A stretch of DNA of 64,000 nucleotides from Mechercharimyces sp. CAU 1602 (lineage in GTDB: Bacteria; Bacillota; Bacilli; Thermoactinomycetales; JANTPT01): the NCBI RefSeq assembly GCF_024753565.1, contig NZ_JANTPT010000001.1, positions 496,001 to 560,000 of the forward strand. Reading direction: 5' to 3'. Position numbers and translations under genes: made by a program. Positions 1-64,000 of the stretch are shown here, piece by piece. Position 1 is the first letter of the stretch, and every line of letters starts with the position of its first letter. The notes under the pieces were generated by a model. The model was not told the origin of the DNA and ran no database searches. It saw only the letters and a program-made list of their open reading frames with translations.

Positions 1-249
1 AAAGCTCAGTTTAAAGAAGCTGCGATAGTAGGGGTGGCAGATTGTGTGGAGGCAGCCGTTCGCTCCCTCGCCCGACCAACGCCTTCCAAAATAGAAGGGA
101 TGGTACGAAGTATTATCCAGGATCGCTTGCAAGATGGACAGTTTGATGAGTGTGACCTGACATTGAAAGAATTGGATCTTATTGCGAGATCCATATGTGA
201 AACGCTAAATGGGGTGTTCCATTCTCGCATTGAATATCCAGCTAGTTAA
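1..249 (+). CDS. pgpH: PgpH/YqfF-type 7TM-HD cyclic-di-AMP phosphodiesterase, C-terminal fragment
   Basis: Only the last 82 residues are inside the window; the gene begins upstream. The visible end reads as the tail of the cytoplasmic HD domain, with ADCVEAAVRSL and DECDLTLKELD, which I recognise from Bacillus YqfF/PgpH. That family is a membrane protein with an extracellular domain, seven transmembrane segments and an HD domain that hydrolyses cyclic di-AMP. The catalytic HD residues themselves lie outside the window. It is followed 15 bp later by ybeY, the same order as in Bacillus, so the two are probably co-transcribed. Confidence 0.85.
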   Translation, partial: KAQFKEAAIVGVADCVEAAVRSLARPTPSKIEGMVRSIIQDRLQDGQFDECDLTLKELDLIARSICETLNGVFHSRIEYPAS

Positions 250-264
250 AGGAGCGTAAGCAAC

Positions 265-735
265 ATGACTCTCATCTTAGAAGTACAGGTTGAAACATCA
301 TTATCAGAGAAAGAAAAAGAGGCGCTTTCTTGGGTTGAAACATGTGTTGAGGCTGCGGCCAAGGTAGAGGGACGACCCCAGGTTGAGGTGGCGATCACAT
401 TGGTAGATGATGAAGCGATTCATCAACTTAACTTAGAATACCGAGGGGTTGATCGACCGACGGATGTATTATCTTTTCCTCAGTGGGAGCGGGAAGAATT
501 AGCACAGATGACCGAGAGCGAAGAGCCGCTCTTGTTAGGGGATATTGTAATTTCCATTCCGCGCGCTCGAGAGCAAGCACATGAATATCAACATAGTTTT
601 GAGCGCGAGATCGGTTTCTTAGCAGTGCATGGCTTTTTACACCTCTTAGGGTATGATCATATGACAGAAGAGGAAGAGCAAGTGATGTTTGCAAGGCAAG
701 ACGCGATCCTAGCTGAGGTGAATTTGCAAAGATAA
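265..735 (+). CDS. ybeY: Endoribonuclease YbeY
   Basis: A 156-residue metal-dependent endoribonuclease involved in 16S rRNA 3'-end maturation and ribosome quality control. The family signature H-x3-H-x5-H is present as H122, H126 and H132 in HGFLHLLGYDH, the zinc site. The length is normal for the family. An AAAGGAGCG ribosome binding site that overlaps the pgpH stop sits about 9 bases before the ATG. It lies between pgpH and dgkA in the conserved Bacillales order, which suggests a single transcript. Confidence 0.95.
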   Translation: MTLILEVQVETSLSEKEKEALSWVETCVEAAAKVEGRPQVEVAITLVDDEAIHQLNLEYRGVDRPTDVLSFPQWEREELAQMTESEEPLLLGDIVISIPRAREQAHEYQHSFEREIGFLAVHGFLHLLGYDHMTEEEEQVMFARQDAILAEVNLQR

Positions 736-747
736 GGTGGGCACTTT

Positions 748-2763
<2,016 letters not shown>

Positions 2764-2869
2764 CTAAGAAGGATCGAAGATTGTTGACCTGACAAAATTT
2801 CGTTAACATACTCCCCTCAATCCAGGTCATGATAAGAAGGAAGTCGATTATGGGAAAGGATGATGCTGG

Positions 2870-3013
2870 TTGCGCAATTTCTCATGGAGTGTATTTGCAG
2901 TAACTGGCAGTGTCGACGCCTACTTATTATACCGTGACGCTGACGCCTTGCGACAAGAAGACGAGGCAGATGAGGACGAGCCGGAGAGAGATGAGGGAGA
3001 AAACCAAGGGTAG
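2870..3013 (+). CDS. yqzL: YqzL family small protein
   Basis: A 47-codon reading frame starting with TTG, with GAAAGGA about 9 bases upstream. The product begins MRNFSWSVFAVTGSVDAYLL and ends in an acidic tail rich in D and E. The pattern F-x-W-x-V-F-x-x-T-G-x-x-D-x-Y-L-L and the length match Bacillus YqzL, which sits at the same place between era and recO. Function is unknown to me. It ends 15 bp before recO, so it shares the operon. The non-ATG start and small size make it easy to miss. Confidence 0.85.
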   Translation: MRNFSWSVFAVTGSVDAYLLYRDADALRQEDEADEDEPERDEGENQG

Positions 3014-3028
3014 GAAGGGCTTTGCCGC

Positions 3029-3778
3029 ATGTTAGCTAAAGCAGATGGAGTAGTACTGCGGGCGCGGGAGTATGGGGAGAGCAATATCATTCTCACACTC
3101 TTCACTTTACAGCAAGGGAAGAGATCGGCACTGGCACGAGGGGCGAAGAAGATGGGCAGTCGCCTGAGCGCGGCAGTGCTCCCTTTTGTCGAAGGGCAAT
3201 ATATTTACTTTGCGGGCAGTGGGATGGTAACCTTAACACAGGCAGACGTGTTAGAAGGGCATGTAAAGGTACGCTCTGATTTAGGCTTAACTGCGTATGC
3301 ATCTTATTTTGCTGAACTGCTGGATAAGCTGACAGAGGAGAAAGAGCCCCAATCCTCTTTGTACCGTCGATTTGTTATTACTCTCTCACAGTTAGAACAA
3401 GGGATAGACCCTGATATCTTAGCGCGAATGTTTGAGTTGGCACTTATTGCATATGCGGGTTATTCTCCTGTATTGGATCATTGTGTTCGGTGTCGAAAAA
3501 AAGAAAACTTGTATCGCTTTAGCGTACGACATGGAGGTACTATTTGCAATGAGTGCAGCGATTACGATCACCAAGCACTTCCCCTCTCTTTGAGAGCGGG
3601 TCGTGTTTTGCATACACTGCAAAAACTTCCACCCGCCCGTTTAGGTAAAGTGGAAGTGAAGGAAGAGACGAAGCAAGAGTTAGATAAGATATTACGCGCC
3701 TTTATGGGTGAATACCTTCCTGTTCGTTTTAAGGCTCGTACGTTTTTGGATACAATGCGACGCGATGGCTTGTTATGA
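3029..3778 (+). CDS. recO: DNA repair protein RecO
   Basis: A 249-residue recombination mediator that helps RecR load RecA onto SSB-coated single strands. The N-terminal OB fold carries the typical opening ADGVVLRAREYGESNIILTL. The C-terminal part has a four-cysteine zinc motif, CVRC followed by CNEC. The length is normal. The ATG has a TAGGAAGGG ribosome binding site 9 bases upstream that overlaps the yqzL stop codon. It is the last gene before the glycine T-box. Confidence 0.95.
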   Translation: MLAKADGVVLRAREYGESNIILTLFTLQQGKRSALARGAKKMGSRLSAAVLPFVEGQYIYFAGSGMVTLTQADVLEGHVKVRSDLGLTAYASYFAELLDKLTEEKEPQSSLYRRFVITLSQLEQGIDPDILARMFELALIAYAGYSPVLDHCVRCRKKENLYRFSVRHGGTICNECSDYDHQALPLSLRAGRVLHTLQKLPPARLGKVEVKEETKQELDKILRAFMGEYLPVRFKARTFLDTMRRDGLL

Positions 3779-3803
3779 GAGGGGCAAAGTGAGCAATAGT
3801 TTG

Positions 3804-3833
3804 TTGACATGAAGCTTCTACGTTTGATATATA
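3804..3833 (+). promoter_or_regulatory. Sigma-A-type promoter of the glyQS T-box leader
   Basis: TTGACA at 3804-3809 and TATATA at 3828-3833 are separated by 18 bases. It lies 26 bp after the recO stop and immediately upstream of the T-box leader, so glyQS very likely has its own promoter. Confidence 0.7.
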
Positions 3834-3844
3834 TATGGTTATAG

Positions 3845-4085
3845 CTATTATGAATATGCGATGACGTGATGATAGACAGGAGTAATGGGAGATACGTACT
3901 ACAGCGAGTTAGGGAAGGTGGAAGCCTAGCGTACGTAACCCGTGAACGGCGGTCTGAAGCGTTTTGAGACAGAGTGGATCAGAGCAGAGCGCATGCGCAC
4001 TGGCTGGTCAAATAGGGTGGAACCGCGGGAAAACCTCTCGTCCCTATAGAAAGGGCCTTTTCTATAGGAATGGGAGGTTTTTTAC
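3845..4085 (+). promoter_or_regulatory. Glycine T-box riboswitch with terminator/antiterminator
   Basis: The conserved T-box sequence AGGGTGGAACCGCGG is at about 4013-4027. It is followed by a terminator hairpin (about 4031-4078) whose arms include CCCTATAGAAA and TTTCTATAGG, ending in a T run. Upstream, AGCGAGTTAGGGA and GGTGGAAGCC are Stem I signatures. GGC at 3948-3950, in the context TGAACGGCG, is the candidate specifier codon and fits glycine. Known mechanism: uncharged tRNA-Gly pairs with specifier and T-box, stabilises the antiterminator and lets glyQS be transcribed. Confidence 0.92.
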
Positions 4086-4108
4086 GTATTTTTGGAGGTG
4101 GAGAAAAC

Positions 4109-4996
4109 GTGAACATGCAACAAATGATTTTACAATTGCAATCCTTTTGGGCGAAAGAAGGATGTATCTTAACCAACCCTTATGATGTGGAAAAAGGAGC
4201 AGGAACGATGAATCCAATGACCTTTCTACGCTCATTAGGTCCAGAGCCGTGGAAAGTGGCGTATGTAGAACCATCACGCCGTCCGGCAGATGGTCGATAT
4301 GGAGAAAATCCAAACCGCTTGTATCAGCATCATCAATTCCAAGTGATCCTCAAGCCATCGCCTGACAATATTCAAGAAATATATTTAGATAGCTTGCGTG
4401 CGCTTGGGATTGATCCTCGTCATCACGATATTCGGTTTGTCGAAGATAACTGGGAAAATCCTGCCTTAGGTGCCGCGGGATTGGGCTGGGAAGTATGGTT
4501 AGATGGAATGGAAGTTACGCAGTTTACTTATTTTCAGCAGGTGGGTGGACTAGAGGCGAGTCCAGTATCTGTTGAATTAACATATGGTTTGGAACGTCTT
4601 GCCTCGTACTTACAAGAAAAAGAAAATGTGTTTGATTTAGAGTGGGTAGAAGGGTTTACCTACGGTGATATTTTTAAACAAGCAGAGTATGAGCACTCCA
4701 AGTACACCTTTGAAGTATCGGATTCAGCAAAGCTTTTCCGCTGGTTTGATGACTATGAGCAAGAAGCGAAGCGTGCGCTAGATGAGGAGTTGGTTTTTGC
4801 TGCTTATGATTATGTGCTGAAGTGTTCCCATTCGTTTAATCTGCTGGATGCACGTGGAGCGATTAGCGTGACCGAACGAACAGGTTATCTCGCTCGGGTG
4901 CGTAACCTAGCACGTCGGTGTGCAAAAACATATGTCGCTGGGCGTGAACAATTAGGCTACCCATTGCTATCGAAGGAGGGTGTGGATCATGAATAA
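4109..4996 (+). CDS. glyQ: Glycine--tRNA ligase alpha subunit
   Basis: A 295-residue catalytic subunit of the bacterial alpha2-beta2 glycyl-tRNA synthetase. The central stretches [20 protein letters not shown] and [12 protein letters not shown] are near-invariant in the family. The frame is open upstream to an ATG at 4070, but that codon lies inside the T-box terminator. I take the GTG at 4109 because GGAGG is 10 bases upstream and Bacillus GlyQ begins at the same residue. It overlaps glyS by 8 bp, and expression is governed by the T-box. Confidence 0.95.
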
Positions 4997-7076
4997 GGCG
5001 GATTTGTTATTAGAGATTGGCTGTGAAGAAATTCCTGCACGTTTTGTGGAAGGTGCTCGATCTCAATTAGCTGAGAAGACAAAGGAGTGGTTGCAAGAAA
5101 ACCGCATCCAGCATGGTGAAATAAAGACTTATGCAACCCCTCGTCGGTTGGCTGTTTATGTTGAACAAGTAGCTACTCAGCAACCTGATAAGGAAGAAGA
5201 GGTGCGTGGTCCTGCCAAACGAATTGCTTTGAGTGAACAAGGTGAATGGAGTAAAGCAGCTCAAGGGTTTGCTAGAAAGCAAGGCATAGAGCCATCTGCG
5301 TTCACTTTTAAGGAGTTTAAAGGGGAGACGTATGTATATGCTGAGGTGCATCAGCAAGGCGAGCAGACACATGTACTACTAAATGCAGGTGTCCGTCAAA
5401 TCTGTGAAGGATTACATTTTCCTAAGACGATGCGTTGGGGAGATCGACGTATGCGTTTTATTCGCCCTATTAAATGGCTGGTCTGTATGCTAGGCGAAGA
5501 AGTGATTGCAGCAGAGTGGGCGGACTGTACCGCTACTAATCAGACGAAGGGACATCGTTTCTTGGGAACAGCTACTGCATTAAATCATCCCCGAGAATAT
5601 GTGGAGAGATTACGACAGCAATGGGTAGTCGTTGATGTCGAGGAACGGCGTTCGCTCATTGAAAAGCAACTGCGTCAGTTGGAATCTGAACAGGGGTGGC
5701 ATATTCCTGTGGACAAGGGGCTTTTAGAGGAAGTAACCCATCTGGTCGAGTATCCTACTGCTCTTTTTGGTCGATATGATGAATCCTTTTTAAACTTACC
5801 AAAGGAAGTACTCATTACCACCATGCGTGAACATCAGCGGTACTTCCCAGTGGAGACAGAAGATGGCCATTTGCTTCCTTATTTTGTGACCATTCGTAAT
5901 GGTGATGATACATCCCTTGATATCGTAGCGCGTGGAAATGAAAAGGTGTTGCGCGCACGTCTTCAAGACGCACAGTTCTTTTATGAAGAAGATCAGAAAA
6001 TGAGCATTGAAGCAGGAGTGGAAAAACTTTCTCAGGTGGTTTTTCATGAAGAGTTGGGTACGATTGGTGATAAAGTGAAGCGTATTCAGCAAATCTCAGC
6101 TGAGCTAGCCAAGGCAATGCAGATGGATGAAAAAGTACAAGCACAACTGGCACGGGCGGCGGCGATCTGTAAATTCGATCTTCCTACTTTGATGATCGGA
6201 GAGTTTCCAGAGCTTGAGGGGCTAATGGGTGAGGATTACGCACGCAAAGCAGGGGAAGAAGCCGAGGTAGCCCAAGCGATTCGAGAGCATTATTTACCAC
6301 GTGCGGCGGGAGATGATTTACCTGAATCGAAGATAGCAGCACTTATCGGCTTAGCAGACCGCATGGATACCATCGTTGCATGTTTTGGGATCGGACTGCA
6401 GCCAACCGGCTCACAAGATCCATACGGGCTTCGACGCCGAGCGGCAGGTGTTATTCAACTCTTGCTCGACCTGGATTCCTTTCATTTAAGTTTACGCCAG
6501 CTAAATGGTGTAGCGATTAAAACGCTTGTGCAGCACAACCTGTTACAGGTACCGGTAACAGAATTGAAAACACAGATTCATGCGTTCTTCTCCGCTCGTC
6601 AAAAAACAGTCCTACAAGACGAGCACATACGTTACGATGTGATTGAAGCAGTCCTGCAAAGTGACATTTGCGATCCTGGATTGGTACGAGCGAAAGCGCA
6701 TATATTGATGCAGGAAGTGAAGCAGCCTGCATTTAAAGAGGTTATCGAAGGTTTCACACGTGCGGCCAATCTTGCAGCGAAGGCTGAGTCCGGGGTAAAA
6801 GTAGATAAGAGTCTTCTCTTTGAAGCGAGTGAGCAGGAGTTATATGATGCTTATTTAAAGGCGAAAGCCGACTATGTTATACAAGCGGGAACACGCGATG
6901 CGGGACAAATGTACGCATCACTAACCCACATCGTTCCTGTCATTCATCGTTTCTTCGATAACGTACTTGTCATGGCAGATAATGAAACAATCCGGACGAA
7001 TCGACTTGCCCTACTCGTAGAAATTACCCAGCTGGTTTCGCAATTTGCGCGTTTTGATCAGTTGGTGACAAATTAA
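4989..7076 (+). CDS. glyS: Glycine--tRNA ligase beta subunit
   Basis: A 695-residue beta subunit that holds the tRNA-binding and HD-like domains of the tetrameric GlyRS. It begins [20 protein letters not shown], diagnostic for the family, and contains [12 protein letters not shown] near the C-terminal third. The ATG at 4989 is preferred over a GTG 9 bases earlier because GGAGGG is at correct spacing. The start overlaps the glyQ stop by 8 bp, so the subunits are translated together. Confidence 0.96.
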
Positions 7077-7106
7077 ATTTGTTAGTGTAATGCGGGTGCG
7101 AGAAGA

Positions 7107-7144
7107 AAAGAAGAGAGGCAAGCTGGACTTGCCTCTCTTCTTTA
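7107..7144. terminator. Bidirectional terminator between glyS and yozG
   Basis: AAGAAGAGAGGCAAG pairs with CTTGCCTCTCTTCTT around a short loop, flanked by A and T runs on the two sides. It can end glyS transcription on the plus strand and the convergent HTH operon on the minus strand. Confidence 0.85.
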
Positions 7145-7180
7145 ATTACATGTCAGTGTGCGTTTCATCGAAAACTTCTC

Positions 7181-7402
7181 TCAGATGTGTTCGTTCAGCT
7201 CATCTCTATATTCCAAAATATCACCAGGTTGACATTCTAATGCTTTACAGATTGCCTCTAAGGTAGAAAAGCGAATTGCTTTTGCTTTGCCATTTTTAAG
7301 CTTAGACAGGTTGGCCATTGTTATTCCTACTTTCTCAGAAAGCTCTGTCACGCTCATCTTTCGTTTAGCTAGGATTACATCGATGTTGATAATAATTGCC
7401 AT
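7181..7402 (-). CDS. yozG: YozG-like HTH transcriptional regulator
   Basis: A 73-residue Cro/CI-type helix-turn-helix protein; nearly the whole length is the DNA-binding domain, with VTELSEKVGITMANLSKLKN as the helix-turn-helix. It matches my memory of Bacillus YozG. The start at 7402 is chosen because GAGGTG lies 6 bases upstream and overlaps the stop codon of the preceding membrane gene. Paired with that gene it forms the common arrangement of a DUF2975 membrane protein plus a small regulator; the signal sensed is unknown. Confidence 0.85.
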   Translation of the reverse strand: MAIIINIDVILAKRKMSVTELSEKVGITMANLSKLKNGKAKAIRFSTLEAICKALECQPGDILEYRDELNEHI

Positions 7403-7412
7403 ATGGTTCACC

Positions 7413-7895
7413 TCACACGGTTAAGTCATGTTCAGATTTTATCTCGATTGCATGTTTTAAGATCTTTTGTAGCAGTGCTGTGAATACGGCGATGACAAAT
7501 GACGTAAATACCATTACCATGCCGATTACGATGACACCCGGAGCGTCGTCGATCTCACCTACGAAATAAAAGCATGGCATCAATGCAAGATAGATTAGAC
7601 TTACTACGACTGCAGAAAACTTAATTCTACGTAGATAAGTTACAGATGATTTTGAAAATGCATCTTGCCTGTCAACTAAGCGTAATAGCCGTAATGAGTA
7701 AAACAAGGCGAGGAAAAAAGGAATGGCGGTTACATACATACCGATCAAAATGGGATATAAATAAGGCGCAGTCTCTATTTCGTATTCGGCAATTTCAACT
7801 GCTATTGAAGGTAATGCGAAGATACATAATAACAGTACGGCAGTACCAGCTAGGAAGATAGTGACTCTTAAGAAGTTGGTTGAACTTAAGCTCAT
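7413..7895 (-). CDS. yoaS: YoaS-like DUF2975 membrane protein
   Basis: A 160-residue integral membrane protein with about four hydrophobic segments and a charged loop after the second (LVDRQDAFSKSSV), as in DUF2975 proteins such as Bacillus YoaS. The start at 7895 is chosen for a GAGGTG site 6 bases upstream, the same site used by the HTH gene. It is the first gene of a two-gene operon with the YozG-like regulator, 10 bp apart. No biochemical role is established for the family. Confidence 0.8.
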   Translation of the reverse strand: MSLSSTNFLRVTIFLAGTAVLLLCIFALPSIAVEIAEYEIETAPYLYPILIGMYVTAIPFFLALFYSLRLLRLVDRQDAFSKSSVTYLRRIKFSAVVVSLIYLALMPCFYFVGEIDDAPGVIVIGMVMVFTSFVIAVFTALLQKILKHAIEIKSEHDLTV

Positions 7896-8044
7896 ACAAA
7901 ACACCTCACTTGAAAGTAGTTATCTTGATTATAAATTAATATTTATCGTATTTCAATAAAAAGTTATCTTTAAAGGATAATGAGCCATGAACCTACCTGC
8001 TGTGAATAAGTACACATTGTAAGCGCTAATGCAATGTTTTATTA

Positions 8045-8094
8045 AAAAGTAATCCGCCCTGTTTAGCTCAAGCTCAACAGGGCGGATTACTTTT
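8045..8094. terminator. Perfect 19-bp inverted repeat, probable terminator
   Basis: AAAAGTAATCCGCCCTGTT at 8045-8063 is the exact reverse complement of 8076-8094, with a 12-base loop. The outer A/T ends give a T run on both strands. It lies downstream of the minus-strand tautomerase gene and can end its transcript. The rest of 7896-8175 shows no gene. Confidence 0.8.
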
Positions 8095-8175
8095 CGTCAA
8101 TTTTTTTGTGGGTTGGTTCGATGTGTTTCTGTACTTATTGCTTTACCCTCATCATCTACTTCGCCTTAAGCCAGC

Positions 8176-8379
8176 CTAACTGTTTTCCCCTCGACGATAC
8201 TCATCCGTTAACATGCCAGCAAATCCCCAGTTCTCTTCTGCGACTTCCTCAATAACGATATGAGTGTGTTCCGGTTTTTTTCCTAGCACACGGGCAAGCG
8301 AATCGGTAAAATCAGATACTAGCTCTGCTTTTTGTTTGCGGGTAAGTCCAGCTGTTACCTTCAAGTTAAGGTATGGCAT
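8176..8379 (-). CDS. 4-oxalocrotonate tautomerase-family protein
   Basis: A 67-residue tautomerase-superfamily protein. After Met removal the N-terminus is proline (MPYLNLKVTAGLTRKQKAEL), the catalytic base of this family. The rest follows the beta-alpha-beta pattern of 4-OT subunits, with a slightly longer C-terminus. The physiological substrate cannot be told from sequence. A GAGGAGGAGTG ribosome binding site precedes the ATG. It appears monocistronic and ends before the long inverted repeat. Confidence 0.85.
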   Translation of the reverse strand: MPYLNLKVTAGLTRKQKAELVSDFTDSLARVLGKKPEHTHIVIEEVAEENWGFAGMLTDEYRRGENS

Positions 8380-8594
8380 ATTTCACTCCTCCTCGTGAGT
8401 AGATTCGATCTTTCTTCTACAATTGTACAGTAGACAGTGGTGACATAGGAAGAGAAGGTGAGTCTGATCTGGTAAATAAGATCAGATGCAGGCTTTGTCA
8501 GCTGTGGATCTAGGAGTATGATTTGGATTAGCGTCAGTGTAAAGATTGTATAGTTTTTGTTATTATGAGCCACTCATTTGATGTATAAAGATAC

Positions 8595-8623
8595 TTGACT
8601 TCATATAAAATTACCCTTATAGT
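8595..8623 (+). promoter_or_regulatory. Sigma-A-type promoter upstream of the NUDIX gene
   Basis: TTGACT at 8595-8600 and TATAGT at 8618-8623 with a 17-base spacer. It faces the NUDIX gene and would give a leader of about 145 bases. I see no other feature in the 8380-8776 gap. Confidence 0.6.
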
Positions 8624-8776
8624 AAACCGAAACACAGGGATGAAAAAAAGATAGGGCTCTTATATTAGCTCTACAATATGTATAATAAATATATTATTTA
8701 TACATATAGATGAATGAAAACATCTGGATGAAAAAATCGTTACCAAGGTTAGTAGAGCAAAGCGGGGGTGAGAGGA

Positions 8777-9262
8777 ATGAAAAAGCGCCCTTCAGCGCGG
8801 GTTGTGCTGATGAATGAGGAGAGCCGTGTCCTACTATTTAATATGATGGATCAGCTTAATCCTGGGCAAGGTTCTATATGGTTTACAGTAGGTGGGGGTT
8901 TAGAAGAAGAGGAAACGTACGAAGAGGCAGCCAAACGAGAGCTATGGGAAGAGACAGGATTGGAGAATGTAAAGTGGGGTCCCTTGATTTGGATACGGCA
9001 ATTTGAGCATATATATCAAGGAGAACCGACTCTTTTTGTGGAGCATTATTTTTTAGCTTTTATTAGAGGAGCGGAACAAAGAAAGGTTAATCTGGATTAT
9101 CTGACCCTTGTCGAGAAAGAAACCTATTTGGGCCACCACTGGTGGAGCTTAGAGGAGTTAGAAGAGAGTGAAGAGAAGATATATCCACGCGAAATGAAGC
9201 GGCTGTTAGAACCGATTGTGAATGGCTCCCTTCCCCGTGAACCGATTGCGATCGCGAAGTAA
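8777..9262 (+). CDS. NUDIX hydrolase
   Basis: A 161-residue NUDIX-domain protein that would hydrolyse a nucleoside diphosphate linked to another moiety. A full NUDIX box (G-x5-E-x7-REL-x-EE-x-GL) is visible from about residue 39 to 61, ending RELWEETGL. The substrate is not predictable. The ATG at 8777 is chosen over a GTG nine bases earlier because GGGGTGA is at suitable spacing. It stands alone and ends at a strong hairpin. Confidence 0.9.
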   Translation: MKKRPSARVVLMNEESRVLLFNMMDQLNPGQGSIWFTVGGGLEEEETYEEAAKRELWEETGLENVKWGPLIWIRQFEHIYQGEPTLFVEHYFLAFIRGAEQRKVNLDYLTLVEKETYLGHHWWSLEELEESEEKIYPREMKRLLEPIVNGSLPREPIAIAK

Positions 9263-9285
9263 GGGAAGGCACATCACTTTAAGAA

Positions 9286-9318
9286 ACCCCTACGCTCAAC
9301 TGGGATGAGCGTAGGGGT
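9286..9318. terminator. Bidirectional terminator
   Basis: ACCCCTACGCTCA pairs with TGAGCGTAGGGGT across a 7-base loop, followed by ATAATTTTA. It separates the NUDIX gene from the convergent TIM-barrel gene. Confidence 0.8.
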
Positions 9319-9327
9319 ATAATTTTA

Positions 9328-10248
9328 TTATCTATTTTTTAGTTGTCGTAGTGTATCCATCATCTGCTTTACGTATAAATCATTTCCTTGGAGGTCAAGA
9401 GCAATAGGTACTTGTTCATGGACAACCTCTGCGAATTGTAGTAATTCTGGGTAGGTGCTCGCCGGAAAGGGGATGCGGTTTGTTTCGGGCGTATCTCCCC
9501 AGCTGGTAGCATATGAGAGGAGAACTAAGGCTGTTTTCTCTTTTACTTTTTCATAGAAGTCAATCCAAGTACGAGAAGCATTTAAAATTTCTTTCTCTGT
9601 TGCCGCACCAAACAGACTACGGGATCGGTGCATGTAGGATAAGGCATGTGAAGTGACGCGTGCATGGGCACTGTGAAAACATAGTTTCGCCTTAGTTGCT
9701 TCCGTAATGCGTAGTAAATGACGGGGGGTGCGAAGAGCTGGGTGTATGGCATTATTGCCTGGTTCGAAATAGTAGGAGCCCCCCATGGGCGCATTTTCAA
9801 CGAGTAGCGATATTCCGAGCGGGTGTGCGATTTGTTGTAACGTGAGGAGTTGCTCAATGAAGCGTTCTACATATTGTGTTTTGTAATCATGGAGTGCATG
9901 AAATTGGCGAGGACGCTTGTCCAAATAAGCAAAAATATCCCCTAGTGCGACAGTAGATCCGTGCACGATGATGCCAGCACTTTTCTGGTCTAATAGGGGG
10001 GCGGTGGTAGTTAACCAATACTTCCAATCCTCGAGGGGAAAGTGATGGGTACCTAATCCGAGCGAATGGGGCATGCGAAAAGCTTGAGGTTTGGTTTTTG
10101 TTACGGCAAAAATCTCCTCTAACTCTGCGTACTCATAACGTTCTTCAGGAAGTTGAATGACGACATGATCAAGTCCGTGTTTATGCATGTGGTGGAGAGA
10201 ATGCATATGAAGCGGCGTCGTTGCCGCTAAGAGATTAGAAAAAAGCAT
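9328..10248 (-). CDS. TIM-barrel protein of the sugar phosphate isomerase/AP endonuclease 2 type
   Basis: A 306-residue protein whose barrel-strand patterns resemble the xylose isomerase-like TIM-barrel superfamily: IIVHGSTVALGD, SLLVENAPMGG, LCFHSAHA and IALDLQGND as successive strands with His, Glu and Asp at strand ends. The reaction is not identifiable. The ATG at 10248 has GGAGGA 7 bases upstream and is preferred to an ATG 24 bases earlier. It is transcribed alone, divergent from ccpN. Confidence 0.6.
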   Translation of the reverse strand: MLFSNLLAATTPLHMHSLHHMHKHGLDHVVIQLPEERYEYAELEEIFAVTKTKPQAFRMPHSLGLGTHHFPLEDWKYWLTTTAPLLDQKSAGIIVHGSTVALGDIFAYLDKRPRQFHALHDYKTQYVERFIEQLLTLQQIAHPLGISLLVENAPMGGSYYFEPGNNAIHPALRTPRHLLRITEATKAKLCFHSAHARVTSHALSYMHRSRSLFGAATEKEILNASRTWIDFYEKVKEKTALVLLSYATSWGDTPETNRIPFPASTYPELLQFAEVVHEQVPIALDLQGNDLYVKQMMDTLRQLKNR

Positions 10249-10384
10249 GAGGAAATCCTCCGTTCCTTTCATTTATCCTTTCATTTTCATATAAATGTGA
10301 AGGAAATGCAACGAAGAATTAATGGATAACAAGAGGAATGGGAAGGATACTCTTATTTTCCCTGTTGCAGAAAAGATAAGTCCA

Positions 10385-10402
10385 ATATAGTATATACTAT
10401 AT
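10385..10402. promoter_or_regulatory. 18-bp perfect palindrome upstream of ccpN
   Basis: ATATAGTATATACTATAT is self-complementary over its full length. It is 60-80 bases before the ccpN start in the divergent intergenic region, so it could be an operator for either flank. AT-rich palindromes also arise by chance. Confidence 0.4.
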
Positions 10403-10418
10403 GAAGTTAAGGCAAATA

Positions 10419-10429
10419 AGTATATCATA
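10419..10429 (-). promoter_or_regulatory. Candidate CcpN box in front of ccpN
   Basis: On the minus strand these bases read TATGATATACT. This fits all positions of the CcpN operator consensus TRTGHYATAYW as I recall it from Bacillus work. It lies about 35 bases before ccpN and could mean autoregulation of the ccpN-ppsR-ppdK unit. A single short match in AT-rich DNA is only suggestive. Confidence 0.4.
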
Positions 10430-10464
10430 ATGAAGCGGAACGCTGACGCAGGAGGTGAAAGGAA

Positions 10465-11100
10465 ATCGAGTTATCGGAGCGGCAAGAGAAGATCATACAG
10501 ATTGTAAAGAATCAAGGCCCTATTACAGGTGAGAAAATTGCAGAGCAACTCAGCCTGACACGGGCGACATTACGGCCAGACCTATCTATTCTCACCATGG
10601 CGGGATTTTTGGATGCACGCCCACGGGTGGGATACTTTTATGCGGGGAAGTCGGCTAACCAATTATTGAGTGAGCACTTACGCAAGTTATTGGTGCGAGA
10701 TTACAAGTCATTACCTGTAGTGGTAGGAGAAGAAACGTCTGTATACGATGCAATCTGTATGTTATTTTTAGAGGACGTTGGTACCCTTTTCGTTATTAAA
10801 GAGGTAGGAATCCTTGTTGGAGTATTATCGCGCAAGGATTTATTGCAAAGTGCGATGGGGAAGCAGGATCTTCATTCCATCCCGGTGGGCGTTGTGATGA
10901 CACGGATGCCAAACGTGATCACATGTGAATTAGATGATACACTATTTGAAACGGCGCGGAAGCTAATGGATTATCAGGTGGATTCGCTGCCCGTTATTCG
11001 CCCCATTGAAGGGAGTAGTCAGGTAGAAGTGGTTGGAAGGATGTCTAAAACGACAATTACGAAAGCGTTTGTAGAATTAGCCAAAGAGGAAACGGTGTAG
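10465..11100 (+). CDS. ccpN: CcpN transcriptional regulator (HTH plus two CBS domains)
   Basis: Repressor of gluconeogenic genes (gapB, pckA) in Bacillus. The N-terminus is an HTH_11 domain (GPITGEKIAEQLSLTRATLR) and two CBS domains follow. The frame is closed by TGA at 10456-10458, and the first ATG (10597) would delete the whole HTH. Between them there is no ATG, GTG or TTG. An AUC at 10465 lies 7 bases after a perfect GGAGGTG, and initiating there gives 211 residues, the family length, with the expected ELSERQEKIIQIVKNQG opening. I therefore infer an AUC start. ppsR follows 12 bp later. Confidence 0.85.
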   Translation: MELSERQEKIIQIVKNQGPITGEKIAEQLSLTRATLRPDLSILTMAGFLDARPRVGYFYAGKSANQLLSEHLRKLLVRDYKSLPVVVGEETSVYDAICMLFLEDVGTLFVIKEVGILVGVLSRKDLLQSAMGKQDLHSIPVGVVMTRMPNVITCELDDTLFETARKLMDYQVDSLPVIRPIEGSSQVEVVGRMSKTTITKAFVELAKEETV

Positions 11101-11112
11101 CGGGAGGGATAG

Positions 11113-11946
11113 ATGATCTTGAGTGATAAAAAACATCCATTAGTGTTTGTCGTCTCTGATTCTGTTGGGGAAACTGCCGAGTTTGTCGTACGTGCAGCTT
11201 CCAGTCAGTTTAATGGGGGAGAAGTAGATATTCGACGCTTCCCCCATGTAGATGATAAAAAAACGATAGCAGACGCTGTGCAAGCGGCGAAGGAATCGCA
11301 CGCATTACTTGTTTTTACGCTTGTTGTGCCAGAATTACAATCCTTTATAAAAGAAGAGGCAGAGCGCTTGGAAGTCCCATATGTAGATATTATGGGACCG
11401 ATGGTATCAGGTTTATCTTCACTATATCCTCGCCCCCCACGGGAGCAACCCGGTTTGGTGCGACGCATGGACGAAGATTACTTCCGCAAGATTGAAGCGG
11501 TTGAATTTGCAGTCAAGTATGATGATGGTCGTGATCCCCGTGGAATTCTGCGTGCAGATGTTGTTCTGATTGGGGTCTCGCGCACATCAAAAACTCCGCT
11601 CTCTATGTACTTGGCACATAGACGCCTCAAGGTTGCTAATGTACCGCTGGTACCAGAAGTGGAGCCGCCAGATGAGTTATACATGGTTTCGCCAAAGAAG
11701 TGCATTGGGCTTACGATCCACCCTGACCACCTTAACAACATTCGCCGGGAGCGGTTGAAATCACTAGGGTTAGGGGCAAAAGCTAATTATGCCAATATGG
11801 AACGAATCTTAGATGAGTTAGATTATGCAGAACGCATTATTAAAAAAGTGGGTTGTCCAATATTAGATGTGACGAATAAAGCGGTAGAAGAGACAGCAAA
11901 TCTAATAATCGATATTCTTCGCAAGCGGGGAGGAATGGAGTTTTGA
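11113..11946 (+). CDS. ppsR: PPDK regulatory protein (bifunctional kinase/pyrophosphorylase)
   Basis: A 277-residue DUF299 protein, equivalent to Bacillus YqfL. The family phosphorylates the threonine next to the catalytic histidine of PPDK using ADP, and reverses this with phosphate. The P-loop-like [11 protein letters not shown] is present at about residues 153-163, and the N-terminus [12 protein letters not shown] is typical. The target enzyme is encoded next, with a one-base overlap, which strongly supports the role. Confidence 0.93.
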
Positions 11947-14591
11947 TGACCAAATCAGCGTTGATGTTCGAAGAAGGTAATCGAGAGATGAAATCATTAT
12001 TGGGAGGGAAGGGCGCTAACCTTGCCGAGATGACTCGTGCAGGATTGCCAGTGCCTCCTGGATTTACTATTACGACGCAGGCATGTTTAGACTACTACCG
12101 CCAAAATCAACAATTAAGTGAAAATGTGATGAAAGAGATCGAATCAACCTTACAGCGCCTAGAGGCTGTATCGGGCAAAAGCTTAGGAGATACCGCTAAT
12201 CCATTGCTTGTTTCTGTTCGGTCTGGCGCGGTTTTTTCGATGCCAGGAATGATGGATACGGTTCTTAATCTGGGGCTAAATGATGAGACGGTGGTCGGAT
12301 TAGCACGCTTGACGGGAAATGAACGTTTTGCGTATGATTGTTATCGTCGCTTTATCCAGATGTTTAGCAATGTCGTGCTCGGCATAGATCATTATCAATT
12401 TGAAGAGATTATTGAACGAAAAAAAGAAGAGCGCGGCATTAACGATGATCCAGCACTAACAACATCGGATTGGAAAGAGATAATCACCTCCTTCAAAGAG
12501 CTCGTACATACGGAGGACGGGCACCCATTTCCACAAGATCCCCGGGAGCAATTGCTGCGTTCTATCGTCGCGGTATTTGATTCATGGAATAATCATCGTG
12601 CTCGCATCTATCGCAATATCCATAAAATACCTCATGATTTAGGGACAGCGGTTAATGTGCAAATGATGGTGTTTGGTAACATGGGTGAAGACTCGGGGAC
12701 AGGTGTAGCTTTTACACGAGATCCATCCACGGGTGAAAATCGTCTTTACGGTGAGTTTTTACTCAATGCCCAAGGGGAAGATGTGGTTGCAGGAATAAGG
12801 ACACCACAACCGATTCGTACTTTAGCTGATATTATGCCGGATGTTTACGAACAATTTGCTGCAACCTGCCAGAAGTTAGAAAAAACATATGCGGATATGC
12901 AGGACATCGAGTTTACAGTGGAGCGGGGCACGTTATATTTTTTACAAACACGTAACGGAAAACGAACCGCACATGCGGGTGTGAAAATCGCTGTCGATAT
13001 GGTGAAAGAGGGTATCATAGATAAAGAGACAGCTATTAGCCGGGTTGATCCTGACCAGCTGGATCAGATATTGCATCGCCGGGTTGATCCTACAGCGAAG
13101 CTACATGTATTGACGAAGGGATTGCCTGCTTCCCCTGGAGCAGCTTCAGGTAAGATCGTTTTTGATGCTGACACGGCTGAGCGATGGGCACAAGATGGGG
13201 AAGCGGTGATTTTGGTGCGCACGGAAACCACTCCGGAAGATATTCACGGAATGGTGGCATCTACAGGGATACTAACCAGCCGGGGTGGAATGACCAGTCA
13301 TGCGGCTGTTGTAGCTCGTGGAATGGGGAAAGCGTGTATTTGTGGTTGTGAAGCGATGAAAGTGGACGGAAAAAACAAAGTGGTAACAGTAGAGGGAATA
13401 ACGCTGACAGAGGGTGATCTTCTTTCTATTGATGGTGGAACAGGTCATGTGATTCAAGGCGAAGTACCCTTGATCGACCCTGAACTATCGGTGGAATTTC
13501 AAGAGCTGTTGCAATGGGCAGACGAATTTCGTACATTGGGTGTTCGTACCAACGCGGATACACCGGCAGACGTAGCTAAAGCACGCCAGTTTGGTGCAGA
13601 AGGGGTTGGTCTTTGCCGCACCGAGCATATGTTTATGGAAGTGGAACGAGTGCCAATTGTGCAAGAGATGATCTTGGCGGAAAACGCGGATGAACGTCAA
13701 GCGGCATTAGATAAATTGTTACAGTTCCAGCAGTCTGATTTTCGTGGGATATTCCAAGCAATGGACGGTCTCCCGGTGACGATCCGTTTACTTGATCCAC
13801 CACTCCACGAATTTTTACCTAACATGGAGGATTTGCTCGTAGAGCGAACTACACTTAGCCTGCAAGCGGAAGTGGATCATATAGAGTTAGCAAAAAAGGA
13901 TGCACTGTTACGTAAAATCCGAGCCTTGCATGAGTTTAATCCCATGTTGGGGCATCGTGGCTGTCGACTCGGCTTAATTTACCCTGAGATTTATGCGATG
14001 CAGATTGAGGCGATTTTCCTAGCAGCGCGTGAAGCCGTATCCGCCGGGGGAACGGTGCAACCAGAGGTGATGATCCCCCTTGTAGGTCATGTGAATGAAT
14101 TGAAAGAGATGCGCACTTTGGTCGATGAGATCGCTACTCGTATCCAAGCGGAAAGTGGGCTTACGATTCCATATCTTGTCGGCACGATGATTGAGGTGCC
14201 ACGGGCAGCCTTAACTGCAGAAGAGATTGCGACTGCGGCTGACTTCTTCTCTTTCGGTACAAATGATCTGACGCAAACAACATTTGGCTACAGTCGTGAT
14301 GATGCAGAAGGTAAGTTTTTACATCAATATGTTGACCGAAACATTTTACCGGAGAATCCGTTTATTACTCTTGATACTGAAGGAGTGGGTAAGCTGGTTC
14401 AAATGGGAGTTGAGGGCGGTCGTAGAGTAAAACCAGATTTAAAGACGGGTATTTGTGGTGAACATGGCGGAGAAAAAGCATCTATTGCTTTTTGTCATCA
14501 GACAGGACTTGATTATGTGAGTTGCTCCCCTTTTCGAGTACCGCTCGCTAGACTGGCAGCAGCTCAAGCATCATTGCAGAAAAAAGAGTGA
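11946..14591 (+). CDS. ppdK: Pyruvate, phosphate dikinase
   Basis: An 881-residue PPDK interconverting pyruvate, ATP and phosphate with PEP, AMP and pyrophosphate. The N-terminal ATP-grasp domain begins with GGKGANLAEMTRAGLPVPPG. The phosphohistidine domain has T450-S451-H452 in GGMTSHAAVVARG, where the threonine is the regulatory site of PpsR. The C-terminal PEP/pyruvate barrel includes GLCRTEHMF and the catalytic GICGEHGG cysteine. The ATG overlaps the ppsR stop by one base. Placement after ccpN links it to control of the PEP-pyruvate node. Confidence 0.97.
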   Translation: MTKSALMFEEGNREMKSLLGGKGANLAEMTRAGLPVPPGFTITTQACLDYYRQNQQLSENVMKEIESTLQRLEAVSGKSLGDTANPLLVSVRSGAVFSMPGMMDTVLNLGLNDETVVGLARLTGNERFAYDCYRRFIQMFSNVVLGIDHYQFEEIIERKKEERGINDDPALTTSDWKEIITSFKELVHTEDGHPFPQDPREQLLRSIVAVFDSWNNHRARIYRNIHKIPHDLGTAVNVQMMVFGNMGEDSGTGVAFTRDPSTGENRLYGEFLLNAQGEDVVAGIRTPQPIRTLADIMPDVYEQFAATCQKLEKTYADMQDIEFTVERGTLYFLQTRNGKRTAHAGVKIAVDMVKEGIIDKETAISRVDPDQLDQILHRRVDPTAKLHVLTKGLPASPGAASGKIVFDADTAERWAQDGEAVILVRTETTPEDIHGMVASTGILTSRGGMTSHAAVVARGMGKACICGCEAMKVDGKNKVVTVEGITLTEGDLLSIDGGTGHVIQGEVPLIDPELSVEFQELLQWADEFRTLGVRTNADTPADVAKARQFGAEGVGLCRTEHMFMEVERVPIVQEMILAENADERQAALDKLLQFQQSDFRGIFQAMDGLPVTIRLLDPPLHEFLPNMEDLLVERTTLSLQAEVDHIELAKKDALLRKIRALHEFNPMLGHRGCRLGLIYPEIYAMQIEAIFLAAREAVSAGGTVQPEVMIPLVGHVNELKEMRTLVDEIATRIQAESGLTIPYLVGTMIEVPRAALTAEEIATAADFFSFGTNDLTQTTFGYSRDDAEGKFLHQYVDRNILPENPFITLDTEGVGKLVQMGVEGGRRVKPDLKTGICGEHGGEKASIAFCHQTGLDYVSCSPFRVPLARLAAAQASLQKKE

Positions 14592-15012
14592 ACAACAGCA
14601 GATGCATGAAATAAGCTACAGTGACAATATGATGGGATGTGAGAGTGGGGAAGCGCTCCCCCTCCCTCTCCTGCCTCACGAAGTGACAGGGAAAAGTTTA
14701 GTATCGCAAGTAATACAGAAATAAATGTTCCTGTCAAGGTAGAGGAAGGATTTTTTTTGTTTTTCAGCGTATAATACAACAAGAGTGAAGAAAAACAGCC
14801 ATTTATTCGACTTCATTCGACAAATATTTTTGCCGCTAGATATTTTCTGCTTGGAAGTAGGCAGGGAAAACCTATGCGGGCATAGAATAGAAGAGAAGGC
14901 GGAGAAAGAATGGTGCTCTCCCAAAAAAATAACCAATCAGGGCAGGATTATGACGAATCCTGGCGAATAAGTAGACCTTGTGAGCATGGGTATAAAGAAA
15001 GCGGGGAAAAGC
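14592..15012 (+). other. Intergenic leader of dnaG, no secure gene
   Basis: TATAAT at 14770-14775 is a possible minus-10 box with no convincing minus-35. A GC-rich dyad lies at about 14646-14660, without a T tract. CAGGATT-ATGACG-AATCCTG at 14942-14961 is a perfect 7-bp hairpin just before dnaG. A 41-codon frame from ATG at 14910 has a GGAG site but overlaps dnaG and resembles nothing I know. The DUF188 gene found here in Bacillus is absent. Confidence 0.5.
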
Positions 15013-16845
15013 ATGACGTCTGGTCAGATTCCTGATTCAGTGATCAGCCGTGTGCGTGAGCAACACGACATTTTAGATGTAGTTAGTCAACATGTCCAGC
15101 TAAAAAAGAGTGGTCGGAACTATTTCGGATTATGCCCCTTTCATTCCGAAAAGACACCGTCCTTTTCTGTTGCCCCGGATAAACAGATTTTCTATTGTTT
15201 TGGTTGTGGGCAAGGTGGAGATGTGATTAAATTTATCATGGAGATTGAGCAGTTTACCTTCTATGAAGCTATTTCGCATATGGCATCTGAAGCAGGTATT
15301 GCTTTACCGGAGCGTAAAGAGAAAGCTGACGATCCGCAGGAGGCTTATCGAGGAGAACTTCGTCGTGCCATGGACCTTTCCTCTCGTTTTTACCATCATA
15401 TTCTACAAAAAATGGAGCTTGGATTAGAAGCGCGGAAGTACTTGATCGATCGCGGAGTGACTGAGAAGACGATTGAGACATTCCAGTTGGGCTATGCCCC
15501 TCCTTCGTATAATGCCTTGCTTCGTTTTTTAACGAAACGGGAATTTACTCCAGCACTGCTGGCGGATGCGGGATTGGTCAGTCGTAAAGAGCACTCTTCT
15601 CATTACTATGATCGCTTTCGCGGGCGCATCATATTCCCCATTCATGATGGACAGGGAAATGTGATCGCATTTGGGGGTCGTGCTTTAGATGAAGGGAAGC
15701 CCAAGTACCTAAACAGTCCTGAAACTCCACTATTTCATAAAGGCCGTCATCTGTTTAATCTTCATCGGGCGCGCAAATCGATTCGTCAGTCCAAGCAAGC
15801 GATTCTGTTTGAAGGTTACATGGATGTTATTGCGGCGTGGCAGGTTGGGATTGATAATGGCGTGGCTTCACTTGGGACTTCACTTACTGCAGACCAAGCA
15901 AAAGTGATTCGTCGGAATGGTGAGCAAGTGATTGTTTGTTATGACTCTGATGAGGCAGGACAACAAGCTGCGGATAGAGGCTTAGAAACATTAAGAGAGC
16001 AGGATTTGCATGCGAAGGTAGCGCAAATGCCAGCAGGTTTGGATCCAGATGATTACATCAAGCTTCGCGGTGTAGATGCATTTCGGCAAGAAGTGTTGGC
16101 GGCAGCCATTCCATTGACAGCATTTAAATTAGAGGAATTGAAGAAGGGATTTAACGTGCGTGATGAAGGGGAACGCATGAAGTATCTAACAGAAGCCCTC
16201 AGTGTGGTAGCAGAGCTGCCGTTGGCTATCGAACAAGATCACTATGTACGAAGACTGGGAGAAGAGTTTCACTTATCACTTGATGCGTTAAAAGCAGAGC
16301 TTCGGCGTATTCGTAATAGCAAGAAGCGTATGGCGCAGGGGGATAAAGGGAAGGTAATGTGGAATAATGAATATCATCCAGTAAACAAACACATGGTCGG
16401 TTCTCATCGCTTACCCTCGGCTCATGAGCAAGCAGAAAAGCTACTGCTAGCTTGGATGTTACGAGATAAGGAAGTAGCTCTGCGTGTGGAGGAAGAGTTG
16501 GGTGCAGATTTTTGTGAAGACGTGAATGCGGCAATCGCGGCATACTTATATGCATTTTATGATGATGGTTATCAAGCTAGTCCGGTCCAATTTATTCATT
16601 ATGTTAATGAGGACTACCTGATGAAAACAATTAGTGAACTTGCCATGATGGAGCTTCCGGAGGATCGATCTGATGAAGCGATCTCTGATTATATCCGTCA
16701 TGTACAGATGGTTCCTCTCTATACAGAGATGAAAAAGCTAGAAGAAGAACAGAAACAGGCAGAGCAGGCTGGTGACATCGCAAAAGCAACTCAGTTGGGG
16801 ATTCAATTAGTCCAACTGCGGGAAAAGAGTAAGAGACGGGCTTAG
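15013..16845 (+). CDS. dnaG: DNA primase
   Basis: A 610-residue replication primase. The N-terminal CHC2 zinc finger shows [11 protein letters not shown] and CFGCGQGG. The TOPRIM core has [13 protein letters not shown] and [12 protein letters not shown]. The C-terminal helicase-binding region is less conserved. Three in-frame starts are possible (GTG 14980, ATG 14986, ATG 15013). I choose 15013 because GCGGGG is 6 bases upstream and the protein then begins [11 protein letters not shown], aligned with other primases. It forms the dnaG-rpoD unit. Confidence 0.95.
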
Positions 16846-16876
16846 GCGAAAGTACCAGGGAAGGAGGGAACAGAGA

Positions 16877-17998
16877 TTGGCCAATGAACAAAACATGGAC
16901 TTGGAGCAAGATCTGACAATAGAACAGGTGAAGGAACAGTTAGTGGAGCTAGGGAAGAAGCGAGGCGTTCTTTCGTATAAAGATATCATGGAGAAAATGT
17001 CTCCGTTCGACCAGGAACCACAGCAGATTGATGAATTCTTTGATTCCTTAAATGAGCAAGGTGTAGAGATTTCCAACGAAGAAGGAGATGATAATCTTCC
17101 TTATCGGGTAGGAAATGATGATGAGAGTGAAGAATTGCTACATGATGATCTAAGTGTTCCACCTGGAGTGAAAATTAATGATCCAGTACGCATGTACTTA
17201 AAAGAGATCGGTCGCGTTCCGCTATTGTCAGCTAAAGAGGAAGTGGAACTTGCAAAGCGAATTGAGGAAGGAGACGAGGAAGCGAAGCGGCGGTTGGCAG
17301 AAGCGAACTTACGCTTAGTAGTAAGCATTGCTAAACGCTACGTGGGGCGTGGTATGCTCTTTCTCGACCTGATTCAAGAAGGGAATATGGGCTTGATCAA
17401 GGCGGTAGAAAAATTTGACCATCGCAAGGGATATAAGTTTAGTACCTATGCGACTTGGTGGATTCGACAGGCAATTACACGCGCGATCGCGGACCAAGCA
17501 CGTACCATACGTATCCCGGTTCATATGGTAGAGACGATCAATAAGTTGATACGGGTATCCCGGCAATTGCTACAAGACTTAGGTCGTGAACCGCTACCAG
17601 AAGAAGTGGCAGCTGAAATGGATCTCAGTCCGGAAAAAGTAAGAGAAATTATGAAGATTGCACAGGAACCAGTCTCTTTGGAAACTCCGATCGGGGAAGA
17701 AGATGACTCACACCTAGGTGATTTCATCCCTGATGATGATGCACAAGCTCCAGCGGATGCCGCCGCATATGAACTGTTAAAAGAACAGCTCAAAGGAGTA
17801 TTGGACACCTTATCCGATCGGGAAGAAAATGTGCTTCGTCTTCGCTTTGGCTTAGATGATGGGCGGACACGTACGCTTGAAGAAGTGGGTAAAGTGTTTG
17901 GTGTGACAAGGGAAAGGATCCGTCAAATTGAAGCGAAAGCCCTCCGTAAACTGCGTCACCCAAGCCGTAGTAAGCAGTTAAAAGATTTTTTGGAATAA
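16877..17998 (+). CDS. rpoD: Primary sigma factor SigA
   Basis: A 373-residue housekeeping sigma factor. Region 1.1 is at the N-terminus; region 1.2 starts at [16 protein letters not shown]. Region 2 contains [20 protein letters not shown] and [15 protein letters not shown]. Region 4.2 ends with [19 protein letters not shown]. The start is TTG with AAGGAGGGA 8 bases upstream. It follows dnaG by 31 bp, the classic macromolecular-synthesis operon of Bacillus without the rpsU part. Confidence 0.97.
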
Positions 17999-18010
17999 CC
18001 CTGTTATGAG

Positions 18011-18032
18011 GCACTCACTAGAGTGCTTTTTT
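18011..18032 (+). terminator. Terminator of the dnaG-rpoD operon
   Basis: GCACTC-ACTA-GAGTGC followed directly by a run of six T, starting 12 bp after the rpoD stop. Confidence 0.85.
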
Positions 18033-18119
18033 GTTTGTTTATTGTGATTCAATTTTATCCCTTTTCCAAACATAATGCAAACCGAATTTGTTTTCATCAC
18101 AATCTTTAACTGAAAATTC

Positions 18120-18149
18120 TTGCTGTCAAACCCTACTTGCTTCTATAAT
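18120..18149 (+). promoter_or_regulatory. Sigma-A-type promoter of the acyl-CoA dehydrogenase gene
   Basis: TTGCTG at 18120-18125, an 18-base spacer and TATAAT at 18144-18149. The predicted start of transcription falls inside the cre box immediately downstream. Confidence 0.65.
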
Positions 18150-18155
18150 ATATAA

Positions 18156-18169
18156 TGTAAGCGTTATCA
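18156..18169 (+). promoter_or_regulatory. cre box (CcpA operator) at the acyl-CoA dehydrogenase promoter
   Basis: TGTAAGCGTTATCA matches all 14 positions of the cre consensus TGWAANCGNTNWCA. It begins 7 bases after the minus-10 box, over the likely transcription start, which is the classical position for CcpA repression. Glucose repression of fatty-acid or branched-chain catabolism is inferred. Confidence 0.75.
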
Positions 18170-18196
18170 AAGAGAATGTAAAGGGGAGTGGAGAAT

Positions 18197-19339
18197 GTGA
18201 ATTTTGATTTGACAGAAGAGCAAAAAATGATTAAAAAATTGATGCGTGATTTTGCTGAGAATGAGGTAGCACCAGGGGCTGAGCAGCGCGATCGCGATAA
18301 ACAGTTTCCACATGAGGTGTATAAGAAGATGGCTCAATTACAGCTTATGGGACTTCCTTTTCCTGAAGAGTATGGAGGTGGCGGTGCGGATACGATTAGC
18401 TTTGCGATTGCAGTAGAAGAGTTAAGCCGTGTGTGTGCTTCTACTGGGATTGGTTATTCGGCTCATATCTCTTTAGGAGGTGCTCCTCTTTATCTCTTTG
18501 GAACAGAGGAGCAGAAACGAACATATCTTACCCCGCTCTGTCTGGGTGAAAGTTTAGGCGCTTTTGGGTTGACAGAGCCCGATGCTGGTTCAGATGCAGG
18601 GGGAACCAAAACACGAGCGCATAAACTTGAAAATGGAGAATGGGAGATTAATGGCAGTAAAACATTTATTACCAATGCCAGTTATGCAAAATTTCTGGCG
18701 CTTACTGCCATCAGCGCAGAAGAGGGGGGCAAGAAAGAGATTACGGCTTTTATTTGTCCTACAGATACAACGGGATTTACAGTAAAGGACTCCTATCATA
18801 AGATGGGACTTCATAGTTCTAACACAACGGAACTGGTATTAGAAGGGGTGCGTATTCCTCCTGAAAACATCTTAGGGCGTAGAGGATATGGATTTAAGCA
18901 GTTCTTAATTACATTGGACGGTGGACGAATTGGAATTGGAGCGATGGCTGTAGGGATTGCGCAGGGAGCGTATGAAGCGGCGTTGCGGTATGCGCAAGAA
19001 CGGACGCAATTTGGTCAGTCCATTTCTAAATTTCAAGCGATTCAGCATAAATTGGCTGATATGGCATTAGAAATAGAAGTGGCTCGCAATATGGTATACA
19101 AAGCGGCATGGTTAAAGGATCAGAATAGAGCCTTTACCAAAGAGGCATCGATGTGTAAGTTGTTTGCATCAGAAGTAGCTAACCGTGTCTGTGATCAGGC
19201 AGTACAGATTCACGGGGGCTGGGGTTATATTCATGATTTTCATGTGGAGCGCTTTTATCGCGACGCAAAATTGACAGAGATTGGTGAAGGAACCTCTGAG
19301 ATACAACGAAATATTATTGCACGTGAGATTGGGTGTTAG
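18197..19339 (+). CDS. Acyl-CoA dehydrogenase
   Basis: A 380-residue FAD flavoenzyme oxidising an acyl-CoA to the enoyl-CoA. FAD and substrate motifs [13 protein letters not shown] and GSKTFITNA are clear, and the C-terminal catalytic glutamate lies in [13 protein letters not shown]. It is close to short-chain or butyryl-CoA enzymes such as MmgC/AcdA, but chain-length specificity cannot be fixed. The GTG at 18197 is preferred because AAGGGGAG is 8 bases upstream; a GTG 9 bases earlier overlaps that site. A perfect cre box lies in its promoter. Confidence 0.93.
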
Positions 19340-19474
19340 GGAGTCTACCTATGGTAGGAGAATAGAAAATTCTTCACAGCACCAAAGCGGTGGGGCGATA
19401 CTGCAAGTGCTTGCTGAATAACTGTATTCCGGTTAATCTGAAACATATAAACCTTCAGAGTGGAGGAATCATAG

Positions 19475-20593
19475 ATGGAACAAAAACAAGCTCAAGTGAC
19501 AGCGACAGAAGGGGATTTCTTCCCAATACTAGATGTGGATTACTTAGAATTTTATGTGGGTAATGCCAAACAAGCAGCGGTTTATTATTGTAAGAACTTC
19601 GGATTTAAGCCACTTGCCTATAGCGGGCTGGAGACAGGTAATAGAGAGCAGACATCGTATGTATTAGAGCAAGGCACGTTGCGATTAGTGCTAAGTGGGG
19701 CTTATACTTCTGACCATGAAATTAGCAAATTCGTTATGAAGCACGGAGATGGTGTGAAAGATATCGCCTTACAGGTGGCCGATGTGGAGAAAGCTTTTCA
19801 GGAGACGGTTTCTCGTGGGGGCATTGTCGTACGTGAGCCGTATGAGGTGACAGACGAATATGGTACGTTAAAAAAAGCTACGATCGCTACGTACGGTGAT
19901 ACTGTCCATACCTTTATCGAACGAACTGGGTATAAAGGGGTTTTTGCACCTGGTTTTATCAAAGCAGATTTCGAGATTCCTTCCACTCCGACAGGGATTG
20001 AAGGTTTTGATCATGTGGTAGGAAATGTGGAGAGCATGGGTGAATGGGTCTCCTACTATGAGAAAGTATTTGGCTTTAGTGAGCTTCGTCACTTCGATGA
20101 TGAGGATATTAGCACGGAATATTCTGCTCTCATGTCGAAAGTGATGCAAAATGGGACAGGTCGGATCAAATTCCCGATCAATGAACCGGCTGAAGGGAAG
20201 CGTAAGTCACAAATTCAAGAATACCTTGAGTTTTATAACGGGGCAGGCGTACAACATGTCGCTTATTACACAAAAGATATCGTGAAGACGATTGAAGCGA
20301 TGAAGAAAAACGGAGTTCAATTTTTGGATACTCCAGACACTTACTATGATGATTTGAAAGAACGGGTCGGAGAAATCGATGAGTCGGTGGAGGAATTGCG
20401 TCGCCTGAAGATATTAGTAGACCGTGATGATGAAGGGTATCTATTACAAATATTTACTAATCCGATTGTGGATCGTCCTACACTTTTCTTTGAAATCATT
20501 CAGCGTAAAGGTTCACGAGGGTTTGGTGAAGGAAACTTTAAGGCATTATTCGAATCGATCGAGCGAGAACAGGCGCGTCGGGGAAATCTATAA
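19475..20593 (+). CDS. hppD: 4-hydroxyphenylpyruvate dioxygenase
   Basis: A 372-residue non-haem iron dioxygenase that converts 4-hydroxyphenylpyruvate to homogentisate in tyrosine catabolism. Two vicinal-oxygen-chelate halves are present. Iron ligands are H180 (GFDHVVGNV), H261 (GVQHVAYYT) and E340 (LFFEIIQRKG). The C-terminal gating helix reads FGEGNFKALFESIE. An AGTGGAGGAATC ribosome binding site precedes the ATG. No homogentisate pathway genes are adjacent. The product might instead feed pigment formation, which is speculation. Confidence 0.96.
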   Translation: MEQKQAQVTATEGDFFPILDVDYLEFYVGNAKQAAVYYCKNFGFKPLAYSGLETGNREQTSYVLEQGTLRLVLSGAYTSDHEISKFVMKHGDGVKDIALQVADVEKAFQETVSRGGIVVREPYEVTDEYGTLKKATIATYGDTVHTFIERTGYKGVFAPGFIKADFEIPSTPTGIEGFDHVVGNVESMGEWVSYYEKVFGFSELRHFDDEDISTEYSALMSKVMQNGTGRIKFPINEPAEGKRKSQIQEYLEFYNGAGVQHVAYYTKDIVKTIEAMKKNGVQFLDTPDTYYDDLKERVGEIDESVEELRRLKILVDRDDEGYLLQIFTNPIVDRPTLFFEIIQRKGSRGFGEGNFKALFESIEREQARRGNL

Positions 20594-20611
20594 AGTTGGT
20601 ATGATAAAATC

Positions 20612-20649
20612 AGCAATCCTCAGCTTTTATGCTTGGGGATTGCTTTTTT
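20612..20649 (+). terminator. Terminator of hppD
   Basis: AGCAATCCTCAGC and GCTTGGGGATTGCT form a stem around TTTTAT, followed by a T run, 19 bp after the hppD stop. Confidence 0.8.
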
Positions 20650-20785
20650 GTCTTGGCAAAAGAATAAAATTCCCTAGCCCATGGGAGACTAAAGAGGATG
20701 AGCAAAGGGAAATGGCTTATTCTACTTTGGCTAAAGAAAAAGCGAGGTAGAACGACTTTCTAACACAAAGCAGGGGTGAGAAGAA

Positions 20786-22213
20786 GTGAAGCGAGCTTTT
20801 TCATGGGTGTTAGTGATAACATTTTTGTTGTCAGTCTGTGTTGCCTCTTCCACAGTAGAGGCAGTTACATACCAAGACAGTGGTGTAGACCGACCTACAT
20901 ATGTAATCACCGCTGATTATGACGAGAACGAAGATAGAGTAAGGGGTCATTACTCACTTACTTTGCCGCAACGATTTCAAAAGGAGAAAGAACTATACTT
21001 TCATCTTTACCCCAATGCTTTTAGAGATTGGAAGTGGGGAAGCGATGCGAAGCCAAAAAAAGCGGGATATTTAAAGGTATCTACGGTGAAAGTGAATGGG
21101 AAGAAAGTGAAGACTGAGGAGAAAGGAACACTCCTAAAGGTGATCAATGAAAGCACAAAAGCCTTACCTCAAGTTAAGGTAGAGATGGAATATGAGTTAA
21201 AAATTCCTCAAGGCGGCACACGCCTAAATACGGTAGATGGAACGGCCTTTTTGGCTCAGTGGTATCCGATGTTAGCTGTAAAGGATAAGCAAGGATGGCA
21301 CACTGACGAATATACGACAACGGGGGATCCGTTTTTTAGTGAAATCTCCGATTTTGCCGTAACCTTTACTTTGCCAAAAGGGTACTCGGTTATCACGACT
21401 GCGAACGATCGTAGTGCGGAAAATCCACGTAATAAAGTAAAAGTGAAGCAAGAACGCGTGCGTGACTTTGCCGCCATGATCAGCAAAGATTATGAAGTGA
21501 TCACGGGGAAGTCTGGGCAGACAGAGGTGAATCTCTGGTATTTGAAGGGGATGGAGCATGTATCGCAAACGCTCCACGATACCGCTGTTTGTAGCATGGA
21601 CTACTTTAGTCAAACATTTGGCACTTACCCGTATGAAGAGGTAGATGTGATCCTAGGAGAGACAGGGCTTGGAATTGCGGGAATGGAGTACCCTGGATTG
21701 GTTACTTCTATCCCAGAATTACCAACAAAGGATGGTAAAAAAGCTGCTCACTCTGTGGTCGCGCATGAGTTGGCCCACCAGTGGTGGTATGGTGTCGTGG
21801 GGAACGACCAAGTGCATGAACCGTGGCTGGATGAAGGAATTACCACTTTTTCTGAATTCCTATTTATGAAAGAGAAGATGAATGAAGACGAGCGTCAACT
21901 GTTGCAGCGGGCAGCGGAGCGGACGGAAGATATTCATGACAAGATAGGAATTACCTCTGTGGAACCGGTAGATAAGTACCCCGATCCTATCTATGGATTG
22001 ATGGTGTACATTCGTCCAGCAGCCATGATGTGGTCATTAGCAGACGAGATTGGGATGAAGAAGGTGAAGAAGATTCTGCATACCTATTACGACCAGTATC
22101 AATTTAAAACAGCTTCAACGGAAGATTTTATCCGTGTGGCAAGTGAGGTAGCGGGTAAGGATCTAAATGCATTTTTTGCAGAGTGGCTTTACTTTGAAGA
22201 GCAAGGTGTATAA
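20786..22213 (+). CDS. Secreted M1-family metallopeptidase
   Basis: A 475-residue exported peptidase. Residues 1-26 form a signal peptide (KR, hydrophobic core, cleavage near VEA). The zinc site is HELAH at residues 327-331 with the third ligand E350 in WLDEG, the HExxH-x18-E spacing of M1 aminopeptidases. The upstream GxMEN-type exopeptidase motif is modified to GIAGMEYPG. It is shorter than full aminopeptidases and resembles the M1 domains of Bacillus membrane or exported enzymes. The start is GTG with a weak GGGGTGAGAA site. Confidence 0.9.
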   Translation: MKRAFSWVLVITFLLSVCVASSTVEAVTYQDSGVDRPTYVITADYDENEDRVRGHYSLTLPQRFQKEKELYFHLYPNAFRDWKWGSDAKPKKAGYLKVSTVKVNGKKVKTEEKGTLLKVINESTKALPQVKVEMEYELKIPQGGTRLNTVDGTAFLAQWYPMLAVKDKQGWHTDEYTTTGDPFFSEISDFAVTFTLPKGYSVITTANDRSAENPRNKVKVKQERVRDFAAMISKDYEVITGKSGQTEVNLWYLKGMEHVSQTLHDTAVCSMDYFSQTFGTYPYEEVDVILGETGLGIAGMEYPGLVTSIPELPTKDGKKAAHSVVAHELAHQWWYGVVGNDQVHEPWLDEGITTFSEFLFMKEKMNEDERQLLQRAAERTEDIHDKIGITSVEPVDKYPDPIYGLMVYIRPAAMMWSLADEIGMKKVKKILHTYYDQYQFKTASTEDFIRVASEVAGKDLNAFFAEWLYFEEQGV

Positions 22214-22255
22214 AAGAGAAAGGACGGTGGAATTTTCCACCGTCCTTTCTCTTTT
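22212..22255. terminator. Strong bidirectional terminator
   Basis: AAAAGAGAAAGGACGGTGG (22212-22230) is an exact inverted repeat of 22237-22255 with a 6-base loop. It serves the M1 peptidase gene and the convergent germination gene. Confidence 0.9.
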
Positions 22256-22310
22256 ATGAGAATGAGATTACAGGAGGGGGGAGGTTTATTTGGTTTTATA
22301 TTTTCTAAAA

Positions 22311-22532
22311 TTACAAAAAATCAACCTGATCAAAGAGGTCAGGATCTATCCCGATATTTACCTCTCCGTCAATATTGATGGGGAAATCACCCACAGGGGA
22401 TGAACCGCCTGATGATTTTGAATTTTCTTCTGGGCAGAGATTAATCACATCACCTAAGTTGATGGTAGCTGGATCAGAAACAGCTTGAATTTTGGTGTTA
22501 AAGATTTGGTTCATCACAATAAAGCCTGCCAT
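22311..22532 (-). CDS. GerPA/GerPF-like spore germination protein
   Basis: A 73-residue protein with the features of the GerPF family: a short N-terminal strand, NLGDVINL, a Ser/Gly-rich linker (SSGGSSPVGDF) and a C-terminal D-P-D-L-F-D-Q motif. In Bacillus these proteins ease passage of germinants through the spore coat. The start with MAGFIVMNQ is chosen for the GAGGAG site upstream. It stands alone rather than in a gerP operon, so an exact orthologue cannot be named. Confidence 0.75.
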   Translation of the reverse strand: MAGFIVMNQIFNTKIQAVSDPATINLGDVINLCPEENSKSSGGSSPVGDFPINIDGEVNIGIDPDLFDQVDFL

Positions 22533-22637
22533 GGTCAGCACTCCTCTACTCTATAAGTTCCAACAAGCTAGCCTATGCGGTTTGATGGGGATGGGTGCCT
22601 CGTTTATAATAAAAAGCGAGATAGAGGAGGGTGTTGC

Positions 22638-23381
22638 ATGCATTCTGGGAACGAAATTCAGTTATCACAACGACTACATACTATTGCAAACCATATTCCA
22701 GCCCAGTCAACAGTGGCAGATATTGGTGGTGACCATGCCTATCTGTTGTTGGCAGCTGCAGCAGCAGGGAAGGTGAAAAGAGGAATCGTGGGAGAGGTAA
22801 GTCGTGGGCCATATGAGAATGCGTTGGGGCGTGTGCAGGCGCTTTGCAAAAATGACCTTATTGACGTCCGTTTGGGGGACGGGCTGGAAGTGATCTCTCC
22901 TGGGGAAGTGGAGGTAATTACGATTGCAGGGATGGGTGGAGCCCTGATTGCTAAGATTTTGCAGCAAGGTGAAGAAAAGTTGGAACGTGTACAAAGACTA
23001 ATATTACAACCCAATAATGCTAGCGAGGCGGTACGGAGCTGGTTATTGGAGCATGGATGGCGAGTAGTGGATGAGGATTTGATCGAAGAGGCAGATATTT
23101 TGTATGAAATAATTGTAGCAGAGCGTGGAAATGGAAAGGAGCAATACGAGCATCATCAACTCTCGCAAAAGCAACTTATGATACTAGGACCTTGTTTGTG
23201 GCAGCAATCTCATCCCAAGCTCGTATTACGCTTGCAAGGGTTGATTGCGGAAAATGAGCGGATACTAGAGCAACTCCAACGAGGAAAATCCGCAGAAGCA
23301 GAAGCACGCGCGCACGATATACGCACGCAATTATCTACATGGAGGAGTGTGAAAGCATGGTATGGCGAGGAGAGGACCTAA
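22638..23381 (+). CDS. trmK: tRNA (adenine(22)-N(1))-methyltransferase TrmK
   Basis: A 247-residue SAM-dependent methyltransferase (Bacillus YqfN) that makes m1A22 in tRNA. Motif I is VADIGGDHAYL, with GEVSRGPYENA and TIAGMGGALI following, all characteristic of TrmK. The C-terminal coiled-coil half is present. The ATG at 22638 follows GAGGAGGG; the open frame extends upstream but without a usable start signal. It overlaps yqfO by 25 bp. Confidence 0.92.
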   Translation: MHSGNEIQLSQRLHTIANHIPAQSTVADIGGDHAYLLLAAAAAGKVKRGIVGEVSRGPYENALGRVQALCKNDLIDVRLGDGLEVISPGEVEVITIAGMGGALIAKILQQGEEKLERVQRLILQPNNASEAVRSWLLEHGWRVVDEDLIEEADILYEIIVAERGNGKEQYEHHQLSQKQLMILGPCLWQQSHPKLVLRLQGLIAENERILEQLQRGKSAEAEARAHDIRTQLSTWRSVKAWYGEERT

Positions 23382-24472
23382 TTCGTACATTTGAGTCGTG
23401 GTGTCCACAGGAGTTGGCAGCCGAATGGGATCGTAGTCGAATAGGACTGCAGGTGGGTGATCCCCGAACCGAAGTAACTGGCGTTATGGTGACACTCGAT
23501 GTGACAGAAGAAGTAGTAGATGAAGCGCTCGCATGTGGGGCAAATTGGATTGTTGCTCACCATGCTCCCCTTTTTCATTCATTAAAAGCTGTACGCACAG
23601 ATGAGCCAACAGGCAGGCTGATGCAAAAGCTAATTAAACACGATTTGCAGGTGTATGTTGCCCATACTAATTTGGATGTGGTAGAAGGAGGGGTAAACGA
23701 TGCCCTCGCTGAGCGATTAGGACTGCGGGATACACGAGTTTTTCTGCCGGAACGATACGAACCGTTATATAAATTGGTCGTCTTTGTACCTCAGGATTAT
23801 CGTGATCAGGTATTTAAGTCGATTAGTGAAGAAGGGGCGGGTTGGATTGGGAACTACAGTCACTGTTCGTTCCACCTGGATGGTACAGGCACCTTTCTTC
23901 CACGTGCAGGTTCTAATCCCTTTATTGGGACAACGGGGGAAGTAGAGCGAGTTCCGGAAGTTCGCATCGAAACCATCGTAGCTAAAAAGAAGGTAGAATC
24001 GGTAGTACAAGCGATGATAGAAGCCCACCCTTATGAAGAAGTAGCATATGATTTATATCCCTTAAAACAAAAAGGGAGTGCACAAGGTTTGGGTAGAGTA
24101 GGATCTTTAGCCAAGAAAATGACACTGCCTCAATTAGCAGAGCATTGTAAGCAGGTTTTCCAACTGCCAGCTGTGCGCATCGTTGGAAAACAGGATAGAA
24201 TCATTCAAACCGTGGCTGTCGTGGGTGGATCGGGTAGTCAGTTTTATCCCCAAGCACATGGATTAGGTGTAGATGCATACATTACAGGAGACATTGGCTT
24301 TCATGATGCCCAGGAAGCAGAGCGTCTCGGGCTCTCGCTAGTGGATGTTGGGCATCATGTTGAGCATTGGGTCGTCCCCAAAGTGATTGCAAAGCTGACA
24401 GATCTAATAGGGGAAGGTGTAATTCCTTTTTACTCAGCTAGTGCCCATACCGAACCGTTTCGTTTTGTATAA
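23357..24472 (+). CDS. yqfO: Nif3-like dinuclear metal protein YqfO
   Basis: A 371-residue Nif3/DUF34 protein with the extra central PII-like insert found in Bacillus YqfO. Metal-site histidines appear in ANWIVAHHAPLF, HTNLDVVEGGVN and VGHHVEHW. The molecular function of the family is unsettled. The ATG at 23357 follows GGAGGAGTG, and the gene overlaps the end of trmK by 25 bp, preserving the Bacillus pair. Confidence 0.93.
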   Translation: MVWRGEDLIRTFESWCPQELAAEWDRSRIGLQVGDPRTEVTGVMVTLDVTEEVVDEALACGANWIVAHHAPLFHSLKAVRTDEPTGRLMQKLIKHDLQVYVAHTNLDVVEGGVNDALAERLGLRDTRVFLPERYEPLYKLVVFVPQDYRDQVFKSISEEGAGWIGNYSHCSFHLDGTGTFLPRAGSNPFIGTTGEVERVPEVRIETIVAKKKVESVVQAMIEAHPYEEVAYDLYPLKQKGSAQGLGRVGSLAKKMTLPQLAEHCKQVFQLPAVRIVGKQDRIIQTVAVVGGSGSQFYPQAHGLGVDAYITGDIGFHDAQEAERLGLSLVDVGHHVEHWVVPKVIAKLTDLIGEGVIPFYSASAHTEPFRFV

Positions 24473-24527
24473 GATGATGGAAGTGGGGAACAACAAGCTG
24501 TATATACGATCGTGGCAGTTGTTCTCC

Positions 24528-24556
24528 TTGCAGGTAACGGTGAAAGTTGTTATAAT
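24528..24556 (+). promoter_or_regulatory. Promoter of rnpB
   Basis: TTGCAG at 24528-24533, a 17-base spacer and TATAAT at 24551-24556. The expected start of transcription is about 20 bases before the first paired bases of RNase P RNA. Confidence 0.8.
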
Positions 24557-24580
24557 AGATCCTGTTGCTTGTTTTTAAAC

Positions 24581-25000
24581 GGAAAGTAAACTAGGCAATC
24601 GCCGGTGGAGTGCCGCAAGGCCCCACGGGAGGAAAGTCCGAGCTCTATAGGGCAGGGTGCCGGCTAACGGCCGGTGGGGGCAACCCTAAGGCTAGTGCCA
24701 CAGAAATGTAGACCGCCGATGGGAACGGTAAGTTCCACAGGTAAGGATGCAACGGTGCGGTAAGAGCGCACCAGCAGTATGGAGACATACTGGCTAGGTA
24801 AACCCCACCTAGAGCAAGACCTAAGAGGGGGTCGAGCTTCCTTATAGGAGGCAACTGTAGCCCGCAGAGACCCCGGGTTGGTCGCTTGAGCGATATAGCA
24901 ATGTATCGCCTAGACAGATGATTGCCACTCCAATGGTGGGAGGCGCTTGGCGCCGTGTGCACCACTGGGAGGACAGAACTCGGCTTATAGTTTGCTTTCC
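24581..25000 (+). ncRNA. rnpB: RNase P RNA, apparently type A
   Basis: The catalytic RNA of RNase P, which matures tRNA 5' ends. Universal core blocks are present: GAGGAAAGTCCGAGCTC, GTGCCACAGAAA, GAGCAAGACCTAAGAGGGG and GACAGAACTCGGCTTAT. The ends GGAAAGTAAACTA and TAGTTTGCTTTCC pair as P1. The blocks AGGGTGCCGGCTAACGG and GGTGCGGTAAGAGCGCACC, plus the GAGCAAG loop, are type A features; Bacillus has the shorter-peripheral type B RNA. The assignment to rnpB is secure. The subtype rests on reading, not on a covariance model. Confidence 0.96.
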
Positions 25001-25020
25001 GAGTACATAAAAAGGTTGGA

Positions 25021-25063
25021 AGCAGAGGATGTGATCCTAAAGGGTCGCGCCCTCTGCTTTTTT
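25021..25063 (+). terminator. Terminator of rnpB
   Basis: AGCAGAGG and CCTCTGCT pair around a longer structured loop and are followed by a run of T, 20 bp after the end of the RNA. Confidence 0.8.
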
Positions 25064-25172
25064 GCGTTAAATTGTTATCTCAATTCTATCTTTTGTTATA
25101 TGCATGAAAAACTCTCGTAAAGAAAAGCGGGTACAATTAAAATAACATCATAACTATAAGGATGAATTGGAT

Positions 25173-26006
25173 ATGAAAAAATGGTTAATTGCCGGAGTTA
25201 GTGGTTTGTTCTTAATTACAGGAACCTGGCTAGGGCAAGCAACGCCTTATCTGGAGCTGTTTTTTAAAGAGGAGCCAGAACCTGTATATCAAGCGCAAGA
25301 AAGTATTTTAAATACATTAAAAATTAATTCGGAGCATAGACAAGTAGATTACCTCAGTATTGGAGATTCAGTGGCAATGGGAAAAGGATCGGAACAAGAT
25401 GAGCAGGGATATACGAGTCATATCGAGAGGGAATTAGAGAAGGAAAACTTACAAGTTACACTGGACAATCAAGGAATCTCTGGGCAAACATCAGCTGAAT
25501 TACGCTCTGCCTTAGAGACAGAGTCAGGCTTATCCACGAAAGTAAAGGAAGCAGATTTTATTACATTGACGATTGGTGGCAACGACCTGTTAAAGGTGGT
25601 GCTCGAAGAGAAGAATCCGATGAAGGTACTAACAGAGTTTCCTAAAATACAGGCGGAGTTTAAAACGAATTTAACCGCGATCATGGACCAGCTTACTACC
25701 TTAAATCCTGAAGCTCCGATTATTGTGACCACTCTTTACAATCCACTTTCACCTCAAGAATCGTACTACGATCATAGTGATAATATGTTAACAATCTGGA
25801 ACCGGGGATTGAAAGAAGTCGTCTACCAATATTCAACGGGCTATGTGGTTGATGTTGACGAAGTGCTTACACCTAATCCAGAAAGAAGTTGGCTGGCAGA
25901 CGAAATTCACCCCAATGGTAAGGGATATGCACTGATGGCAGCTAAGATGGTAAAAGAGATACGTGGAAATGCACAGGCATCTGCCAATGCACAGTTTAAT
26001 CGGTAA
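25173..26006 (+). CDS. GDSL/SGNH esterase-lipase, membrane-anchored or secreted
   Basis: A 277-residue SGNH hydrolase. An N-terminal hydrophobic segment (about residues 4-22) serves as signal or anchor. SGNH blocks appear in order: GDSVAMG (nucleophile Ser), NQGISGQT (Gly), TIGGNDLL (Asn) and DEIHPNGKGY (Asp and His). It resembles Bacillus YpmR-type lipases; the substrate is unknown. The ATG at 25173 is favoured over a TTG two codons earlier on ribosome-site spacing. Confidence 0.9.
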   Translation: MKKWLIAGVSGLFLITGTWLGQATPYLELFFKEEPEPVYQAQESILNTLKINSEHRQVDYLSIGDSVAMGKGSEQDEQGYTSHIERELEKENLQVTLDNQGISGQTSAELRSALETESGLSTKVKEADFITLTIGGNDLLKVVLEEKNPMKVLTEFPKIQAEFKTNLTAIMDQLTTLNPEAPIIVTTLYNPLSPQESYYDHSDNMLTIWNRGLKEVVYQYSTGYVVDVDEVLTPNPERSWLADEIHPNGKGYALMAAKMVKEIRGNAQASANAQFNR

Positions 26007-26074
26007 AAAGGAATAAGGAAAGGGTGGGTGGGAGAGGATAGCAGTTAGTATGAACAGTGAAAGTAGGGATATAG

Positions 26075-26350
26075 ATGAATCCTAATTTTTCTTCTTATGA
26101 AGCGTATCGAGAACGGTATACGATGTTTTGGTCAGAGGAGGGAGACGGTCGCCCTTCGATATTGTCCCCCCACGAGTTTAGTAGTACTTTTCAGCTGATG
26201 AAGGAGAGCTATTCCACGTATCAAGATCTTATCGCTAGTGGGAAAGAAGAAGAGGCTGCTCACTATTATGGGAATGTAATTCATTATCTGGAAAACAAGC
26301 TTGCCATTGCGGATGGCATGGATAACTTTTTAACAAATCAACATGACTAA
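26075..26350 (+). CDS. Hypothetical protein
   Basis: I do not recognise this 91-residue protein. It is soluble, acidic and aromatic-rich, with predicted helices (FQLMKESYSTYQDLIASG and AAHYYGNVIHYLENKLAIAD) suggesting a small helical bundle. AGTAGGGA precedes the ATG at reasonable spacing, and a strong terminator begins at its stop codon, so it is probably a real single gene. Confidence 0.6.
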   Translation: MNPNFSSYEAYRERYTMFWSEEGDGRPSILSPHEFSSTFQLMKESYSTYQDLIASGKEEEAAHYYGNVIHYLENKLAIADGMDNFLTNQHD

Positions 26351-26379
26351 AGAGCTTACTCAGGGAGAGTAAGCTCTTT
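26349..26379 (+). terminator. Terminator
   Basis: AAAGAGCTTACTC and GAGTAAGCTCTTT are perfect complements around AGGGA; the hairpin begins at the stop codon of the hypothetical gene. Confidence 0.85.
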
Positions 26380-26559
26380 GTTTGTAAATGTAATACTCTA
26401 GTTATTAAAAAAGTTGTAAGCGGCCGACCAATGAAAAGGTTGCACATCGGTCAATGATTTAAAAGTGATACTCCGATTTCCCTTCAGAAAGCCTATTGGA
26501 GGATATTATTTATAGAGAATCATCATCAGTTGGGATCCCTGGTGTGAGAAAATAAACAG

Positions 26560-27200
26560 GAAGAAAATAATACCCCTTGAAGGCGGTCGACCGTCTGTTC
26601 CCCATTCAAGCGAGAAAGATGAACAAAAGCCTCGGTGTCTTGTAAGGTATTGAGAGAAGTCGTGTGAGGATAGAGATCCATCGATTACCCAAGAAGAAAA
26701 TAGATACGCGTTTGGATTTCGTCCGTATGTAAGCGATAAAGGGTCTTCTTTTGATAAGAGGGCGCCAAGTTGGTCTCAAAGGTCTCTGAATGTCGATTCC
26801 ATCGAGAGACGACAGCGCTTGTACCATTTTGCGACTCATAGTGTAGATCAGTTCAACCCGAGACATCGTTTTCAATTGCTCGCGATTACATCGGATCCAT
26901 TCGATCGAAGGAGTGATCTAATAGAATCGATTCAGTCAGGCAATCCGATAAAAAAAGCGATTTCTTCATCTGAAGATTTCCCTCTGTTTTCCGATTCAAT
27001 TTCTTCAATTCCTAAAGTGTGATGAAATGTTAGTCAATATAAAAACTCATCAATGAGCTCCTCATCAGTTAGCCGGTTTAGTTCTTTCAGGATCAAAAGG
27101 CTGCCATGGTTTGGACAAGAACATTCGGTCTACTGTATGTTTTACTGTATAGAACAGCAAAACGCTCTTCCTGGATGGCGATAAACACATAAACACCGTA
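26560..27200 (-). pseudogene. Decayed IS1182-like transposase remnant
   Basis: No intact frame exists, but minus-strand fragments resemble one DDE transposase. Near 27165-27090 it reads EERFAVLYSKTYSRPN; after a frameshift, about 27095-27035, LLILKELNRLTDEELIDEF; then, around 26895-26800, DSDVIASN followed by KTMSRVELIYTMSRKMV. In order these match the N-terminal region and the DS-x-x-IASN-x-x-x-MSR motif of IS1182-type transposases. Stops and frameshifts separate them and the catalytic end is lost. The rest of 26380-27500 is AT-rich with no gene I can support. Confidence 0.7.
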
Positions 27201-27502
27201 TTAAAAAGGAGACTGCTCAACTATTTTCCAACCGCTGTTTTCATGGTTTCGGAGTAGGAAAGGGTAGGGATCAAATAGATTATAAATATATCTATTTATT
27301 TTATATAATTATAAATTAATATAAATATATCCTGCATACCCTTGAATAATGTCTAACAAAAGTATTTTTTGTCGAAATCATTGAAATAATAAATTCGTTT
27401 GTATTATGGTTGTATTAATCTTTTTTTAGTCCTTATAGCCGCAATGATTGAGGCCGAAATAACTCCTATATTTAAATATTTATAATGAAAGGAATGATTA
27501 AA

Positions 27503-27718
27503 ATGGAAAGAATATATTACCTTGGTATACCATTAATCTTATTACTCGGCTTATGGATAAGTTCATTTGTTTCATTTCTTGTCCCTTTATTAACATTTGG
27601 TTTTACATCTTTATATCTTCTATTTCATCCCATATGGAAAAGAGATAAGTGGATTAAAATATTTCTTATAACAATTTTTGTGATTAATCTGTTTGCAACT
27701 ATTATATTAGCTATCTAA
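27503..27718 (+). CDS. Small membrane protein, unknown function
   Basis: A 71-residue protein that is almost entirely hydrophobic, with two or three membrane spans separated by the basic loop HPIWKRDKWIK. AAAGGA lies 9 bases before the ATG at 27503; two earlier in-frame ATGs overlap that site. The codon use is AT-rich compared with the flanking core genes. It sits just upstream of the broken efflux adaptor. I do not recognise the family. Confidence 0.55.
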   Translation: MERIYYLGIPLILLLGLWISSFVSFLVPLLTFGFTSLYLLFHPIWKRDKWIKIFLITIFVINLFATIILAI

Positions 27719-27759
27719 TGACCTAAGTGAAAATTTTGTCTGTGTGGGGGAAGGAAGCC

Positions 27760-28886
27760 ATGAAAAATAAAAACATTTGGATTTGGGCTGTTATTGTTCT
27801 CGTAATGATTATGTCGATAGTATTTACAGTTTTAAGTCATGGAGAAAAAATATAAAGGTGAGGACTACCGGTCTAAAGGCAAAGAAAATGAAGGATACTA
27901 TTATTACCCCTGGTAAACTTACCTCGAATGAACAACAGACTGTTTATTTGCAATCAGAGCTCGGGGGTATAGAAAAAATAAATGTACGAGTAGGGGATAA
28001 GGTGGAAGAAGGAACTACACTTGTACAATATGAGAATTCAGCACTTATCGGAGAACAACATCAGGCGAAGTTAAGCCTAGACCGTTCAAAAATTCAGTTT
28101 TCTATCTTACACGAACAATTAGAAGAGGTCAAAAAACAATCAAAGGAAGGTATGGAACAATCGGGAGAGCTTAAAGGACAATCTGGAGAAGTGACAGCTA
28201 CTTGACCAATGGGGAAAAGTGAGATCCAAATTCAGCATGAGATACAATTAGCAGAGTTGGAAATGAAGAAAGCCGAGGAACAATTGCAGCAGGTGAAAAA
28301 TCAGCAAACAAAACTAACAGTGAAGAGTAAGCATTCGGGCACGGTGGTATCAGTTTCTTCAATAGAAGATGCAACCGATGGGGGCGAACCGCTTGTGGTT
28401 ATTGCAAATATGGGGAATCTCAAGGTAGAAGCCAAAATATCGGAGTTGGATGTAGTTGAAGTGAAGAAAGCACAGCATGTCACAGTACAATCTGATGTGT
28501 TTCCTGGTGAAGAATGGATAGGGAAAGTGACAGCGATTGGATTTACTCCGGAAAAGAAAGTAGCGGATACTGGAGACAGCCAGATTGAGTACCCAGTGGA
28601 AATTAAATTGGAAGAGAGTATACCAGCGAAACTCGGTTCAAGCCTTATTGTAGAGATCCAAACCAGAGAAGCAGAAGTGGATAGTCTGCCGGAATCAGCT
28701 ATCCTCGATAGGGAGGGTCAGTTTGTTGTTTTTGTGCAAGAGAAGAAAGCTGTGCAAAAGAAAGTTAAGACGGGCTTGTCCCACGGAGGAAAGGTGGAGA
28801 TTGTAAGCGGATTGAGTGTGGATGATATTGTGATTGAAGATCCACCAGAAGTCTTGGAGACAGGAACGGAAGTGACTGTTCCATAA
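27760..28886 (+). pseudogene. Broken HlyD/RND-type efflux adaptor (YknX-like)
   Basis: A membrane-fusion adaptor in three pieces. From ATG 27760, 31 codons encode an N-terminal membrane anchor, ending at TAA after a run of six A at 27845-27850. One extra A would join it to the next frame, which continues with ITPGKLTSNEQQTVYLQSEL, the lipoyl/beta-barrel start and the coiled coil. That frame then meets a single TGA at 28203-28205 and resumes in the same frame to 28886 (TKLTVKSKHSGTVVSVSS, GNLKVEAKISELDVVEV). The order matches Bacillus YknX, which works with an ABC transporter. No transporter genes follow. Confidence 0.8.
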
Positions 28887-29128
28887 TTGTGTTGTCTGAT
28901 GTCCATAAGAGTTACCATTCAGGTAAGCTAGACATTCTGGTTTTTCCTGCTATTAACTTGAGGAATTCATTAAATAATAAAAGGGTATGAGTAAGGAGTA
29001 TTTACTAGGTGTTTGATTAAAAGTCCTAAGTCCCTATCTCTAAGATTAAATCCAAGGCGTATGCTCGTGATAAGCATGACTGAGTTTCTTCTTCGCTGGA
29101 TAATCTAACGATGAAAGGAGATGAAGAG

Positions 29129-30205
29129 ATGGACTTTTTACTTAAGGAACTGACGGAGGCGAAAGGTGTCCCTGGTTATGAGGAAGAAGTGCGTCGTATT
29201 GTGCAGCGGGAACTAGGTAATATGGATGCGGAAGTTGTTACGGATCACATGGGTAGTATTTTTGGTAAGAAAATAGGAGCTGAAGAAGGGCCAACGATCT
29301 GTATTGCAGGTCACTTAGATGAGGTAGGTTTTATGGTATCGGAAATTAGCCGTAGTGGTCACCTTCGCTTTGTTCCGCTCGGGGGATGGTGGAGTCAAGT
29401 TCTGCTCTCACAACGGGTTACTATTATGACTGAGAACAAGAATTATACAGGTGTGGTTGGCTCTAAACCCCCTCATATTTTAACGCCAGAAGAACGGAAT
29501 AAGGTATATCCCCTCAAAGAAATGTATATTGATGTGGGGGCCAAAAGCAAAGAGCAGGTAGAAGAATGGGGTATTCATATTGGTGATCCCATCGTTCCTA
29601 TCTGTCCATTTGAAATATTAGCCGATGAAGATACCTTGCTCGGTAAAGCATTTGATAATAGGGCAGGCTGTTACTTAGCGCTGGAATCTCTGAAAGAGTT
29701 ACGTGCTCACTCTCATCCCAATGTAGTCTACTCCGGTGCGACGGTGCAGGAAGAAGTGGGTCTGCGTGGTGCAACAACAGCTCCGTATGCAGTCGATCCA
29801 GACGTTGCTATTATTTTAGATGTGGGAGTAGCAGAGGATGGACCAGGCACTGAAGGGAGTGACAAGTTGCGTCTAGGAAATGGCCCGCTCGTTACCTTTT
29901 TAGATGCGACGATGATTCCAAACACTCGTTTTCGTAACTTTGTGATTGAGACTGCCAGTAAACACGAAATTCCATATCAAGTGGAGACGATGACGGGCGG
30001 AGGCACGGATGCTGGTCGTATACACATGTACAAACGTGGGGTACCCTCCATTGTCCTCGGAGTGGCAGCTCGTTATATTCACAGTCATGTATCAATGGTG
30101 AGTAAAAAAGATTTAGAGTGGGCGAAGCGGCTTGTAGTAGAGCTGATTAAAGGGCTAGACCAGCGCAAAGTAGATGAATTTACGCAATTTGCGGGGAGGA
30201 AGTAA
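29129..30205 (+). CDS. M42-family metallo-aminopeptidase
   Basis: A 358-residue M42 peptidase, like Bacillus YsdC/YtoP glutamyl aminopeptidases, which form large dodecameric assemblies in the cytoplasm. Metal ligands are visible in AGHLDEVGF, KAFDNRAGC, TVQEEVGLRGA (catalytic and ligand Glu), ILDVG and the C-terminal IHSHVSM. AAAGGAG is 8 bases before the ATG at 29129; an ATG 18 bases earlier overlaps this site. It appears monocistronic. Confidence 0.93.
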   Translation: MDFLLKELTEAKGVPGYEEEVRRIVQRELGNMDAEVVTDHMGSIFGKKIGAEEGPTICIAGHLDEVGFMVSEISRSGHLRFVPLGGWWSQVLLSQRVTIMTENKNYTGVVGSKPPHILTPEERNKVYPLKEMYIDVGAKSKEQVEEWGIHIGDPIVPICPFEILADEDTLLGKAFDNRAGCYLALESLKELRAHSHPNVVYSGATVQEEVGLRGATTAPYAVDPDVAIILDVGVAEDGPGTEGSDKLRLGNGPLVTFLDATMIPNTRFRNFVIETASKHEIPYQVETMTGGGTDAGRIHMYKRGVPSIVLGVAARYIHSHVSMVSKKDLEWAKRLVVELIKGLDQRKVDEFTQFAGRK

Positions 30206-30388
30206 TTAGCTCACTTATTTTGTTCGTGACGAATGCTTCTTAAGTGAAAGGAGTTTTCGTCTTTTTCTCGTAACCCGATCTTCAAAAAAGCAGATGTTCA
30301 CCTTCAAGACACGGCATTTTTCCTTTTCGACTACGGAAAAGTATGATATTCTGGGGATAATGGTATGTAGAAAAAACGGGGTTGGGTT

Positions 30389-31009
30389 ATGGAACAATCA
30401 TGGATCGATTTTCTCCTTAATTATGGATATATAGGGATATATGTTTTTTTGGTTTTGGGAATTGTCGGATTGCCCTTACCAGATGAGATTATGATGACTT
30501 TCGTTGGATACCTGTCATCTGAGGGTCAATTAATCGTCTATTATACTTATTTAAGTGCAGTAAGCGGTTCGATATCTGGTATTTCGATTAGCTATTTTTT
30601 AGGTAATAAACTAGGGTACCCCTTCGTCAAAAAGCATGGGAGTAAATTTATGCTGACGAGACGACGGTTTCGCGTCACCCAACTCTTGTTTCGAAAGTAT
30701 GGGAACTGGGTTCTTTTTTTTGGTTATTTTATCCCGGGTGTTCGTCATTTGACGGCATATGTCGCCGGTATCTCTAATATGCCTTTCCGGCGTTTTGGTC
30801 TCTATGCTTATAGCGGAGCAGTAACCTGGTGTCTCACTTTTATTGGCTTAGGTTTTATACTGGGAGAGCAGTGGGAAAGAGTGTTTGCTCTTTTTGAACA
30901 TTACGGTAGCTGGCTACTAATTTTGTCTTTTATTTTCGCACCGCTGGCGATTTATTTATGGTTTCGTACACAAAACACAAGTCAGCTGCGGCGTATATTT
31001 CGTAAGTAG
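30389..31009 (+). CDS. DedA/VTT-domain membrane protein
   Basis: A 206-residue DedA-family protein with four to five membrane segments. Typical features are the GLPLPDEIMM re-entrant region and FFGYFIPGVRHLTAYVAGIS, which carries the conserved G-x-x-R motif. DedA proteins have been linked to lipid scrambling, including undecaprenyl phosphate. The ATG follows a weak GGGTT site. The minus-strand gene at 42257 is a related VTT protein. Confidence 0.88.
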   Translation: MEQSWIDFLLNYGYIGIYVFLVLGIVGLPLPDEIMMTFVGYLSSEGQLIVYYTYLSAVSGSISGISISYFLGNKLGYPFVKKHGSKFMLTRRRFRVTQLLFRKYGNWVLFFGYFIPGVRHLTAYVAGISNMPFRRFGLYAYSGAVTWCLTFIGLGFILGEQWERVFALFEHYGSWLLILSFIFAPLAIYLWFRTQNTSQLRRIFRK

Positions 31010-31069
31010 GTAGCCCATCGGAATAAGGTGGTGCATGAATGCTACACACAAGCATGAGGAGGGAAGAGA

Positions 31070-31372
31070 GTGTCGCAAGTAACGGTAAAGTGTAAGGGAG
31101 AAGAGTATCAGGTGTCGGTTGACGAAGGAGCGCCGTTATTGGTGGAGGCGATTATGCAGTCGGTACCTATTCCCTACAACTGCACATCAGCACGATGTGG
31201 AACCTGTAAAGTGAAAATAGTTGCAGGTAGGGAAAATGTGAATGAAGTAGGGGAGAATGAAGAGCTGAGACTAGGTGAAGATGCGGTGGAAGACGGGTAT
31301 CGCCTAGCTTGTCAGCTGGATGTATATGGTCCTCTTACGATAGAAGTACCTCCTAACCGATTTGGTTGGTAA
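31070..31372 (+). CDS. 2Fe-2S ferredoxin
   Basis: A 100-residue plant-type ferredoxin. Cluster cysteines follow C-x4-C-x2-C in CTSARCGTCKVK, with the fourth in LACQLD. The start is GTG after GAGGAGGG. The electron partner is not evident from neighbours; it ends right at the promoter of the thiamine operon and is transcribed in the same direction. Confidence 0.9.
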   Translation: MSQVTVKCKGEEYQVSVDEGAPLLVEAIMQSVPIPYNCTSARCGTCKVKIVAGRENVNEVGENEELRLGEDAVEDGYRLACQLDVYGPLTIEVPPNRFGW

Positions 31373-31402
31373 TTGACGGATGAAAAGCAAGCTTGCTACA
31401 AT
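31373..31402 (+). promoter_or_regulatory. Promoter of the TPP-riboswitch operon
   Basis: TTGACG at 31373-31378, an 18-base spacer and TACAAT at 31397-31402, directly upstream of the TPP aptamer. Confidence 0.75.
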
Positions 31403-31423
31403 GAGGAAGAAGATAATTTTATA

Positions 31424-31514
31424 GTGTTCCCACAAGGGGTGCGTAAGCTGAGAGAGGATAACCTCAACCCTTCGAACTTGACCTGGATGATACCAGCGTA
31501 AGGATGTGGAGTTA
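31424..31514 (+). promoter_or_regulatory. TPP (THI-box) riboswitch
   Basis: The aptamer shows the conserved elements GGGGTGC, GCTGAGAGAGG, AACCC, GAACTTGACCTGGAT and ATACCAGCGTAAGGA in the right order. It sits between a sigma-A promoter and tenI, so thiamine pyrophosphate should shut down the operon. Confidence 0.95.
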
Positions 31515-31534
31515 ATTTAACCACTGATTTTAAT

Positions 31535-31567
31535 GCAAACGGTATCTATTTGGGTGCCGTTTTTTGT
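31535..31567 (+). terminator. Riboswitch-controlled terminator
   Basis: AACGGTA and TGCCGTT pair and are followed by a run of T, 20-50 bases after the TPP aptamer and before tenI, as expected of the expression platform. Confidence 0.7.
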
Positions 31568-31599
31568 GTTGCAAAAAGCAATAGGCGAGGGGTGAAAAG

Positions 31600-32220
31600 A
31601 TGCGGATTGATCTTATTATTACGGATCGCTGTATACAGGAGGGGAGGCTCCCGCCTTTAGAGGCTGTGGCTCCTTACGTAGATCGCCTTCAACTGAGATT
31701 GAAGCACCAGACAGCCCTGCTCACCTTTCAACTGGGAGCTCGCCTGCTTGAAACAGGGTGGAAGCAAGAACAGCTCTTGATAAATGATCGCATTGACATT
31801 GCACGGGCGCTTGGGTGCGGAGTGCACCTTCCAGAACGTGGGATGTCACCTCCACTTGTTCGTCGCCACTCTCCTTATGTGCGGGAGTTGGGGGTCTCTG
31901 TTCACTCACTTGCATCCGCCCACGAAGCTCAAAGGCTAGGAGCTGACTATGTAACATTTGGTCATGTATATGCTACTCCATCCAAACCGGGGTTACCAGC
32001 GCGTGGAGTAGATATGCTTCGTCAACTTGTTACTGTTTTATCCATCCCAGTGCTCGCTATCGGGGGTGTCTCCATTACTAATCTTGCGGAGGTAGCGGCA
32101 GCGGGGGCATCAGGAGTAGCAGTGATTTCAGCCATTCTTCAGCAGCCTGATATAGAAGAAGCAGCACACCGCTTATGGATAGTGGGAAAGAGCTTACGAG
32201 GGGAGGGGATGTCGATTTGA
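31600..32220 (+). CDS. tenI: Thiazole tautomerase TenI (ThiE-like fold)
   Basis: A 206-residue barrel of the ThiE/TenI family. It looks like TenI: the ThiE H-x-G-Q phosphate-binding motif is replaced by VHLPERGM, and the stretch DYVTFGHVYATPSKPG matches TenI, including the histidine of FGHV needed for tautomerisation of the thiazole product. TenI aromatises the ThiG product. Annotation pipelines may call it thiamine phosphate synthase. It is first in the riboswitch operon and overlaps thiO by 4 bp. Confidence 0.82.
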   Translation: MRIDLIITDRCIQEGRLPPLEAVAPYVDRLQLRLKHQTALLTFQLGARLLETGWKQEQLLINDRIDIARALGCGVHLPERGMSPPLVRRHSPYVRELGVSVHSLASAHEAQRLGADYVTFGHVYATPSKPGLPARGVDMLRQLVTVLSIPVLAIGGVSITNLAEVAAAGASGVAVISAILQQPDIEEAAHRLWIVGKSLRGEGMSI

Positions 32221-33368
32221 AACATGAAGTGATCGTTGTAGGGGGTGGGATTATTGGCTGTACCATCGCCTACTTTCTCGCACAAGCGGGAGCAGAGGTA
32301 GCCGTTATGGAACGGGATCACGTTGGAGCCCATGCGTCGAGTGCAGCCGCAGGTATGTTGGGGGCGCAGGTGGAAATGTCTTTTCCAGGGCCGATGGTAG
32401 ATCTGTGTCTTGCTAGCAGAAGGATGTTTCCCGAGCTCCAACATGAGCTGTGGGAGCAGACAGGGGTAGATGTAGAGTTAAATCGGGCAGGGATGCTTCG
32501 ATTAGCATGGGATGAGGAAGAGAAAAAGAGGTTACAAGAGCGCGGTCAGTGGCAGCAAAGACAAGGTGAGTGTGCGCACTGGTGTGAAGGAGATGCGCTG
32601 TGGCGGGATGAACCGGAGTTATCGCGCGCAGTGAAGGGAGCTTTATCGCTCCCCCTTGATGTGCAACTACATGCACCTCGCTGGCTAAAAGCGATGGAAC
32701 TAAGAGCGAGGCAATTGGGGGTTCAGTTTTACTCGGGGATGGAGGTACAAGCGCTATTGATGCGAAAGGGTAGCGTTAGCGGGGTGGAAACAGCGCTAGG
32801 TTCATTTGAAGCTAATCAAGTTGTCCTGGCAGCAGGGGCCTGGAGTGCAGCCTTAGCCCGTACAGCAGGGGTTAAGGTACCGATTGTTCCAGTTAAAGGA
32901 GAATCGCTTGCCCTACAAGTACCTGTACCGCTATTTAATAAGACTTATTTTTCCAAAGGGTGTTACCTGGTACCTAAAGCGGAGCAACAAGTAATCGTAG
33001 GCGCTACAGAAATTCATCATACTTTTACACGGGGTGTGTCTGCAGAGGCGATACAGTTATTGTTATCAGAAGCGATTCGACTCGTTCCGGCATTGAAAGA
33101 AAGTACCTTTTTGCGGAGTTGGTCTAGTATTCGACCTGGCTCTTCAGATCGGATGCCATTTTTGGGACCTGTAACCGAGGTTGGCAATCTCTATTTGGCA
33201 TGTGGTCATTTTCGTAATGGCATCTTACTTAGTCCCATTACAGGCAAGTGGATAGCGGAGGCGATGATGGGGAAGAAGAACCCTGTGCTATCATCGTTTT
33301 CTCTGGATCGACTCGGGGTTGATACAGGAGCTGACAGAAGAGAGGTGGTGAAATATGATAGCAATTAA
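32217..33368 (+). CDS. thiO: Glycine oxidase ThiO
   Basis: A 383-residue FAD-dependent oxidase (DAO family) that supplies dehydroglycine for thiazole synthesis. The Rossmann motif VVGGGIIGCTIAYFL is at the N-terminus, and IRPGSSDRMPFLGP and CGHFRNGILLSP near the C-terminus bind FAD and substrate. The start is TTG, 8 bases after GGGGAGGGG, overlapping the tenI stop. The end overlaps thiS by 14 bp. Confidence 0.92.
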   Translation: MKHEVIVVGGGIIGCTIAYFLAQAGAEVAVMERDHVGAHASSAAAGMLGAQVEMSFPGPMVDLCLASRRMFPELQHELWEQTGVDVELNRAGMLRLAWDEEEKKRLQERGQWQQRQGECAHWCEGDALWRDEPELSRAVKGALSLPLDVQLHAPRWLKAMELRARQLGVQFYSGMEVQALLMRKGSVSGVETALGSFEANQVVLAAGAWSAALARTAGVKVPIVPVKGESLALQVPVPLFNKTYFSKGCYLVPKAEQQVIVGATEIHHTFTRGVSAEAIQLLLSEAIRLVPALKESTFLRSWSSIRPGSSDRMPFLGPVTEVGNLYLACGHFRNGILLSPITGKWIAEAMMGKKNPVLSSFSLDRLGVDTGADRREVVKYDSN

Positions 33369-33561
33369 ACTGAATGGAAAAAAGGTGGAGATTCCCAAAG
33401 AGGTAGTTACAGTAACCTGCTTACTCGACCATCTCTCACTATCTGAACGCATGGTAATTGTGGAGCACAACCGCATCGTATTAGCAGGAGAACATCATGA
33501 TAATGCTCAAGTACGAGCAGGGGATGAAATCGAAATTGTTCATTTTGTAGGAGGAGGATAA
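33355..33561 (+). CDS. thiS: Sulfur carrier protein ThiS
   Basis: A 68-residue ubiquitin-like sulfur carrier ending in VHFVGGG; the C-terminal Gly-Gly is adenylated and thiocarboxylated to donate sulfur to ThiG. The ATG lies inside the end of thiO, and thiG begins 2 bp after its stop. Its usual activator ThiF is not in this operon. Confidence 0.93.
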
Positions 33562-33563
33562 TT

Positions 33564-34325
33564 ATGCTAATAATTGGGAATCATCAATTTTCATCACGTC
33601 TCTTTTTGGGAACTGGGAAATTTCACTCTTTAGAAGAGCAAAAAGAGGCAGTGGAAGCATCTGCGACCGAAGTGCTTACTTTTGCTGTTCGACGCTTAGA
33701 TTTGAGTAATCCGGATCAACCGAACCTGTTAGAACAGTTGGATTTAAAGCGATTTACTCTTCTTCCTAATACTGCAGGGGCTGCAACAGTAGAAGAGGCG
33801 GTTCGGATTGCGCGACTTGCACGTGCATCAGGACTATGCGATATGATCAAAGTGGAAGTGATTGCAGATCAGAAAACCCTTCTTCCTGACCCACTCGCTA
33901 CTTTGGAAGCGACGAAACAATTGGTGGAAGAAGGATTTACGGTTTTACCTTATACTTCAGATGATCCCATCTTGGCGCGCCATTTAGTAGAAGCGGGGGC
34001 GCATGCGATTATGCCCGGAGCAGCACCTATAGGATCGGGACAGGGGATATTAAACCCTTTCTATTTCTCACTCTTACGAGATGCGGTGGATATACCTGTT
34101 ATTGTAGATGCTGGCATTGGTTCGCCAGCAGACGTGGCTCAGGCGATGGAGTTGGGGGCGGATGGTGTGCTCCTTAATACTGCTGTTTCGGGTGCGAAAG
34201 ATCCCGTTAAGATGGCCACTGCGATGAGGCTGGCTACAGAAGCAGGGCGTCTTGGGTTTGAGGCGGGACGGATTTCGAAGAAAACGTATGCGATTGCAAG
34301 TAGTCCGACCGAAGGGCTGTTATAA
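33564..34325 (+). CDS. thiG: Thiazole synthase ThiG
   Basis: A 253-residue barrel enzyme that builds thiazole phosphate from DXP, dehydroglycine and ThiS thiocarboxylate. The Schiff-base lysine is in MIKVEVI; phosphate-binding loops are [11 protein letters not shown] and [11 protein letters not shown] near the C-terminus. GGAGGAGG overlaps the thiS stop. It is the last gene of the operon, with a perfect hairpin 22 bp downstream. Confidence 0.95.
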
Positions 34326-34345
34326 GAATACTGATGGTGAGAACG

Positions 34346-34380
34346 AGTGAGGACGTCTACATATAGTAGACGTCCTCACT
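34346..34380. terminator. Hairpin between thiG and the convergent SEDS gene
   Basis: AGTGAGGACGTCTAC and GTAGACGTCCTCACT are perfect 15-bp arms around ATATA. The T run is missing, so termination efficiency is uncertain, but the position between convergent genes fits. Confidence 0.7.
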
Positions 34381-34400
34381 GGTAACAAGAGTATGGTTAA

Positions 34401-35549
34401 TTAGAACCCCTCCATGGATACTTTGCTCTTAGAAGATTGACGGGACCGAATGGAATGAGCCTGATTATAACGAGACAAGTTAAGTAACACTCCAGAAGCT
34501 GTCAAATAAGTAATTAAGGATGTCCCCCCATAGCTGATAAAAGGGAGCGTCACTCCAGTGACGGGGAGAATAGCTGTAGCTACTCCAAGGTTTAGTACTG
34601 CTTGCAAAGAGATAAGAGAAACAATTCCAATACCGAGTAGACTACCAAAGGTATCCGGTGTGCGTAGCGCGATTCGCATCCCTAGCACTGTGTAGACGAT
34701 GAAGAGTAGTACCAAAAAAGTAGCTCCCAGGAACCCCAATTCTTCAGCGACGATAGCAAAGATAAAGTCCGTATGTGCCTCGGGTAAGTAAGCCATTTTT
34801 TGGATGCTGTTTCCCAATCCACTTCCAGATAAGCCGCCAGGAGCGATTGCATAGAGTGATTGAATCGTTTGCCATCCATTACCTGTGGGGTCTACCCAGG
34901 GGTCATATAAGGCGGAAAGCCGATCTACACGATAGTCAGCGTCTATCATAACTTTAATGATTATGGGAATACCGATAGTACTTAACAAGAGTAGATGTTT
35001 GATTCGTGCTCCAGCACAAAAGATGATGATCATACACGAGCTAAGCAGAAGTAAGGCTGTACTAAAGTCAGGTTCAATTACAATCAGGAAACAAAAAAGA
35101 AAAATAATGATTAAAGGAGGAAGCAGCCCTTTACGAAAATCATGCAGTTGCTGTTGTTTTTTGCTCATAATATAGGCTGTATAAAAGATAGCCCCCAATT
35201 TAGCAAGCTCAGACGGTTGAAAGCTAAAAGAGCCGATCTCGATCCAGCGTGTGGCGTTGTTAATAGTGCTACCGATCCCAGGTAGAAAAACTAGCGGTAA
35301 AAGGGCTAAGCTCCCCAATAGAATCCAGCCAATGAATCGAGAGTACAAAGTATATGGAATGTTTCCGATGGTGAAGAATAAAAACAGACCAATGCCTGCG
35401 GCGATTAATTGTTGGCGGAAGAAAAAGTAGCTGTTGCCGTAGTCTGTAATGCCTTTATAATAGCTGGCGCTAAAGACCATCACGAGTCCGAACCCGACTA
35501 GCATAAAGACGATTAATATAAACCAGAAGCTAGGTTTGCCACGTACCAT
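34401..35549 (-). CDS. SEDS-family peptidoglycan glycosyltransferase (FtsW/SpoVE type)
   Basis: A 382-residue protein with about ten membrane segments. SEDS signatures include GLVMVFSASY, FSFQPSELAKLG, the Asp of EPDFSTALLL, AYLPEAHTDFIFAI and LPFISYGGTSL. The family polymerises glycan strands with a partner penicillin-binding protein. Sequence alone fits FtsW or SpoVE rather than RodA, and no mur or ftsZ genes are near to decide. The ATG at 35549 follows GAGGGGATCAACA, preferred over two ATGs upstream. Confidence 0.88.
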   Translation of the reverse strand: MVRGKPSFWFILIVFMLVGFGLVMVFSASYYKGITDYGNSYFFFRQQLIAAGIGLFLFFTIGNIPYTLYSRFIGWILLGSLALLPLVFLPGIGSTINNATRWIEIGSFSFQPSELAKLGAIFYTAYIMSKKQQQLHDFRKGLLPPLIIIFLFCFLIVIEPDFSTALLLLSSCMIIIFCAGARIKHLLLLSTIGIPIIIKVMIDADYRVDRLSALYDPWVDPTGNGWQTIQSLYAIAPGGLSGSGLGNSIQKMAYLPEAHTDFIFAIVAEELGFLGATFLVLLFIVYTVLGMRIALRTPDTFGSLLGIGIVSLISLQAVLNLGVATAILPVTGVTLPFISYGGTSLITYLTASGVLLNLSRYNQAHSIRSRQSSKSKVSMEGF

Positions 35550-35865
35550 TGTTGATCCCCTCATTCTATGTATATACGTTTTGATCAATCCCATGTGGGA
35601 CTTCTTTTTTTCCGCGCTTGTGAATGTAAATCAAGTGTTAAATATGTTAGCATGTAGAGAAATGGATGGATAAGATCGGTTTTCTCGTCCTTATTCTTGC
35701 CATCTGCAGCAGGAGTTACACCTTACAGTCTACCTTCGTATCTGTATCTTTTCGAGATGGAATCGTTCTTCTCCTCTCAATCTTCTAGTGATGATACCGA
35801 GAATGGACGAACTTGTCAAAGGGTGTTGAAAAATCGACGTGATTAAATATAGGGAGGTATAGCAA

Positions 35866-36147
35866 GTGAAAGTAACGAGCATTGATATGCGTATTGAAGA
35901 GGACGATTTTGATTTGTATGAACAAGAGTTAACTCGTTGTGGTTGGGAAAAGGTGAAAAATCAGCCTATCTTCCGAAAGATATATGGAGATACGGAAGTG
36001 GAAGTAAAAGAAACCATCCCACGTTTTAGTGGAGATGTTTATTTTACGGTATCCGCTCGTAATAAACGGGGAATAGATCCACGTGAACTCCATCGCATTT
36101 TGGATGAATTAAATCAGGCCGATATTACGATAGACCAGGAAGATTAA
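35866..36147 (+). CDS. Hypothetical protein
   Basis: I do not recognise this 93-residue acidic soluble protein. The pattern of alternating strands (TEVEVKETIPRFSGDVYFTVSAR) and terminal helices suggests a compact alpha-beta fold. The start is GTG after GGGAGGTAT, a good ribosome binding site. It precedes the DUF1540 gene by 83 bp. The 35550-35865 gap upstream shows no gene. Confidence 0.6.
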   Translation: MKVTSIDMRIEEDDFDLYEQELTRCGWEKVKNQPIFRKIYGDTEVEVKETIPRFSGDVYFTVSARNKRGIDPRELHRILDELNQADITIDQED

Positions 36148-36230
36148 TTAAAAAATAGGTGCTTTGCATTAAAAAAGGAGAAATAAATTCTTTGCCTTTT
36201 GTCAACACTGTTAGGCAGGAGGTGAAGATA

Positions 36231-36446
36231 ATGCCCCAAGTCAAATGTAGTGTGGCCAATTGCCATTATTGGGAGCAAGGCAACAATTGTAGTGCTGATG
36301 CGATTATGGTGGATGTGGATAGTCATGATGGAAAGAATTACAACGAAGAAATTGGTGGCGAAATGATTGACACCCGTCATCAGGACTATAATGCAAGTAA
36401 ACCAGCGGATACATGTTGTCACACCTTCAAGAAGAAAGGCGCATAA
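36231..36446 (+). CDS. DUF1540 cysteine-rich protein
   Basis: A 71-residue protein with the DUF1540 motif C-S-V-A-N-C-H-Y-W-E-Q-G-N-N-C-S-A-D-A-I and a second cysteine pair, DTCCHTF, at the end; these probably bind zinc. In spore formers such proteins are common and of unknown role. The ATG follows CAGGAGGTGAAGATA. A textbook terminator is 15 bp after the stop. Confidence 0.88.
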   Translation: MPQVKCSVANCHYWEQGNNCSADAIMVDVDSHDGKNYNEEIGGEMIDTRHQDYNASKPADTCCHTFKKKGA

Positions 36447-36461
36447 AAGGTGTGCCTACAG

Positions 36462-36490
36462 AAAAACCCCCACCTTGTGGGGGTTTTTTT
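36462..36490. terminator. Bidirectional terminator
   Basis: AAAAACCCCCAC-CTT-GTGGGGGTTTTTTT between the DUF1540 gene and the convergent antiporter gene. Confidence 0.9.
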
Positions 36491-36506
36491 GCTGAGGGAG
36501 AATAAC

Positions 36507-37718
36507 TTATGATCGCTTGCTAAAACTCATCTTGAGGGCAGGGGGTGTAACCAGTGTGGTTACCAATACAATGATCACCATAGCGGTAAAAAGTCCCTCA
36601 TCGATTAAGTGCTTGTTAAGACCAATCGAGGCAACAATTAAACCTACTTCTCCGCGAGCAATCATACCAGCCCCGATCCCAGAGGAGCTGCGCCAGCTAA
36701 AACCAGCTAACTTGGCACCAATAATTCCACCGAGCCACTTGGTAATGATGGCAATTACAGTGAGTACGGCGATCAGTATCAAGATATCCTGGTTAAGACC
36801 TGCTAAGTTTGCCATTACGCCAATGCTGACAAAGAAAATCGGTACAAAGAATGAGAAAGAGATTGTTTCGATTTTATGGAACAACTCGTGTTGATACTTC
36901 GTCATGCTCAACATTAAACCGGCGAAGTAGGCACCGATAATGCCTGCAAGCCCCATTTGTTCGGCAAAAAAGGCAAATCCAAGTGCTGTCATAATCCCAA
37001 ATGTGAGGATCACTTCTTGTGTCATCAAACCAGACACGTAATCGAAGATGCGCGGAAGAACATAACGACCAAACACGATCGTAATAACAAAGAATAACAA
37101 GATGCGTACAAGTAGCCAGATGAGCGCCAGCACGCTGAAACCGGAACCACTACTACTAGCAAAGCCTAGTACGACGGAGAGGGTGATAAGGCCTAGGACA
37201 TCGTCGAGAACGGCGGCACCTAGGATGGTTACCCCTTCTTTAGATTGTAGTTCTCCCAGTTCGCGTAATGTTTGTACGGAAATACTTACACTGGTGGCAA
37301 CAAGCAGGGTACCGATAAAGATGGATGTCATTGGATCAAACCCAAACATAATCCCAGCGGCATATCCCCCAACTAGAGGTAAGACGACACCCCCTACTGC
37401 GGTTAGAGAGGAGCCGAGGGCAGTCTTTCTAAATTCATCCACATCTGTCTCCAACCCTGCTAAAAACATGAGCAAGATGACACCAACTTCAGCTAGGCTG
37501 GAAAGAGTGCTATGCTCCCCGATCTGTATTTCAATCCATCCAAGAAGAGCCGGTCCAAGGATGATCCCTACAAGTAGTTCGCCAAAAACGGCAGGTTGTC
37601 CTAACTTCTTACTCAAATGTCCTGCAATTTTAACGGCCAGCAGGATTACGAAAAACTCAAGGAGAAAGAAGTATGGATCTTCTTTTAAATGCTCTATAAA
37701 GATATTATAAGCTTCCAT
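36507..37718 (-). CDS. CPA2-family Na+/H+ or K+/H+ antiporter
   Basis: A 403-residue antiporter with about 12 membrane segments. The paired aspartates of CPA2 transporters are in GAAVLDDVLGL, and FGELLVGIILGPALLG and GMIARGEVGLIVASIG are family signatures. There is no C-terminal TrkA domain, as in the spore-germination antiporter GerN and NapA, so a role in germination or sodium extrusion is possible. The ATG at 37718 follows AGGAGGTTCTCG. Confidence 0.9.
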   Translation of the reverse strand: MEAYNIFIEHLKEDPYFFLLEFFVILLAVKIAGHLSKKLGQPAVFGELLVGIILGPALLGWIEIQIGEHSTLSSLAEVGVILLMFLAGLETDVDEFRKTALGSSLTAVGGVVLPLVGGYAAGIMFGFDPMTSIFIGTLLVATSVSISVQTLRELGELQSKEGVTILGAAVLDDVLGLITLSVVLGFASSSGSGFSVLALIWLLVRILLFFVITIVFGRYVLPRIFDYVSGLMTQEVILTFGIMTALGFAFFAEQMGLAGIIGAYFAGLMLSMTKYQHELFHKIETISFSFFVPIFFVSIGVMANLAGLNQDILILIAVLTVIAIITKWLGGIIGAKLAGFSWRSSSGIGAGMIARGEVGLIVASIGLNKHLIDEGLFTAMVIIVLVTTLVTPPALKMSFSKRS

Positions 37719-37872
37719 CGAGAACCTCCTATGTATCGATTGTCTTCCTTCCATTTTAGCAGATTGGAGGGGGTCAATTCTAGGGTAAGTCAAGAGTGGC
37801 ACAAAGCGTTTACATTAGTAAGGGTTTCAGGTACTCTAAGCGTATAGTTTTTACAAAGGGAGGCGGTTATAC

Positions 37873-37965
37873 ATGGGCAAATCAAATGTAGGGTTATGGA
37901 TTATTTTATTTTTGTTTCTCGTATTGGTTGGTGGCATGGTGATTCAGTTCACAATGGGATCATAA
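37873..37965 (+). CDS. 30-residue single-span membrane peptide
   Basis: A short frame, ATG to TAA, encoding MGKSNVGLW followed by a hydrophobic span of about 17 residues (IILFLFLVLVGGMVIQF) and TMGS. GGGAGG lies 9 bases before the start. It looks like the very small membrane peptides common in sporulating Bacillales. Function unknown. Confidence 0.6.
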   Translation: MGKSNVGLWIILFLFLVLVGGMVIQFTMGS

Positions 37966-38105
37966 GAGAAGCAATATAGGTAAATATTTCATTTTTGAGA
38001 CGGCATAGGTTCTCGTAGGTAATTCCACTAATATGGTATAATGGTGTTAGGAAAGTTAAAGGGAATGATTATGATTGAGGAGAGGATCAGTTGTGAGCAC
38101 GGGTG

Positions 38106-38807
38106 ATGGATATGTCCTATAGTGCGATTGCGTTTCTCTTGTTTTTCTTATCTATTGGAGCCTTTATTTTAGTGCTGTGGGCGCAATTTAAAGTGAAGAG
38201 AAGCTTTAAGAAGTGGGCAAAAGTGTCTGCGTCGAGCGGGATGACCGGACATGATGTTGCGCGTAAGATTTTAGATGATAATGGTTTGCGTGATGTACCT
38301 GTAGAAATGACACGTGGGAAGTTAACTGATCATTATGATCCGTTATCCCGGGTAGTGCGTCTGTCTGAGCAGGTGTATGCAGGTGATTCGATCGCATCGA
38401 TCTCTGTTGCTGCACATGAATGTGGACACGCACTTCAACATAAAGAGGCGTACGGAGCCTTAGTGTTACGCCATCGCATGTTCCCAGTGGTTAATTTTAG
38501 TTCCAATGTGGCCCCCTTTCTGTTAATCGCAGGGCTGTTGTTTAAAATGATGAATCTATTTTTTGTTGGGATTATTTTCTTTGCGGCATCGGTAGCCTTT
38601 CAGTTGGTTACATTACCTGTCGAGTTTAATGCCAGTTCAAGGGCAAAGACGATTATGGTGGAGAGAGGCTTCATTCGCAATGTGGAAGAACGTGGTGTAA
38701 GTAAAGTGTTAAACGCAGCTGCACTTACCTATGTGGCGTCAGCTTTGTACGCCATTCTGGAATTGCTCCGCTTTGTCTTTTTGTTTTTAGCCTCTAACGA
38801 AGATTAA
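38106..38807 (+). CDS. YugP-type zinc metallopeptidase
   Basis: A 233-residue membrane metalloprotease of the YugP family (zinc_peptidase_2). The catalytic motif HECGH is in SVAAHECGHALQH near residue 103. One membrane span precedes it and two or three follow. The physiological substrate is unknown. The start is uncertain among GTG 38103, ATG 38106 and ATG 38112, as the ribosome site is weak. A terminator follows at 38820. Confidence 0.88.
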   Translation: MDMSYSAIAFLLFFLSIGAFILVLWAQFKVKRSFKKWAKVSASSGMTGHDVARKILDDNGLRDVPVEMTRGKLTDHYDPLSRVVRLSEQVYAGDSIASISVAAHECGHALQHKEAYGALVLRHRMFPVVNFSSNVAPFLLIAGLLFKMMNLFFVGIIFFAASVAFQLVTLPVEFNASSRAKTIMVERGFIRNVEERGVSKVLNAAALTYVASALYAILELLRFVFLFLASNED

Positions 38808-38819
38808 ATAAGCTTCTCT

Positions 38820-38856
38820 AAAAAACTGGACCCTTACCACGGGCTCCAGTTTTTTT
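38820..38856. terminator. Terminator
   Basis: AAAAAACTGGA and TCCAGTTTTTT flank a loop that can itself pair; T runs exist on both strands. It lies 12 bp after the YugP-type gene. Confidence 0.8.
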
Positions 38857-38917
38857 CTGCATAGTAACCTCGGTATGCGACAAACTAGGAGTAATCTTTT
38901 CGCAAGGAGGCGAAGTG

Positions 38918-39460
38918 ATGCAGGGAGCAGTGAAAAAGTGGATGGCGGGAGCACTGGCAGCAACGGTTGTGTTAGGAGCAGCTGGTTGCGGGAATAGTAC
39001 AGATACAGAAGAAGAAACTGGGTATAACCAGAATACAACACCAGTACGATACAATACGGAGCGTGGAGCGGCGGAAAACATGAACCGACTGCGTGAAGAT
39101 CGTAACATGCGTGTAGGAGAACGTACGGGTGAAAACTTTCGGATTGCTGAAAATATGGCAGATGTGGTATCAAAGATGAATGAAGTAAATTCTTGTACAG
39201 TGATGCGGACAGATCGAACGGCATATGTGGCTGTTATGACAGATGGAAACAAAGCCGAAGTGACGAAGAAACTAAAAGATGATATTTCTGCTAAAGTGAA
39301 AGCGGTAGATCCCAATATCAAAGAGGTGTACGTATCAGCAAACCCTGATTTTATGGAACATATGGGGAGATACGCGGATGATGTGCGTGCCGGTAAACCT
39401 GTTGAAGGTATGAGGGATAACTTTATGGATATGATTAAGCGTACTTTTCCTAACATGTAG
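38918..39460 (+). CDS. YhcN/YlaJ-family sporulation lipoprotein
   Basis: A 180-residue lipoprotein: basic start, hydrophobic signal, lipobox GAAGC with the lipidated cysteine near residue 24. The mature part has the YhcN/YlaJ pattern NFRIAENMADVVSKMNEVNS followed by TAYVAVMT and VKAVDPNIKEVYVSANPDF. Related proteins are in the spore inner membrane or germination apparatus of Bacillus. The ATG at 38918 follows AAGGAGGCGAAGTG. Confidence 0.88.
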   Translation: MQGAVKKWMAGALAATVVLGAAGCGNSTDTEEETGYNQNTTPVRYNTERGAAENMNRLREDRNMRVGERTGENFRIAENMADVVSKMNEVNSCTVMRTDRTAYVAVMTDGNKAEVTKKLKDDISAKVKAVDPNIKEVYVSANPDFMEHMGRYADDVRAGKPVEGMRDNFMDMIKRTFPNM

Positions 39461-39640
39461 TAGGACTCATCATCTCATCATAACATTGATATGGGGTTGA
39501 ATTGGACTTTTGGTTCGATTCAACCTATTCTTCTTTATTTACCGACTGAAATCAAAGATTTTTGTTTTTCAGCTCATGGTATTCATGATAAAATCATTTA
39601 TGATAATGAGAATGGTAACTGGCTTGTGGGGGAGGAAAAA

Positions 39641-39916
39641 ATGATGCAATTTAAAAAGCTGACACCGATGGATATTTTTCAAAAAGATTTTAAAACGGCT
39701 TTGCGTGGCTATGATGTGGATGAGGTAAATGAATTTTTAGACCTGGTCATTAAGAATTATGAAGATGTCACCGAAGAGAATAAGCAATTGAAGGAAGAGC
39801 TGCGACTTCAAAAACAAAAACCACACTCTTCTTCTTCAGATAGCCATGTAGAAGAAGCACTACGTGATGTGATGAATCGAATTGCCCAATTGGAACAATA
39901 CGTTTATCGCAGATAA
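39641..39916 (+). CDS. gpsB: GpsB, DivIVA-like cell-division regulator
   Basis: A 91-residue cytoplasmic membrane-binding protein. The N-terminal DivIVA-like domain reads LTPMDIFQKDFKTALRGYD and VDEVNEFLDLVIKNYE; a coiled coil follows, then a Ser-rich linker and the C-terminal trimerisation helix (EEALRDVMNRIAQLEQYVYR). GpsB coordinates penicillin-binding proteins at the septum. GGGGGAGG precedes the ATG. The upstream open frame to 39491 lacks a ribosome site. A penicillin-binding protein gene follows 14 bp later. Confidence 0.9.
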   Translation: MMQFKKLTPMDIFQKDFKTALRGYDVDEVNEFLDLVIKNYEDVTEENKQLKEELRLQKQKPHSSSSDSHVEEALRDVMNRIAQLEQYVYRR

Positions 39917-39930
39917 AAGGGGGCACCCGT

Positions 39931-41244
39931 ATGTTTCGTCAAGAGTGGGATAAGATGGTTCACCAATGGAGGAAGAGAACAAAAGAATGGGGAGCGCATA
40001 TAGGTTGCGCGATCTACACCCCGACAGGTCTCCCTTTCTTTATGGAAGAAGCGTCAAGGTGGTTTCTTCCCGCTTCAAATCAGAAAATATGGACGACAGC
40101 GGTAGCGATTGCAGAATTGGGACTAGATTATCAATGGAAAACAAGGGCGGGATTAGACCACGATGGAGGACTCTGGCTGCAGGGTGGTGGTGATCCTGCC
40201 TTTTCATTTACTGAAGCTAAAGCACTTGGAAAAGAGCTTTTACGTGCAGGTGTGACAGAGATAAGTGGTCATGTGTATGTAGACGATAAGGCATGGAAGG
40301 CTCCTTTTTGGGGAGAAGGTTGGAAATGGGACGAACGGATTCTGGGATATGCTGCACCTATTCATGCCCTTAATTTTGATCGTAACCGCATGTTATTTAG
40401 GGCTGACCCATCCAGTAATCATCCTGAGCTTACACGACAATCACCATGTGAGTGGATCCGTCTGGAGCAACGAGTGACATGGGCTGAACCAGGGAAACAG
40501 ACAAAGCTAAGCATACGTAGAGATAACCACCACATTTATATTAAAGGAGAGCTGGATCGAAATCATCCAGAAGTATTTGTAGCAGTAAAGCGAGGGCCCC
40601 ATCACTTTGCGAACGGGATCGTAACGACATTAAAAGATATGGGACTTAATATTCGAAATAAAACTTCTATTCTACCGTATTATTTTGCAGAGGATCTTCC
40701 TCTATTGTGGGAGCATCGATCCCCCCCTTTACGAAAGCTGCTTGCGGAAGTGAATGGCGACAGTGATAACCTTATTGCTGAAGTGCTGCTAAAAACATTG
40801 GGAAATGGCAACATCGAAAAGGGGAGAGTGCGTGTCCATCATTGTATCGAGCGTTGGGGATTGACGCCACACCCTTCGTATAGGGATGGTTCTGGTTTAT
40901 CGGTGCACAATCTCGCTTCTCCTGAACAAACGGTACAATTGCTACATTACTTGTATAAAGAATTACCGTGGGCCCCCGAACTGATTAATAGTTTTGCTTC
41001 CTACGGTCGGTCAGGGACATTGCAAGAGCGTGCACTCATTCTTCCTAAGGGTGTAGAAATAAAAGCGAAGACGGGGACCCTAAGAGATGTGAAAAATATA
41101 TCGGGCTATATTAGTGTTGAGGGAGAATGCAAATGGATCTTTTCTTTGCTGATCAATCATCTCTTGCATGAACAAGATGGCGAGTGGCTGCAAGATCAGT
41201 TATTGGCCATGCTTATAGACTGGCAAGGACGGCGTGGAAGCTAA
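39931..41244 (+). CDS. D-Ala-D-Ala carboxypeptidase/endopeptidase (class C PBP, DacB/PbpB4 type)
   Basis: A 437-residue S13-type penicillin-binding protein. Active-site motifs are S49-x-x-K52 (SNQK), S278-D-N280 and K380-T-G. The family trims D-alanine or cuts 4-3 cross-links in peptidoglycan. No clear signal peptide is visible at the N-terminus, which is unusual for an enzyme that should act outside the membrane. It follows gpsB closely and its stop overlaps that of the convergent NlpC/P60 gene. Confidence 0.9.
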   Translation: MFRQEWDKMVHQWRKRTKEWGAHIGCAIYTPTGLPFFMEEASRWFLPASNQKIWTTAVAIAELGLDYQWKTRAGLDHDGGLWLQGGGDPAFSFTEAKALGKELLRAGVTEISGHVYVDDKAWKAPFWGEGWKWDERILGYAAPIHALNFDRNRMLFRADPSSNHPELTRQSPCEWIRLEQRVTWAEPGKQTKLSIRRDNHHIYIKGELDRNHPEVFVAVKRGPHHFANGIVTTLKDMGLNIRNKTSILPYYFAEDLPLLWEHRSPPLRKLLAEVNGDSDNLIAEVLLKTLGNGNIEKGRVRVHHCIERWGLTPHPSYRDGSGLSVHNLASPEQTVQLLHYLYKELPWAPELINSFASYGRSGTLQERALILPKGVEIKAKTGTLRDVKNISGYISVEGECKWIFSLLINHLLHEQDGEWLQDQLLAMLIDWQGRRGS

Positions 41245-42158
41245 AATTCAGACCCATCATATCGTCTCACTTGACAAAGCTCTTCTAAATAAGGGGAGGA
41301 AGCAAGTGAAGCGATCTGAATATGTTCTCCTGTTTTAGGTGCATGAATAAACTGCTCATCACCAATATACATACCAACATGGTGAATGCTGCCATTTCCT
41401 TGTTCATGTGCGAAGAAAAGCAGATCTCCTGCTTGTATCTCACTCATTAAAATCGCTTGCCCAAATTGGGCTTGGACGGAAGCGTCGCGAGGAATTTGAA
41501 CTCCACTAGCAGCAAATACGCGATACATAAATCCTGAGCAATCAAATCCAAAAGCAGAAGTGCCACCCCACAAATAAGGAAGCCCGAGAAAATGTTGCGC
41601 CAATTGAAGCCGGCGGGATATAGATGGGGGCATTGCTGATTGTGAGGGGACGATCGTAACGGCTTGAAGCGGAAGTTTTCCGATCTTCCCTGATGGTGTG
41701 GAGACAATCACTTCGTCTTGTAGCTCACCGACCCATGGTAAGGAGGTCATAAAGCTTAGCGGAAGTCTTGTGCGTGTTCCATCTAGTGTAAGGGTACATG
41801 TGGTGTCTGTGATGATGACTTGAGGACAATTCCAATCTCTTGAGGGCGATAAACAGACTTGCTCGCGAGGAACCCAGCCAGTATAGCCTGGATGTTGCAG
41901 TGAGATCTTTTGCTGAGGGATACATATATGTAACCACTGCCCCTGCTCGGAGGTGACCTCCACTGATTCACCATACAGCAGTTGAGTTTCGAGTCGCCCC
42001 TGCAGTTGAAGTCGCCCTTTCAACCCATGGTTATCTAACTGTTCTAACCATAGCCGCGGATCAAACGAGGATGTGAGTGAGAGTTGATCGCAAGAGCGAG
42101 GGGATTGGGGAGATCTCCATACATTGGCGATACTTGTACAGACGGTATACCGGGACAT
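41241..42158 (-). CDS. NlpC/P60 peptidase with N-terminal SH3-like domains (YkfC-like)
   Basis: A 305-residue cell-wall peptide hydrolase. The C-terminal NlpC/P60 domain has the catalytic Cys in FDCSGFMYRVF and the His residues in HHVGMYIG and FIHAPKTG. The N-terminal half reads as SH3b-like modules (GESVEVTSEQGQWLHI, GWVPREQVCL). No signal peptide is seen; together with the domain order this suggests a cytoplasmic gamma-D-Glu-diamino acid peptidase for recycling wall peptides, like YkfC. Its stop codon overlaps that of the PBP gene. Confidence 0.88.
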   Translation of the reverse strand: MSRYTVCTSIANVWRSPQSPRSCDQLSLTSSFDPRLWLEQLDNHGLKGRLQLQGRLETQLLYGESVEVTSEQGQWLHICIPQQKISLQHPGYTGWVPREQVCLSPSRDWNCPQVIITDTTCTLTLDGTRTRLPLSFMTSLPWVGELQDEVIVSTPSGKIGKLPLQAVTIVPSQSAMPPSISRRLQLAQHFLGLPYLWGGTSAFGFDCSGFMYRVFAASGVQIPRDASVQAQFGQAILMSEIQAGDLLFFAHEQGNGSIHHVGMYIGDEQFIHAPKTGEHIQIASLASSPYLEELCQVRRYDGSEF

Positions 42159-42232
42159 GGGTGTACCCCCTTTAGCATAGATGGATTCTTCTATGCTTCT
42201 CCATTAGAGGGAGCAGTACCTGTAGGGGATAC

Positions 42233-42263
42233 AAAAAAACCTAAAGAGAAATCTCTTTAGGTA
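42233..42263 (-). terminator. Terminator overlapping the end of the VTT gene
   Basis: On the minus strand, ACCTAAAGAGA-TT-TCTCTTTAGGT is followed by a T run; it includes the last bases of the VTT protein gene. Confidence 0.75.
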
Positions 42264-42838
42264 TGACGACGCTTTTTTGTTTTTTGATATAGGAAGATGG
42301 CAAGCAAGATAACCGCTGCAACAATAATTGTGATCCAGCTAAAGTTATCAGCGATAAATGTTTCTGCAGCTGGTCCTCCGAACCAAACAATGATGGAGGC
42401 TTCCAGAAAGAAACGAATGGAGCGGGCAAGGGTAGACCAGAAAAGCACCTCTCGCTTTTTAACAGAAAAAACACCTGAAGCAATGGTAAAGATCTTGTAG
42501 GGAATGGGAGTGAGTCCTCCCACGAATAATGCAAAACCACCGAAACGATTGAAATACCCCTCTACTTGGATTACGCGTTTTTCCCCAAATAACCGTGTCA
42601 AGACCGGTCTGCCTAATTTTTTACCAATCCACCAGCCAAATAATGCTCCAAGTACCGAGGTAATAACAGTAACAAGTGCATAGCCAAAAGCATAATGGGG
42701 GTTGGCAATCCCTAGTGGAATCAAGATGAAATCAGGTGGGAGAGGAGAAAAAGAAGAATCAGCAAAAGAGGCAATCCCTAGTCCCCAAACGCCATACTCC
42801 TCTAAAATCTCCATCAATTTTGTTAACCAATCGAGCAT
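42257..42838 (-). CDS. YqaA-like VTT-domain membrane protein
   Basis: A 193-residue membrane protein of the VTT/SNARE-associated family, closer to YqaA than to classical DedA. Features are the N-terminal SFADSSFSPLPPDFILIPLG and the G-x-x-P-x-P-x-K core GGLTPIPYKIFTIASG. A putative lipid-handling role comes from the wider family. AGGAGG precedes the ATG. It is transcribed alone. Confidence 0.85.
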   Translation of the reverse strand: MLDWLTKLMEILEEYGVWGLGIASFADSSFSPLPPDFILIPLGIANPHYAFGYALVTVITSVLGALFGWWIGKKLGRPVLTRLFGEKRVIQVEGYFNRFGGFALFVGGLTPIPYKIFTIASGVFSVKKREVLFWSTLARSIRFFLEASIIVWFGGPAAETFIADNFSWITIIVAAVILLAIFLYQKTKKRRHT

Positions 42839-43012
42839 GTATATCCTCCTAAGAAGCCGGATTTATCCGGAAATTCAGTGTCCACTCTTCCAGTATGCTT
42901 CATTATCTTAGCATGGAGCCGAAGAAAGAGACAAGGTGGAAGTTGGTAACATAAGCGTGGACGGATCAACTCATACTACCTTTATAGGCATTTTAATAAA
43001 GAGGTGGACTGG

Positions 43013-43417
43013 ATGGCTAACAAGACAAATGACGAACGTGAGCACAGAGAAGCAGTCAATGAAGAGTTGGACCAAGAGTTTAATTCAGCTCGAGAAGATG
43101 ATGTGGAGGCGGCCCAAGAGATAGCCCCTATGCAGATGACTGGTACTTTTTCCAGAGGGAGAAGTGATTCCGGCTCTACCGAGTTGGAAGAGCCGATCGG
43201 TGAGGGGATGGAAGGTGAAGGACGTGGATTGGCAATTGCAGGAGTGATTTTTTCCATCGTCGCATTTTTTCTTCTTCCTTACTTTACAGCACCTGTGGGA
43301 ATAGTCCTCGGATTTATTGGGGCGCGTCAGGGGAGCGGATTTGGTTGGTGGGCTGTTGGGATAGGAGCGCTGGCATTAATTTTGTCATTTATGATGGCGC
43401 CACTGCGCGTATATTAA
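43013..43417 (+). CDS. DUF4190-like membrane protein
   Basis: A 134-residue protein with a hydrophilic, acidic N-terminal half (about 70 residues) and two membrane spans in the second half (GLAIAGVIFSIVAFFLLPYF and WWAVGIGALALILSFMM), separated by the GFIGARQGSG turn. This fits DUF4190-like small membrane proteins. The ATG at 43013 follows AAGAGGTGGA. No function is known. Confidence 0.7.
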   Translation: MANKTNDEREHREAVNEELDQEFNSAREDDVEAAQEIAPMQMTGTFSRGRSDSGSTELEEPIGEGMEGEGRGLAIAGVIFSIVAFFLLPYFTAPVGIVLGFIGARQGSGFGWWAVGIGALALILSFMMAPLRVY

Positions 43418-43428
43418 AAGGTAATATG

Positions 43429-43457
43429 AAAAGGGGGATGGGCTCATCCCCCTTTTT
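43429..43457 (+). terminator. Terminator
   Basis: AAAAGGGGGATG-GGCT-CATCCCCCTTTTT, 12 bp after the DUF4190-like gene. Confidence 0.88.
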
Positions 43458-43483
43458 GCTGCGATTTTCTTTGTATATTATTC

Positions 43484-43512
43484 TTGCTATGTACGATGAC
43501 ATATGCTATAAT
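43484..43512 (+). promoter_or_regulatory. Promoter of tRNA-Gly
   Basis: TTGCTA at 43484-43489, a 17-base spacer and TATAAT at 43507-43512, extended by a TG upstream of the minus-10. The tRNA starts about 20 bases later. Confidence 0.8.
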
Positions 43513-43532
43513 TTACATCTAATTGATTTTTT

Positions 43533-43606
43533 GCGGATGTAGTTCAATGGTAGAACCCTAGCTTCCCAAGCTAGCGGCGCGGGTTCGATTCCCGTCATCC
43601 GCTCCA
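43533..43606 (+). tRNA. tRNA-Gly (anticodon CCC)
   Basis: A complete cloverleaf: acceptor GCGGATG with CATCCGC, D arm GTTC-AATGGTA-GAAC, anticodon stem CTAGC with GCTAG around TTCCCAA (anticodon CCC), and T arm CGGG-TTCGATT-CCCG. The discriminator is T and CCA is encoded. It reads GGG glycine codons. Confidence 0.95.
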
Positions 43607-43614
43607 TAGTATGA

Positions 43615-43647
43615 AACCTACCTATATTATTAACGGTAGGTTTTTTT
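43615..43647 (+). terminator. Terminator of the tRNA gene
   Basis: AAACCTACC and GGTAGGTTT form a stem with a run of T, 8 bp after the tRNA. Confidence 0.85.
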
Positions 43648-43718
43648 AATGAGAAAAATTTCTAGACAACACTTGTGGAATCAGCGAAAATAAAGAGGAG
43701 AATAGAGGAGGCGATCTC

Positions 43719-44354
43719 GTGGATAGTAAAAAATATGTAGCATCTTTGTTTGCACAAGGAGATGAAGTTTTACAATCTATTCCTGCTATACTGGATGAAA
43801 ATGATATGCCGCAAATATCAGTTCCACCTGAGGTGGGGAAGGCGCTTTATATGATAGTAAAAATATCGGGAGCGAAACGGATTTTAGAAATAGGTGCCCT
43901 GGGCGGATATAGCACCATCTGGCTGGGACGGGCTCTCTCGCCAGAGGGGCGAATTGACTCGTTAGAAATCAATAAAAAGAATGCTGATGTTGCGGCTCAA
44001 AATGTTGAGCGTGCTGGTTTAGAAGGACAAATTATGTACCATGTGGGTGATGCGCGTGATTCCCTTCGCAAACTGGAAGATCGAGGGGAAAAATACGATC
44101 TGTTCTTTATTGATGCAGATAAAGAAAATTATGTTCACTATTTAGAGCATGCCGTGAAGCTTGCCAATCCAGGAGCACTCATTATTGCTGATAATGCCCT
44201 ACTCGGCGGGCGCGTCTTAGAAGAGGGTAGTGATGACCCTGCTACATTAGCAATGCAACAATATAATCGCACCATCGCAGAAGACGATCGTTTTGAAGCG
44301 ACGCTCTTGCGGATCGGAGATGGTGTAGCGATTGCTCGCGTGATAGGCGAATAG
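43719..44354 (+). CDS. SAM-dependent O-methyltransferase (class I, COMT-like)
   Basis: A 211-residue methyltransferase. Motif I is LEIGALGGYSTIWLG; the acidic loop DSLEINKKNADVA binds the ribose. FFIDADKENYVHYLE and IIADNALLGG carry the metal-binding aspartates and asparagine of the caffeoyl-CoA-type family. The substrate (small phenol or tRNA) cannot be told. The start is GTG after GAGGAGGCGATCTC. Its terminator is directly abutted by the IS3 element. Confidence 0.88.
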   Translation: MDSKKYVASLFAQGDEVLQSIPAILDENDMPQISVPPEVGKALYMIVKISGAKRILEIGALGGYSTIWLGRALSPEGRIDSLEINKKNADVAAQNVERAGLEGQIMYHVGDARDSLRKLEDRGEKYDLFFIDADKENYVHYLEHAVKLANPGALIIADNALLGGRVLEEGSDDPATLAMQQYNRTIAEDDRFEATLLRIGDGVAIARVIGE

Positions 44355-44368
44355 CAGTTGTACTTAAC

Positions 44369-44397
44369 AAAAACCCCTCACCTTGGTGAGGGGTTTT
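44369..44397 (+). terminator. Terminator of the O-methyltransferase gene, cut by an IS
   Basis: AAAACCCCTCACC-TT-GGTGAGGGGTTTT. The T run ends exactly where the IS3 element appears to begin, and T residues continue on the far side of the element. Confidence 0.85.
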
Positions 44398-44482
44398 AGA
44401 CTAACCTAAAATAATGGGACACTATAAAACACCTTCGAATATGGTACACTTTAAAAAAGTACTGAATCGGAGGTGTTTTTGC

Positions 44483-44812
44483 GTGAGCAAAAACGTGTAT
44501 TCAAGCGAAGTTAAATGGGCAGTAGTTAAAGATAAGATGAATGGTCAATTCACGAATCAAGAAATCATGGAGAAGTACGGGATTAAAAATGTTTCTCAAA
44601 TTAAAACATGGATGAAATGGTATCGTGAAAATCAGATTCATCGATTTGATCAACCAATAGGCAAACAATATTCGTATGGGCACGGACCTGCCAGTCCAAG
44701 TGATGACGAAAAAAAAGAACGTCAAAGGAAGCACTTACAGCAGGAGAATGAAATCTTAAAAAAGTATTTGGAGATCGAAAAGGAGTTGAAAAAGAAGTCG
44801 TCCTCCAACTAG
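44483..44812 (+). CDS. IS3-family transposase OrfA
   Basis: A 109-residue DNA-binding protein: N-terminal helix-turn-helix (EVKWAVVKDKMNGQFTNQEI and IKNVSQIKTWMKWY) and a C-terminal leucine-zipper-like coiled coil (HLQQENEILKKYLEIEKEL). The GTG start follows CGGAGGTG. A slippery A-AAA-AAG at 44758-44764 lies near its end, in the right phase for a minus-one shift into orfB. Confidence 0.88.
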   Translation: MSKNVYSSEVKWAVVKDKMNGQFTNQEIMEKYGIKNVSQIKTWMKWYRENQIHRFDQPIGKQYSYGHGPASPSDDEKKERQRKHLQQENEILKKYLEIEKELKKKSSSN

Positions 44813-44838
44813 TCCATACATTACGAAAGAAATATACA

Positions 44839-45645
44839 GTGTCCGCTATTTTATCCGCTTTAAATGTTCCCAGATCAACTTATTATCGCTGGGCATCTTC
44901 GCCACCCGTCCACTTGTCTAAGGAAGAGAAGACGATCATTTTCCTTTGCCAAGAAACAACGTATCGCTATGGTCATCGAAAAATCAGAGAGTTGTTAAAA
45001 CGTCGATATCAGATGAAATTAAACCGTAATACTGTTCAACGGATCATGCAGAAATATAATCTCCAGTGTAGAGTGAAGAAAAAGAGAAAGTGGAAATCTC
45101 AAGGGGAATCTGTCATTGTGGCTCCAAACTTATTACAGCGAGATTTTTATGCCCTCAAGCCCAACCAAAAATGGGTAACGGATATTACCTACATTCAATA
45201 TGGTTCAGACACTTTATATTTATCAACGATCATGGACTTGTTTAATAATCAGATCATTGCTTATAAGCTTTATACTCATCAACAAATTCCTTTAGTGATG
45301 GATACCTTGAGTGAAGCACTAGAAAAACGAGGGAACCCTAAAAGAGTGATTATCCACTCAGATCAAGGAAGCGTCTATACATCTTATGCTTATCAAAACC
45401 AGATAAAAGAGAAGGATTTAGTCAGTAGTATGTCACGCAGGGGGAATTGTTGGGACAACGCAGTAATCGAATCTTTTCATTCAAATCTAAAATCAGAGGA
45501 ATTTCAATTTGTTAAATTCAACTCATTATCTTTAGAAGAAGTAAGAGAACGTGTAGATAACTTTATGAGGTATTATAACGAAGTACGTATCCAAGAAAAA
45601 TTAGGCTACCATACACCAATAGAATTTGGTGACATGACAGCCTAA
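44839..45645 (+). CDS. IS3-family transposase OrfB (DDE integrase)
   Basis: The catalytic part, 268 residues from the first possible GTG. HTH_21 domain (TYRYGHRKIRELLKRRY) then the rve core with the DDE triad: D of WVTDITYI, D of IHSDQGSVYTS and E of NAVIESFHSNLKSE. It is in the minus-one frame relative to orfA and stays open back through the slippery site, so it is probably made as an OrfAB fusion (44483-45645) by programmed frameshifting. No stops or frameshifts inside. Confidence 0.92.
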   Translation: MSAILSALNVPRSTYYRWASSPPVHLSKEEKTIIFLCQETTYRYGHRKIRELLKRRYQMKLNRNTVQRIMQKYNLQCRVKKKRKWKSQGESVIVAPNLLQRDFYALKPNQKWVTDITYIQYGSDTLYLSTIMDLFNNQIIAYKLYTHQQIPLVMDTLSEALEKRGNPKRVIIHSDQGSVYTSYAYQNQIKEKDLVSSMSRRGNCWDNAVIESFHSNLKSEEFQFVKFNSLSLEEVRERVDNFMRYYNEVRIQEKLGYHTPIEFGDMTA

Positions 45646-45694
45646 GAAGGTGTTTTATTATTGTCTCAAATGACTAGGTCAGTCTATTTTTACG

Positions 45695-45961
45695 TTAGGT
45701 TTCTTTGATGGGTGTAGTTTTTACGAAGCGCTTGTACCATTTGTGTTGTTTAATCTGTTCGTATTTTTTTGCCATAGTTGGGAACCTACGTTCTAAATAG
45801 CGAAGGAAGCGATTAGCAGCGGGTGAGCGTTTGGAGAGGATGGCAAAGCCGATAACTAAGAAGAGTACACCCTGTAAAATAGGGAGGAACAAGCCGAGAA
45901 AGCCTAAACCAACGAATGACCAACCTAAACAAATCATTAAAAAGTTAGATATTTGCGCCAC
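45695..45961 (-). CDS. Small YbaN/PGPGW-like membrane protein
   Basis: An 88-residue protein with two membrane spans (FLMICLGWSFVGLGFLGLFL and LQGVLFLVIGFAIL) and a basic cytoplasmic tail. The G-W-x-F-x-x-L-G-x-x-G-x-x-L-P pattern resembles DUF454 or PGPGW-type proteins. The GTG at 45961 is chosen because AAAGGG is 6 bases upstream; a GTG 9 bases further upstream is possible. Its stop is only 6 bp from the inferred IS right end. Confidence 0.65.
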   Translation of the reverse strand: MAQISNFLMICLGWSFVGLGFLGLFLPILQGVLFLVIGFAILSKRSPAANRFLRYLERRFPTMAKKYEQIKQHKWYKRFVKTTPIKET

Positions 45962-46140
45962 TGTTATCACCCTTTATCGCATAAACATAAACTACGTATT
46001 TTTAAATTCTTTTTGTGTTTCTATTACTCTCGTTTCTCTATTATAAAGGTGAATACAAGAGTTTTGCAAATGGAAAAGGTGAGCTGACAAAAGAATAAGC
46101 ATTGAAAAAAAGGCATATGCATGTATTGGAGGGATGGTCA

Positions 46141-46941
46141 ATGATAATTGCCGTGGATTGTGGACGGAGTCACGTTAAGGTGATGACAGAAAAGAAGACA
46201 TTTTCGTTTCCGAGTAAGATCAGCACGTGGCGCAAGCGAAATTTTCGGCAGGAACTAGAAGGGGACATCGAACTGATCTATAATGATCGCTGCTGGTTTA
46301 TTGGTAAGTTAGCTGAGCGTGAAGGAGAGTTTACCAGGCAGGCGATGCAAGATACAAAAGTAGTAGATGAAACGCTTTTGTTAACATTGGCAGCAATTCA
46401 TTTGGCTGAGGGTGCAGGAAGAATCCAGTTGATTATGGGGTTGCCGATTCAAAATTACAACGAAGGTGAGAGAGTAGCCTTACGCAAATTATTAGAAGGA
46501 ATGCACGAGGTTTCAATCAATGGTGAGATGCGCAAGTTTCAAATTGAACGTGTTTATATCACGATTGAGGGAGGTAGTGCATTTTTTACATCCCCGCGCA
46601 TGGGGTTAGTTCGAATTGTGGATGTAGGTGCGAAAACAACCAATTACGCTACATTCAAAGACAAAGTTTTTATTGATCGTGATTCGGGTACACTTCCGAT
46701 TGGATGGGAGACGGTGAGTGAATCTAATGTGGAGGAAATGGCCAATCACATTGCAGGAACCGTATCAAAAAAATGGCAAGCAAAAGATATGGTCATGCTC
46801 ATTGGTGGAGTTGCTTCTAAGGTAGAGCCTCATTTACAAGAACACTTTCCGTATGCCTTTACGTTAGATGATCCGCAAATGGCTAATGTGCGTGGATTTT
46901 TCGAGGTGGGAAGGGCGATGGTAAAATGCAACAGCAAATAA
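46141..46941 (+). CDS. ParM/StbA-like actin-fold ATPase
   Basis: A 266-residue actin-like protein. Phosphate-1 motif IAVDCGRSHVKV (D6, G8, K13), phosphate-2 motif RIVDVGAKTTNYATF (D161, G163, T166-T167) and adenosine motif LIGGVASK (G222-G223) define the fold, closest to plasmid and phage ParM/StbA proteins, which polymerise to push replicons apart. GGAGGGA is 6 bases before the ATG. It overlaps the RHH gene by 16 bp, the order of a type II partition cassette. The setting is chromosomal next to an IS. Confidence 0.82.
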   Translation: MIIAVDCGRSHVKVMTEKKTFSFPSKISTWRKRNFRQELEGDIELIYNDRCWFIGKLAEREGEFTRQAMQDTKVVDETLLLTLAAIHLAEGAGRIQLIMGLPIQNYNEGERVALRKLLEGMHEVSINGEMRKFQIERVYITIEGGSAFFTSPRMGLVRIVDVGAKTTNYATFKDKVFIDRDSGTLPIGWETVSESNVEEMANHIAGTVSKKWQAKDMVMLIGGVASKVEPHLQEHFPYAFTLDDPQMANVRGFFEVGRAMVKCNSK

Positions 46942-47159
46942 AACGTGTGGGTTTTAATATGTCCGACCCTTTGGAGCGGGAGCTGCTTTACTTCGCTGAG
47001 GAGAAAACTACGAACTTTAGCGGGTTAGTCAAGCATTTGCTTTTTACGTGGAGGGAAGGAAAAGTAGAGATGAATGGAGCGAGAGAAGATACAGCAAGCG
47101 TAACATTTGAAGAAGATCCGAGTGAAGATATTCGCAAAAGTGGCCTACCGTTTGCATGA
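46926..47159 (+). CDS. Ribbon-helix-helix protein, ParR-like partner of the ParM-like ATPase
   Basis: A 77-residue protein whose first half fits a ribbon-helix-helix DNA-binding domain: strand RVGFNMS, helix DPLERELLYFAEEK, turn TNFSG and helix LVKHLLFTW. The second half is acidic and disordered, as in ParR adaptors that bind the filament. The ATG overlaps the end of the ATPase gene by 16 bp. The role as ParR is inferred from position and fold; the centromere site is not identified. Confidence 0.7.
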   Translation: MQQQIKRVGFNMSDPLERELLYFAEEKTTNFSGLVKHLLFTWREGKVEMNGAREDTASVTFEEDPSEDIRKSGLPFA

Positions 47160-47213
47160 CTAAGGAGAATATTACATTTTATACGGTTCAGGTAGCTAGG
47201 GAAGAGGGGTATC

Positions 47214-47462
47214 ATGCGTTGGGAAAATCGCTTACGAAACTACGGTTTTTGGGCTGCTATCGCTGCACTGATTCCTATCATTTTACAACTATTTGGTATT
47301 GATATTGTACCCGCTAAGTACGAGGTGATCGTAAATGCAATTTTATCTGTCTTGGTAGTGTTTGGAGTGATCAATAATCCGGATACACAATCGCGCGGGT
47401 ATGGGGATGATAAGGTTTTGCGACCAGCAATTATTAGTCATGGAAGAAGAAGAAGGAAGTAG
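47214..47462 (+). CDS. phiLC3-type phage holin
   Basis: An 82-residue protein with two hydrophobic segments (WAAIAALIPIILQLFGIDIV and EVIVNAILSVLVVFGVI), followed by NNPDTQSRGYGDD and a very basic tail (HGRRRRK). The opening W-x-x-R-L-R-N-x-x-F-W and the NPDTQ after the second span are the signature of phage_holin_1 (phiLC3) proteins. GAGGGGTATC precedes the ATG. No endolysin is adjacent; it is 54 bp after the RHH gene. Confidence 0.85.
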   Translation: MRWENRLRNYGFWAAIAALIPIILQLFGIDIVPAKYEVIVNAILSVLVVFGVINNPDTQSRGYGDDKVLRPAIISHGRRRRK

Positions 47463-47484
47463 GAGAGCAAAAGAAATAGGTTAA

Positions 47485-47524
47485 AGGGGATCGGAAGGAA
47501 ACACTCCTTATGATCCCTTTTTTG
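47485..47524 (+). terminator. Terminator of the ParM-RHH-holin unit
   Basis: AAGGGGATC-GGAAGG and CCTTAT-GATCCCTTTT form a stem followed by T; it ends at the convergent GNAT gene. Confidence 0.8.
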
Positions 47525-47950
47525 TTATAGCTCCTTAACAAACACTTTGCTGGTCCAAGTATACCCCATTTTTTCTTCATAAAAACGATGGGCATCTTTA
47601 CGAATAAGTCCGGATGTGAGTTCAAGATATTGACACCCTTCTTCTTTTGCCCACCTTTCGAGGTGAGACAGCAGTTCTTTTCCACATCCACGCGAACGTT
47701 GCTCTGACTGTGTTACTAAGTCATAGAGGAAGAGATGACGGTGATGATAAAAGTTAGTTTGAATAGTGAAGCCAGCCAGTGCCATCATCTTGTCGGTTTC
47801 ATCAGTGAGGGCAAGCAAGCGGTAGCCTTGTGAGCGCATCTCTTCCAATAGTGTAAGGTATGCCTCGAGAGAAAGGTGGGGACGAAGTTCTCGCATTACA
47901 TCGTAAGATGCGCGCCAATCGGCATGGCTAGTAATCTCTTTTATCGGCAT
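47525..47950 (-). CDS. GNAT family N-acetyltransferase
   Basis: A 141-residue GNAT protein. Acetyl-CoA-binding motif A is VTQSEQRSRGCGKELLSHLE (the R/Q-x-x-G-x-G/A loop), followed by CQYLELTSGLIRKDAHRFYE and GYTWTSKVFVKEL, typical of the fold. The substrate is unknown. It is 17 bp downstream of rnz on the same strand, probably one transcript. Confidence 0.85.
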   Translation of the reverse strand: MPIKEITSHADWRASYDVMRELRPHLSLEAYLTLLEEMRSQGYRLLALTDETDKMMALAGFTIQTNFYHHRHLFLYDLVTQSEQRSRGCGKELLSHLERWAKEEGCQYLELTSGLIRKDAHRFYEEKMGYTWTSKVFVKEL

Positions 47951-47967
47951 GAGTTAAAATCTCCTTT

Positions 47968-48879
47968 TTAAAATGTATAGCTCCACAAATCGTGGGCGAG
48001 ATGGGTATGTGGGAAAACGTCTTTCGCTTCCTGCAGTAATGCAGCACAATCCTCTTGGTAGCGAGGACTGATGTGGGTTAGGAGGAGACGTTTTACTTGG
48101 CAACCTTTAGCGAATAAGGCTGCTTGCTGTGCGGTAGTATGGTAGTGCTGGTAGGCAGTATTTACCTCAGTCATGCCAAAGGTTGCTTCATGAACCAATA
48201 CATCGGCGGAGTGTGCCAGCGTGGCAGCCGTCTCTGTCGGACGGGTATCACCAAAGATAGCGAGGACACGCCCCTTCTTCGCGGGTCCAACAACACTTTC
48301 AGAACAGAGTAAGCGCCCATTTGGGAGTCGTACTGATTCCCCTCGTTTCAGTTGACTATAGAGAGGGCCAGGAGGGACTTCTAACTCTTTTAGTCGCTGC
48401 ACATCTAACTTTCCAGGTTGATCATGTTCTTCGATACGAAATCCATAGGATAATAGTCCATGTTCCAACTTTTGTGCCCGTATGTGGAATGAGTCCAATT
48501 CCCACTCGGTCTCTTCATCGTATTGGATGATATTTAAGGGATAGCGTAAGTAGGTTTGTGATGTCTGTAAAGCGGCTTCCACAAATTTTCTGATCCCAGC
48601 TGGACCATACAGGGTTAGTGGAGAGGTGGCACCCTGGAAACTGCGGCTTCCTAACACTCCAGGGAGGCCGAAGATATGATCTCCGTGCAAGTGTGTAATA
48701 AAGATACGATTAATTTTACTTAGCTTGAGCGAAGTGTGTAGGATTTGGTGTTGCGTAGCTTCGCCACAATCAAAAAGCCATGTCTGTCCTTCATATTCCG
48801 GCATCCGTAAAGCAAGAGCTGAAACATTCCGTTCTTTTGCTGGGATGCCAGCACCAGTACCGAGGAATGTAAGTTCCAC
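47968..48879 (-). CDS. rnz: Ribonuclease Z
   Basis: A 303-residue metallo-beta-lactamase-fold tRNA 3'-processing endonuclease. Zinc motif HLHGDH is in FITHLHGDHIFGLPG; GDTRPTE, VHEATFG and LLTHISPRYQ supply the other ligands. The N-terminus MELTFLGTGAGIPAKERNVS is diagnostic. The start is GTG after AAGGAGGGG. Its partner enzyme RNase P RNA is at 24.6 kb in this window. Confidence 0.95.
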   Translation of the reverse strand: MELTFLGTGAGIPAKERNVSALALRMPEYEGQTWLFDCGEATQHQILHTSLKLSKINRIFITHLHGDHIFGLPGVLGSRSFQGATSPLTLYGPAGIRKFVEAALQTSQTYLRYPLNIIQYDEETEWELDSFHIRAQKLEHGLLSYGFRIEEHDQPGKLDVQRLKELEVPPGPLYSQLKRGESVRLPNGRLLCSESVVGPAKKGRVLAIFGDTRPTETAATLAHSADVLVHEATFGMTEVNTAYQHYHTTAQQAALFAKGCQVKRLLLTHISPRYQEDCAALLQEAKDVFPHTHLAHDLWSYTF

Positions 48880-49022
48880 TCTAATCCCCTCCTTATCTCT
48901 CTTCTATTATACTACAGATGTATTGGCAAAATAAGACTGCCATTTGTAATCACCAGATGCTAGAATGCGGAGGGAAGGATGTCTTATGAAATAGAGATGA
49001 ATCGGGAGAAGAGGGGATAGAT

Positions 49023-49571
49023 ATGTTCATGTATCACCAGGTGCCGGATGATTTGCAAGGTGAGTATTTATACCCGCTTAATGAGTTAGCGTCTGTTTAT
49101 CCTCATATATCCGAACAGAAAAAGAAAAAATATGAGGATCATCCAGGTCGAATCAGCCTCCCACAGAGAAAAGTACCTTACCTAAATTGTTTGTGGAACG
49201 ATGTCATTCATTGTTCACCTCTTCATCCAGCATATCTGTATCGTGCTCTGTCCGCCCTGGGTGTGGAGCCAGCATCCCGTCTGTTTTTTCGAATTCCGTA
49301 TCAGCAGGTGGCTAAGCTACCGGTGGTATGCTATCATTATTCTCCAACACATTGGAAAGGGGTGGGAAGTGAGGTTTCCGCAGAGGATTGCTCCATAATG
49401 ACCATAGAGCATTATAAAGAATTAACCTTTCTTCCCGAAGAAACGATCAAGTATTTTGAACAGTCTCTACATCTAAAACGGCCTTTTGGATTGTTTCATT
49501 TTATTCCTCATATGCTAGTAAAAGGAAAGATTTTTGTCGGGGATTGCTCACGAGTGGATTGGAGTGAGTAG
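49023..49571 (+). CDS. Hypothetical protein
   Basis: I do not recognise this 182-residue soluble protein. It is rich in Tyr, His and Pro (YHQVPDDLQGEYLYPLNEL, HCSPLHPAYLYRAL) and ends in IFVGDCSRVDWSE. The opening with YHQVPDD and an internal RLFFRIPYQQVAKLPVV core remind me of small ADP-ribosyltransferase-like or DUF folds, but I cannot place it. The ribosome binding site (AGAGGGGATAG) and codon use look normal, so it is likely real. Confidence 0.6.
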   Translation: MFMYHQVPDDLQGEYLYPLNELASVYPHISEQKKKKYEDHPGRISLPQRKVPYLNCLWNDVIHCSPLHPAYLYRALSALGVEPASRLFFRIPYQQVAKLPVVCYHYSPTHWKGVGSEVSAEDCSIMTIEHYKELTFLPEETIKYFEQSLHLKRPFGLFHFIPHMLVKGKIFVGDCSRVDWSE

Positions 49572-49680
49572 CGTTTGTTGCACGGAAGTAGCCTTTCCCA
49601 ATGTTCACTAGTGCAGATCGTTAGTTTTTCCTTTATAATGACTGGTAGCGGAAAAAGGAAGGTGGAGAGATACAGGGGGA

Positions 49681-50358
49681 ATGTCTCATTTAAGAGACAC
49701 ATGGATGAGGAGTGGACGCTATAACCCTGTATACAATGAAGAGATGATAAATAAATATGGACGGCGCACGATCGCTTATGTTATTGGACTAAGTATTCTC
49801 GCTCTGGGTATCGCACTCGCTATTCGAGCTGGCTTAGGCACAGGGGCATGGGATGCGCTGTATGTAGGATTTTATGGATTGTTTGGTTTAACTGTCGGCA
49901 GTTGGGTTATCATTGTCGGCTTTATATTGGTCCTCATTAATGCACTACTACTTTGGGAACGTTTGGACTGGCTGGCGCTGGGCACGCTTCTTTTACTTGG
50001 TGTTGTATTAGATGGATGGTTATTGGTGATTACATGGGAGCCGACCCTTTTTTGGCAGCAGGGGGGCTTGTTTCTTATTAGCATGTTTGTGATTAGCTTA
50101 GGTGTAGCTACCTATCTGCAGGCTAATTTCGCGCCTACTTCGGTTGATAAATTGATGTATGCCATTCATACTCGTACAGGCTTTAGTTTGCGCCTTTCTA
50201 AGACTATCGGTGAAGTGATTGCGTTAGTGATTGCTTGGCTTATCGGTGGGCCGATTGGGATTGGGACGGTTATGATTACCTTTCTTGTGGGTCCGCTGGT
50301 TCAGTTTTTCTTAAAGGTAGTGGGGCCACTTTTTACATCTCCGATGAAAGAAGTATAG
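49681..50358 (+). CDS. YczE/YyaS-family membrane protein
   Basis: A 225-residue protein with five membrane segments. YIGLSILALGIALAIRAGLGTGAWDAL is the hallmark region (G-x-G-x-A-L-x-x-x-A-x-L-G-x-x-P/A-W-D), and APTSVDKLMYAIHTRTG is the second conserved loop. The family may assist export or surfactin-type processes (YczE), but the role is unclear. The first 20 residues are uncertain: an ATG at 49744 is also possible. Confidence 0.75.
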   Translation: MSHLRDTWMRSGRYNPVYNEEMINKYGRRTIAYVIGLSILALGIALAIRAGLGTGAWDALYVGFYGLFGLTVGSWVIIVGFILVLINALLLWERLDWLALGTLLLLGVVLDGWLLVITWEPTLFWQQGGLFLISMFVISLGVATYLQANFAPTSVDKLMYAIHTRTGFSLRLSKTIGEVIALVIAWLIGGPIGIGTVMITFLVGPLVQFFLKVVGPLFTSPMKEV

Positions 50359-50376
50359 AAGTAAAACATCAATGGA

Positions 50377-50418
50377 AAAGGACAGCGTCTTCCCCCTTGG
50401 AAAACGTCGTCCTTTTTT
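50377..50418. terminator. Bidirectional terminator
   Basis: AAAAGGAC-A-GCGT and ACGTCGTCCTTTT pair imperfectly and are followed by T on both strands, between convergent genes. Confidence 0.7.
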
Positions 50419-51325
50419 ATTTGTGGATAGGGTCATGCTGGATTGTTGATTTCTCTATTTGGATCGTAGTATGGGTAATACCGGTGATTCTCTTTATCCG
50501 ATTGATAGCTGTTTGTAACACTTCTTGCTCATTTGCTTCATCTATTATATCGAGGTGACAGCTGAGTGCGTCCATCCCTGAGGTAATGGTCCAGATATGA
50601 AGGTCATGTAAGCGAATCACCCCAGGAATTGCTTTTAAGGCGTCATGTAGTTCGTCGTGGTCCACTTCGTGTGGGGTTCCTTCCATCAAAATGTGGATGC
50701 TTCTTTTTAACAATCCCCATGCGCTTTTTAAGATGAGTAAGGAGACGATGACACTAATAATAGGGTCGGCGATATACCAAGAGAAGGTGATCATTAGAAA
50801 GCCAGCGAGAAGTGCTCCGGCTGAGCCGAGTGCATCTCCAATCACATGCAAATAAGCACTGCGTACATTTACATTTTCTTTTACATCCCCCACTCTCATC
50901 AACGAATAAGCACTGATGAAATTGGCAGCAAGACCGATAAAAGCGATGATCATCATGGTGCCACCAGCTACTTCTGGGGGCTCTCTAAAACGATCCACCG
51001 CCTCCCAAATAATAAAGGCTGCGATGGCAAACAGGGTAACAGCGTTGAAAAGAGCGGCTAAGATTTCAACACGGTAATATCCATATGTATTCTTGGCGGT
51101 AAGTGGTTTTGCAGCAAACCACATCGCAAATAGACTGAGGGCGAGGGAGGCGGAATCACTTAACATGTGTCCCGAGTCGGAGAGAAGGGCTAAACTATTG
51201 GTGAGAAGTCCTCCAAAAAACTCCAAAATCATAATACTAGCGGTAATGACCAGAGCAATCGTTAAGCCGCGCTTGTTGCTTTCGCGACGCTGGTGATGAC
51301 CATGTTCATGATGGTGACTATGCAT
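50417..51325 (-). CDS. Cation diffusion facilitator (CzcD/ZitB type zinc exporter)
   Basis: A 302-residue CDF transporter. The His-rich N-terminus MHSHHHEHGHHQ binds metal. Six membrane segments follow; metal-site residues are in LLSDSGHMLSDS (helix II) and HVIGDALGS (helix V), the H-D-x-x-x-D arrangement of zinc transporters. The C-terminal cytoplasmic domain includes LHDLHIWTITSG. The ATG at 51325 is chosen for the AAAGGA site; longer in-frame starts exist. Confidence 0.9.
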   Translation of the reverse strand: MHSHHHEHGHHQRRESNKRGLTIALVITASIMILEFFGGLLTNSLALLSDSGHMLSDSASLALSLFAMWFAAKPLTAKNTYGYYRVEILAALFNAVTLFAIAAFIIWEAVDRFREPPEVAGGTMMIIAFIGLAANFISAYSLMRVGDVKENVNVRSAYLHVIGDALGSAGALLAGFLMITFSWYIADPIISVIVSLLILKSAWGLLKRSIHILMEGTPHEVDHDELHDALKAIPGVIRLHDLHIWTITSGMDALSCHLDIIDEANEQEVLQTAINRIKRITGITHTTIQIEKSTIQHDPIHK

Positions 51326-51480
51326 TAAACTCATCCTTTTTAGCATTCTGTTTAGGAAATGATGCTTATCCGTCATCTTCCCCCTATTATATCCTGGGAA
51401 ACAATAGTTTACAAAAATATCCTTGGGGTATAAAGATATAAAACAAGGTTTCATATAATGAAACAGAAGGGGGAAGAGAG

Positions 51481-51513
51481 ATGCCAATCAACTTTCACGA
51501 TCCCCAGCCCTGA
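51481..51513 (+). pseudogene. Ten-codon stub of a lost gene (MPINFHDPQ...)
   Basis: GGGGGAAGAGAG precedes an ATG that opens MPINFHDPQP and stops at once. This start resembles the N-terminus of Bacillales class I methyltransferases that begin MPI(N/D)FHD. With a good ribosome site but no continuation, it looks like what is left after a deletion. Short, so tentative. Confidence 0.35.
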
Positions 51514-51530
51514 ACACGAACGAACGATCA

Positions 51531-51568
51531 AAAGCCTTCATCCATTTTACTGAGATGAAGGCTCTTGT
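51531..51568. terminator. Bidirectional terminator
   Basis: AAAGCCTTCATC and GATGAAGGCT pair with T on both sides. It ends minus-strand transcripts from the SPFH gene. Confidence 0.75.
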
Positions 51569-51634
51569 TTGTTATACGTGCTGTGGAGGGGCATTCGCCA
51601 CAGTACGGGCTGAATATTGATATGACGAAGAGAG

Positions 51635-52519
51635 CTATTTCTTATCTTCGTCTACAATAATGCTATCCACGCCGTTTATGGTAACCCAACCGTGTTTCAA
51701 ACGGGCCTCTTTTTCCATCTTTTCAAGTAGCTCAGGGGTGACAGATTCAGCAATCAAACGGTTTGCTTCAGCTTCCCCTTTCGCTTTTTCGATTTGGGCA
51801 TCAGCAATTCCTTGGGCCTCGATCAGTTGTTTTTCAGCAATTTCTTTCGCTTTTTGTTTATCAATTTTTAAAGCTTCCAACTCTTGTTGCCGGTTTACTA
51901 CCTCTTGGATCGCTTGCTGTGTTTCTTTATCTGGCGTAGGTGTACCGAACACTACATTTTCGATGAGAAACCCGTGTTTCTTAGAGTCCTTGGAAAACTT
52001 GTCGAGAATTTCGGTCTTTACTTTCTCTCGATTCTGGAACACTTCTAAGATGGTATACTTTGATGTTACCTCAAGTGCGGTATCTTTTAAGCGTGCTTTT
52101 AACCAGGTTTGTTCAATAGCCTCAGGATCCTGACCTTTAAACTTGTCATAGATATAAGGTAATTTTTCTACATCGTTGAAGTACTCCAATACCATATCAA
52201 CGGTTAGCGGCTTACCATCTCGGGTGGCGAGGGGCAGGGAATTGTATTCCACAGTTTCAGTAGAAACAGGATATTCTGTGATTCGCTCAATTGGATTTAC
52301 AAAGTGAAGCCCCTGGCTTAAGGTCGTCTCTTTCACCCCATCACTGCGGGAGTAGACGACGCCAGCATGTCCTTGGTTAATCGTTTCTGTAAACGCAGAA
52401 AAGCCAATGATAAGTCCTGTTAATGTAAGTCCACCTACGACAAGCTTTTTCCAACTAAAGAGAGAATTCTTTTTCTTCTTTTGTACGGACAGAACTTCTT
52501 GTTCTTCTTTTATTTCCAA
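51635..52519 (-). CDS. SPFH/prohibitin-family protein
   Basis: A 294-residue membrane-anchored SPFH protein: one span at about residues 26-44, then the Band 7 domain (GVVYSRSDGVKETTLSQGLH to IENVVFGTPTP), then a long charged coiled coil (QKAKEIAEKQLIEAQGIADA). Prohibitin-like proteins form oligomeric membrane rafts or protease-linked cages. The start is TTG after GAGAGGA. A tiny membrane peptide gene lies 25 bp upstream. Confidence 0.88.
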   Translation of the reverse strand: MEIKEEQEVLSVQKKKKNSLFSWKKLVVGGLTLTGLIIGFSAFTETINQGHAGVVYSRSDGVKETTLSQGLHFVNPIERITEYPVSTETVEYNSLPLATRDGKPLTVDMVLEYFNDVEKLPYIYDKFKGQDPEAIEQTWLKARLKDTALEVTSKYTILEVFQNREKVKTEILDKFSKDSKKHGFLIENVVFGTPTPDKETQQAIQEVVNRQQELEALKIDKQKAKEIAEKQLIEAQGIADAQIEKAKGEAEANRLIAESVTPELLEKMEKEARLKHGWVTINGVDSIIVDEDKK

Positions 52520-52544
52520 TATGCTTTCCTCTCCCTGTACTCAG

Positions 52545-52616
52545 TTATTTGATGTTCTTCATAACGAGATAAGTAATATAGAGGAAGATAGCTAGCAGGA
52601 AGATTTTCCAAGCCAC
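52545..52616 (-). CDS. 23-residue membrane peptide upstream of the SPFH gene
   Basis: A GTG-initiated frame, 8 bases after AAAGGAG, encoding MAWKIFLLAIFLYITYLVMK plus NIK: one hydrophobic helix with basic ends. It precedes the SPFH gene in the same orientation. An ATG overlapping the ribosome site would give 29 residues. Small and unproven. Confidence 0.45.
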   Translation of the reverse strand: MAWKIFLLAIFLYITYLVMKNIK

Positions 52617-52961
52617 TTTCTTCACTCCTTTCATGCTGTTAGTACGAGTCTGTATTGGATTATTTACGCTTTGAGCTTGTAAAGATCGACTCTCCTTTCC
52701 TACACGTTTCATGCATATGTACATCGATTCAATAGTACATAGTGAAGCAAATAGCCTCATAGTGACATTGTACCATTTTTATGGGTAATTGTGAGGGGAG
52801 AGGTGGGTGGATATAGACATGTCCCTATGACTAGTGTTGAAAATATTAGACGATAAAAGTTCATTCATCTCCCACGCTACTTCCTGTATAATAGGAGGCG
52901 AGAAAAGAAGTGTCTCGATAGATGGAGCGCTTTTTTGTTTGGGGAAACAGGAGGAATAGCA

Positions 52962-53387
52962 ATGGAAAAACAAGTAACGGTTGATCATAGCAAGTATCAA
53001 AACATCCGTTTTGATACACAGGATGAATCAACGATTATGGTGGATATCTTAGAAACAATTCCTTATGAATATCCGGATAAAGAGACGGAAGTGGTGATTC
53101 CGACTGATGAGTTTACGTCGGTTTGCCCTTGGTCTGGATTACCTGACTTTGCAGAGATTAAGATCACATTTATTCCTAAAAATGATCTTATTGAGATGAA
53201 GTCGTTGAAGTATTACTTAACTTCTTATCGCAATGTAGGGATTTATCAAGAGCATGCGACTAATCGTATCTTAGATGATCTGGTTGCACTGGCAAAGCCC
53301 AAGTATATGAAAATCGAAGCGTTGTGGAACCCCCGCGGGGGACTGGGTACGAGTGTAGTTGCTGAATACCGCGCTGAGAAGGTGTAA
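52962..53387 (+). CDS. queF: NADPH-dependent 7-cyano-7-deazaguanine reductase QueF
   Basis: A 141-residue YkvM-type QueF that reduces preQ0 to preQ1 in queuosine synthesis. The catalytic cysteine is in TSVCPWSGLPDF, and the QueF motif E-x-K-S-L-K-x-Y is present as EMKSLKYYLTSYR, with NVGIYQEHATNRI following. GGAGGAA precedes the ATG. TATAAT at 52888-52893 is a plausible minus-10. I see no preQ1 riboswitch in the leader, and no queC, D or E genes nearby. Confidence 0.94.
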   Translation: MEKQVTVDHSKYQNIRFDTQDESTIMVDILETIPYEYPDKETEVVIPTDEFTSVCPWSGLPDFAEIKITFIPKNDLIEMKSLKYYLTSYRNVGIYQEHATNRILDDLVALAKPKYMKIEALWNPRGGLGTSVVAEYRAEKV

Positions 53388-53400
53388 GGATAAAAATATA

Positions 53401-53431
53401 AACCGGGAGAAGAAATTCCCCGGTTTTTTTA
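53401..53431 (+). terminator. Terminator of queF
   Basis: AAACCGGG and CCCCGGTTT arms followed by a T run, 13 bp after the queF stop and just before thiM. Confidence 0.85.
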
Positions 53432-53447
53432 TTGAAGGAGGGTAAGT

Positions 53448-54254
53448 ATGCGAATCACGTCCAATGATTTTACTCTGATAGATCGCATTCGTGACGATGT
53501 GCCGCTTATTCATCATATTACCAACCTTGTCTCCATCCAGGACAGTGCTAATGTTACCTTGCATATGGGAGCATCACCCGTGATGGCACATGCAAAGGAA
53601 GAAGTAGAGGAGATGGTGGCAGCATCGGCTGCTCTCGTCCTCAATATCGGCACACTGACGCAAGAACAAGTAGAGGCTATGATCTTGGCAGGTAAGAAGG
53701 CAAATGCTCTTGGTACTCCAGTCATCTTTGATCCTGTTGGAGTGGGTGCAACCACTTTCCGAACAGAGATGGCAAGACGTATTCTCGCTGAGGTTGAGAT
53801 TGAAATCATTAAGGGGAATGCAGGAGAAATTGCAACATTGGCAGGAGAGAGAGCTGAGATGCGTGGTGTGGATACGGGTCATGTGACAGCGGACGTGGAA
53901 GAAGTAGCGATCTCTTTGGCAGATGGCTGGAAAACGGTGATCGTCACAGGTGCCACGGATATCGTGACGGATGGAAGACGGGTAGCTCATGTCCATAATG
54001 GCCATCCTTTAATGGGGGCTTTGACGGGAACCGGTTGTATGGCTGCTTCCGTGATTGCGTCGTGTGCGGCAGTGGAACGCGATTACTGGCTGGCGGCTAC
54101 TGTGGGACTTGCTACGTATGGTATTGCGGGTGAGCGTGGAGCACAGCAAGCAGCAACCCCGGCTCATTTTAAAGTGCACTTTTTTGATGCCCTGGCTACT
54201 GTAAGCGCAGAAAATGTAAACAAAAGCGCTCGTATCGAGGTGGATCAAGTGTAA
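53448..54254 (+). CDS. thiM: Hydroxyethylthiazole kinase ThiM
   Basis: A 268-residue ribokinase-fold enzyme that phosphorylates the thiazole alcohol (salvage of the thiamine thiazole). N-terminal PLIHHITNLVSIQDSAN and GASPVMAHA bind substrate; DPVGVGATTFRT and the GTGCMAAS anion hole, with its catalytic cysteine, are typical. GAAGGAGGG precedes the ATG. It lies apart from the TPP-controlled operon, and I see no riboswitch in its short leader. Confidence 0.94.
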   Translation: MRITSNDFTLIDRIRDDVPLIHHITNLVSIQDSANVTLHMGASPVMAHAKEEVEEMVAASAALVLNIGTLTQEQVEAMILAGKKANALGTPVIFDPVGVGATTFRTEMARRILAEVEIEIIKGNAGEIATLAGERAEMRGVDTGHVTADVEEVAISLADGWKTVIVTGATDIVTDGRRVAHVHNGHPLMGALTGTGCMAASVIASCAAVERDYWLAATVGLATYGIAGERGAQQAATPAHFKVHFFDALATVSAENVNKSARIEVDQV

Positions 54255-54277
54255 AAGAGTAGATGATAAGAAGGAAG

Positions 54278-54314
54278 GACGAGGGCTGAGGCTAGGGATC
54301 AGCCCTCGTTTTGA
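54278..54314 (+). terminator. Terminator of thiM
   Basis: ACGAGGGCTGA and TCAGCCCTCGT pair around a 9-base loop and are followed by TTT. Confidence 0.82.
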
Positions 54315-54366
54315 TGTCGGTCGACATGGAGAAGTGTTGTATGTTAAGTGAATTTTCTATAAAATA

Positions 54367-54384
54367 TAAGTGAATACTCACTTA
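54367..54384. promoter_or_regulatory. Candidate TetR operator of the ABC exporter operon
   Basis: TAAGTGA-ATAC-TCACTTA is a perfect 7-bp inverted repeat 24 bases before the permease start. A further half site, TTAAGTGAA, lies about 25 bases upstream, straddling a TATAAA minus-10-like box. The downstream operon ends with a TetR gene, so autoregulation is likely. Confidence 0.6.
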
Positions 54385-54407
54385 ACTGGTAAGGAGTGAT
54401 CTGCCTG

Positions 54408-55706
54408 ATGGTACGGCGTGTGCTCTATTTGGTATGGAAAGAGTTTATTCAATTGCGACGAGATCGGCGAACATTAGCGATGATGCTGCTTCTCCCGCTC
54501 ATTTGGCTAATTGCTTTCGGTTACGCGGTTCGTTTTGATATTGAGGAGATTCACGTGATGGTAGTGGATGAGGCCAAGAACGAAGCTAGCAAAGATGTGA
54601 TTGAACAGTTGGAAGAATATGAAGATTTGATAGTAGATGAAATCGTACCCGTTGCGACAGCCGAGCGAGCATTGGAAGAGGGCAGGACAGATGTGATCGT
54701 AACGTTGCCGAATGGGTTTCGCTCTTTCCCAGCTGAGAAAGAGCAAAAGCTGACCCTCCAAGTGGATGGGAGCCGACTTTTTACGGCACAATCAGCTGTG
54801 CGCAGCACATCGCAATTTTTATATGAATTGCAGCAGGAAAACATGACGGAATTAAAAGAAGAATTGGTAAAAATTTTAGCAAAATCCCCTTCTCCATCAC
54901 TGGAGCTTACGCAAGTTGAACAACTTCAACCACTTCTGGGACTGCTTACTGATGCTCAAATCGAGCAAGTAGAGGAAGGACTTAATGAAGAAATAGAAAA
55001 AGGCATTGCAAGCCAGACGGAAAAGCGTGCAAAGACGATCGAAGACTGGTTTCCTGATTTTAAGCAGCTAGAACCAGAAGTGGATGTTCTCTACAATCCA
55101 GATTTAAAAAGTGTCAATTATATGTTACCTGGGTTAGTGGGATTGATCCTTATCTTTATTACCACTTTGATGACCTCTTTGGGTGTGGTAAAGGAGAAAG
55201 AGCGAGGAACATTGGAGCAGTTGATCGTTTCACCTCTCAGTTCATTGGAATTGATCTTAGGGAAGTTACTACCGTACATTTTGATTGCTTTTATTGATTT
55301 TTTACTTGTATTTGTCGCAGGAGTCGTGATATTTGCGGTCCCCTTCCATGGTCCATTCTTCTCTTTTATGGTTGTAGCTCTTCTCTTTTTAATCGGGTCG
55401 TTAGGACTGGGTCTGTTGATTTCTACGGTTTCGCAGAATCAACAACAGGCAATGCAGTTGGCGATGTTGACATTGTTACCGCAAATTATATTATCAGGCT
55501 TTGTCTTTCCACTGGAAGCAATGCCGTGGGGCATTCGTTGGATTGCCTATCTGATGCCTCTTACTTATTTTATACCGGTCAGTCGTGCGATCTTTTTAAA
55601 AGGTTTGACGCCTTGGGACTTTCCTTTGGAGATGATACTGATGACTGGTTTTGCTTGTTTCTTCATTCTACTCGCCGCTGTTCGGTTTCGGAGAAGCTTA
55701 TCTTAG
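54408..55706 (+). CDS. ABC-2 type permease (YbhS/YbhR-like)
   Basis: A 432-residue exporter permease with the ABC2_membrane_3 layout: one N-terminal span, a large outside domain of about 200 residues (helical, rich in E and Q), then five C-terminal spans including GVVKEKERGTLEQLIVSPLS, the conserved cytoplasmic coupling region, and LSGFVFPLEAMPW. It resembles YbhS/YbhR drug exporters. AAGGAG precedes the ATG. The two ATPase genes follow. Confidence 0.9.
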   Translation: MVRRVLYLVWKEFIQLRRDRRTLAMMLLLPLIWLIAFGYAVRFDIEEIHVMVVDEAKNEASKDVIEQLEEYEDLIVDEIVPVATAERALEEGRTDVIVTLPNGFRSFPAEKEQKLTLQVDGSRLFTAQSAVRSTSQFLYELQQENMTELKEELVKILAKSPSPSLELTQVEQLQPLLGLLTDAQIEQVEEGLNEEIEKGIASQTEKRAKTIEDWFPDFKQLEPEVDVLYNPDLKSVNYMLPGLVGLILIFITTLMTSLGVVKEKERGTLEQLIVSPLSSLELILGKLLPYILIAFIDFLLVFVAGVVIFAVPFHGPFFSFMVVALLFLIGSLGLGLLISTVSQNQQQAMQLAMLTLLPQIILSGFVFPLEAMPWGIRWIAYLMPLTYFIPVSRAIFLKGLTPWDFPLEMILMTGFACFFILLAAVRFRRSLS

Positions 55707-55717
55707 GGGGTGTGAAT

Positions 55718-56614
55718 ATGATTCAGGTAACAAAATTGAGTAAGAGGTATGGTGATGAAGTAGCTTTACATCCGTTAGACCTTCACTTTACTTCTGCTCG
55801 TATCTATGGGGTGATTGGTCCAGATGGGGCAGGGAAATCTACGCTTTTACGTTGTATGAGCGGTGCGCTTCTCCCTAGTAGCGGACAGGTGGAGGTGAAT
55901 CGGCACTCTTTAGGTTATGTATCAAGTCGATTTGGATTATATGAAGAGATGAGCATTGCTGAAAACCTACGTTTCTATGGAGGATTATACGGGCTTGACA
56001 AAGAGCAGATTAAAGAGCGGAGCACCGAGTTATTGCGCTGGATTGGGTTGAGTTCCTTTCAAAACCGCTTAACAGGAGCACTCTCAGGTGGAATGAAGCA
56101 GAAGTTGGCGATTGCAGTGGCCCTTCTTCATGCGCCCAAGGTGTTAATCTTGGATGAACCGACTTATGGAGTGGATCCTTTATCGAGACGGGAGGTTTGG
56201 AAGTTATTAAAAGAGATCAGGAAACATGGGACAACCGTGATTGTATCTACACAGTATTTGGAAGAGTCGAGTTACTGCGATGAAGTTTTGTTTTTATACA
56301 AAGGCAAGCTATTGCTTCAAGAAGATCCTGCGGTACTACTAGAGCAGTTTCCGTTTTTGTTATACGAGATGAAGGTGTCTACTCGTCCGACAGTGAAGCA
56401 ATTGCATGAGGCGAGACAGTTGCGTTTTGTGGTCGATGTTTATTGGCGAGGTGAATCTCTCATGCTTGTGTGTGAAGAAGAGAGCTGTAAAAAAGAGGTC
56501 ATGGATCGCTTTGGTTGGGGGGGAAATCAAGTTGTGCAAACTGTACCGTCCTTTGAAGATGTCGTATTGGAACAACTGCGAAAAATTCCTGAGAATGGGG
56601 GGACATCGGCATGA
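55718..56614 (+). CDS. ABC transporter ATPase 1
   Basis: A 298-residue ATP-binding subunit. Walker A GPDGAGKST, signature LSGGMKQKLAIA, Walker B VLILDEP and H-loop (replaced by STQYLEE, Gln in place of His) are visible. It corresponds to the first half of the two-domain protein YbhF. A C-terminal extension of about 80 residues follows the ATPase core. GGGGG precedes the ATG, and the end overlaps ATPase 2 by 4 bp. Confidence 0.9.
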   Translation: MIQVTKLSKRYGDEVALHPLDLHFTSARIYGVIGPDGAGKSTLLRCMSGALLPSSGQVEVNRHSLGYVSSRFGLYEEMSIAENLRFYGGLYGLDKEQIKERSTELLRWIGLSSFQNRLTGALSGGMKQKLAIAVALLHAPKVLILDEPTYGVDPLSRREVWKLLKEIRKHGTTVIVSTQYLEESSYCDEVLFLYKGKLLLQEDPAVLLEQFPFLLYEMKVSTRPTVKQLHEARQLRFVVDVYWRGESLMLVCEEESCKKEVMDRFGWGGNQVVQTVPSFEDVVLEQLRKIPENGGTSA

Positions 56615-57363
56615 TTACTCTCCAATCAGTAAGTAAATCGTTTGGCTCGTTTACAGCAGTAGATGAAGTGAGTCTCCAGGTGGAAAGAGGAGAGATATTT
56701 GGGCTCTTAGGAGGAAATGGAGCAGGTAAAACAACACTGATTAAGATGATGTGTGGTGTGTTAAAGCCAACCGCTGGAAGAGGGGAAGTGTTAGGTTGGG
56801 ATATCCAGCATGAACAGTCTAACATTCGCCCCCATATTGGTTATATGTCACAGAAATTTTCTCTCTACAAAGACTTAACTGTACAAGAAAATCTCCTTTT
56901 TTATGCTCGCCTGTATGGGGTGAAGGGAAAAGTGAGCAGTCTGGTAGATGAGCAAATGATACAATACGAAGTAGCCCATATGCGCCATAAAAAAGTGGGC
57001 GAACTTGCGGATGGATCCAAACAACGAGTAGCATTTGCTTGTGCGGTTATTCATCGACCTGTACTTCTCTTTTTAGACGAACCATCTAGTGGTGTTGACC
57101 CATTGACACGCCGCTTATTTTGGGAGCATGTCTATCAACTGACGGAGGCAGGAACCACGATGATCATAACTACGCATTATATGGATGAGGCTGAGCAGTG
57201 CGATCGTCTCGGCCTGATGAATCAAGGCCGTATGGTTGCAATGGGTCGCTTAGAAGAATTGCGACAACACTATAGCGGGAAGGGAAAGATTGCAAAAGCT
57301 ATGCCTTCTTTAGAAGAGATGTTCGTCTATGTGATGGAACATGAAGGGATAAATGAAAGATGA
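56611..57363 (+). CDS. ABC transporter ATPase 2, degenerate signature
   Basis: A 250-residue ATP-binding subunit, matching the second half of YbhF. Walker A GGNGAGKTT (residues 34-42) and Walker B LLFLDEP (152-158) with ITTHYMDEAEQ are intact, but the signature is LADGSKQR (132-139) in place of LSGGxxQR. YbhF shows a comparable deviation in its second domain as I recall. The pair thus probably forms an asymmetric heterodimer. ATG overlaps the first ATPase stop. Confidence 0.9.
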   Translation: MITLQSVSKSFGSFTAVDEVSLQVERGEIFGLLGGNGAGKTTLIKMMCGVLKPTAGRGEVLGWDIQHEQSNIRPHIGYMSQKFSLYKDLTVQENLLFYARLYGVKGKVSSLVDEQMIQYEVAHMRHKKVGELADGSKQRVAFACAVIHRPVLLFLDEPSSGVDPLTRRLFWEHVYQLTEAGTTMIITTHYMDEAEQCDRLGLMNQGRMVAMGRLEELRQHYSGKGKIAKAMPSLEEMFVYVMEHEGINER

Positions 57364-58061
57364 GCGATTGGCACGATTGGGTAGAAGCAATGGCTACTGA
57401 GTATGAATTGGATTTGGATGAGTCGAAGAAACTGACAGATAAACAACGCAGAATTTTGGAATCCGCCATTTGTGTGTTCGCTGAACGTGGGTTTAGCGGA
57501 GCGAGCACACAGCTGATTGCAAAGGAAGCAGGGGTGGCAGAAGCAACGATATTCAAGCATTATAAGTCGAAAAAGGGGCTCCTGTTACGTTTGGTTATTC
57601 CTGTGATCTCTAAAGTGGCTACCCCTTATATTGTTCATTCTCTACTTGATATTTTGCAGGAGGATCTTCCTATTCAAACGATGCTGGAAGAGCTGTATAA
57701 AGATCGGATTCGGTTGGTGAAGAAGAACTGGGAAAAAGTAAAGGTATTACTGGTAGAAAGCATGTTTCATCCCGAACTGAGAGAAGCATTGGAAAAGCAT
57801 GTGATCCACTCTGTGTATCATGTGATGTCCGAGCGAATCGTACAGTTTCAAAAAGAAGGGAAAGTACGAGCTGATATCCCTGTCCACATTATTGTCCGCA
57901 GTATTATGTCGTTGGGGATGGGATATATAGTGGGGAGCAATGTGGCACCACACTTTTTAGCCTGCTCTTCGGAGAAAGAGGAAATTAAATGGATGACAAA
58001 AATCATATTGAATGGAATAGAGGAGCCAACCCCGAAAAACGAGAAGGAAGGTGCCGATTAA
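57360..58061 (+). CDS. TetR-family regulator of the ABC exporter
   Basis: A 233-residue TetR-family repressor. The N-terminal helix-turn-helix includes RRILESAICVFAERGFSGAS and IAKEAGVAEATIFKHYKSKK; the remainder is the ligand-binding dimer domain. The start overlaps the ATPase stop (ATGA). In E. coli the comparable ybhGFSR genes are also linked to a TetR regulator (CecR). The palindrome at 54367 is the likely target. Confidence 0.92.
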   Translation: MSDWHDWVEAMATEYELDLDESKKLTDKQRRILESAICVFAERGFSGASTQLIAKEAGVAEATIFKHYKSKKGLLLRLVIPVISKVATPYIVHSLLDILQEDLPIQTMLEELYKDRIRLVKKNWEKVKVLLVESMFHPELREALEKHVIHSVYHVMSERIVQFQKEGKVRADIPVHIIVRSIMSLGMGYIVGSNVAPHFLACSSEKEEIKWMTKIILNGIEEPTPKNEKEGAD

Positions 58062-58145
58062 CACCGACGTATCTCTTATGGTATGATTGTCAACAGTTAA
58101 GAGCAGTGAATGTTAGGGGAAGGATCTTTTAAAGGGAGAGAAATC

Positions 58146-59300
58146 ATGATTTATTTAGATAACAGTGCGACGACACCTCCCGATCCAGCGGTGATAGAAG
58201 TGATGAAACAGGTGATGTCGGAAATATATGGGAATCCATCTTCGCTTCATCAATCAGGGTTGACCGCAGAACGGTTTGTCAATCATGCGCGTAAAACAAT
58301 GGCGCAATTATTGGCAGTAGCACCAACTGAAGTGGTTTTTACCTCTGGTGGAACGGAAGCAAACAATTTAGCGATCAAAGGAAGTTTATATGCTTTGAAG
58401 CAGCGTGGTCGTCATATGATTACGACGGAAATGGAACATGATTCAGTCTACCAAGTGGCACAGGAGGTGGAGCGATTAGGGTGGAAGGTAACATATTTAC
58501 CGGTGGACGCTCACGGCAGGGTATATCCACAGCAGGTGGAAGAAGCTTTGACGGAAGAGACAGTGCTTGTTTCGGTTATGCATGTAAATAATGAAGTGGG
58601 AACGATTCAACCGATCGAAGAAATAGGTAAAGCGTTACAAAAGTACCCTAAAGTTCGTTTCCATGTGGATGCAGTTCAATCGTTTGGTAAAATTGACATG
58701 CGTCCCAAAGCGTTACGTGCAGATTTGGTTACGATATCAGGACACAAATTTCATGGACCAAAAGGGATTGGCTGTCTCTATATTAGAAAAGGTTTACCTT
58801 TGCGATCTCTGATTGTAGGGGGGGGACAAGAGTCAGGTGTCCGTTCGGGTACGGAAAATGTGCCCGGTATTGCAGGTATGGTAAAAGCGGCAGTCATGGG
58901 GCATGAGCACCGACAAGAGAAGATGGCGCAGTGGTATCAATGGAAGAAGCAATTGATTCAAAAGGTGCAGCGATGTTTTGGTTCAGAAGTGGTTTTAAAT
59001 GGTGATGCCTCATTTGCAGGAGGAGCCCCTCATATCCTTAATCTATCTTTTCCTGGATTACGGTCAGAAGTGATTGTTCATGCTTTGGAAGAAGAAGGAG
59101 TATTAGTGTCAAGCAAATCGGCATGTTCTTCGAAAAAGGAAAGTCCGAGCAGAGTGTTGACAGCGATGGGATGTTCGGAGAGCGAATCTATTGGAGCTAT
59201 CCGAATCAGTATGGGACAGATGACAAGAGAAGATGAAATCGAACAAGCAGGTAGAGCAGTATGTGCCTCTGTGGGTCGTCTCAAACGACTGACCAGTTGA
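58146..59300 (+). CDS. Cysteine desulfurase (NifS/IscS family, ThiI partner)
   Basis: A 384-residue PLP enzyme that removes sulfur from cysteine as a persulfide. The PLP lysine is in SGHKFHGPKG, and the mobile catalytic cysteine is in SSKSACSSKKESPSRVL. It opens MIYLDNSATTPPDPAVIEVM. Because thiI follows by 25 bp, it is the counterpart of the Bacillus NifZ-ThiI pair dedicated to 4-thiouridine in tRNA. GGGAGAG precedes the ATG at 58146. Confidence 0.94.
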   Translation: MIYLDNSATTPPDPAVIEVMKQVMSEIYGNPSSLHQSGLTAERFVNHARKTMAQLLAVAPTEVVFTSGGTEANNLAIKGSLYALKQRGRHMITTEMEHDSVYQVAQEVERLGWKVTYLPVDAHGRVYPQQVEEALTEETVLVSVMHVNNEVGTIQPIEEIGKALQKYPKVRFHVDAVQSFGKIDMRPKALRADLVTISGHKFHGPKGIGCLYIRKGLPLRSLIVGGGQESGVRSGTENVPGIAGMVKAAVMGHEHRQEKMAQWYQWKKQLIQKVQRCFGSEVVLNGDASFAGGAPHILNLSFPGLRSEVIVHALEEEGVLVSSKSACSSKKESPSRVLTAMGCSESESIGAIRISMGQMTREDEIEQAGRAVCASVGRLKRLTS

Positions 59301-59325
59301 CTTCATCTTAAGGAGGAAAAGCGGT

Positions 59326-60525
59326 ATGGTATTTGATTGTATTTTGGTACGTTATGGGGAGTTAGCGTTAAAAGGGAATAATAGACGGGAGTTTGAGAAT
59401 CGACTTCTCCGCAATATTAGACAGAAACTAAAAGCATTTTATAAAGTAAAGGTTACGAAAACACAAGGACGTATTTTTGTTGAGTTAGGTGGAGAAGAAG
59501 CGGAGCCAGTGATGGAGGGACTCCAAGATGTATTTGGCATCGTTGGCTTTAGTCCTGCTATGCGTGTGCCGTTAGAATATGATGATATTTGCCGAGCAGC
59601 TGTGCAAATAGTAGAAAATTCTACGCCGCGTGCTCGCACCTTTAAGGTGATTGCCAAACGAGGAAATAAACAATTTCCAATCCGCTCACAAGAGTTGAAT
59701 CGTCAAGTGGGTGGACATCTGTTGCAAGAACTGAACGATTTAGAAGTAGATGTTCATCAACCTGAATTAAAAGTACATGTAGAAGTGCGGGAAGAAGCGG
59801 CATATGTATACGGAAATGATCGCCCTGGTTTAGGTGGGCTTCCGGTGGGTTCGAGTGGTCGCGTGATGTTGCTATTATCAGGTGGAATAGATAGTCCTGT
59901 TGCGGGTTATTTAGCCTTGAAGCGTGGAGCTGAATTACATGCTGTCCATTTCCATAGTTACCCTTTTACAAGTGAACGCGCACGTAAAAAAGTGGAGGAT
60001 TTGGCAGAGCTGTTAACACGGTTCGGTGGTAAAATCCACCTTCATGTAGTGCCCTTCACTGAAGCACAAACGGCCATTAATCAAAATTGCCTCGAAGCCT
60101 ACTCTATTACAGTTATGCGCAGGATCATGTTCCGCATCTCGGAGCGATTGGCAGAAAAACATGGGGCGTTAGCTTTGGTGACAGGAGAGAGTTTAGGCCA
60201 GGTAGCTAGTCAGACGTTAGAGAGTATGCGTACCATTGGTCACGTGGTTCAATTACCTGTATTACGTCCATTAATCGGTATGGACAAGCAGGAGATTATG
60301 CAATTATCCAAGCGCATGGGCACCTATGAAACTTCGATTCTCCCGTACGAAGATTGTTGCACTGTCTTTCTGCCGAAGGCACCGAAGACACGGCCTAGTT
60401 TAAAGGATACGGAACGAACAGAATCCAGATTGGATGTGGAAGCATTGGTTACTGCTGCAGTGGAAGGTACAGAAACGATGGTACTGACACCTGCAAGCGG
60501 TGAATCCGAATTTTCCTTTTTCTAA
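59326..60525 (+). CDS. thiI: tRNA 4-thiouridine synthase ThiI
   Basis: A 399-residue enzyme: N-terminal ferredoxin-like and THUMP domains (about 1-165), then the PP-loop ATPase with LLSGGIDSPVAGYLALKRG. It makes s4U8 in tRNA. The C-terminal rhodanese domain of the E. coli enzyme is absent, as in Bacillus, so sulfur is handed over directly from the desulfurase encoded upstream. C-rich region YEDCCTVFLPK is conserved. AAGGAGGAAAA precedes the ATG. Confidence 0.95.
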   Translation: MVFDCILVRYGELALKGNNRREFENRLLRNIRQKLKAFYKVKVTKTQGRIFVELGGEEAEPVMEGLQDVFGIVGFSPAMRVPLEYDDICRAAVQIVENSTPRARTFKVIAKRGNKQFPIRSQELNRQVGGHLLQELNDLEVDVHQPELKVHVEVREEAAYVYGNDRPGLGGLPVGSSGRVMLLLSGGIDSPVAGYLALKRGAELHAVHFHSYPFTSERARKKVEDLAELLTRFGGKIHLHVVPFTEAQTAINQNCLEAYSITVMRRIMFRISERLAEKHGALALVTGESLGQVASQTLESMRTIGHVVQLPVLRPLIGMDKQEIMQLSKRMGTYETSILPYEDCCTVFLPKAPKTRPSLKDTERTESRLDVEALVTAAVEGTETMVLTPASGESEFSFF

Positions 60526-60635
60526 ATGACCTGTGACGTAGGGGTCAAATGAAGGTGGATTGCGTAAAATATATAAAATATATCGGTCTCCATCTTGGAG
60601 GAGTGTGACGTACATCCGTAAATAAGGAGGGAATG

Positions 60636-62306
60636 ATGGTGCCAAAATTTCGAGAAGACGTGCTCGCATTGACGAAAGAATTGGTGCAACACCCTAGTAT
60701 CGTTGGTACGACAGGCGAACGGGATATCGCCTTTAAGATTCATGATTTACTTCAGGAGATCCCTTATTTTCAGGATAATCCTGGTCATTTACGGATTGTA
60801 CAGACAGAAGGGGACGCACACGAGCGGTATAATGTATTGGCTTTGGTAAAAGGGTTGGAACCACAAAATGAAGAGACGGTTATACTACTGGGGCATCTAG
60901 ATACTGTAGGGATCGAGGATTATGGCAAGTGGAAACGCTTTGCCTTTTCTCCAGACGCATTGTTAGAAAAGTGGAAACAGGGAAAAGTGAAGCCTACTGT
61001 ACAGCGAGACTTGGAAACGGGTGAATGGATGTGTGGGCGCGGCTCTGTTGATATGAAAAGCGGAGTGGCGAGCAATCTGGTGTTGACCCGTCACTTTGCT
61101 CAACATCGTGAAGAATTAGAAGGAAACTTGCTACTCCTGGTGGAATGTGATGAAGAAGATAGTTCGCAAGGGATATTATCCGTTTTAACTGATCTACTAG
61201 CACTTTCTCATCAGGAACGGCTTGATTACGTGGCAGCGATCAATTCAGACTATACCTCGCCACGCTTTGAAGGGGACGAGAATCGGTATGTGTATTTAGG
61301 CACCGTAGGCAAGTTGTTACCCGCCTTTTTTATTATTGGAAAAGAGACCCATGCCGGGCAAGCGTTTGAAGGATTTGATCCCAATTTGGTCGCAGCGGAG
61401 TTGACAACCCGCTTGGATTATAACACTGATTTTTGTGATGAAATGTACGGTGAAGTTACGACGCCGCCCGTCTCTCTCAAACAGACAGATTTAAAGCCCT
61501 CATATGATGTGCAAACACCGTTGTCTGCGTTCGTGTATTATAATTTCTTTGTACACAGTTGGTCACCTAAAGATGTGCTTGAGCGCCTTAAAGAGGTAGC
61601 GCGAACGTCTTTTGAACAGGCGATTAATCGTTTTCAAACCCGATATCGGAAATTTTGTGACTTGAGTGGCGAACCATATGTGCGACAAGAGCTGGAGGCT
61701 CGTGTCTATACGTATGAGGAATTTTATCAGATATGTCAAGAGGAACATGGTGAAGATTTTGAACAAGCGATGCGCCTGGCTGCTAGTCAATTAAAGCAAG
61801 ACAAAGAATTAGATATGCGCCAATTTTGTTGTAAGATGGTGGAGCGTATGTGGGAGTGGGCAGAAGATTTAGCTCCTGCAGTTATTCTTTTTTATGCAAC
61901 TTTATATCAGCCTAGGGTTGTTTTACAGGAAGAAGATGAGCGTGATCGTCGATTAATTAATGCAGTAAATCACGGTGTTGATGCGGTTCAAACTTCATAT
62001 CCTCACCCTATTCAAATCCGCAATTTTTTTCCATACATTTCCGATATGAGTTTCGTTTCTATCAGCGATGATCCAGATGGCATTCATGCATTGGAGAAGA
62101 ACATTCCTGCATGGGGTGTCAAGTTAAAAATGGATGTAGATGCGATTCGAGCCCTCGATGTACCGGTAGTTAATGTAGGCCCTTATGGCATGGATGCGCA
62201 TAAACAGTGGGAGCGCGTTGAAATTCCATATTCGATGGAAATCGTACCGGAGATGTCGTATCGAATTATTCGCTATTTACTAGAGGATGGGAAGGATCAC
62301 GCATGA
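60636..62306 (+). CDS. rocB: RocB-like M20-family peptidase
   Basis: A 556-residue protein with an M20 metal centre: ILLGHLDTVGIEDYG, then CGRGSVDMKSG (bridging Asp) and LLVECDEEDSSQG (catalytic Glu and ligand), and the C-terminal VNVGPYGMDAHKQWE His. The length and the large insert match Bacillus RocB, an arginine utilisation gene whose reaction is not defined. GGAGGG sits before three close starts (ATG 60633, ATG 60636, GTG 60639). No other roc genes are near. Confidence 0.88.
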   Translation: MVPKFREDVLALTKELVQHPSIVGTTGERDIAFKIHDLLQEIPYFQDNPGHLRIVQTEGDAHERYNVLALVKGLEPQNEETVILLGHLDTVGIEDYGKWKRFAFSPDALLEKWKQGKVKPTVQRDLETGEWMCGRGSVDMKSGVASNLVLTRHFAQHREELEGNLLLLVECDEEDSSQGILSVLTDLLALSHQERLDYVAAINSDYTSPRFEGDENRYVYLGTVGKLLPAFFIIGKETHAGQAFEGFDPNLVAAELTTRLDYNTDFCDEMYGEVTTPPVSLKQTDLKPSYDVQTPLSAFVYYNFFVHSWSPKDVLERLKEVARTSFEQAINRFQTRYRKFCDLSGEPYVRQELEARVYTYEEFYQICQEEHGEDFEQAMRLAASQLKQDKELDMRQFCCKMVERMWEWAEDLAPAVILFYATLYQPRVVLQEEDERDRRLINAVNHGVDAVQTSYPHPIQIRNFFPYISDMSFVSISDDPDGIHALEKNIPAWGVKLKMDVDAIRALDVPVVNVGPYGMDAHKQWERVEIPYSMEIVPEMSYRIIRYLLEDGKDHA

Positions 62307-62337
62307 GGATGTGTGCGGTGGAAGGAAGGGTTAGACG

Positions 62338-63012
62338 TTGACAGATTTACAGTTTTGGTCTGGATTTATCAATATTATTATTTTGGATCTTGTATTAAGT
62401 GGAGATAATGCTGTTGTTATTGGTATGGCATCAAGAAAATTGCCATTGGAACAGCGGAAGAAAGCAATCATATATGGTAGCTTGATAGCGGTTTTTTTGC
62501 GAATCACACTTACACTGGTAGCGTTAACATTGTTGTCGATTCCATTATTAAAAACGGTGGGCGGTATCTTGTTGATCTGGATCGCCATTCGCTTACTGGC
62601 AGATGAAAGTGAAGATAGTCATATTGGTGCAGGCGGTCCTACCATGAAAAGTGCGATTAAGACAATCATCGTAGCAGATGTTATTATGAGCTTGGATAAC
62701 GTTTTGGCGGTGGCAGGTGCTTCCCACGGTAATTTTTATTTGGTTTTATTTGGATTAGCTTTGAGCATTCCGATTCTAATGTGGGGAAGTAAGATGATCG
62801 CAGGCATCATCAATCGGTTTCCTTCGATTGAATATATTGGATCGGCAATTTTAGGGTATACAGCAGGTGAATTATTAGTGAGTGATGATTGGTTCAGTAC
62901 GTGGTTACGAGAACAGCAGTTTGAAGAGATGAGTTGGATGATCTCAGCTATCCTAGCGATGATCGTGGTTGCTGTCGGCTGGGGTTTAAAGAGAAGAGCG
63001 CGGATGCAATGA
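62338..63012 (+). CDS. TerC family membrane protein (YjbE-like)
   Basis: A 224-residue membrane protein with seven spans. The two TerC repeats show the metal-binding acidic motifs LDLVLSGDNAVVIGM and ADVIMSLDNVLAVAG. YjbE-type proteins load or export manganese. The start is TTG after GGAAGGAAGGG. There is no yybP-ykoY manganese riboswitch upstream; the gene begins 31 bp after rocB. Confidence 0.88.
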   Translation: MTDLQFWSGFINIIILDLVLSGDNAVVIGMASRKLPLEQRKKAIIYGSLIAVFLRITLTLVALTLLSIPLLKTVGGILLIWIAIRLLADESEDSHIGAGGPTMKSAIKTIIVADVIMSLDNVLAVAGASHGNFYLVLFGLALSIPILMWGSKMIAGIINRFPSIEYIGSAILGYTAGELLVSDDWFSTWLREQQFEEMSWMISAILAMIVVAVGWGLKRRARMQ

Positions 63013-63019
63013 AATTAAA

Positions 63020-63050
63020 CAAGCCCAACCACCAGAAGGTGATTGGGCTT
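63020..63050. terminator. Terminator between terC-like and phosphoesterase genes
   Basis: AAGCCCAACCACC and GGTGATTGGGCTT pair with one mismatch around AGAA; T follows on the plus strand. Confidence 0.75.
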
Positions 63051-63059
63051 TCGTTATGA

Positions 63060-63881
63060 TTAAGACTTTTGTAGATGATGAAAGGTGATTTCTGGACGAG
63101 AACGGAGTCGCAGGTTAAATGCGGTCTGTCCTAGCCCCTCACTAATATAAAAGGCACGTTCCTCATGATAATGAAGTCCCTTGATCATTTTTAATTTGGG
63201 TAGTTGTCCCATGCGTCGTAGATGATAGGGACGTGGCCAATGGATTTGTCCACCGTGAAAGTGTCCAGATAGGAGATAGTCGAATGAATGATTCTCCATC
63301 TGCAAAACGATATTAGGATCATGGGTTAACACGAGATTAATCCCATTCTCTTCATCGATGCCGGCGTAAGACTTCTCTGCGTCACTGCGACGAGTATGAT
63401 GATCATCAATGCCGATGATGTTGAGGGTACGGCCATTAATGTTTAAGGTATGATTTTCGTTTTGTAATACCACACATCCATACTGTTCCATGCGCTTACG
63501 GATTTCAGGAATGCGATGAGCAATTTTATAATCATGGTTTCCGAATACAGCATACATGCCGTAACGGGGCTTAAGGGACGCCAGTTCGTCCATATATGCA
63601 AAAAAACGATCTATCATCGGTTCAGTATCCATATAGTCACCGGTTAAGGCAATCAGATCGATCGGCTTTCCATCGGATACGTACTCTTTTAAACTTTGGG
63701 GACTGACCGACAGTCGTTCCATGTGTAGGTCGGACAGGTGTAAGATACGTAAACCCTCTTTATCCAAGGGTCGTTTAACCTTGAGGTCAATATGATTAAC
63801 CTCTGGTCGGTAGGTGTTTAGACGGGCAAATCCCCATAGCGATAAGATCGTCCCAGCTACAATTGACGATAACACAAACAT
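63060..63881 (-). CDS. Membrane-anchored metallophosphoesterase (YkuE/YpbG-like)
   Basis: A 273-residue calcineurin-fold phosphoesterase. An N-terminal span (about 1-20) anchors it. Metal motifs in order: HLSDLHMERL (D-x-H), LTGDYMD (GD), FGNHDYK (GNHD), LTHDPN and SGHFHGGQ (GH-x-H). This domain type in YkuE or LpxH-like proteins hydrolyses phosphomonoesters or diesters; the substrate is open. The ATG at 63881 follows GAGGGG. The 63882-64000 end holds an AT-rich region and a CTCTCCC...GGGAGAG hairpin but no gene. Confidence 0.88.
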   Translation of the reverse strand: MFVLSSIVAGTILSLWGFARLNTYRPEVNHIDLKVKRPLDKEGLRILHLSDLHMERLSVSPQSLKEYVSDGKPIDLIALTGDYMDTEPMIDRFFAYMDELASLKPRYGMYAVFGNHDYKIAHRIPEIRKRMEQYGCVVLQNENHTLNINGRTLNIIGIDDHHTRRSDAEKSYAGIDEENGINLVLTHDPNIVLQMENHSFDYLLSGHFHGGQIHWPRPYHLRRMGQLPKLKMIKGLHYHEERAFYISEGLGQTAFNLRLRSRPEITFHHLQKS

Positions 63882-64000
63882 AGGATTCACCCCTCACGAG
63901 TAAATGTATTGCGAAAAAACTCTCCCCCATTATATAGGGAGAGAGAGGATAACGTCCAGTGCAATATATGTCATATTATGCGCTAAAAAGGATGAGCTGG

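Follow-up and report, generated by a model that had tools for sequence, protein, structure and literature searches.

A conserved chromosomal ParM/ParR-like gene pair in Thermoactinomycetales, followed in one genome by an unrelated holin-like gene

The closest known systems to the locus described here are the chromosomal cParMs of Desulfitobacterium and FcmBC/CorM of filamentous cyanobacteria. CorM (PDB 9rmi), named in the title of its PDB entry as a filament of Anabaena, is, like FcmBC, a plasmid-partition actin repurposed for cell shape. The AlfA/AlfB system, which also resembles our locus, is plasmid-borne and has a parN. Chromosomal ParM/ParR pairs are a recently recognized kind of locus: functional chromosomal ParMs have been described, roles beyond plasmid segregation have been proposed for them, and Cb-cParR binds a chromosomal parC (PMC12270681). 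The main text of that paper does not mention “Thermoactinomyc-,” Laceyella, or Kroppenstedtia. In Nostoc punctiforme, rod shape is controlled by FcmBC, an actin of the plasmid-partition type encoded on the chromosome together with its partner (PMC12645912), and AlpC/AlpA of the Corynebacterium prophage CGP3 is a further pair of an actin-like protein (ALP) and a ribbon-helix-helix (RHH) protein (PMC5539076).

We analyzed a 64,000-nucleotide stretch of the Mechercharimyces sp. CAU 1602 genome (here called the window). An initial annotation had placed an actin-fold ATPase gene, an RHH-type gene, and a phage-type holin gene in one unit. A check of the open reading frames (ORFs) confirmed that all three genes are present, and the locus and the chromosomal block upstream of it contain the following features.

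39931: S13 carboxypeptidase gene of the upstream block
41241: NlpC/P60 protein gene of the upstream block
42257: VTT protein gene of the upstream block
43004: DUF4190-like gene of the upstream block
43719: O-methyltransferase gene of the upstream block
46095 to 46133, plus strand: conserved element resembling a promoter or operator, then a ribosome-binding site, without iterons (alignment of 18 orthologous upstream regions)
46141 to 46941, plus strand: ParM/AlfA-type actin-like ATPase, 266 amino acids (Pfam ALP_N, PHROG 691, AlphaFold2 model)
46926 to 47159, plus strand: ParR-like small partner with a strand-helix-helix (RHH-type) N terminus, a predicted disordered linker, and a C-terminal SGLPF tail (adjacency, alignment, model)
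47214 to 47462, plus strand: phiLC3-type holin-like small membrane protein, a downstream neighbor outside any conserved unit (Pfam PF04531)
47483 to 47521, plus strand: intrinsic terminator between the holin gene and a convergent acetyltransferase gene

The ATPase and RHH-type ORFs overlap by 16 bp, and 54 bp separate the RHH-type ORF from the holin gene. The terminator that had been proposed behind the holin gene proved to be a strong hairpin (fold of −20 kcal/mol, z −3.5). The initial annotation had seen no replication, integrase, capsid, or endolysin genes nearby; the flank holds an IS3-type transposase pair with an rve integrase core at 44414 to 45645, only 0.5 kb upstream of the locus, and is therefore not free of mobile DNA. 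This element is a two-ORF transposase (HTH_28; HTH_21 plus rve) lying between the O-methyltransferase gene and a DUF454/PGPGW gene, and no inverted repeats of at least 14 nt were found around it (window positions 44414 to 45645). A tRNA-Gly gene (anticodon ccc) is located at window positions 43533 to 43606, upstream of the O-methyltransferase gene.

Profiles and structure matches assigned the ATPase to the actin-fold ParM/AlfA group that is typical of type II (ParMRC) cassettes. It scored 102 bits against Pfam ALP_N (cut-off, 26.3) and 171 bits against PHROG 691, “partition protein.” Its AlphaFold2 model (pLDDT 84.9, pTM 0.84) matched AlfA (Z 26.3), Dh-cParM1 (Z 25.1), and CorM (Z 25.1), with MreB and actin scoring lower, and its 266 residues make it compact and AlfA-like. 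The nucleotide-site segments DCGRSHVKV, DVGAKTTN, and IGG are kept among the orthologues, and the protein would be expected to form nucleotide-dependent filaments. The match to the NCBIfam FcmB equivalog was weak (24.5 bits against a cut-off of 300).

The holin-like protein passed Pfam Phage_holin_1 (PF04531; 26.3 bits, cut-off 22) and fell below NCBIfam holin_phiLC3 (TIGR01598; 23.2 bits, cut-off 39.7). Its gene lies on the same strand as the pair, across that short gap and ahead of a single terminator, an arrangement that favors a single functional module in which filament and holin serve programmed lysis, spore release, or defense. However, the holin adjoins the pair in no relative examined, and the genes downstream of the pair differ from relative to relative (DUF4064, cysteine desulfurase, and others). 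A consistent lack of linkage between the holin and the pair was one of the results that the initial annotation had itself named as refuting its unit, and this is what the relatives show. We also read the ORFs within 1.5 kb of 21 holin homologues, and wider stretches for six of them; neighbors were identified by visual reading of the translated ORFs, and profiles were searched just for the prophage-like region L076. By this reading, 12 homologues (L035 to L040, L042 to L046, and L048) have no adjoining phage lysis or structural gene, and a further ten in the tree appear to be carried by prophages. By path length in the tree, the window's holin was nearest to the solitary homologues, with weak supports, and no endolysin or other lysis gene was seen next to it or its nearest relatives. 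Those relatives stand alone beside rnhA/HAD, cwlD/pab, or GerK-like genes. A single module is thus scarcely credible, and the holin is an unrelated chance neighbor of the pair. The idea that the holin was left behind by the phage from which the ATPase descends was likewise rejected, on the basis of the holin's solitary nearest relatives. Solitary phiLC3-type holin-like proteins beside these and other chromosomal genes were recorded at L036, L037, L038, L040, and L080 to L085.

The Thermoactinomycetales are spore-forming bacteria with mycelial growth. Named relatives of the window's genome include Polycladospora, Croceifilum, Marininema, Kroppenstedtia, and Melghirimyces. Orthologues of the ATPase, which we call group A, occur in 18 of 42 genomes of this order, the window's own included; those of the relatives show 64 to 70% identity. 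Each group-A genome has one copy, and the RHH-type gene directly follows it in every case, the position that the adaptor gene has in a type II cassette; since the pairing recurs among relatives, it is not due to chance. Fifteen of the 17 relatives share the window's chromosomal block, counted as such when two or more of the five block genes listed above lie upstream of the pair within about 10 kb (the exceptions are L069 and L092), and iscS and thiI lie directly downstream of the pair in four of these 15 (L062, L063, L064, and L066). In genomes and genera without group A, the block is present and the ATPase is missing between the O-methyltransferase gene and iscS.

Of the order's genomes that were searched, nearly all carry genes for SpoIVA, SpoIIIAA, and SpoIIR. 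Distances between the group-A ATPases correlated with SpoIIR distances over 15 genomes (r 0.69) and with SpoIIIAA distances over 11 (r 0.77), at a Mantel p of 2e-4. In both comparisons the ATPase is the more conserved protein (75 versus 67% for SpoIIR, 74 versus 65% for SpoIIIAA). For seven close pairs, dN/dS was 0.02 to 0.04 for the ATPase and 0.01 to 0.22 for the partner. Purifying selection and distances that track those of sporulation proteins therefore identify the pair as an old inherited chromosomal locus rather than a plasmid or prophage relic. The window's contig is 2.15 Mb long and syntenic with the relatives, as expected of a chromosome rather than a plasmid or other independent replicon, and the combination of a ParM-fold ATPase and a ParR-like gene fixed on the chromosome is that of a chromosomal cParMR. 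Of the initial interpretation, the domesticated chromosomal pair is supported.

Six further ATPases (group B, L022 to L027) are 51 to 53% identical to the window's and form their own clade in the tree. They represent another ParMR lineage, found within a single family of the order; in L022 and L024 to L027, iteron sites are accompanied by a third gene whose product looks winged-helix-like and weakly matches TrmB. The two groups are nearly exclusive, with both present in G020 only.

Homologous ATPases also occur near lysis genes. Phages D6E and PVJ1 have the ATPase gene downstream of a holin-endolysin cassette, by about 1 kb and 5 kb, respectively, as does a prophage-like region of the window's genome, by about 2.5 kb; an RHH-type ORF, unannotated in D6E, follows it in each case. 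These loci would favor the alternative that the pair is what remains of a plasmid or plasmid-prophage that integrated and is now decaying, as had been considered for the window. Against this, the pair is syntenic, present in single copy per genome, under strong purifying selection, and conserved beyond SpoIIR and SpoIIIAA; a recent relic is refuted, and we consider decay from any such element very unlikely. The phage link fits the wider relatives of the family and not the window locus; here the holin gene comes after the pair and belongs to the solitary type. Among plasmid and phage records, none held a relative of at least 60% identity (best phage, about 34%; best plasmid, about 32%), and group A fell on one side of a branch, apart from viral and phage ALPs, with moderate support (59/73). 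A remote plasmid or phage origin of the ATPase family is nevertheless likely.

The prophage-like region (L076, 4284 to 13458; G000:C1, about 354.3 to 363.5 kb) resembles D6E and PVJ1 in gene order and encodes a tail fiber, a holin, an endolysin, a phiLC3-type holin, a repressor-like protein, a second ATPase with its RHH-type partner, and FtsK-like and replication-initiation-like proteins. Third and fourth, more distant ATPase copies are present in the same genome at L003 (G000:C1:1153375) and L004 (G000:C6:22577); the latter lies on the 33-kb contig C6 and is followed by a 122-amino-acid ORF.

The small partner matched no curated family. Its model has helices at residues 15 to 27 and 31 to 44 and a linker with pLDDT below 50; Foldseek returned no RHH fold match for this monomer model of modest confidence, and an RHH fold is supported by the predicted secondary structure only. 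At strand position 11, presumably a DNA-contact site because Arc-type RHH proteins use an Asn of this strand to contact DNA, 16 of 18 group-A partners have Asp, one has His, and one, the window's own, has Asn, while Asn occupies this position in 25 of 26 other homologues. At the other end of the protein, all 18 group-A partners terminate in SGLPF and a single further residue. In group B the endings are SGMPF plus two residues (five partners) and SGIPFDY (L024). The linker varies, but a tail of this kind persists in both groups, which suggests that it may be the ATPase-binding end, by analogy with the ParR C terminus (PDB 4a62 contains ParM with a ParR C-terminal peptide).

The initial annotation had suggested a search for iterons upstream of 46141; none were found there, nor were direct repeats between 47150 and 47540. 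Within 300 bp upstream of the pair, no dyad occurred twice in any of the 18 group-A genomes, and so these lacked the signature of a parC beside the genes. Group-B loci had three to six copies of GACN4GTC over the same distance in five of six cases (L022 and L024 to L027), with none in L023; this form had been taken from the group-B sequences beforehand and its count is therefore descriptive, whereas a count of all tetranucleotide dyads favored neither group by choice. Other repeated dyads were present upstream in L029 and L030. A generic k-mer repeat test for iterons was weak in both groups, and dyad counts were used instead.

Group A does have a conserved upstream element. In the window, the element and ribosome-binding site follow the pattern ATA-16-CATATGCATG, then GGAGGG, and the consensus over the 18 orthologous regions reads TCATAA...TGCGTATACAT...CGGAGGGATG. 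Blocks of the TCATA type, with a GTATACAT-type block 16 bases on, plus CGGAGGGATG, recur in the orthologues, and a palindrome-rich element (GCATATGCATG and kin) is present upstream in nearly all of them. The element may act as a promoter, as an operator bound by the partner, or in both ways, and this lone conserved element could be a remnant of parC. It resembled a sigma-E promoter, and control by sigma-E would have put the pair in the sporulating mother cell. A sigma-E matrix trained on spoIIIAA promoters from the same order scored the element clearly above background in three sibling genomes only and close to random DNA in most others, and this candidate was rejected.

These data bear on whether the pair still works in chromosomal partition or anchoring. 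The partner would then bind DNA, at the operator-like promoter element or at dispersed sites, and filaments would shift a part of the chromosome or keep it in place, the role supposed for Dh- and Cb-cParMR. The retained strand-helix-helix, the palindrome-rich element, and the binding of a chromosomal parC by Cb-cParR (PMC12270681) all favor such a role; the lack of iterons within 300 bp upstream in all 18 genomes speaks against it, as does the Asp that 16 of 18 partners have where a contact with DNA is predicted. Because the window's partner keeps the ancestral Asn, any loss of DNA binding is not uniform and DNA-bound anchoring still stands, as a possible but rather doubtful reading; a parC could also lie elsewhere on the chromosome.

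On balance we lean toward the reading that the pair is an inherited, domesticated chromosomal ParM/ParR (cParMR) kept for another filament job, with the holin playing no part. Given the lack of adjacent iterons and the altered residue at the predicted DNA contact, it has most likely lost the ability to partition DNA by way of a parC next to the genes. The partner would be expected to dimerize through its N terminus and to use its SGLPF tail to hold the filament, in the way that the ParR C terminus holds ParM. In mycelial spore-formers, the filament might serve shape or septation, or anchor one chromosomal site. More tentatively, and with less than even confidence, we suggest that group A represents a second independent conversion of a plasmid ParMR into a centromere-free chromosomal cytoskeleton, parallel to FcmBC/CorMR, with the DNA-binding strand altered and the filament-binding tail kept. 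Group A is fixed across several families and seems to lack the adjacent centromere, which its sister lineage in the same order keeps, and so the step from partition to another filament role would be open to direct comparison.

The initial annotation knew of no described system of this composition; the point is moot for the trio, and for the pair, chromosomal cParMR cassettes have been described (PMC12270681). As in those cassettes, a ParM-fold ATPase (Z 25.1 to 8x1i) and an adjacent RHH-type ParR are syntenic and strongly conserved within a lineage. Unlike the known chromosomal cParMs, to which it is about 20 to 24% identical, the window's ATPase is compact (266 versus 369 amino acids), and group A is conserved across families of an order and not within one genus; unlike Cb-cParMR with its functional parC, it has no adjacent iteron array. 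AlfA/AlfB of Bacillus subtilis pLS32 is similar in size and compact fold, AlfA being the best structural match (rmsd 2.6 over 245 residues), although the ATPases are just 20% identical. Phage and prophage ALP-RHH pairs share the gene order, with 32 to 34% identity for D6E and PVJ1, but lie near lysis genes and an integrase in phage genomes, and their partners, which lack the SGLPF tail and end for example in -DLI or -EFV, have the strand-position Asn in 12 of 13 cases. FcmBC/CorM come from a different phylum and form membrane-bound filaments with a shape phenotype, and the window's ATPase is far under the FcmB cut-off. Like FcmBC/CorM (Z 25.1 to CorM), however, group A is a chromosomal, plasmid-partition-derived actin with its partner gene directly downstream, in filamentous, developmentally complex hosts; if our suggestion is correct, it would offer, in Gram-positive bacteria, a counterpart of the FcmBC/CorMR systems that control shape in filamentous cyanobacteria.
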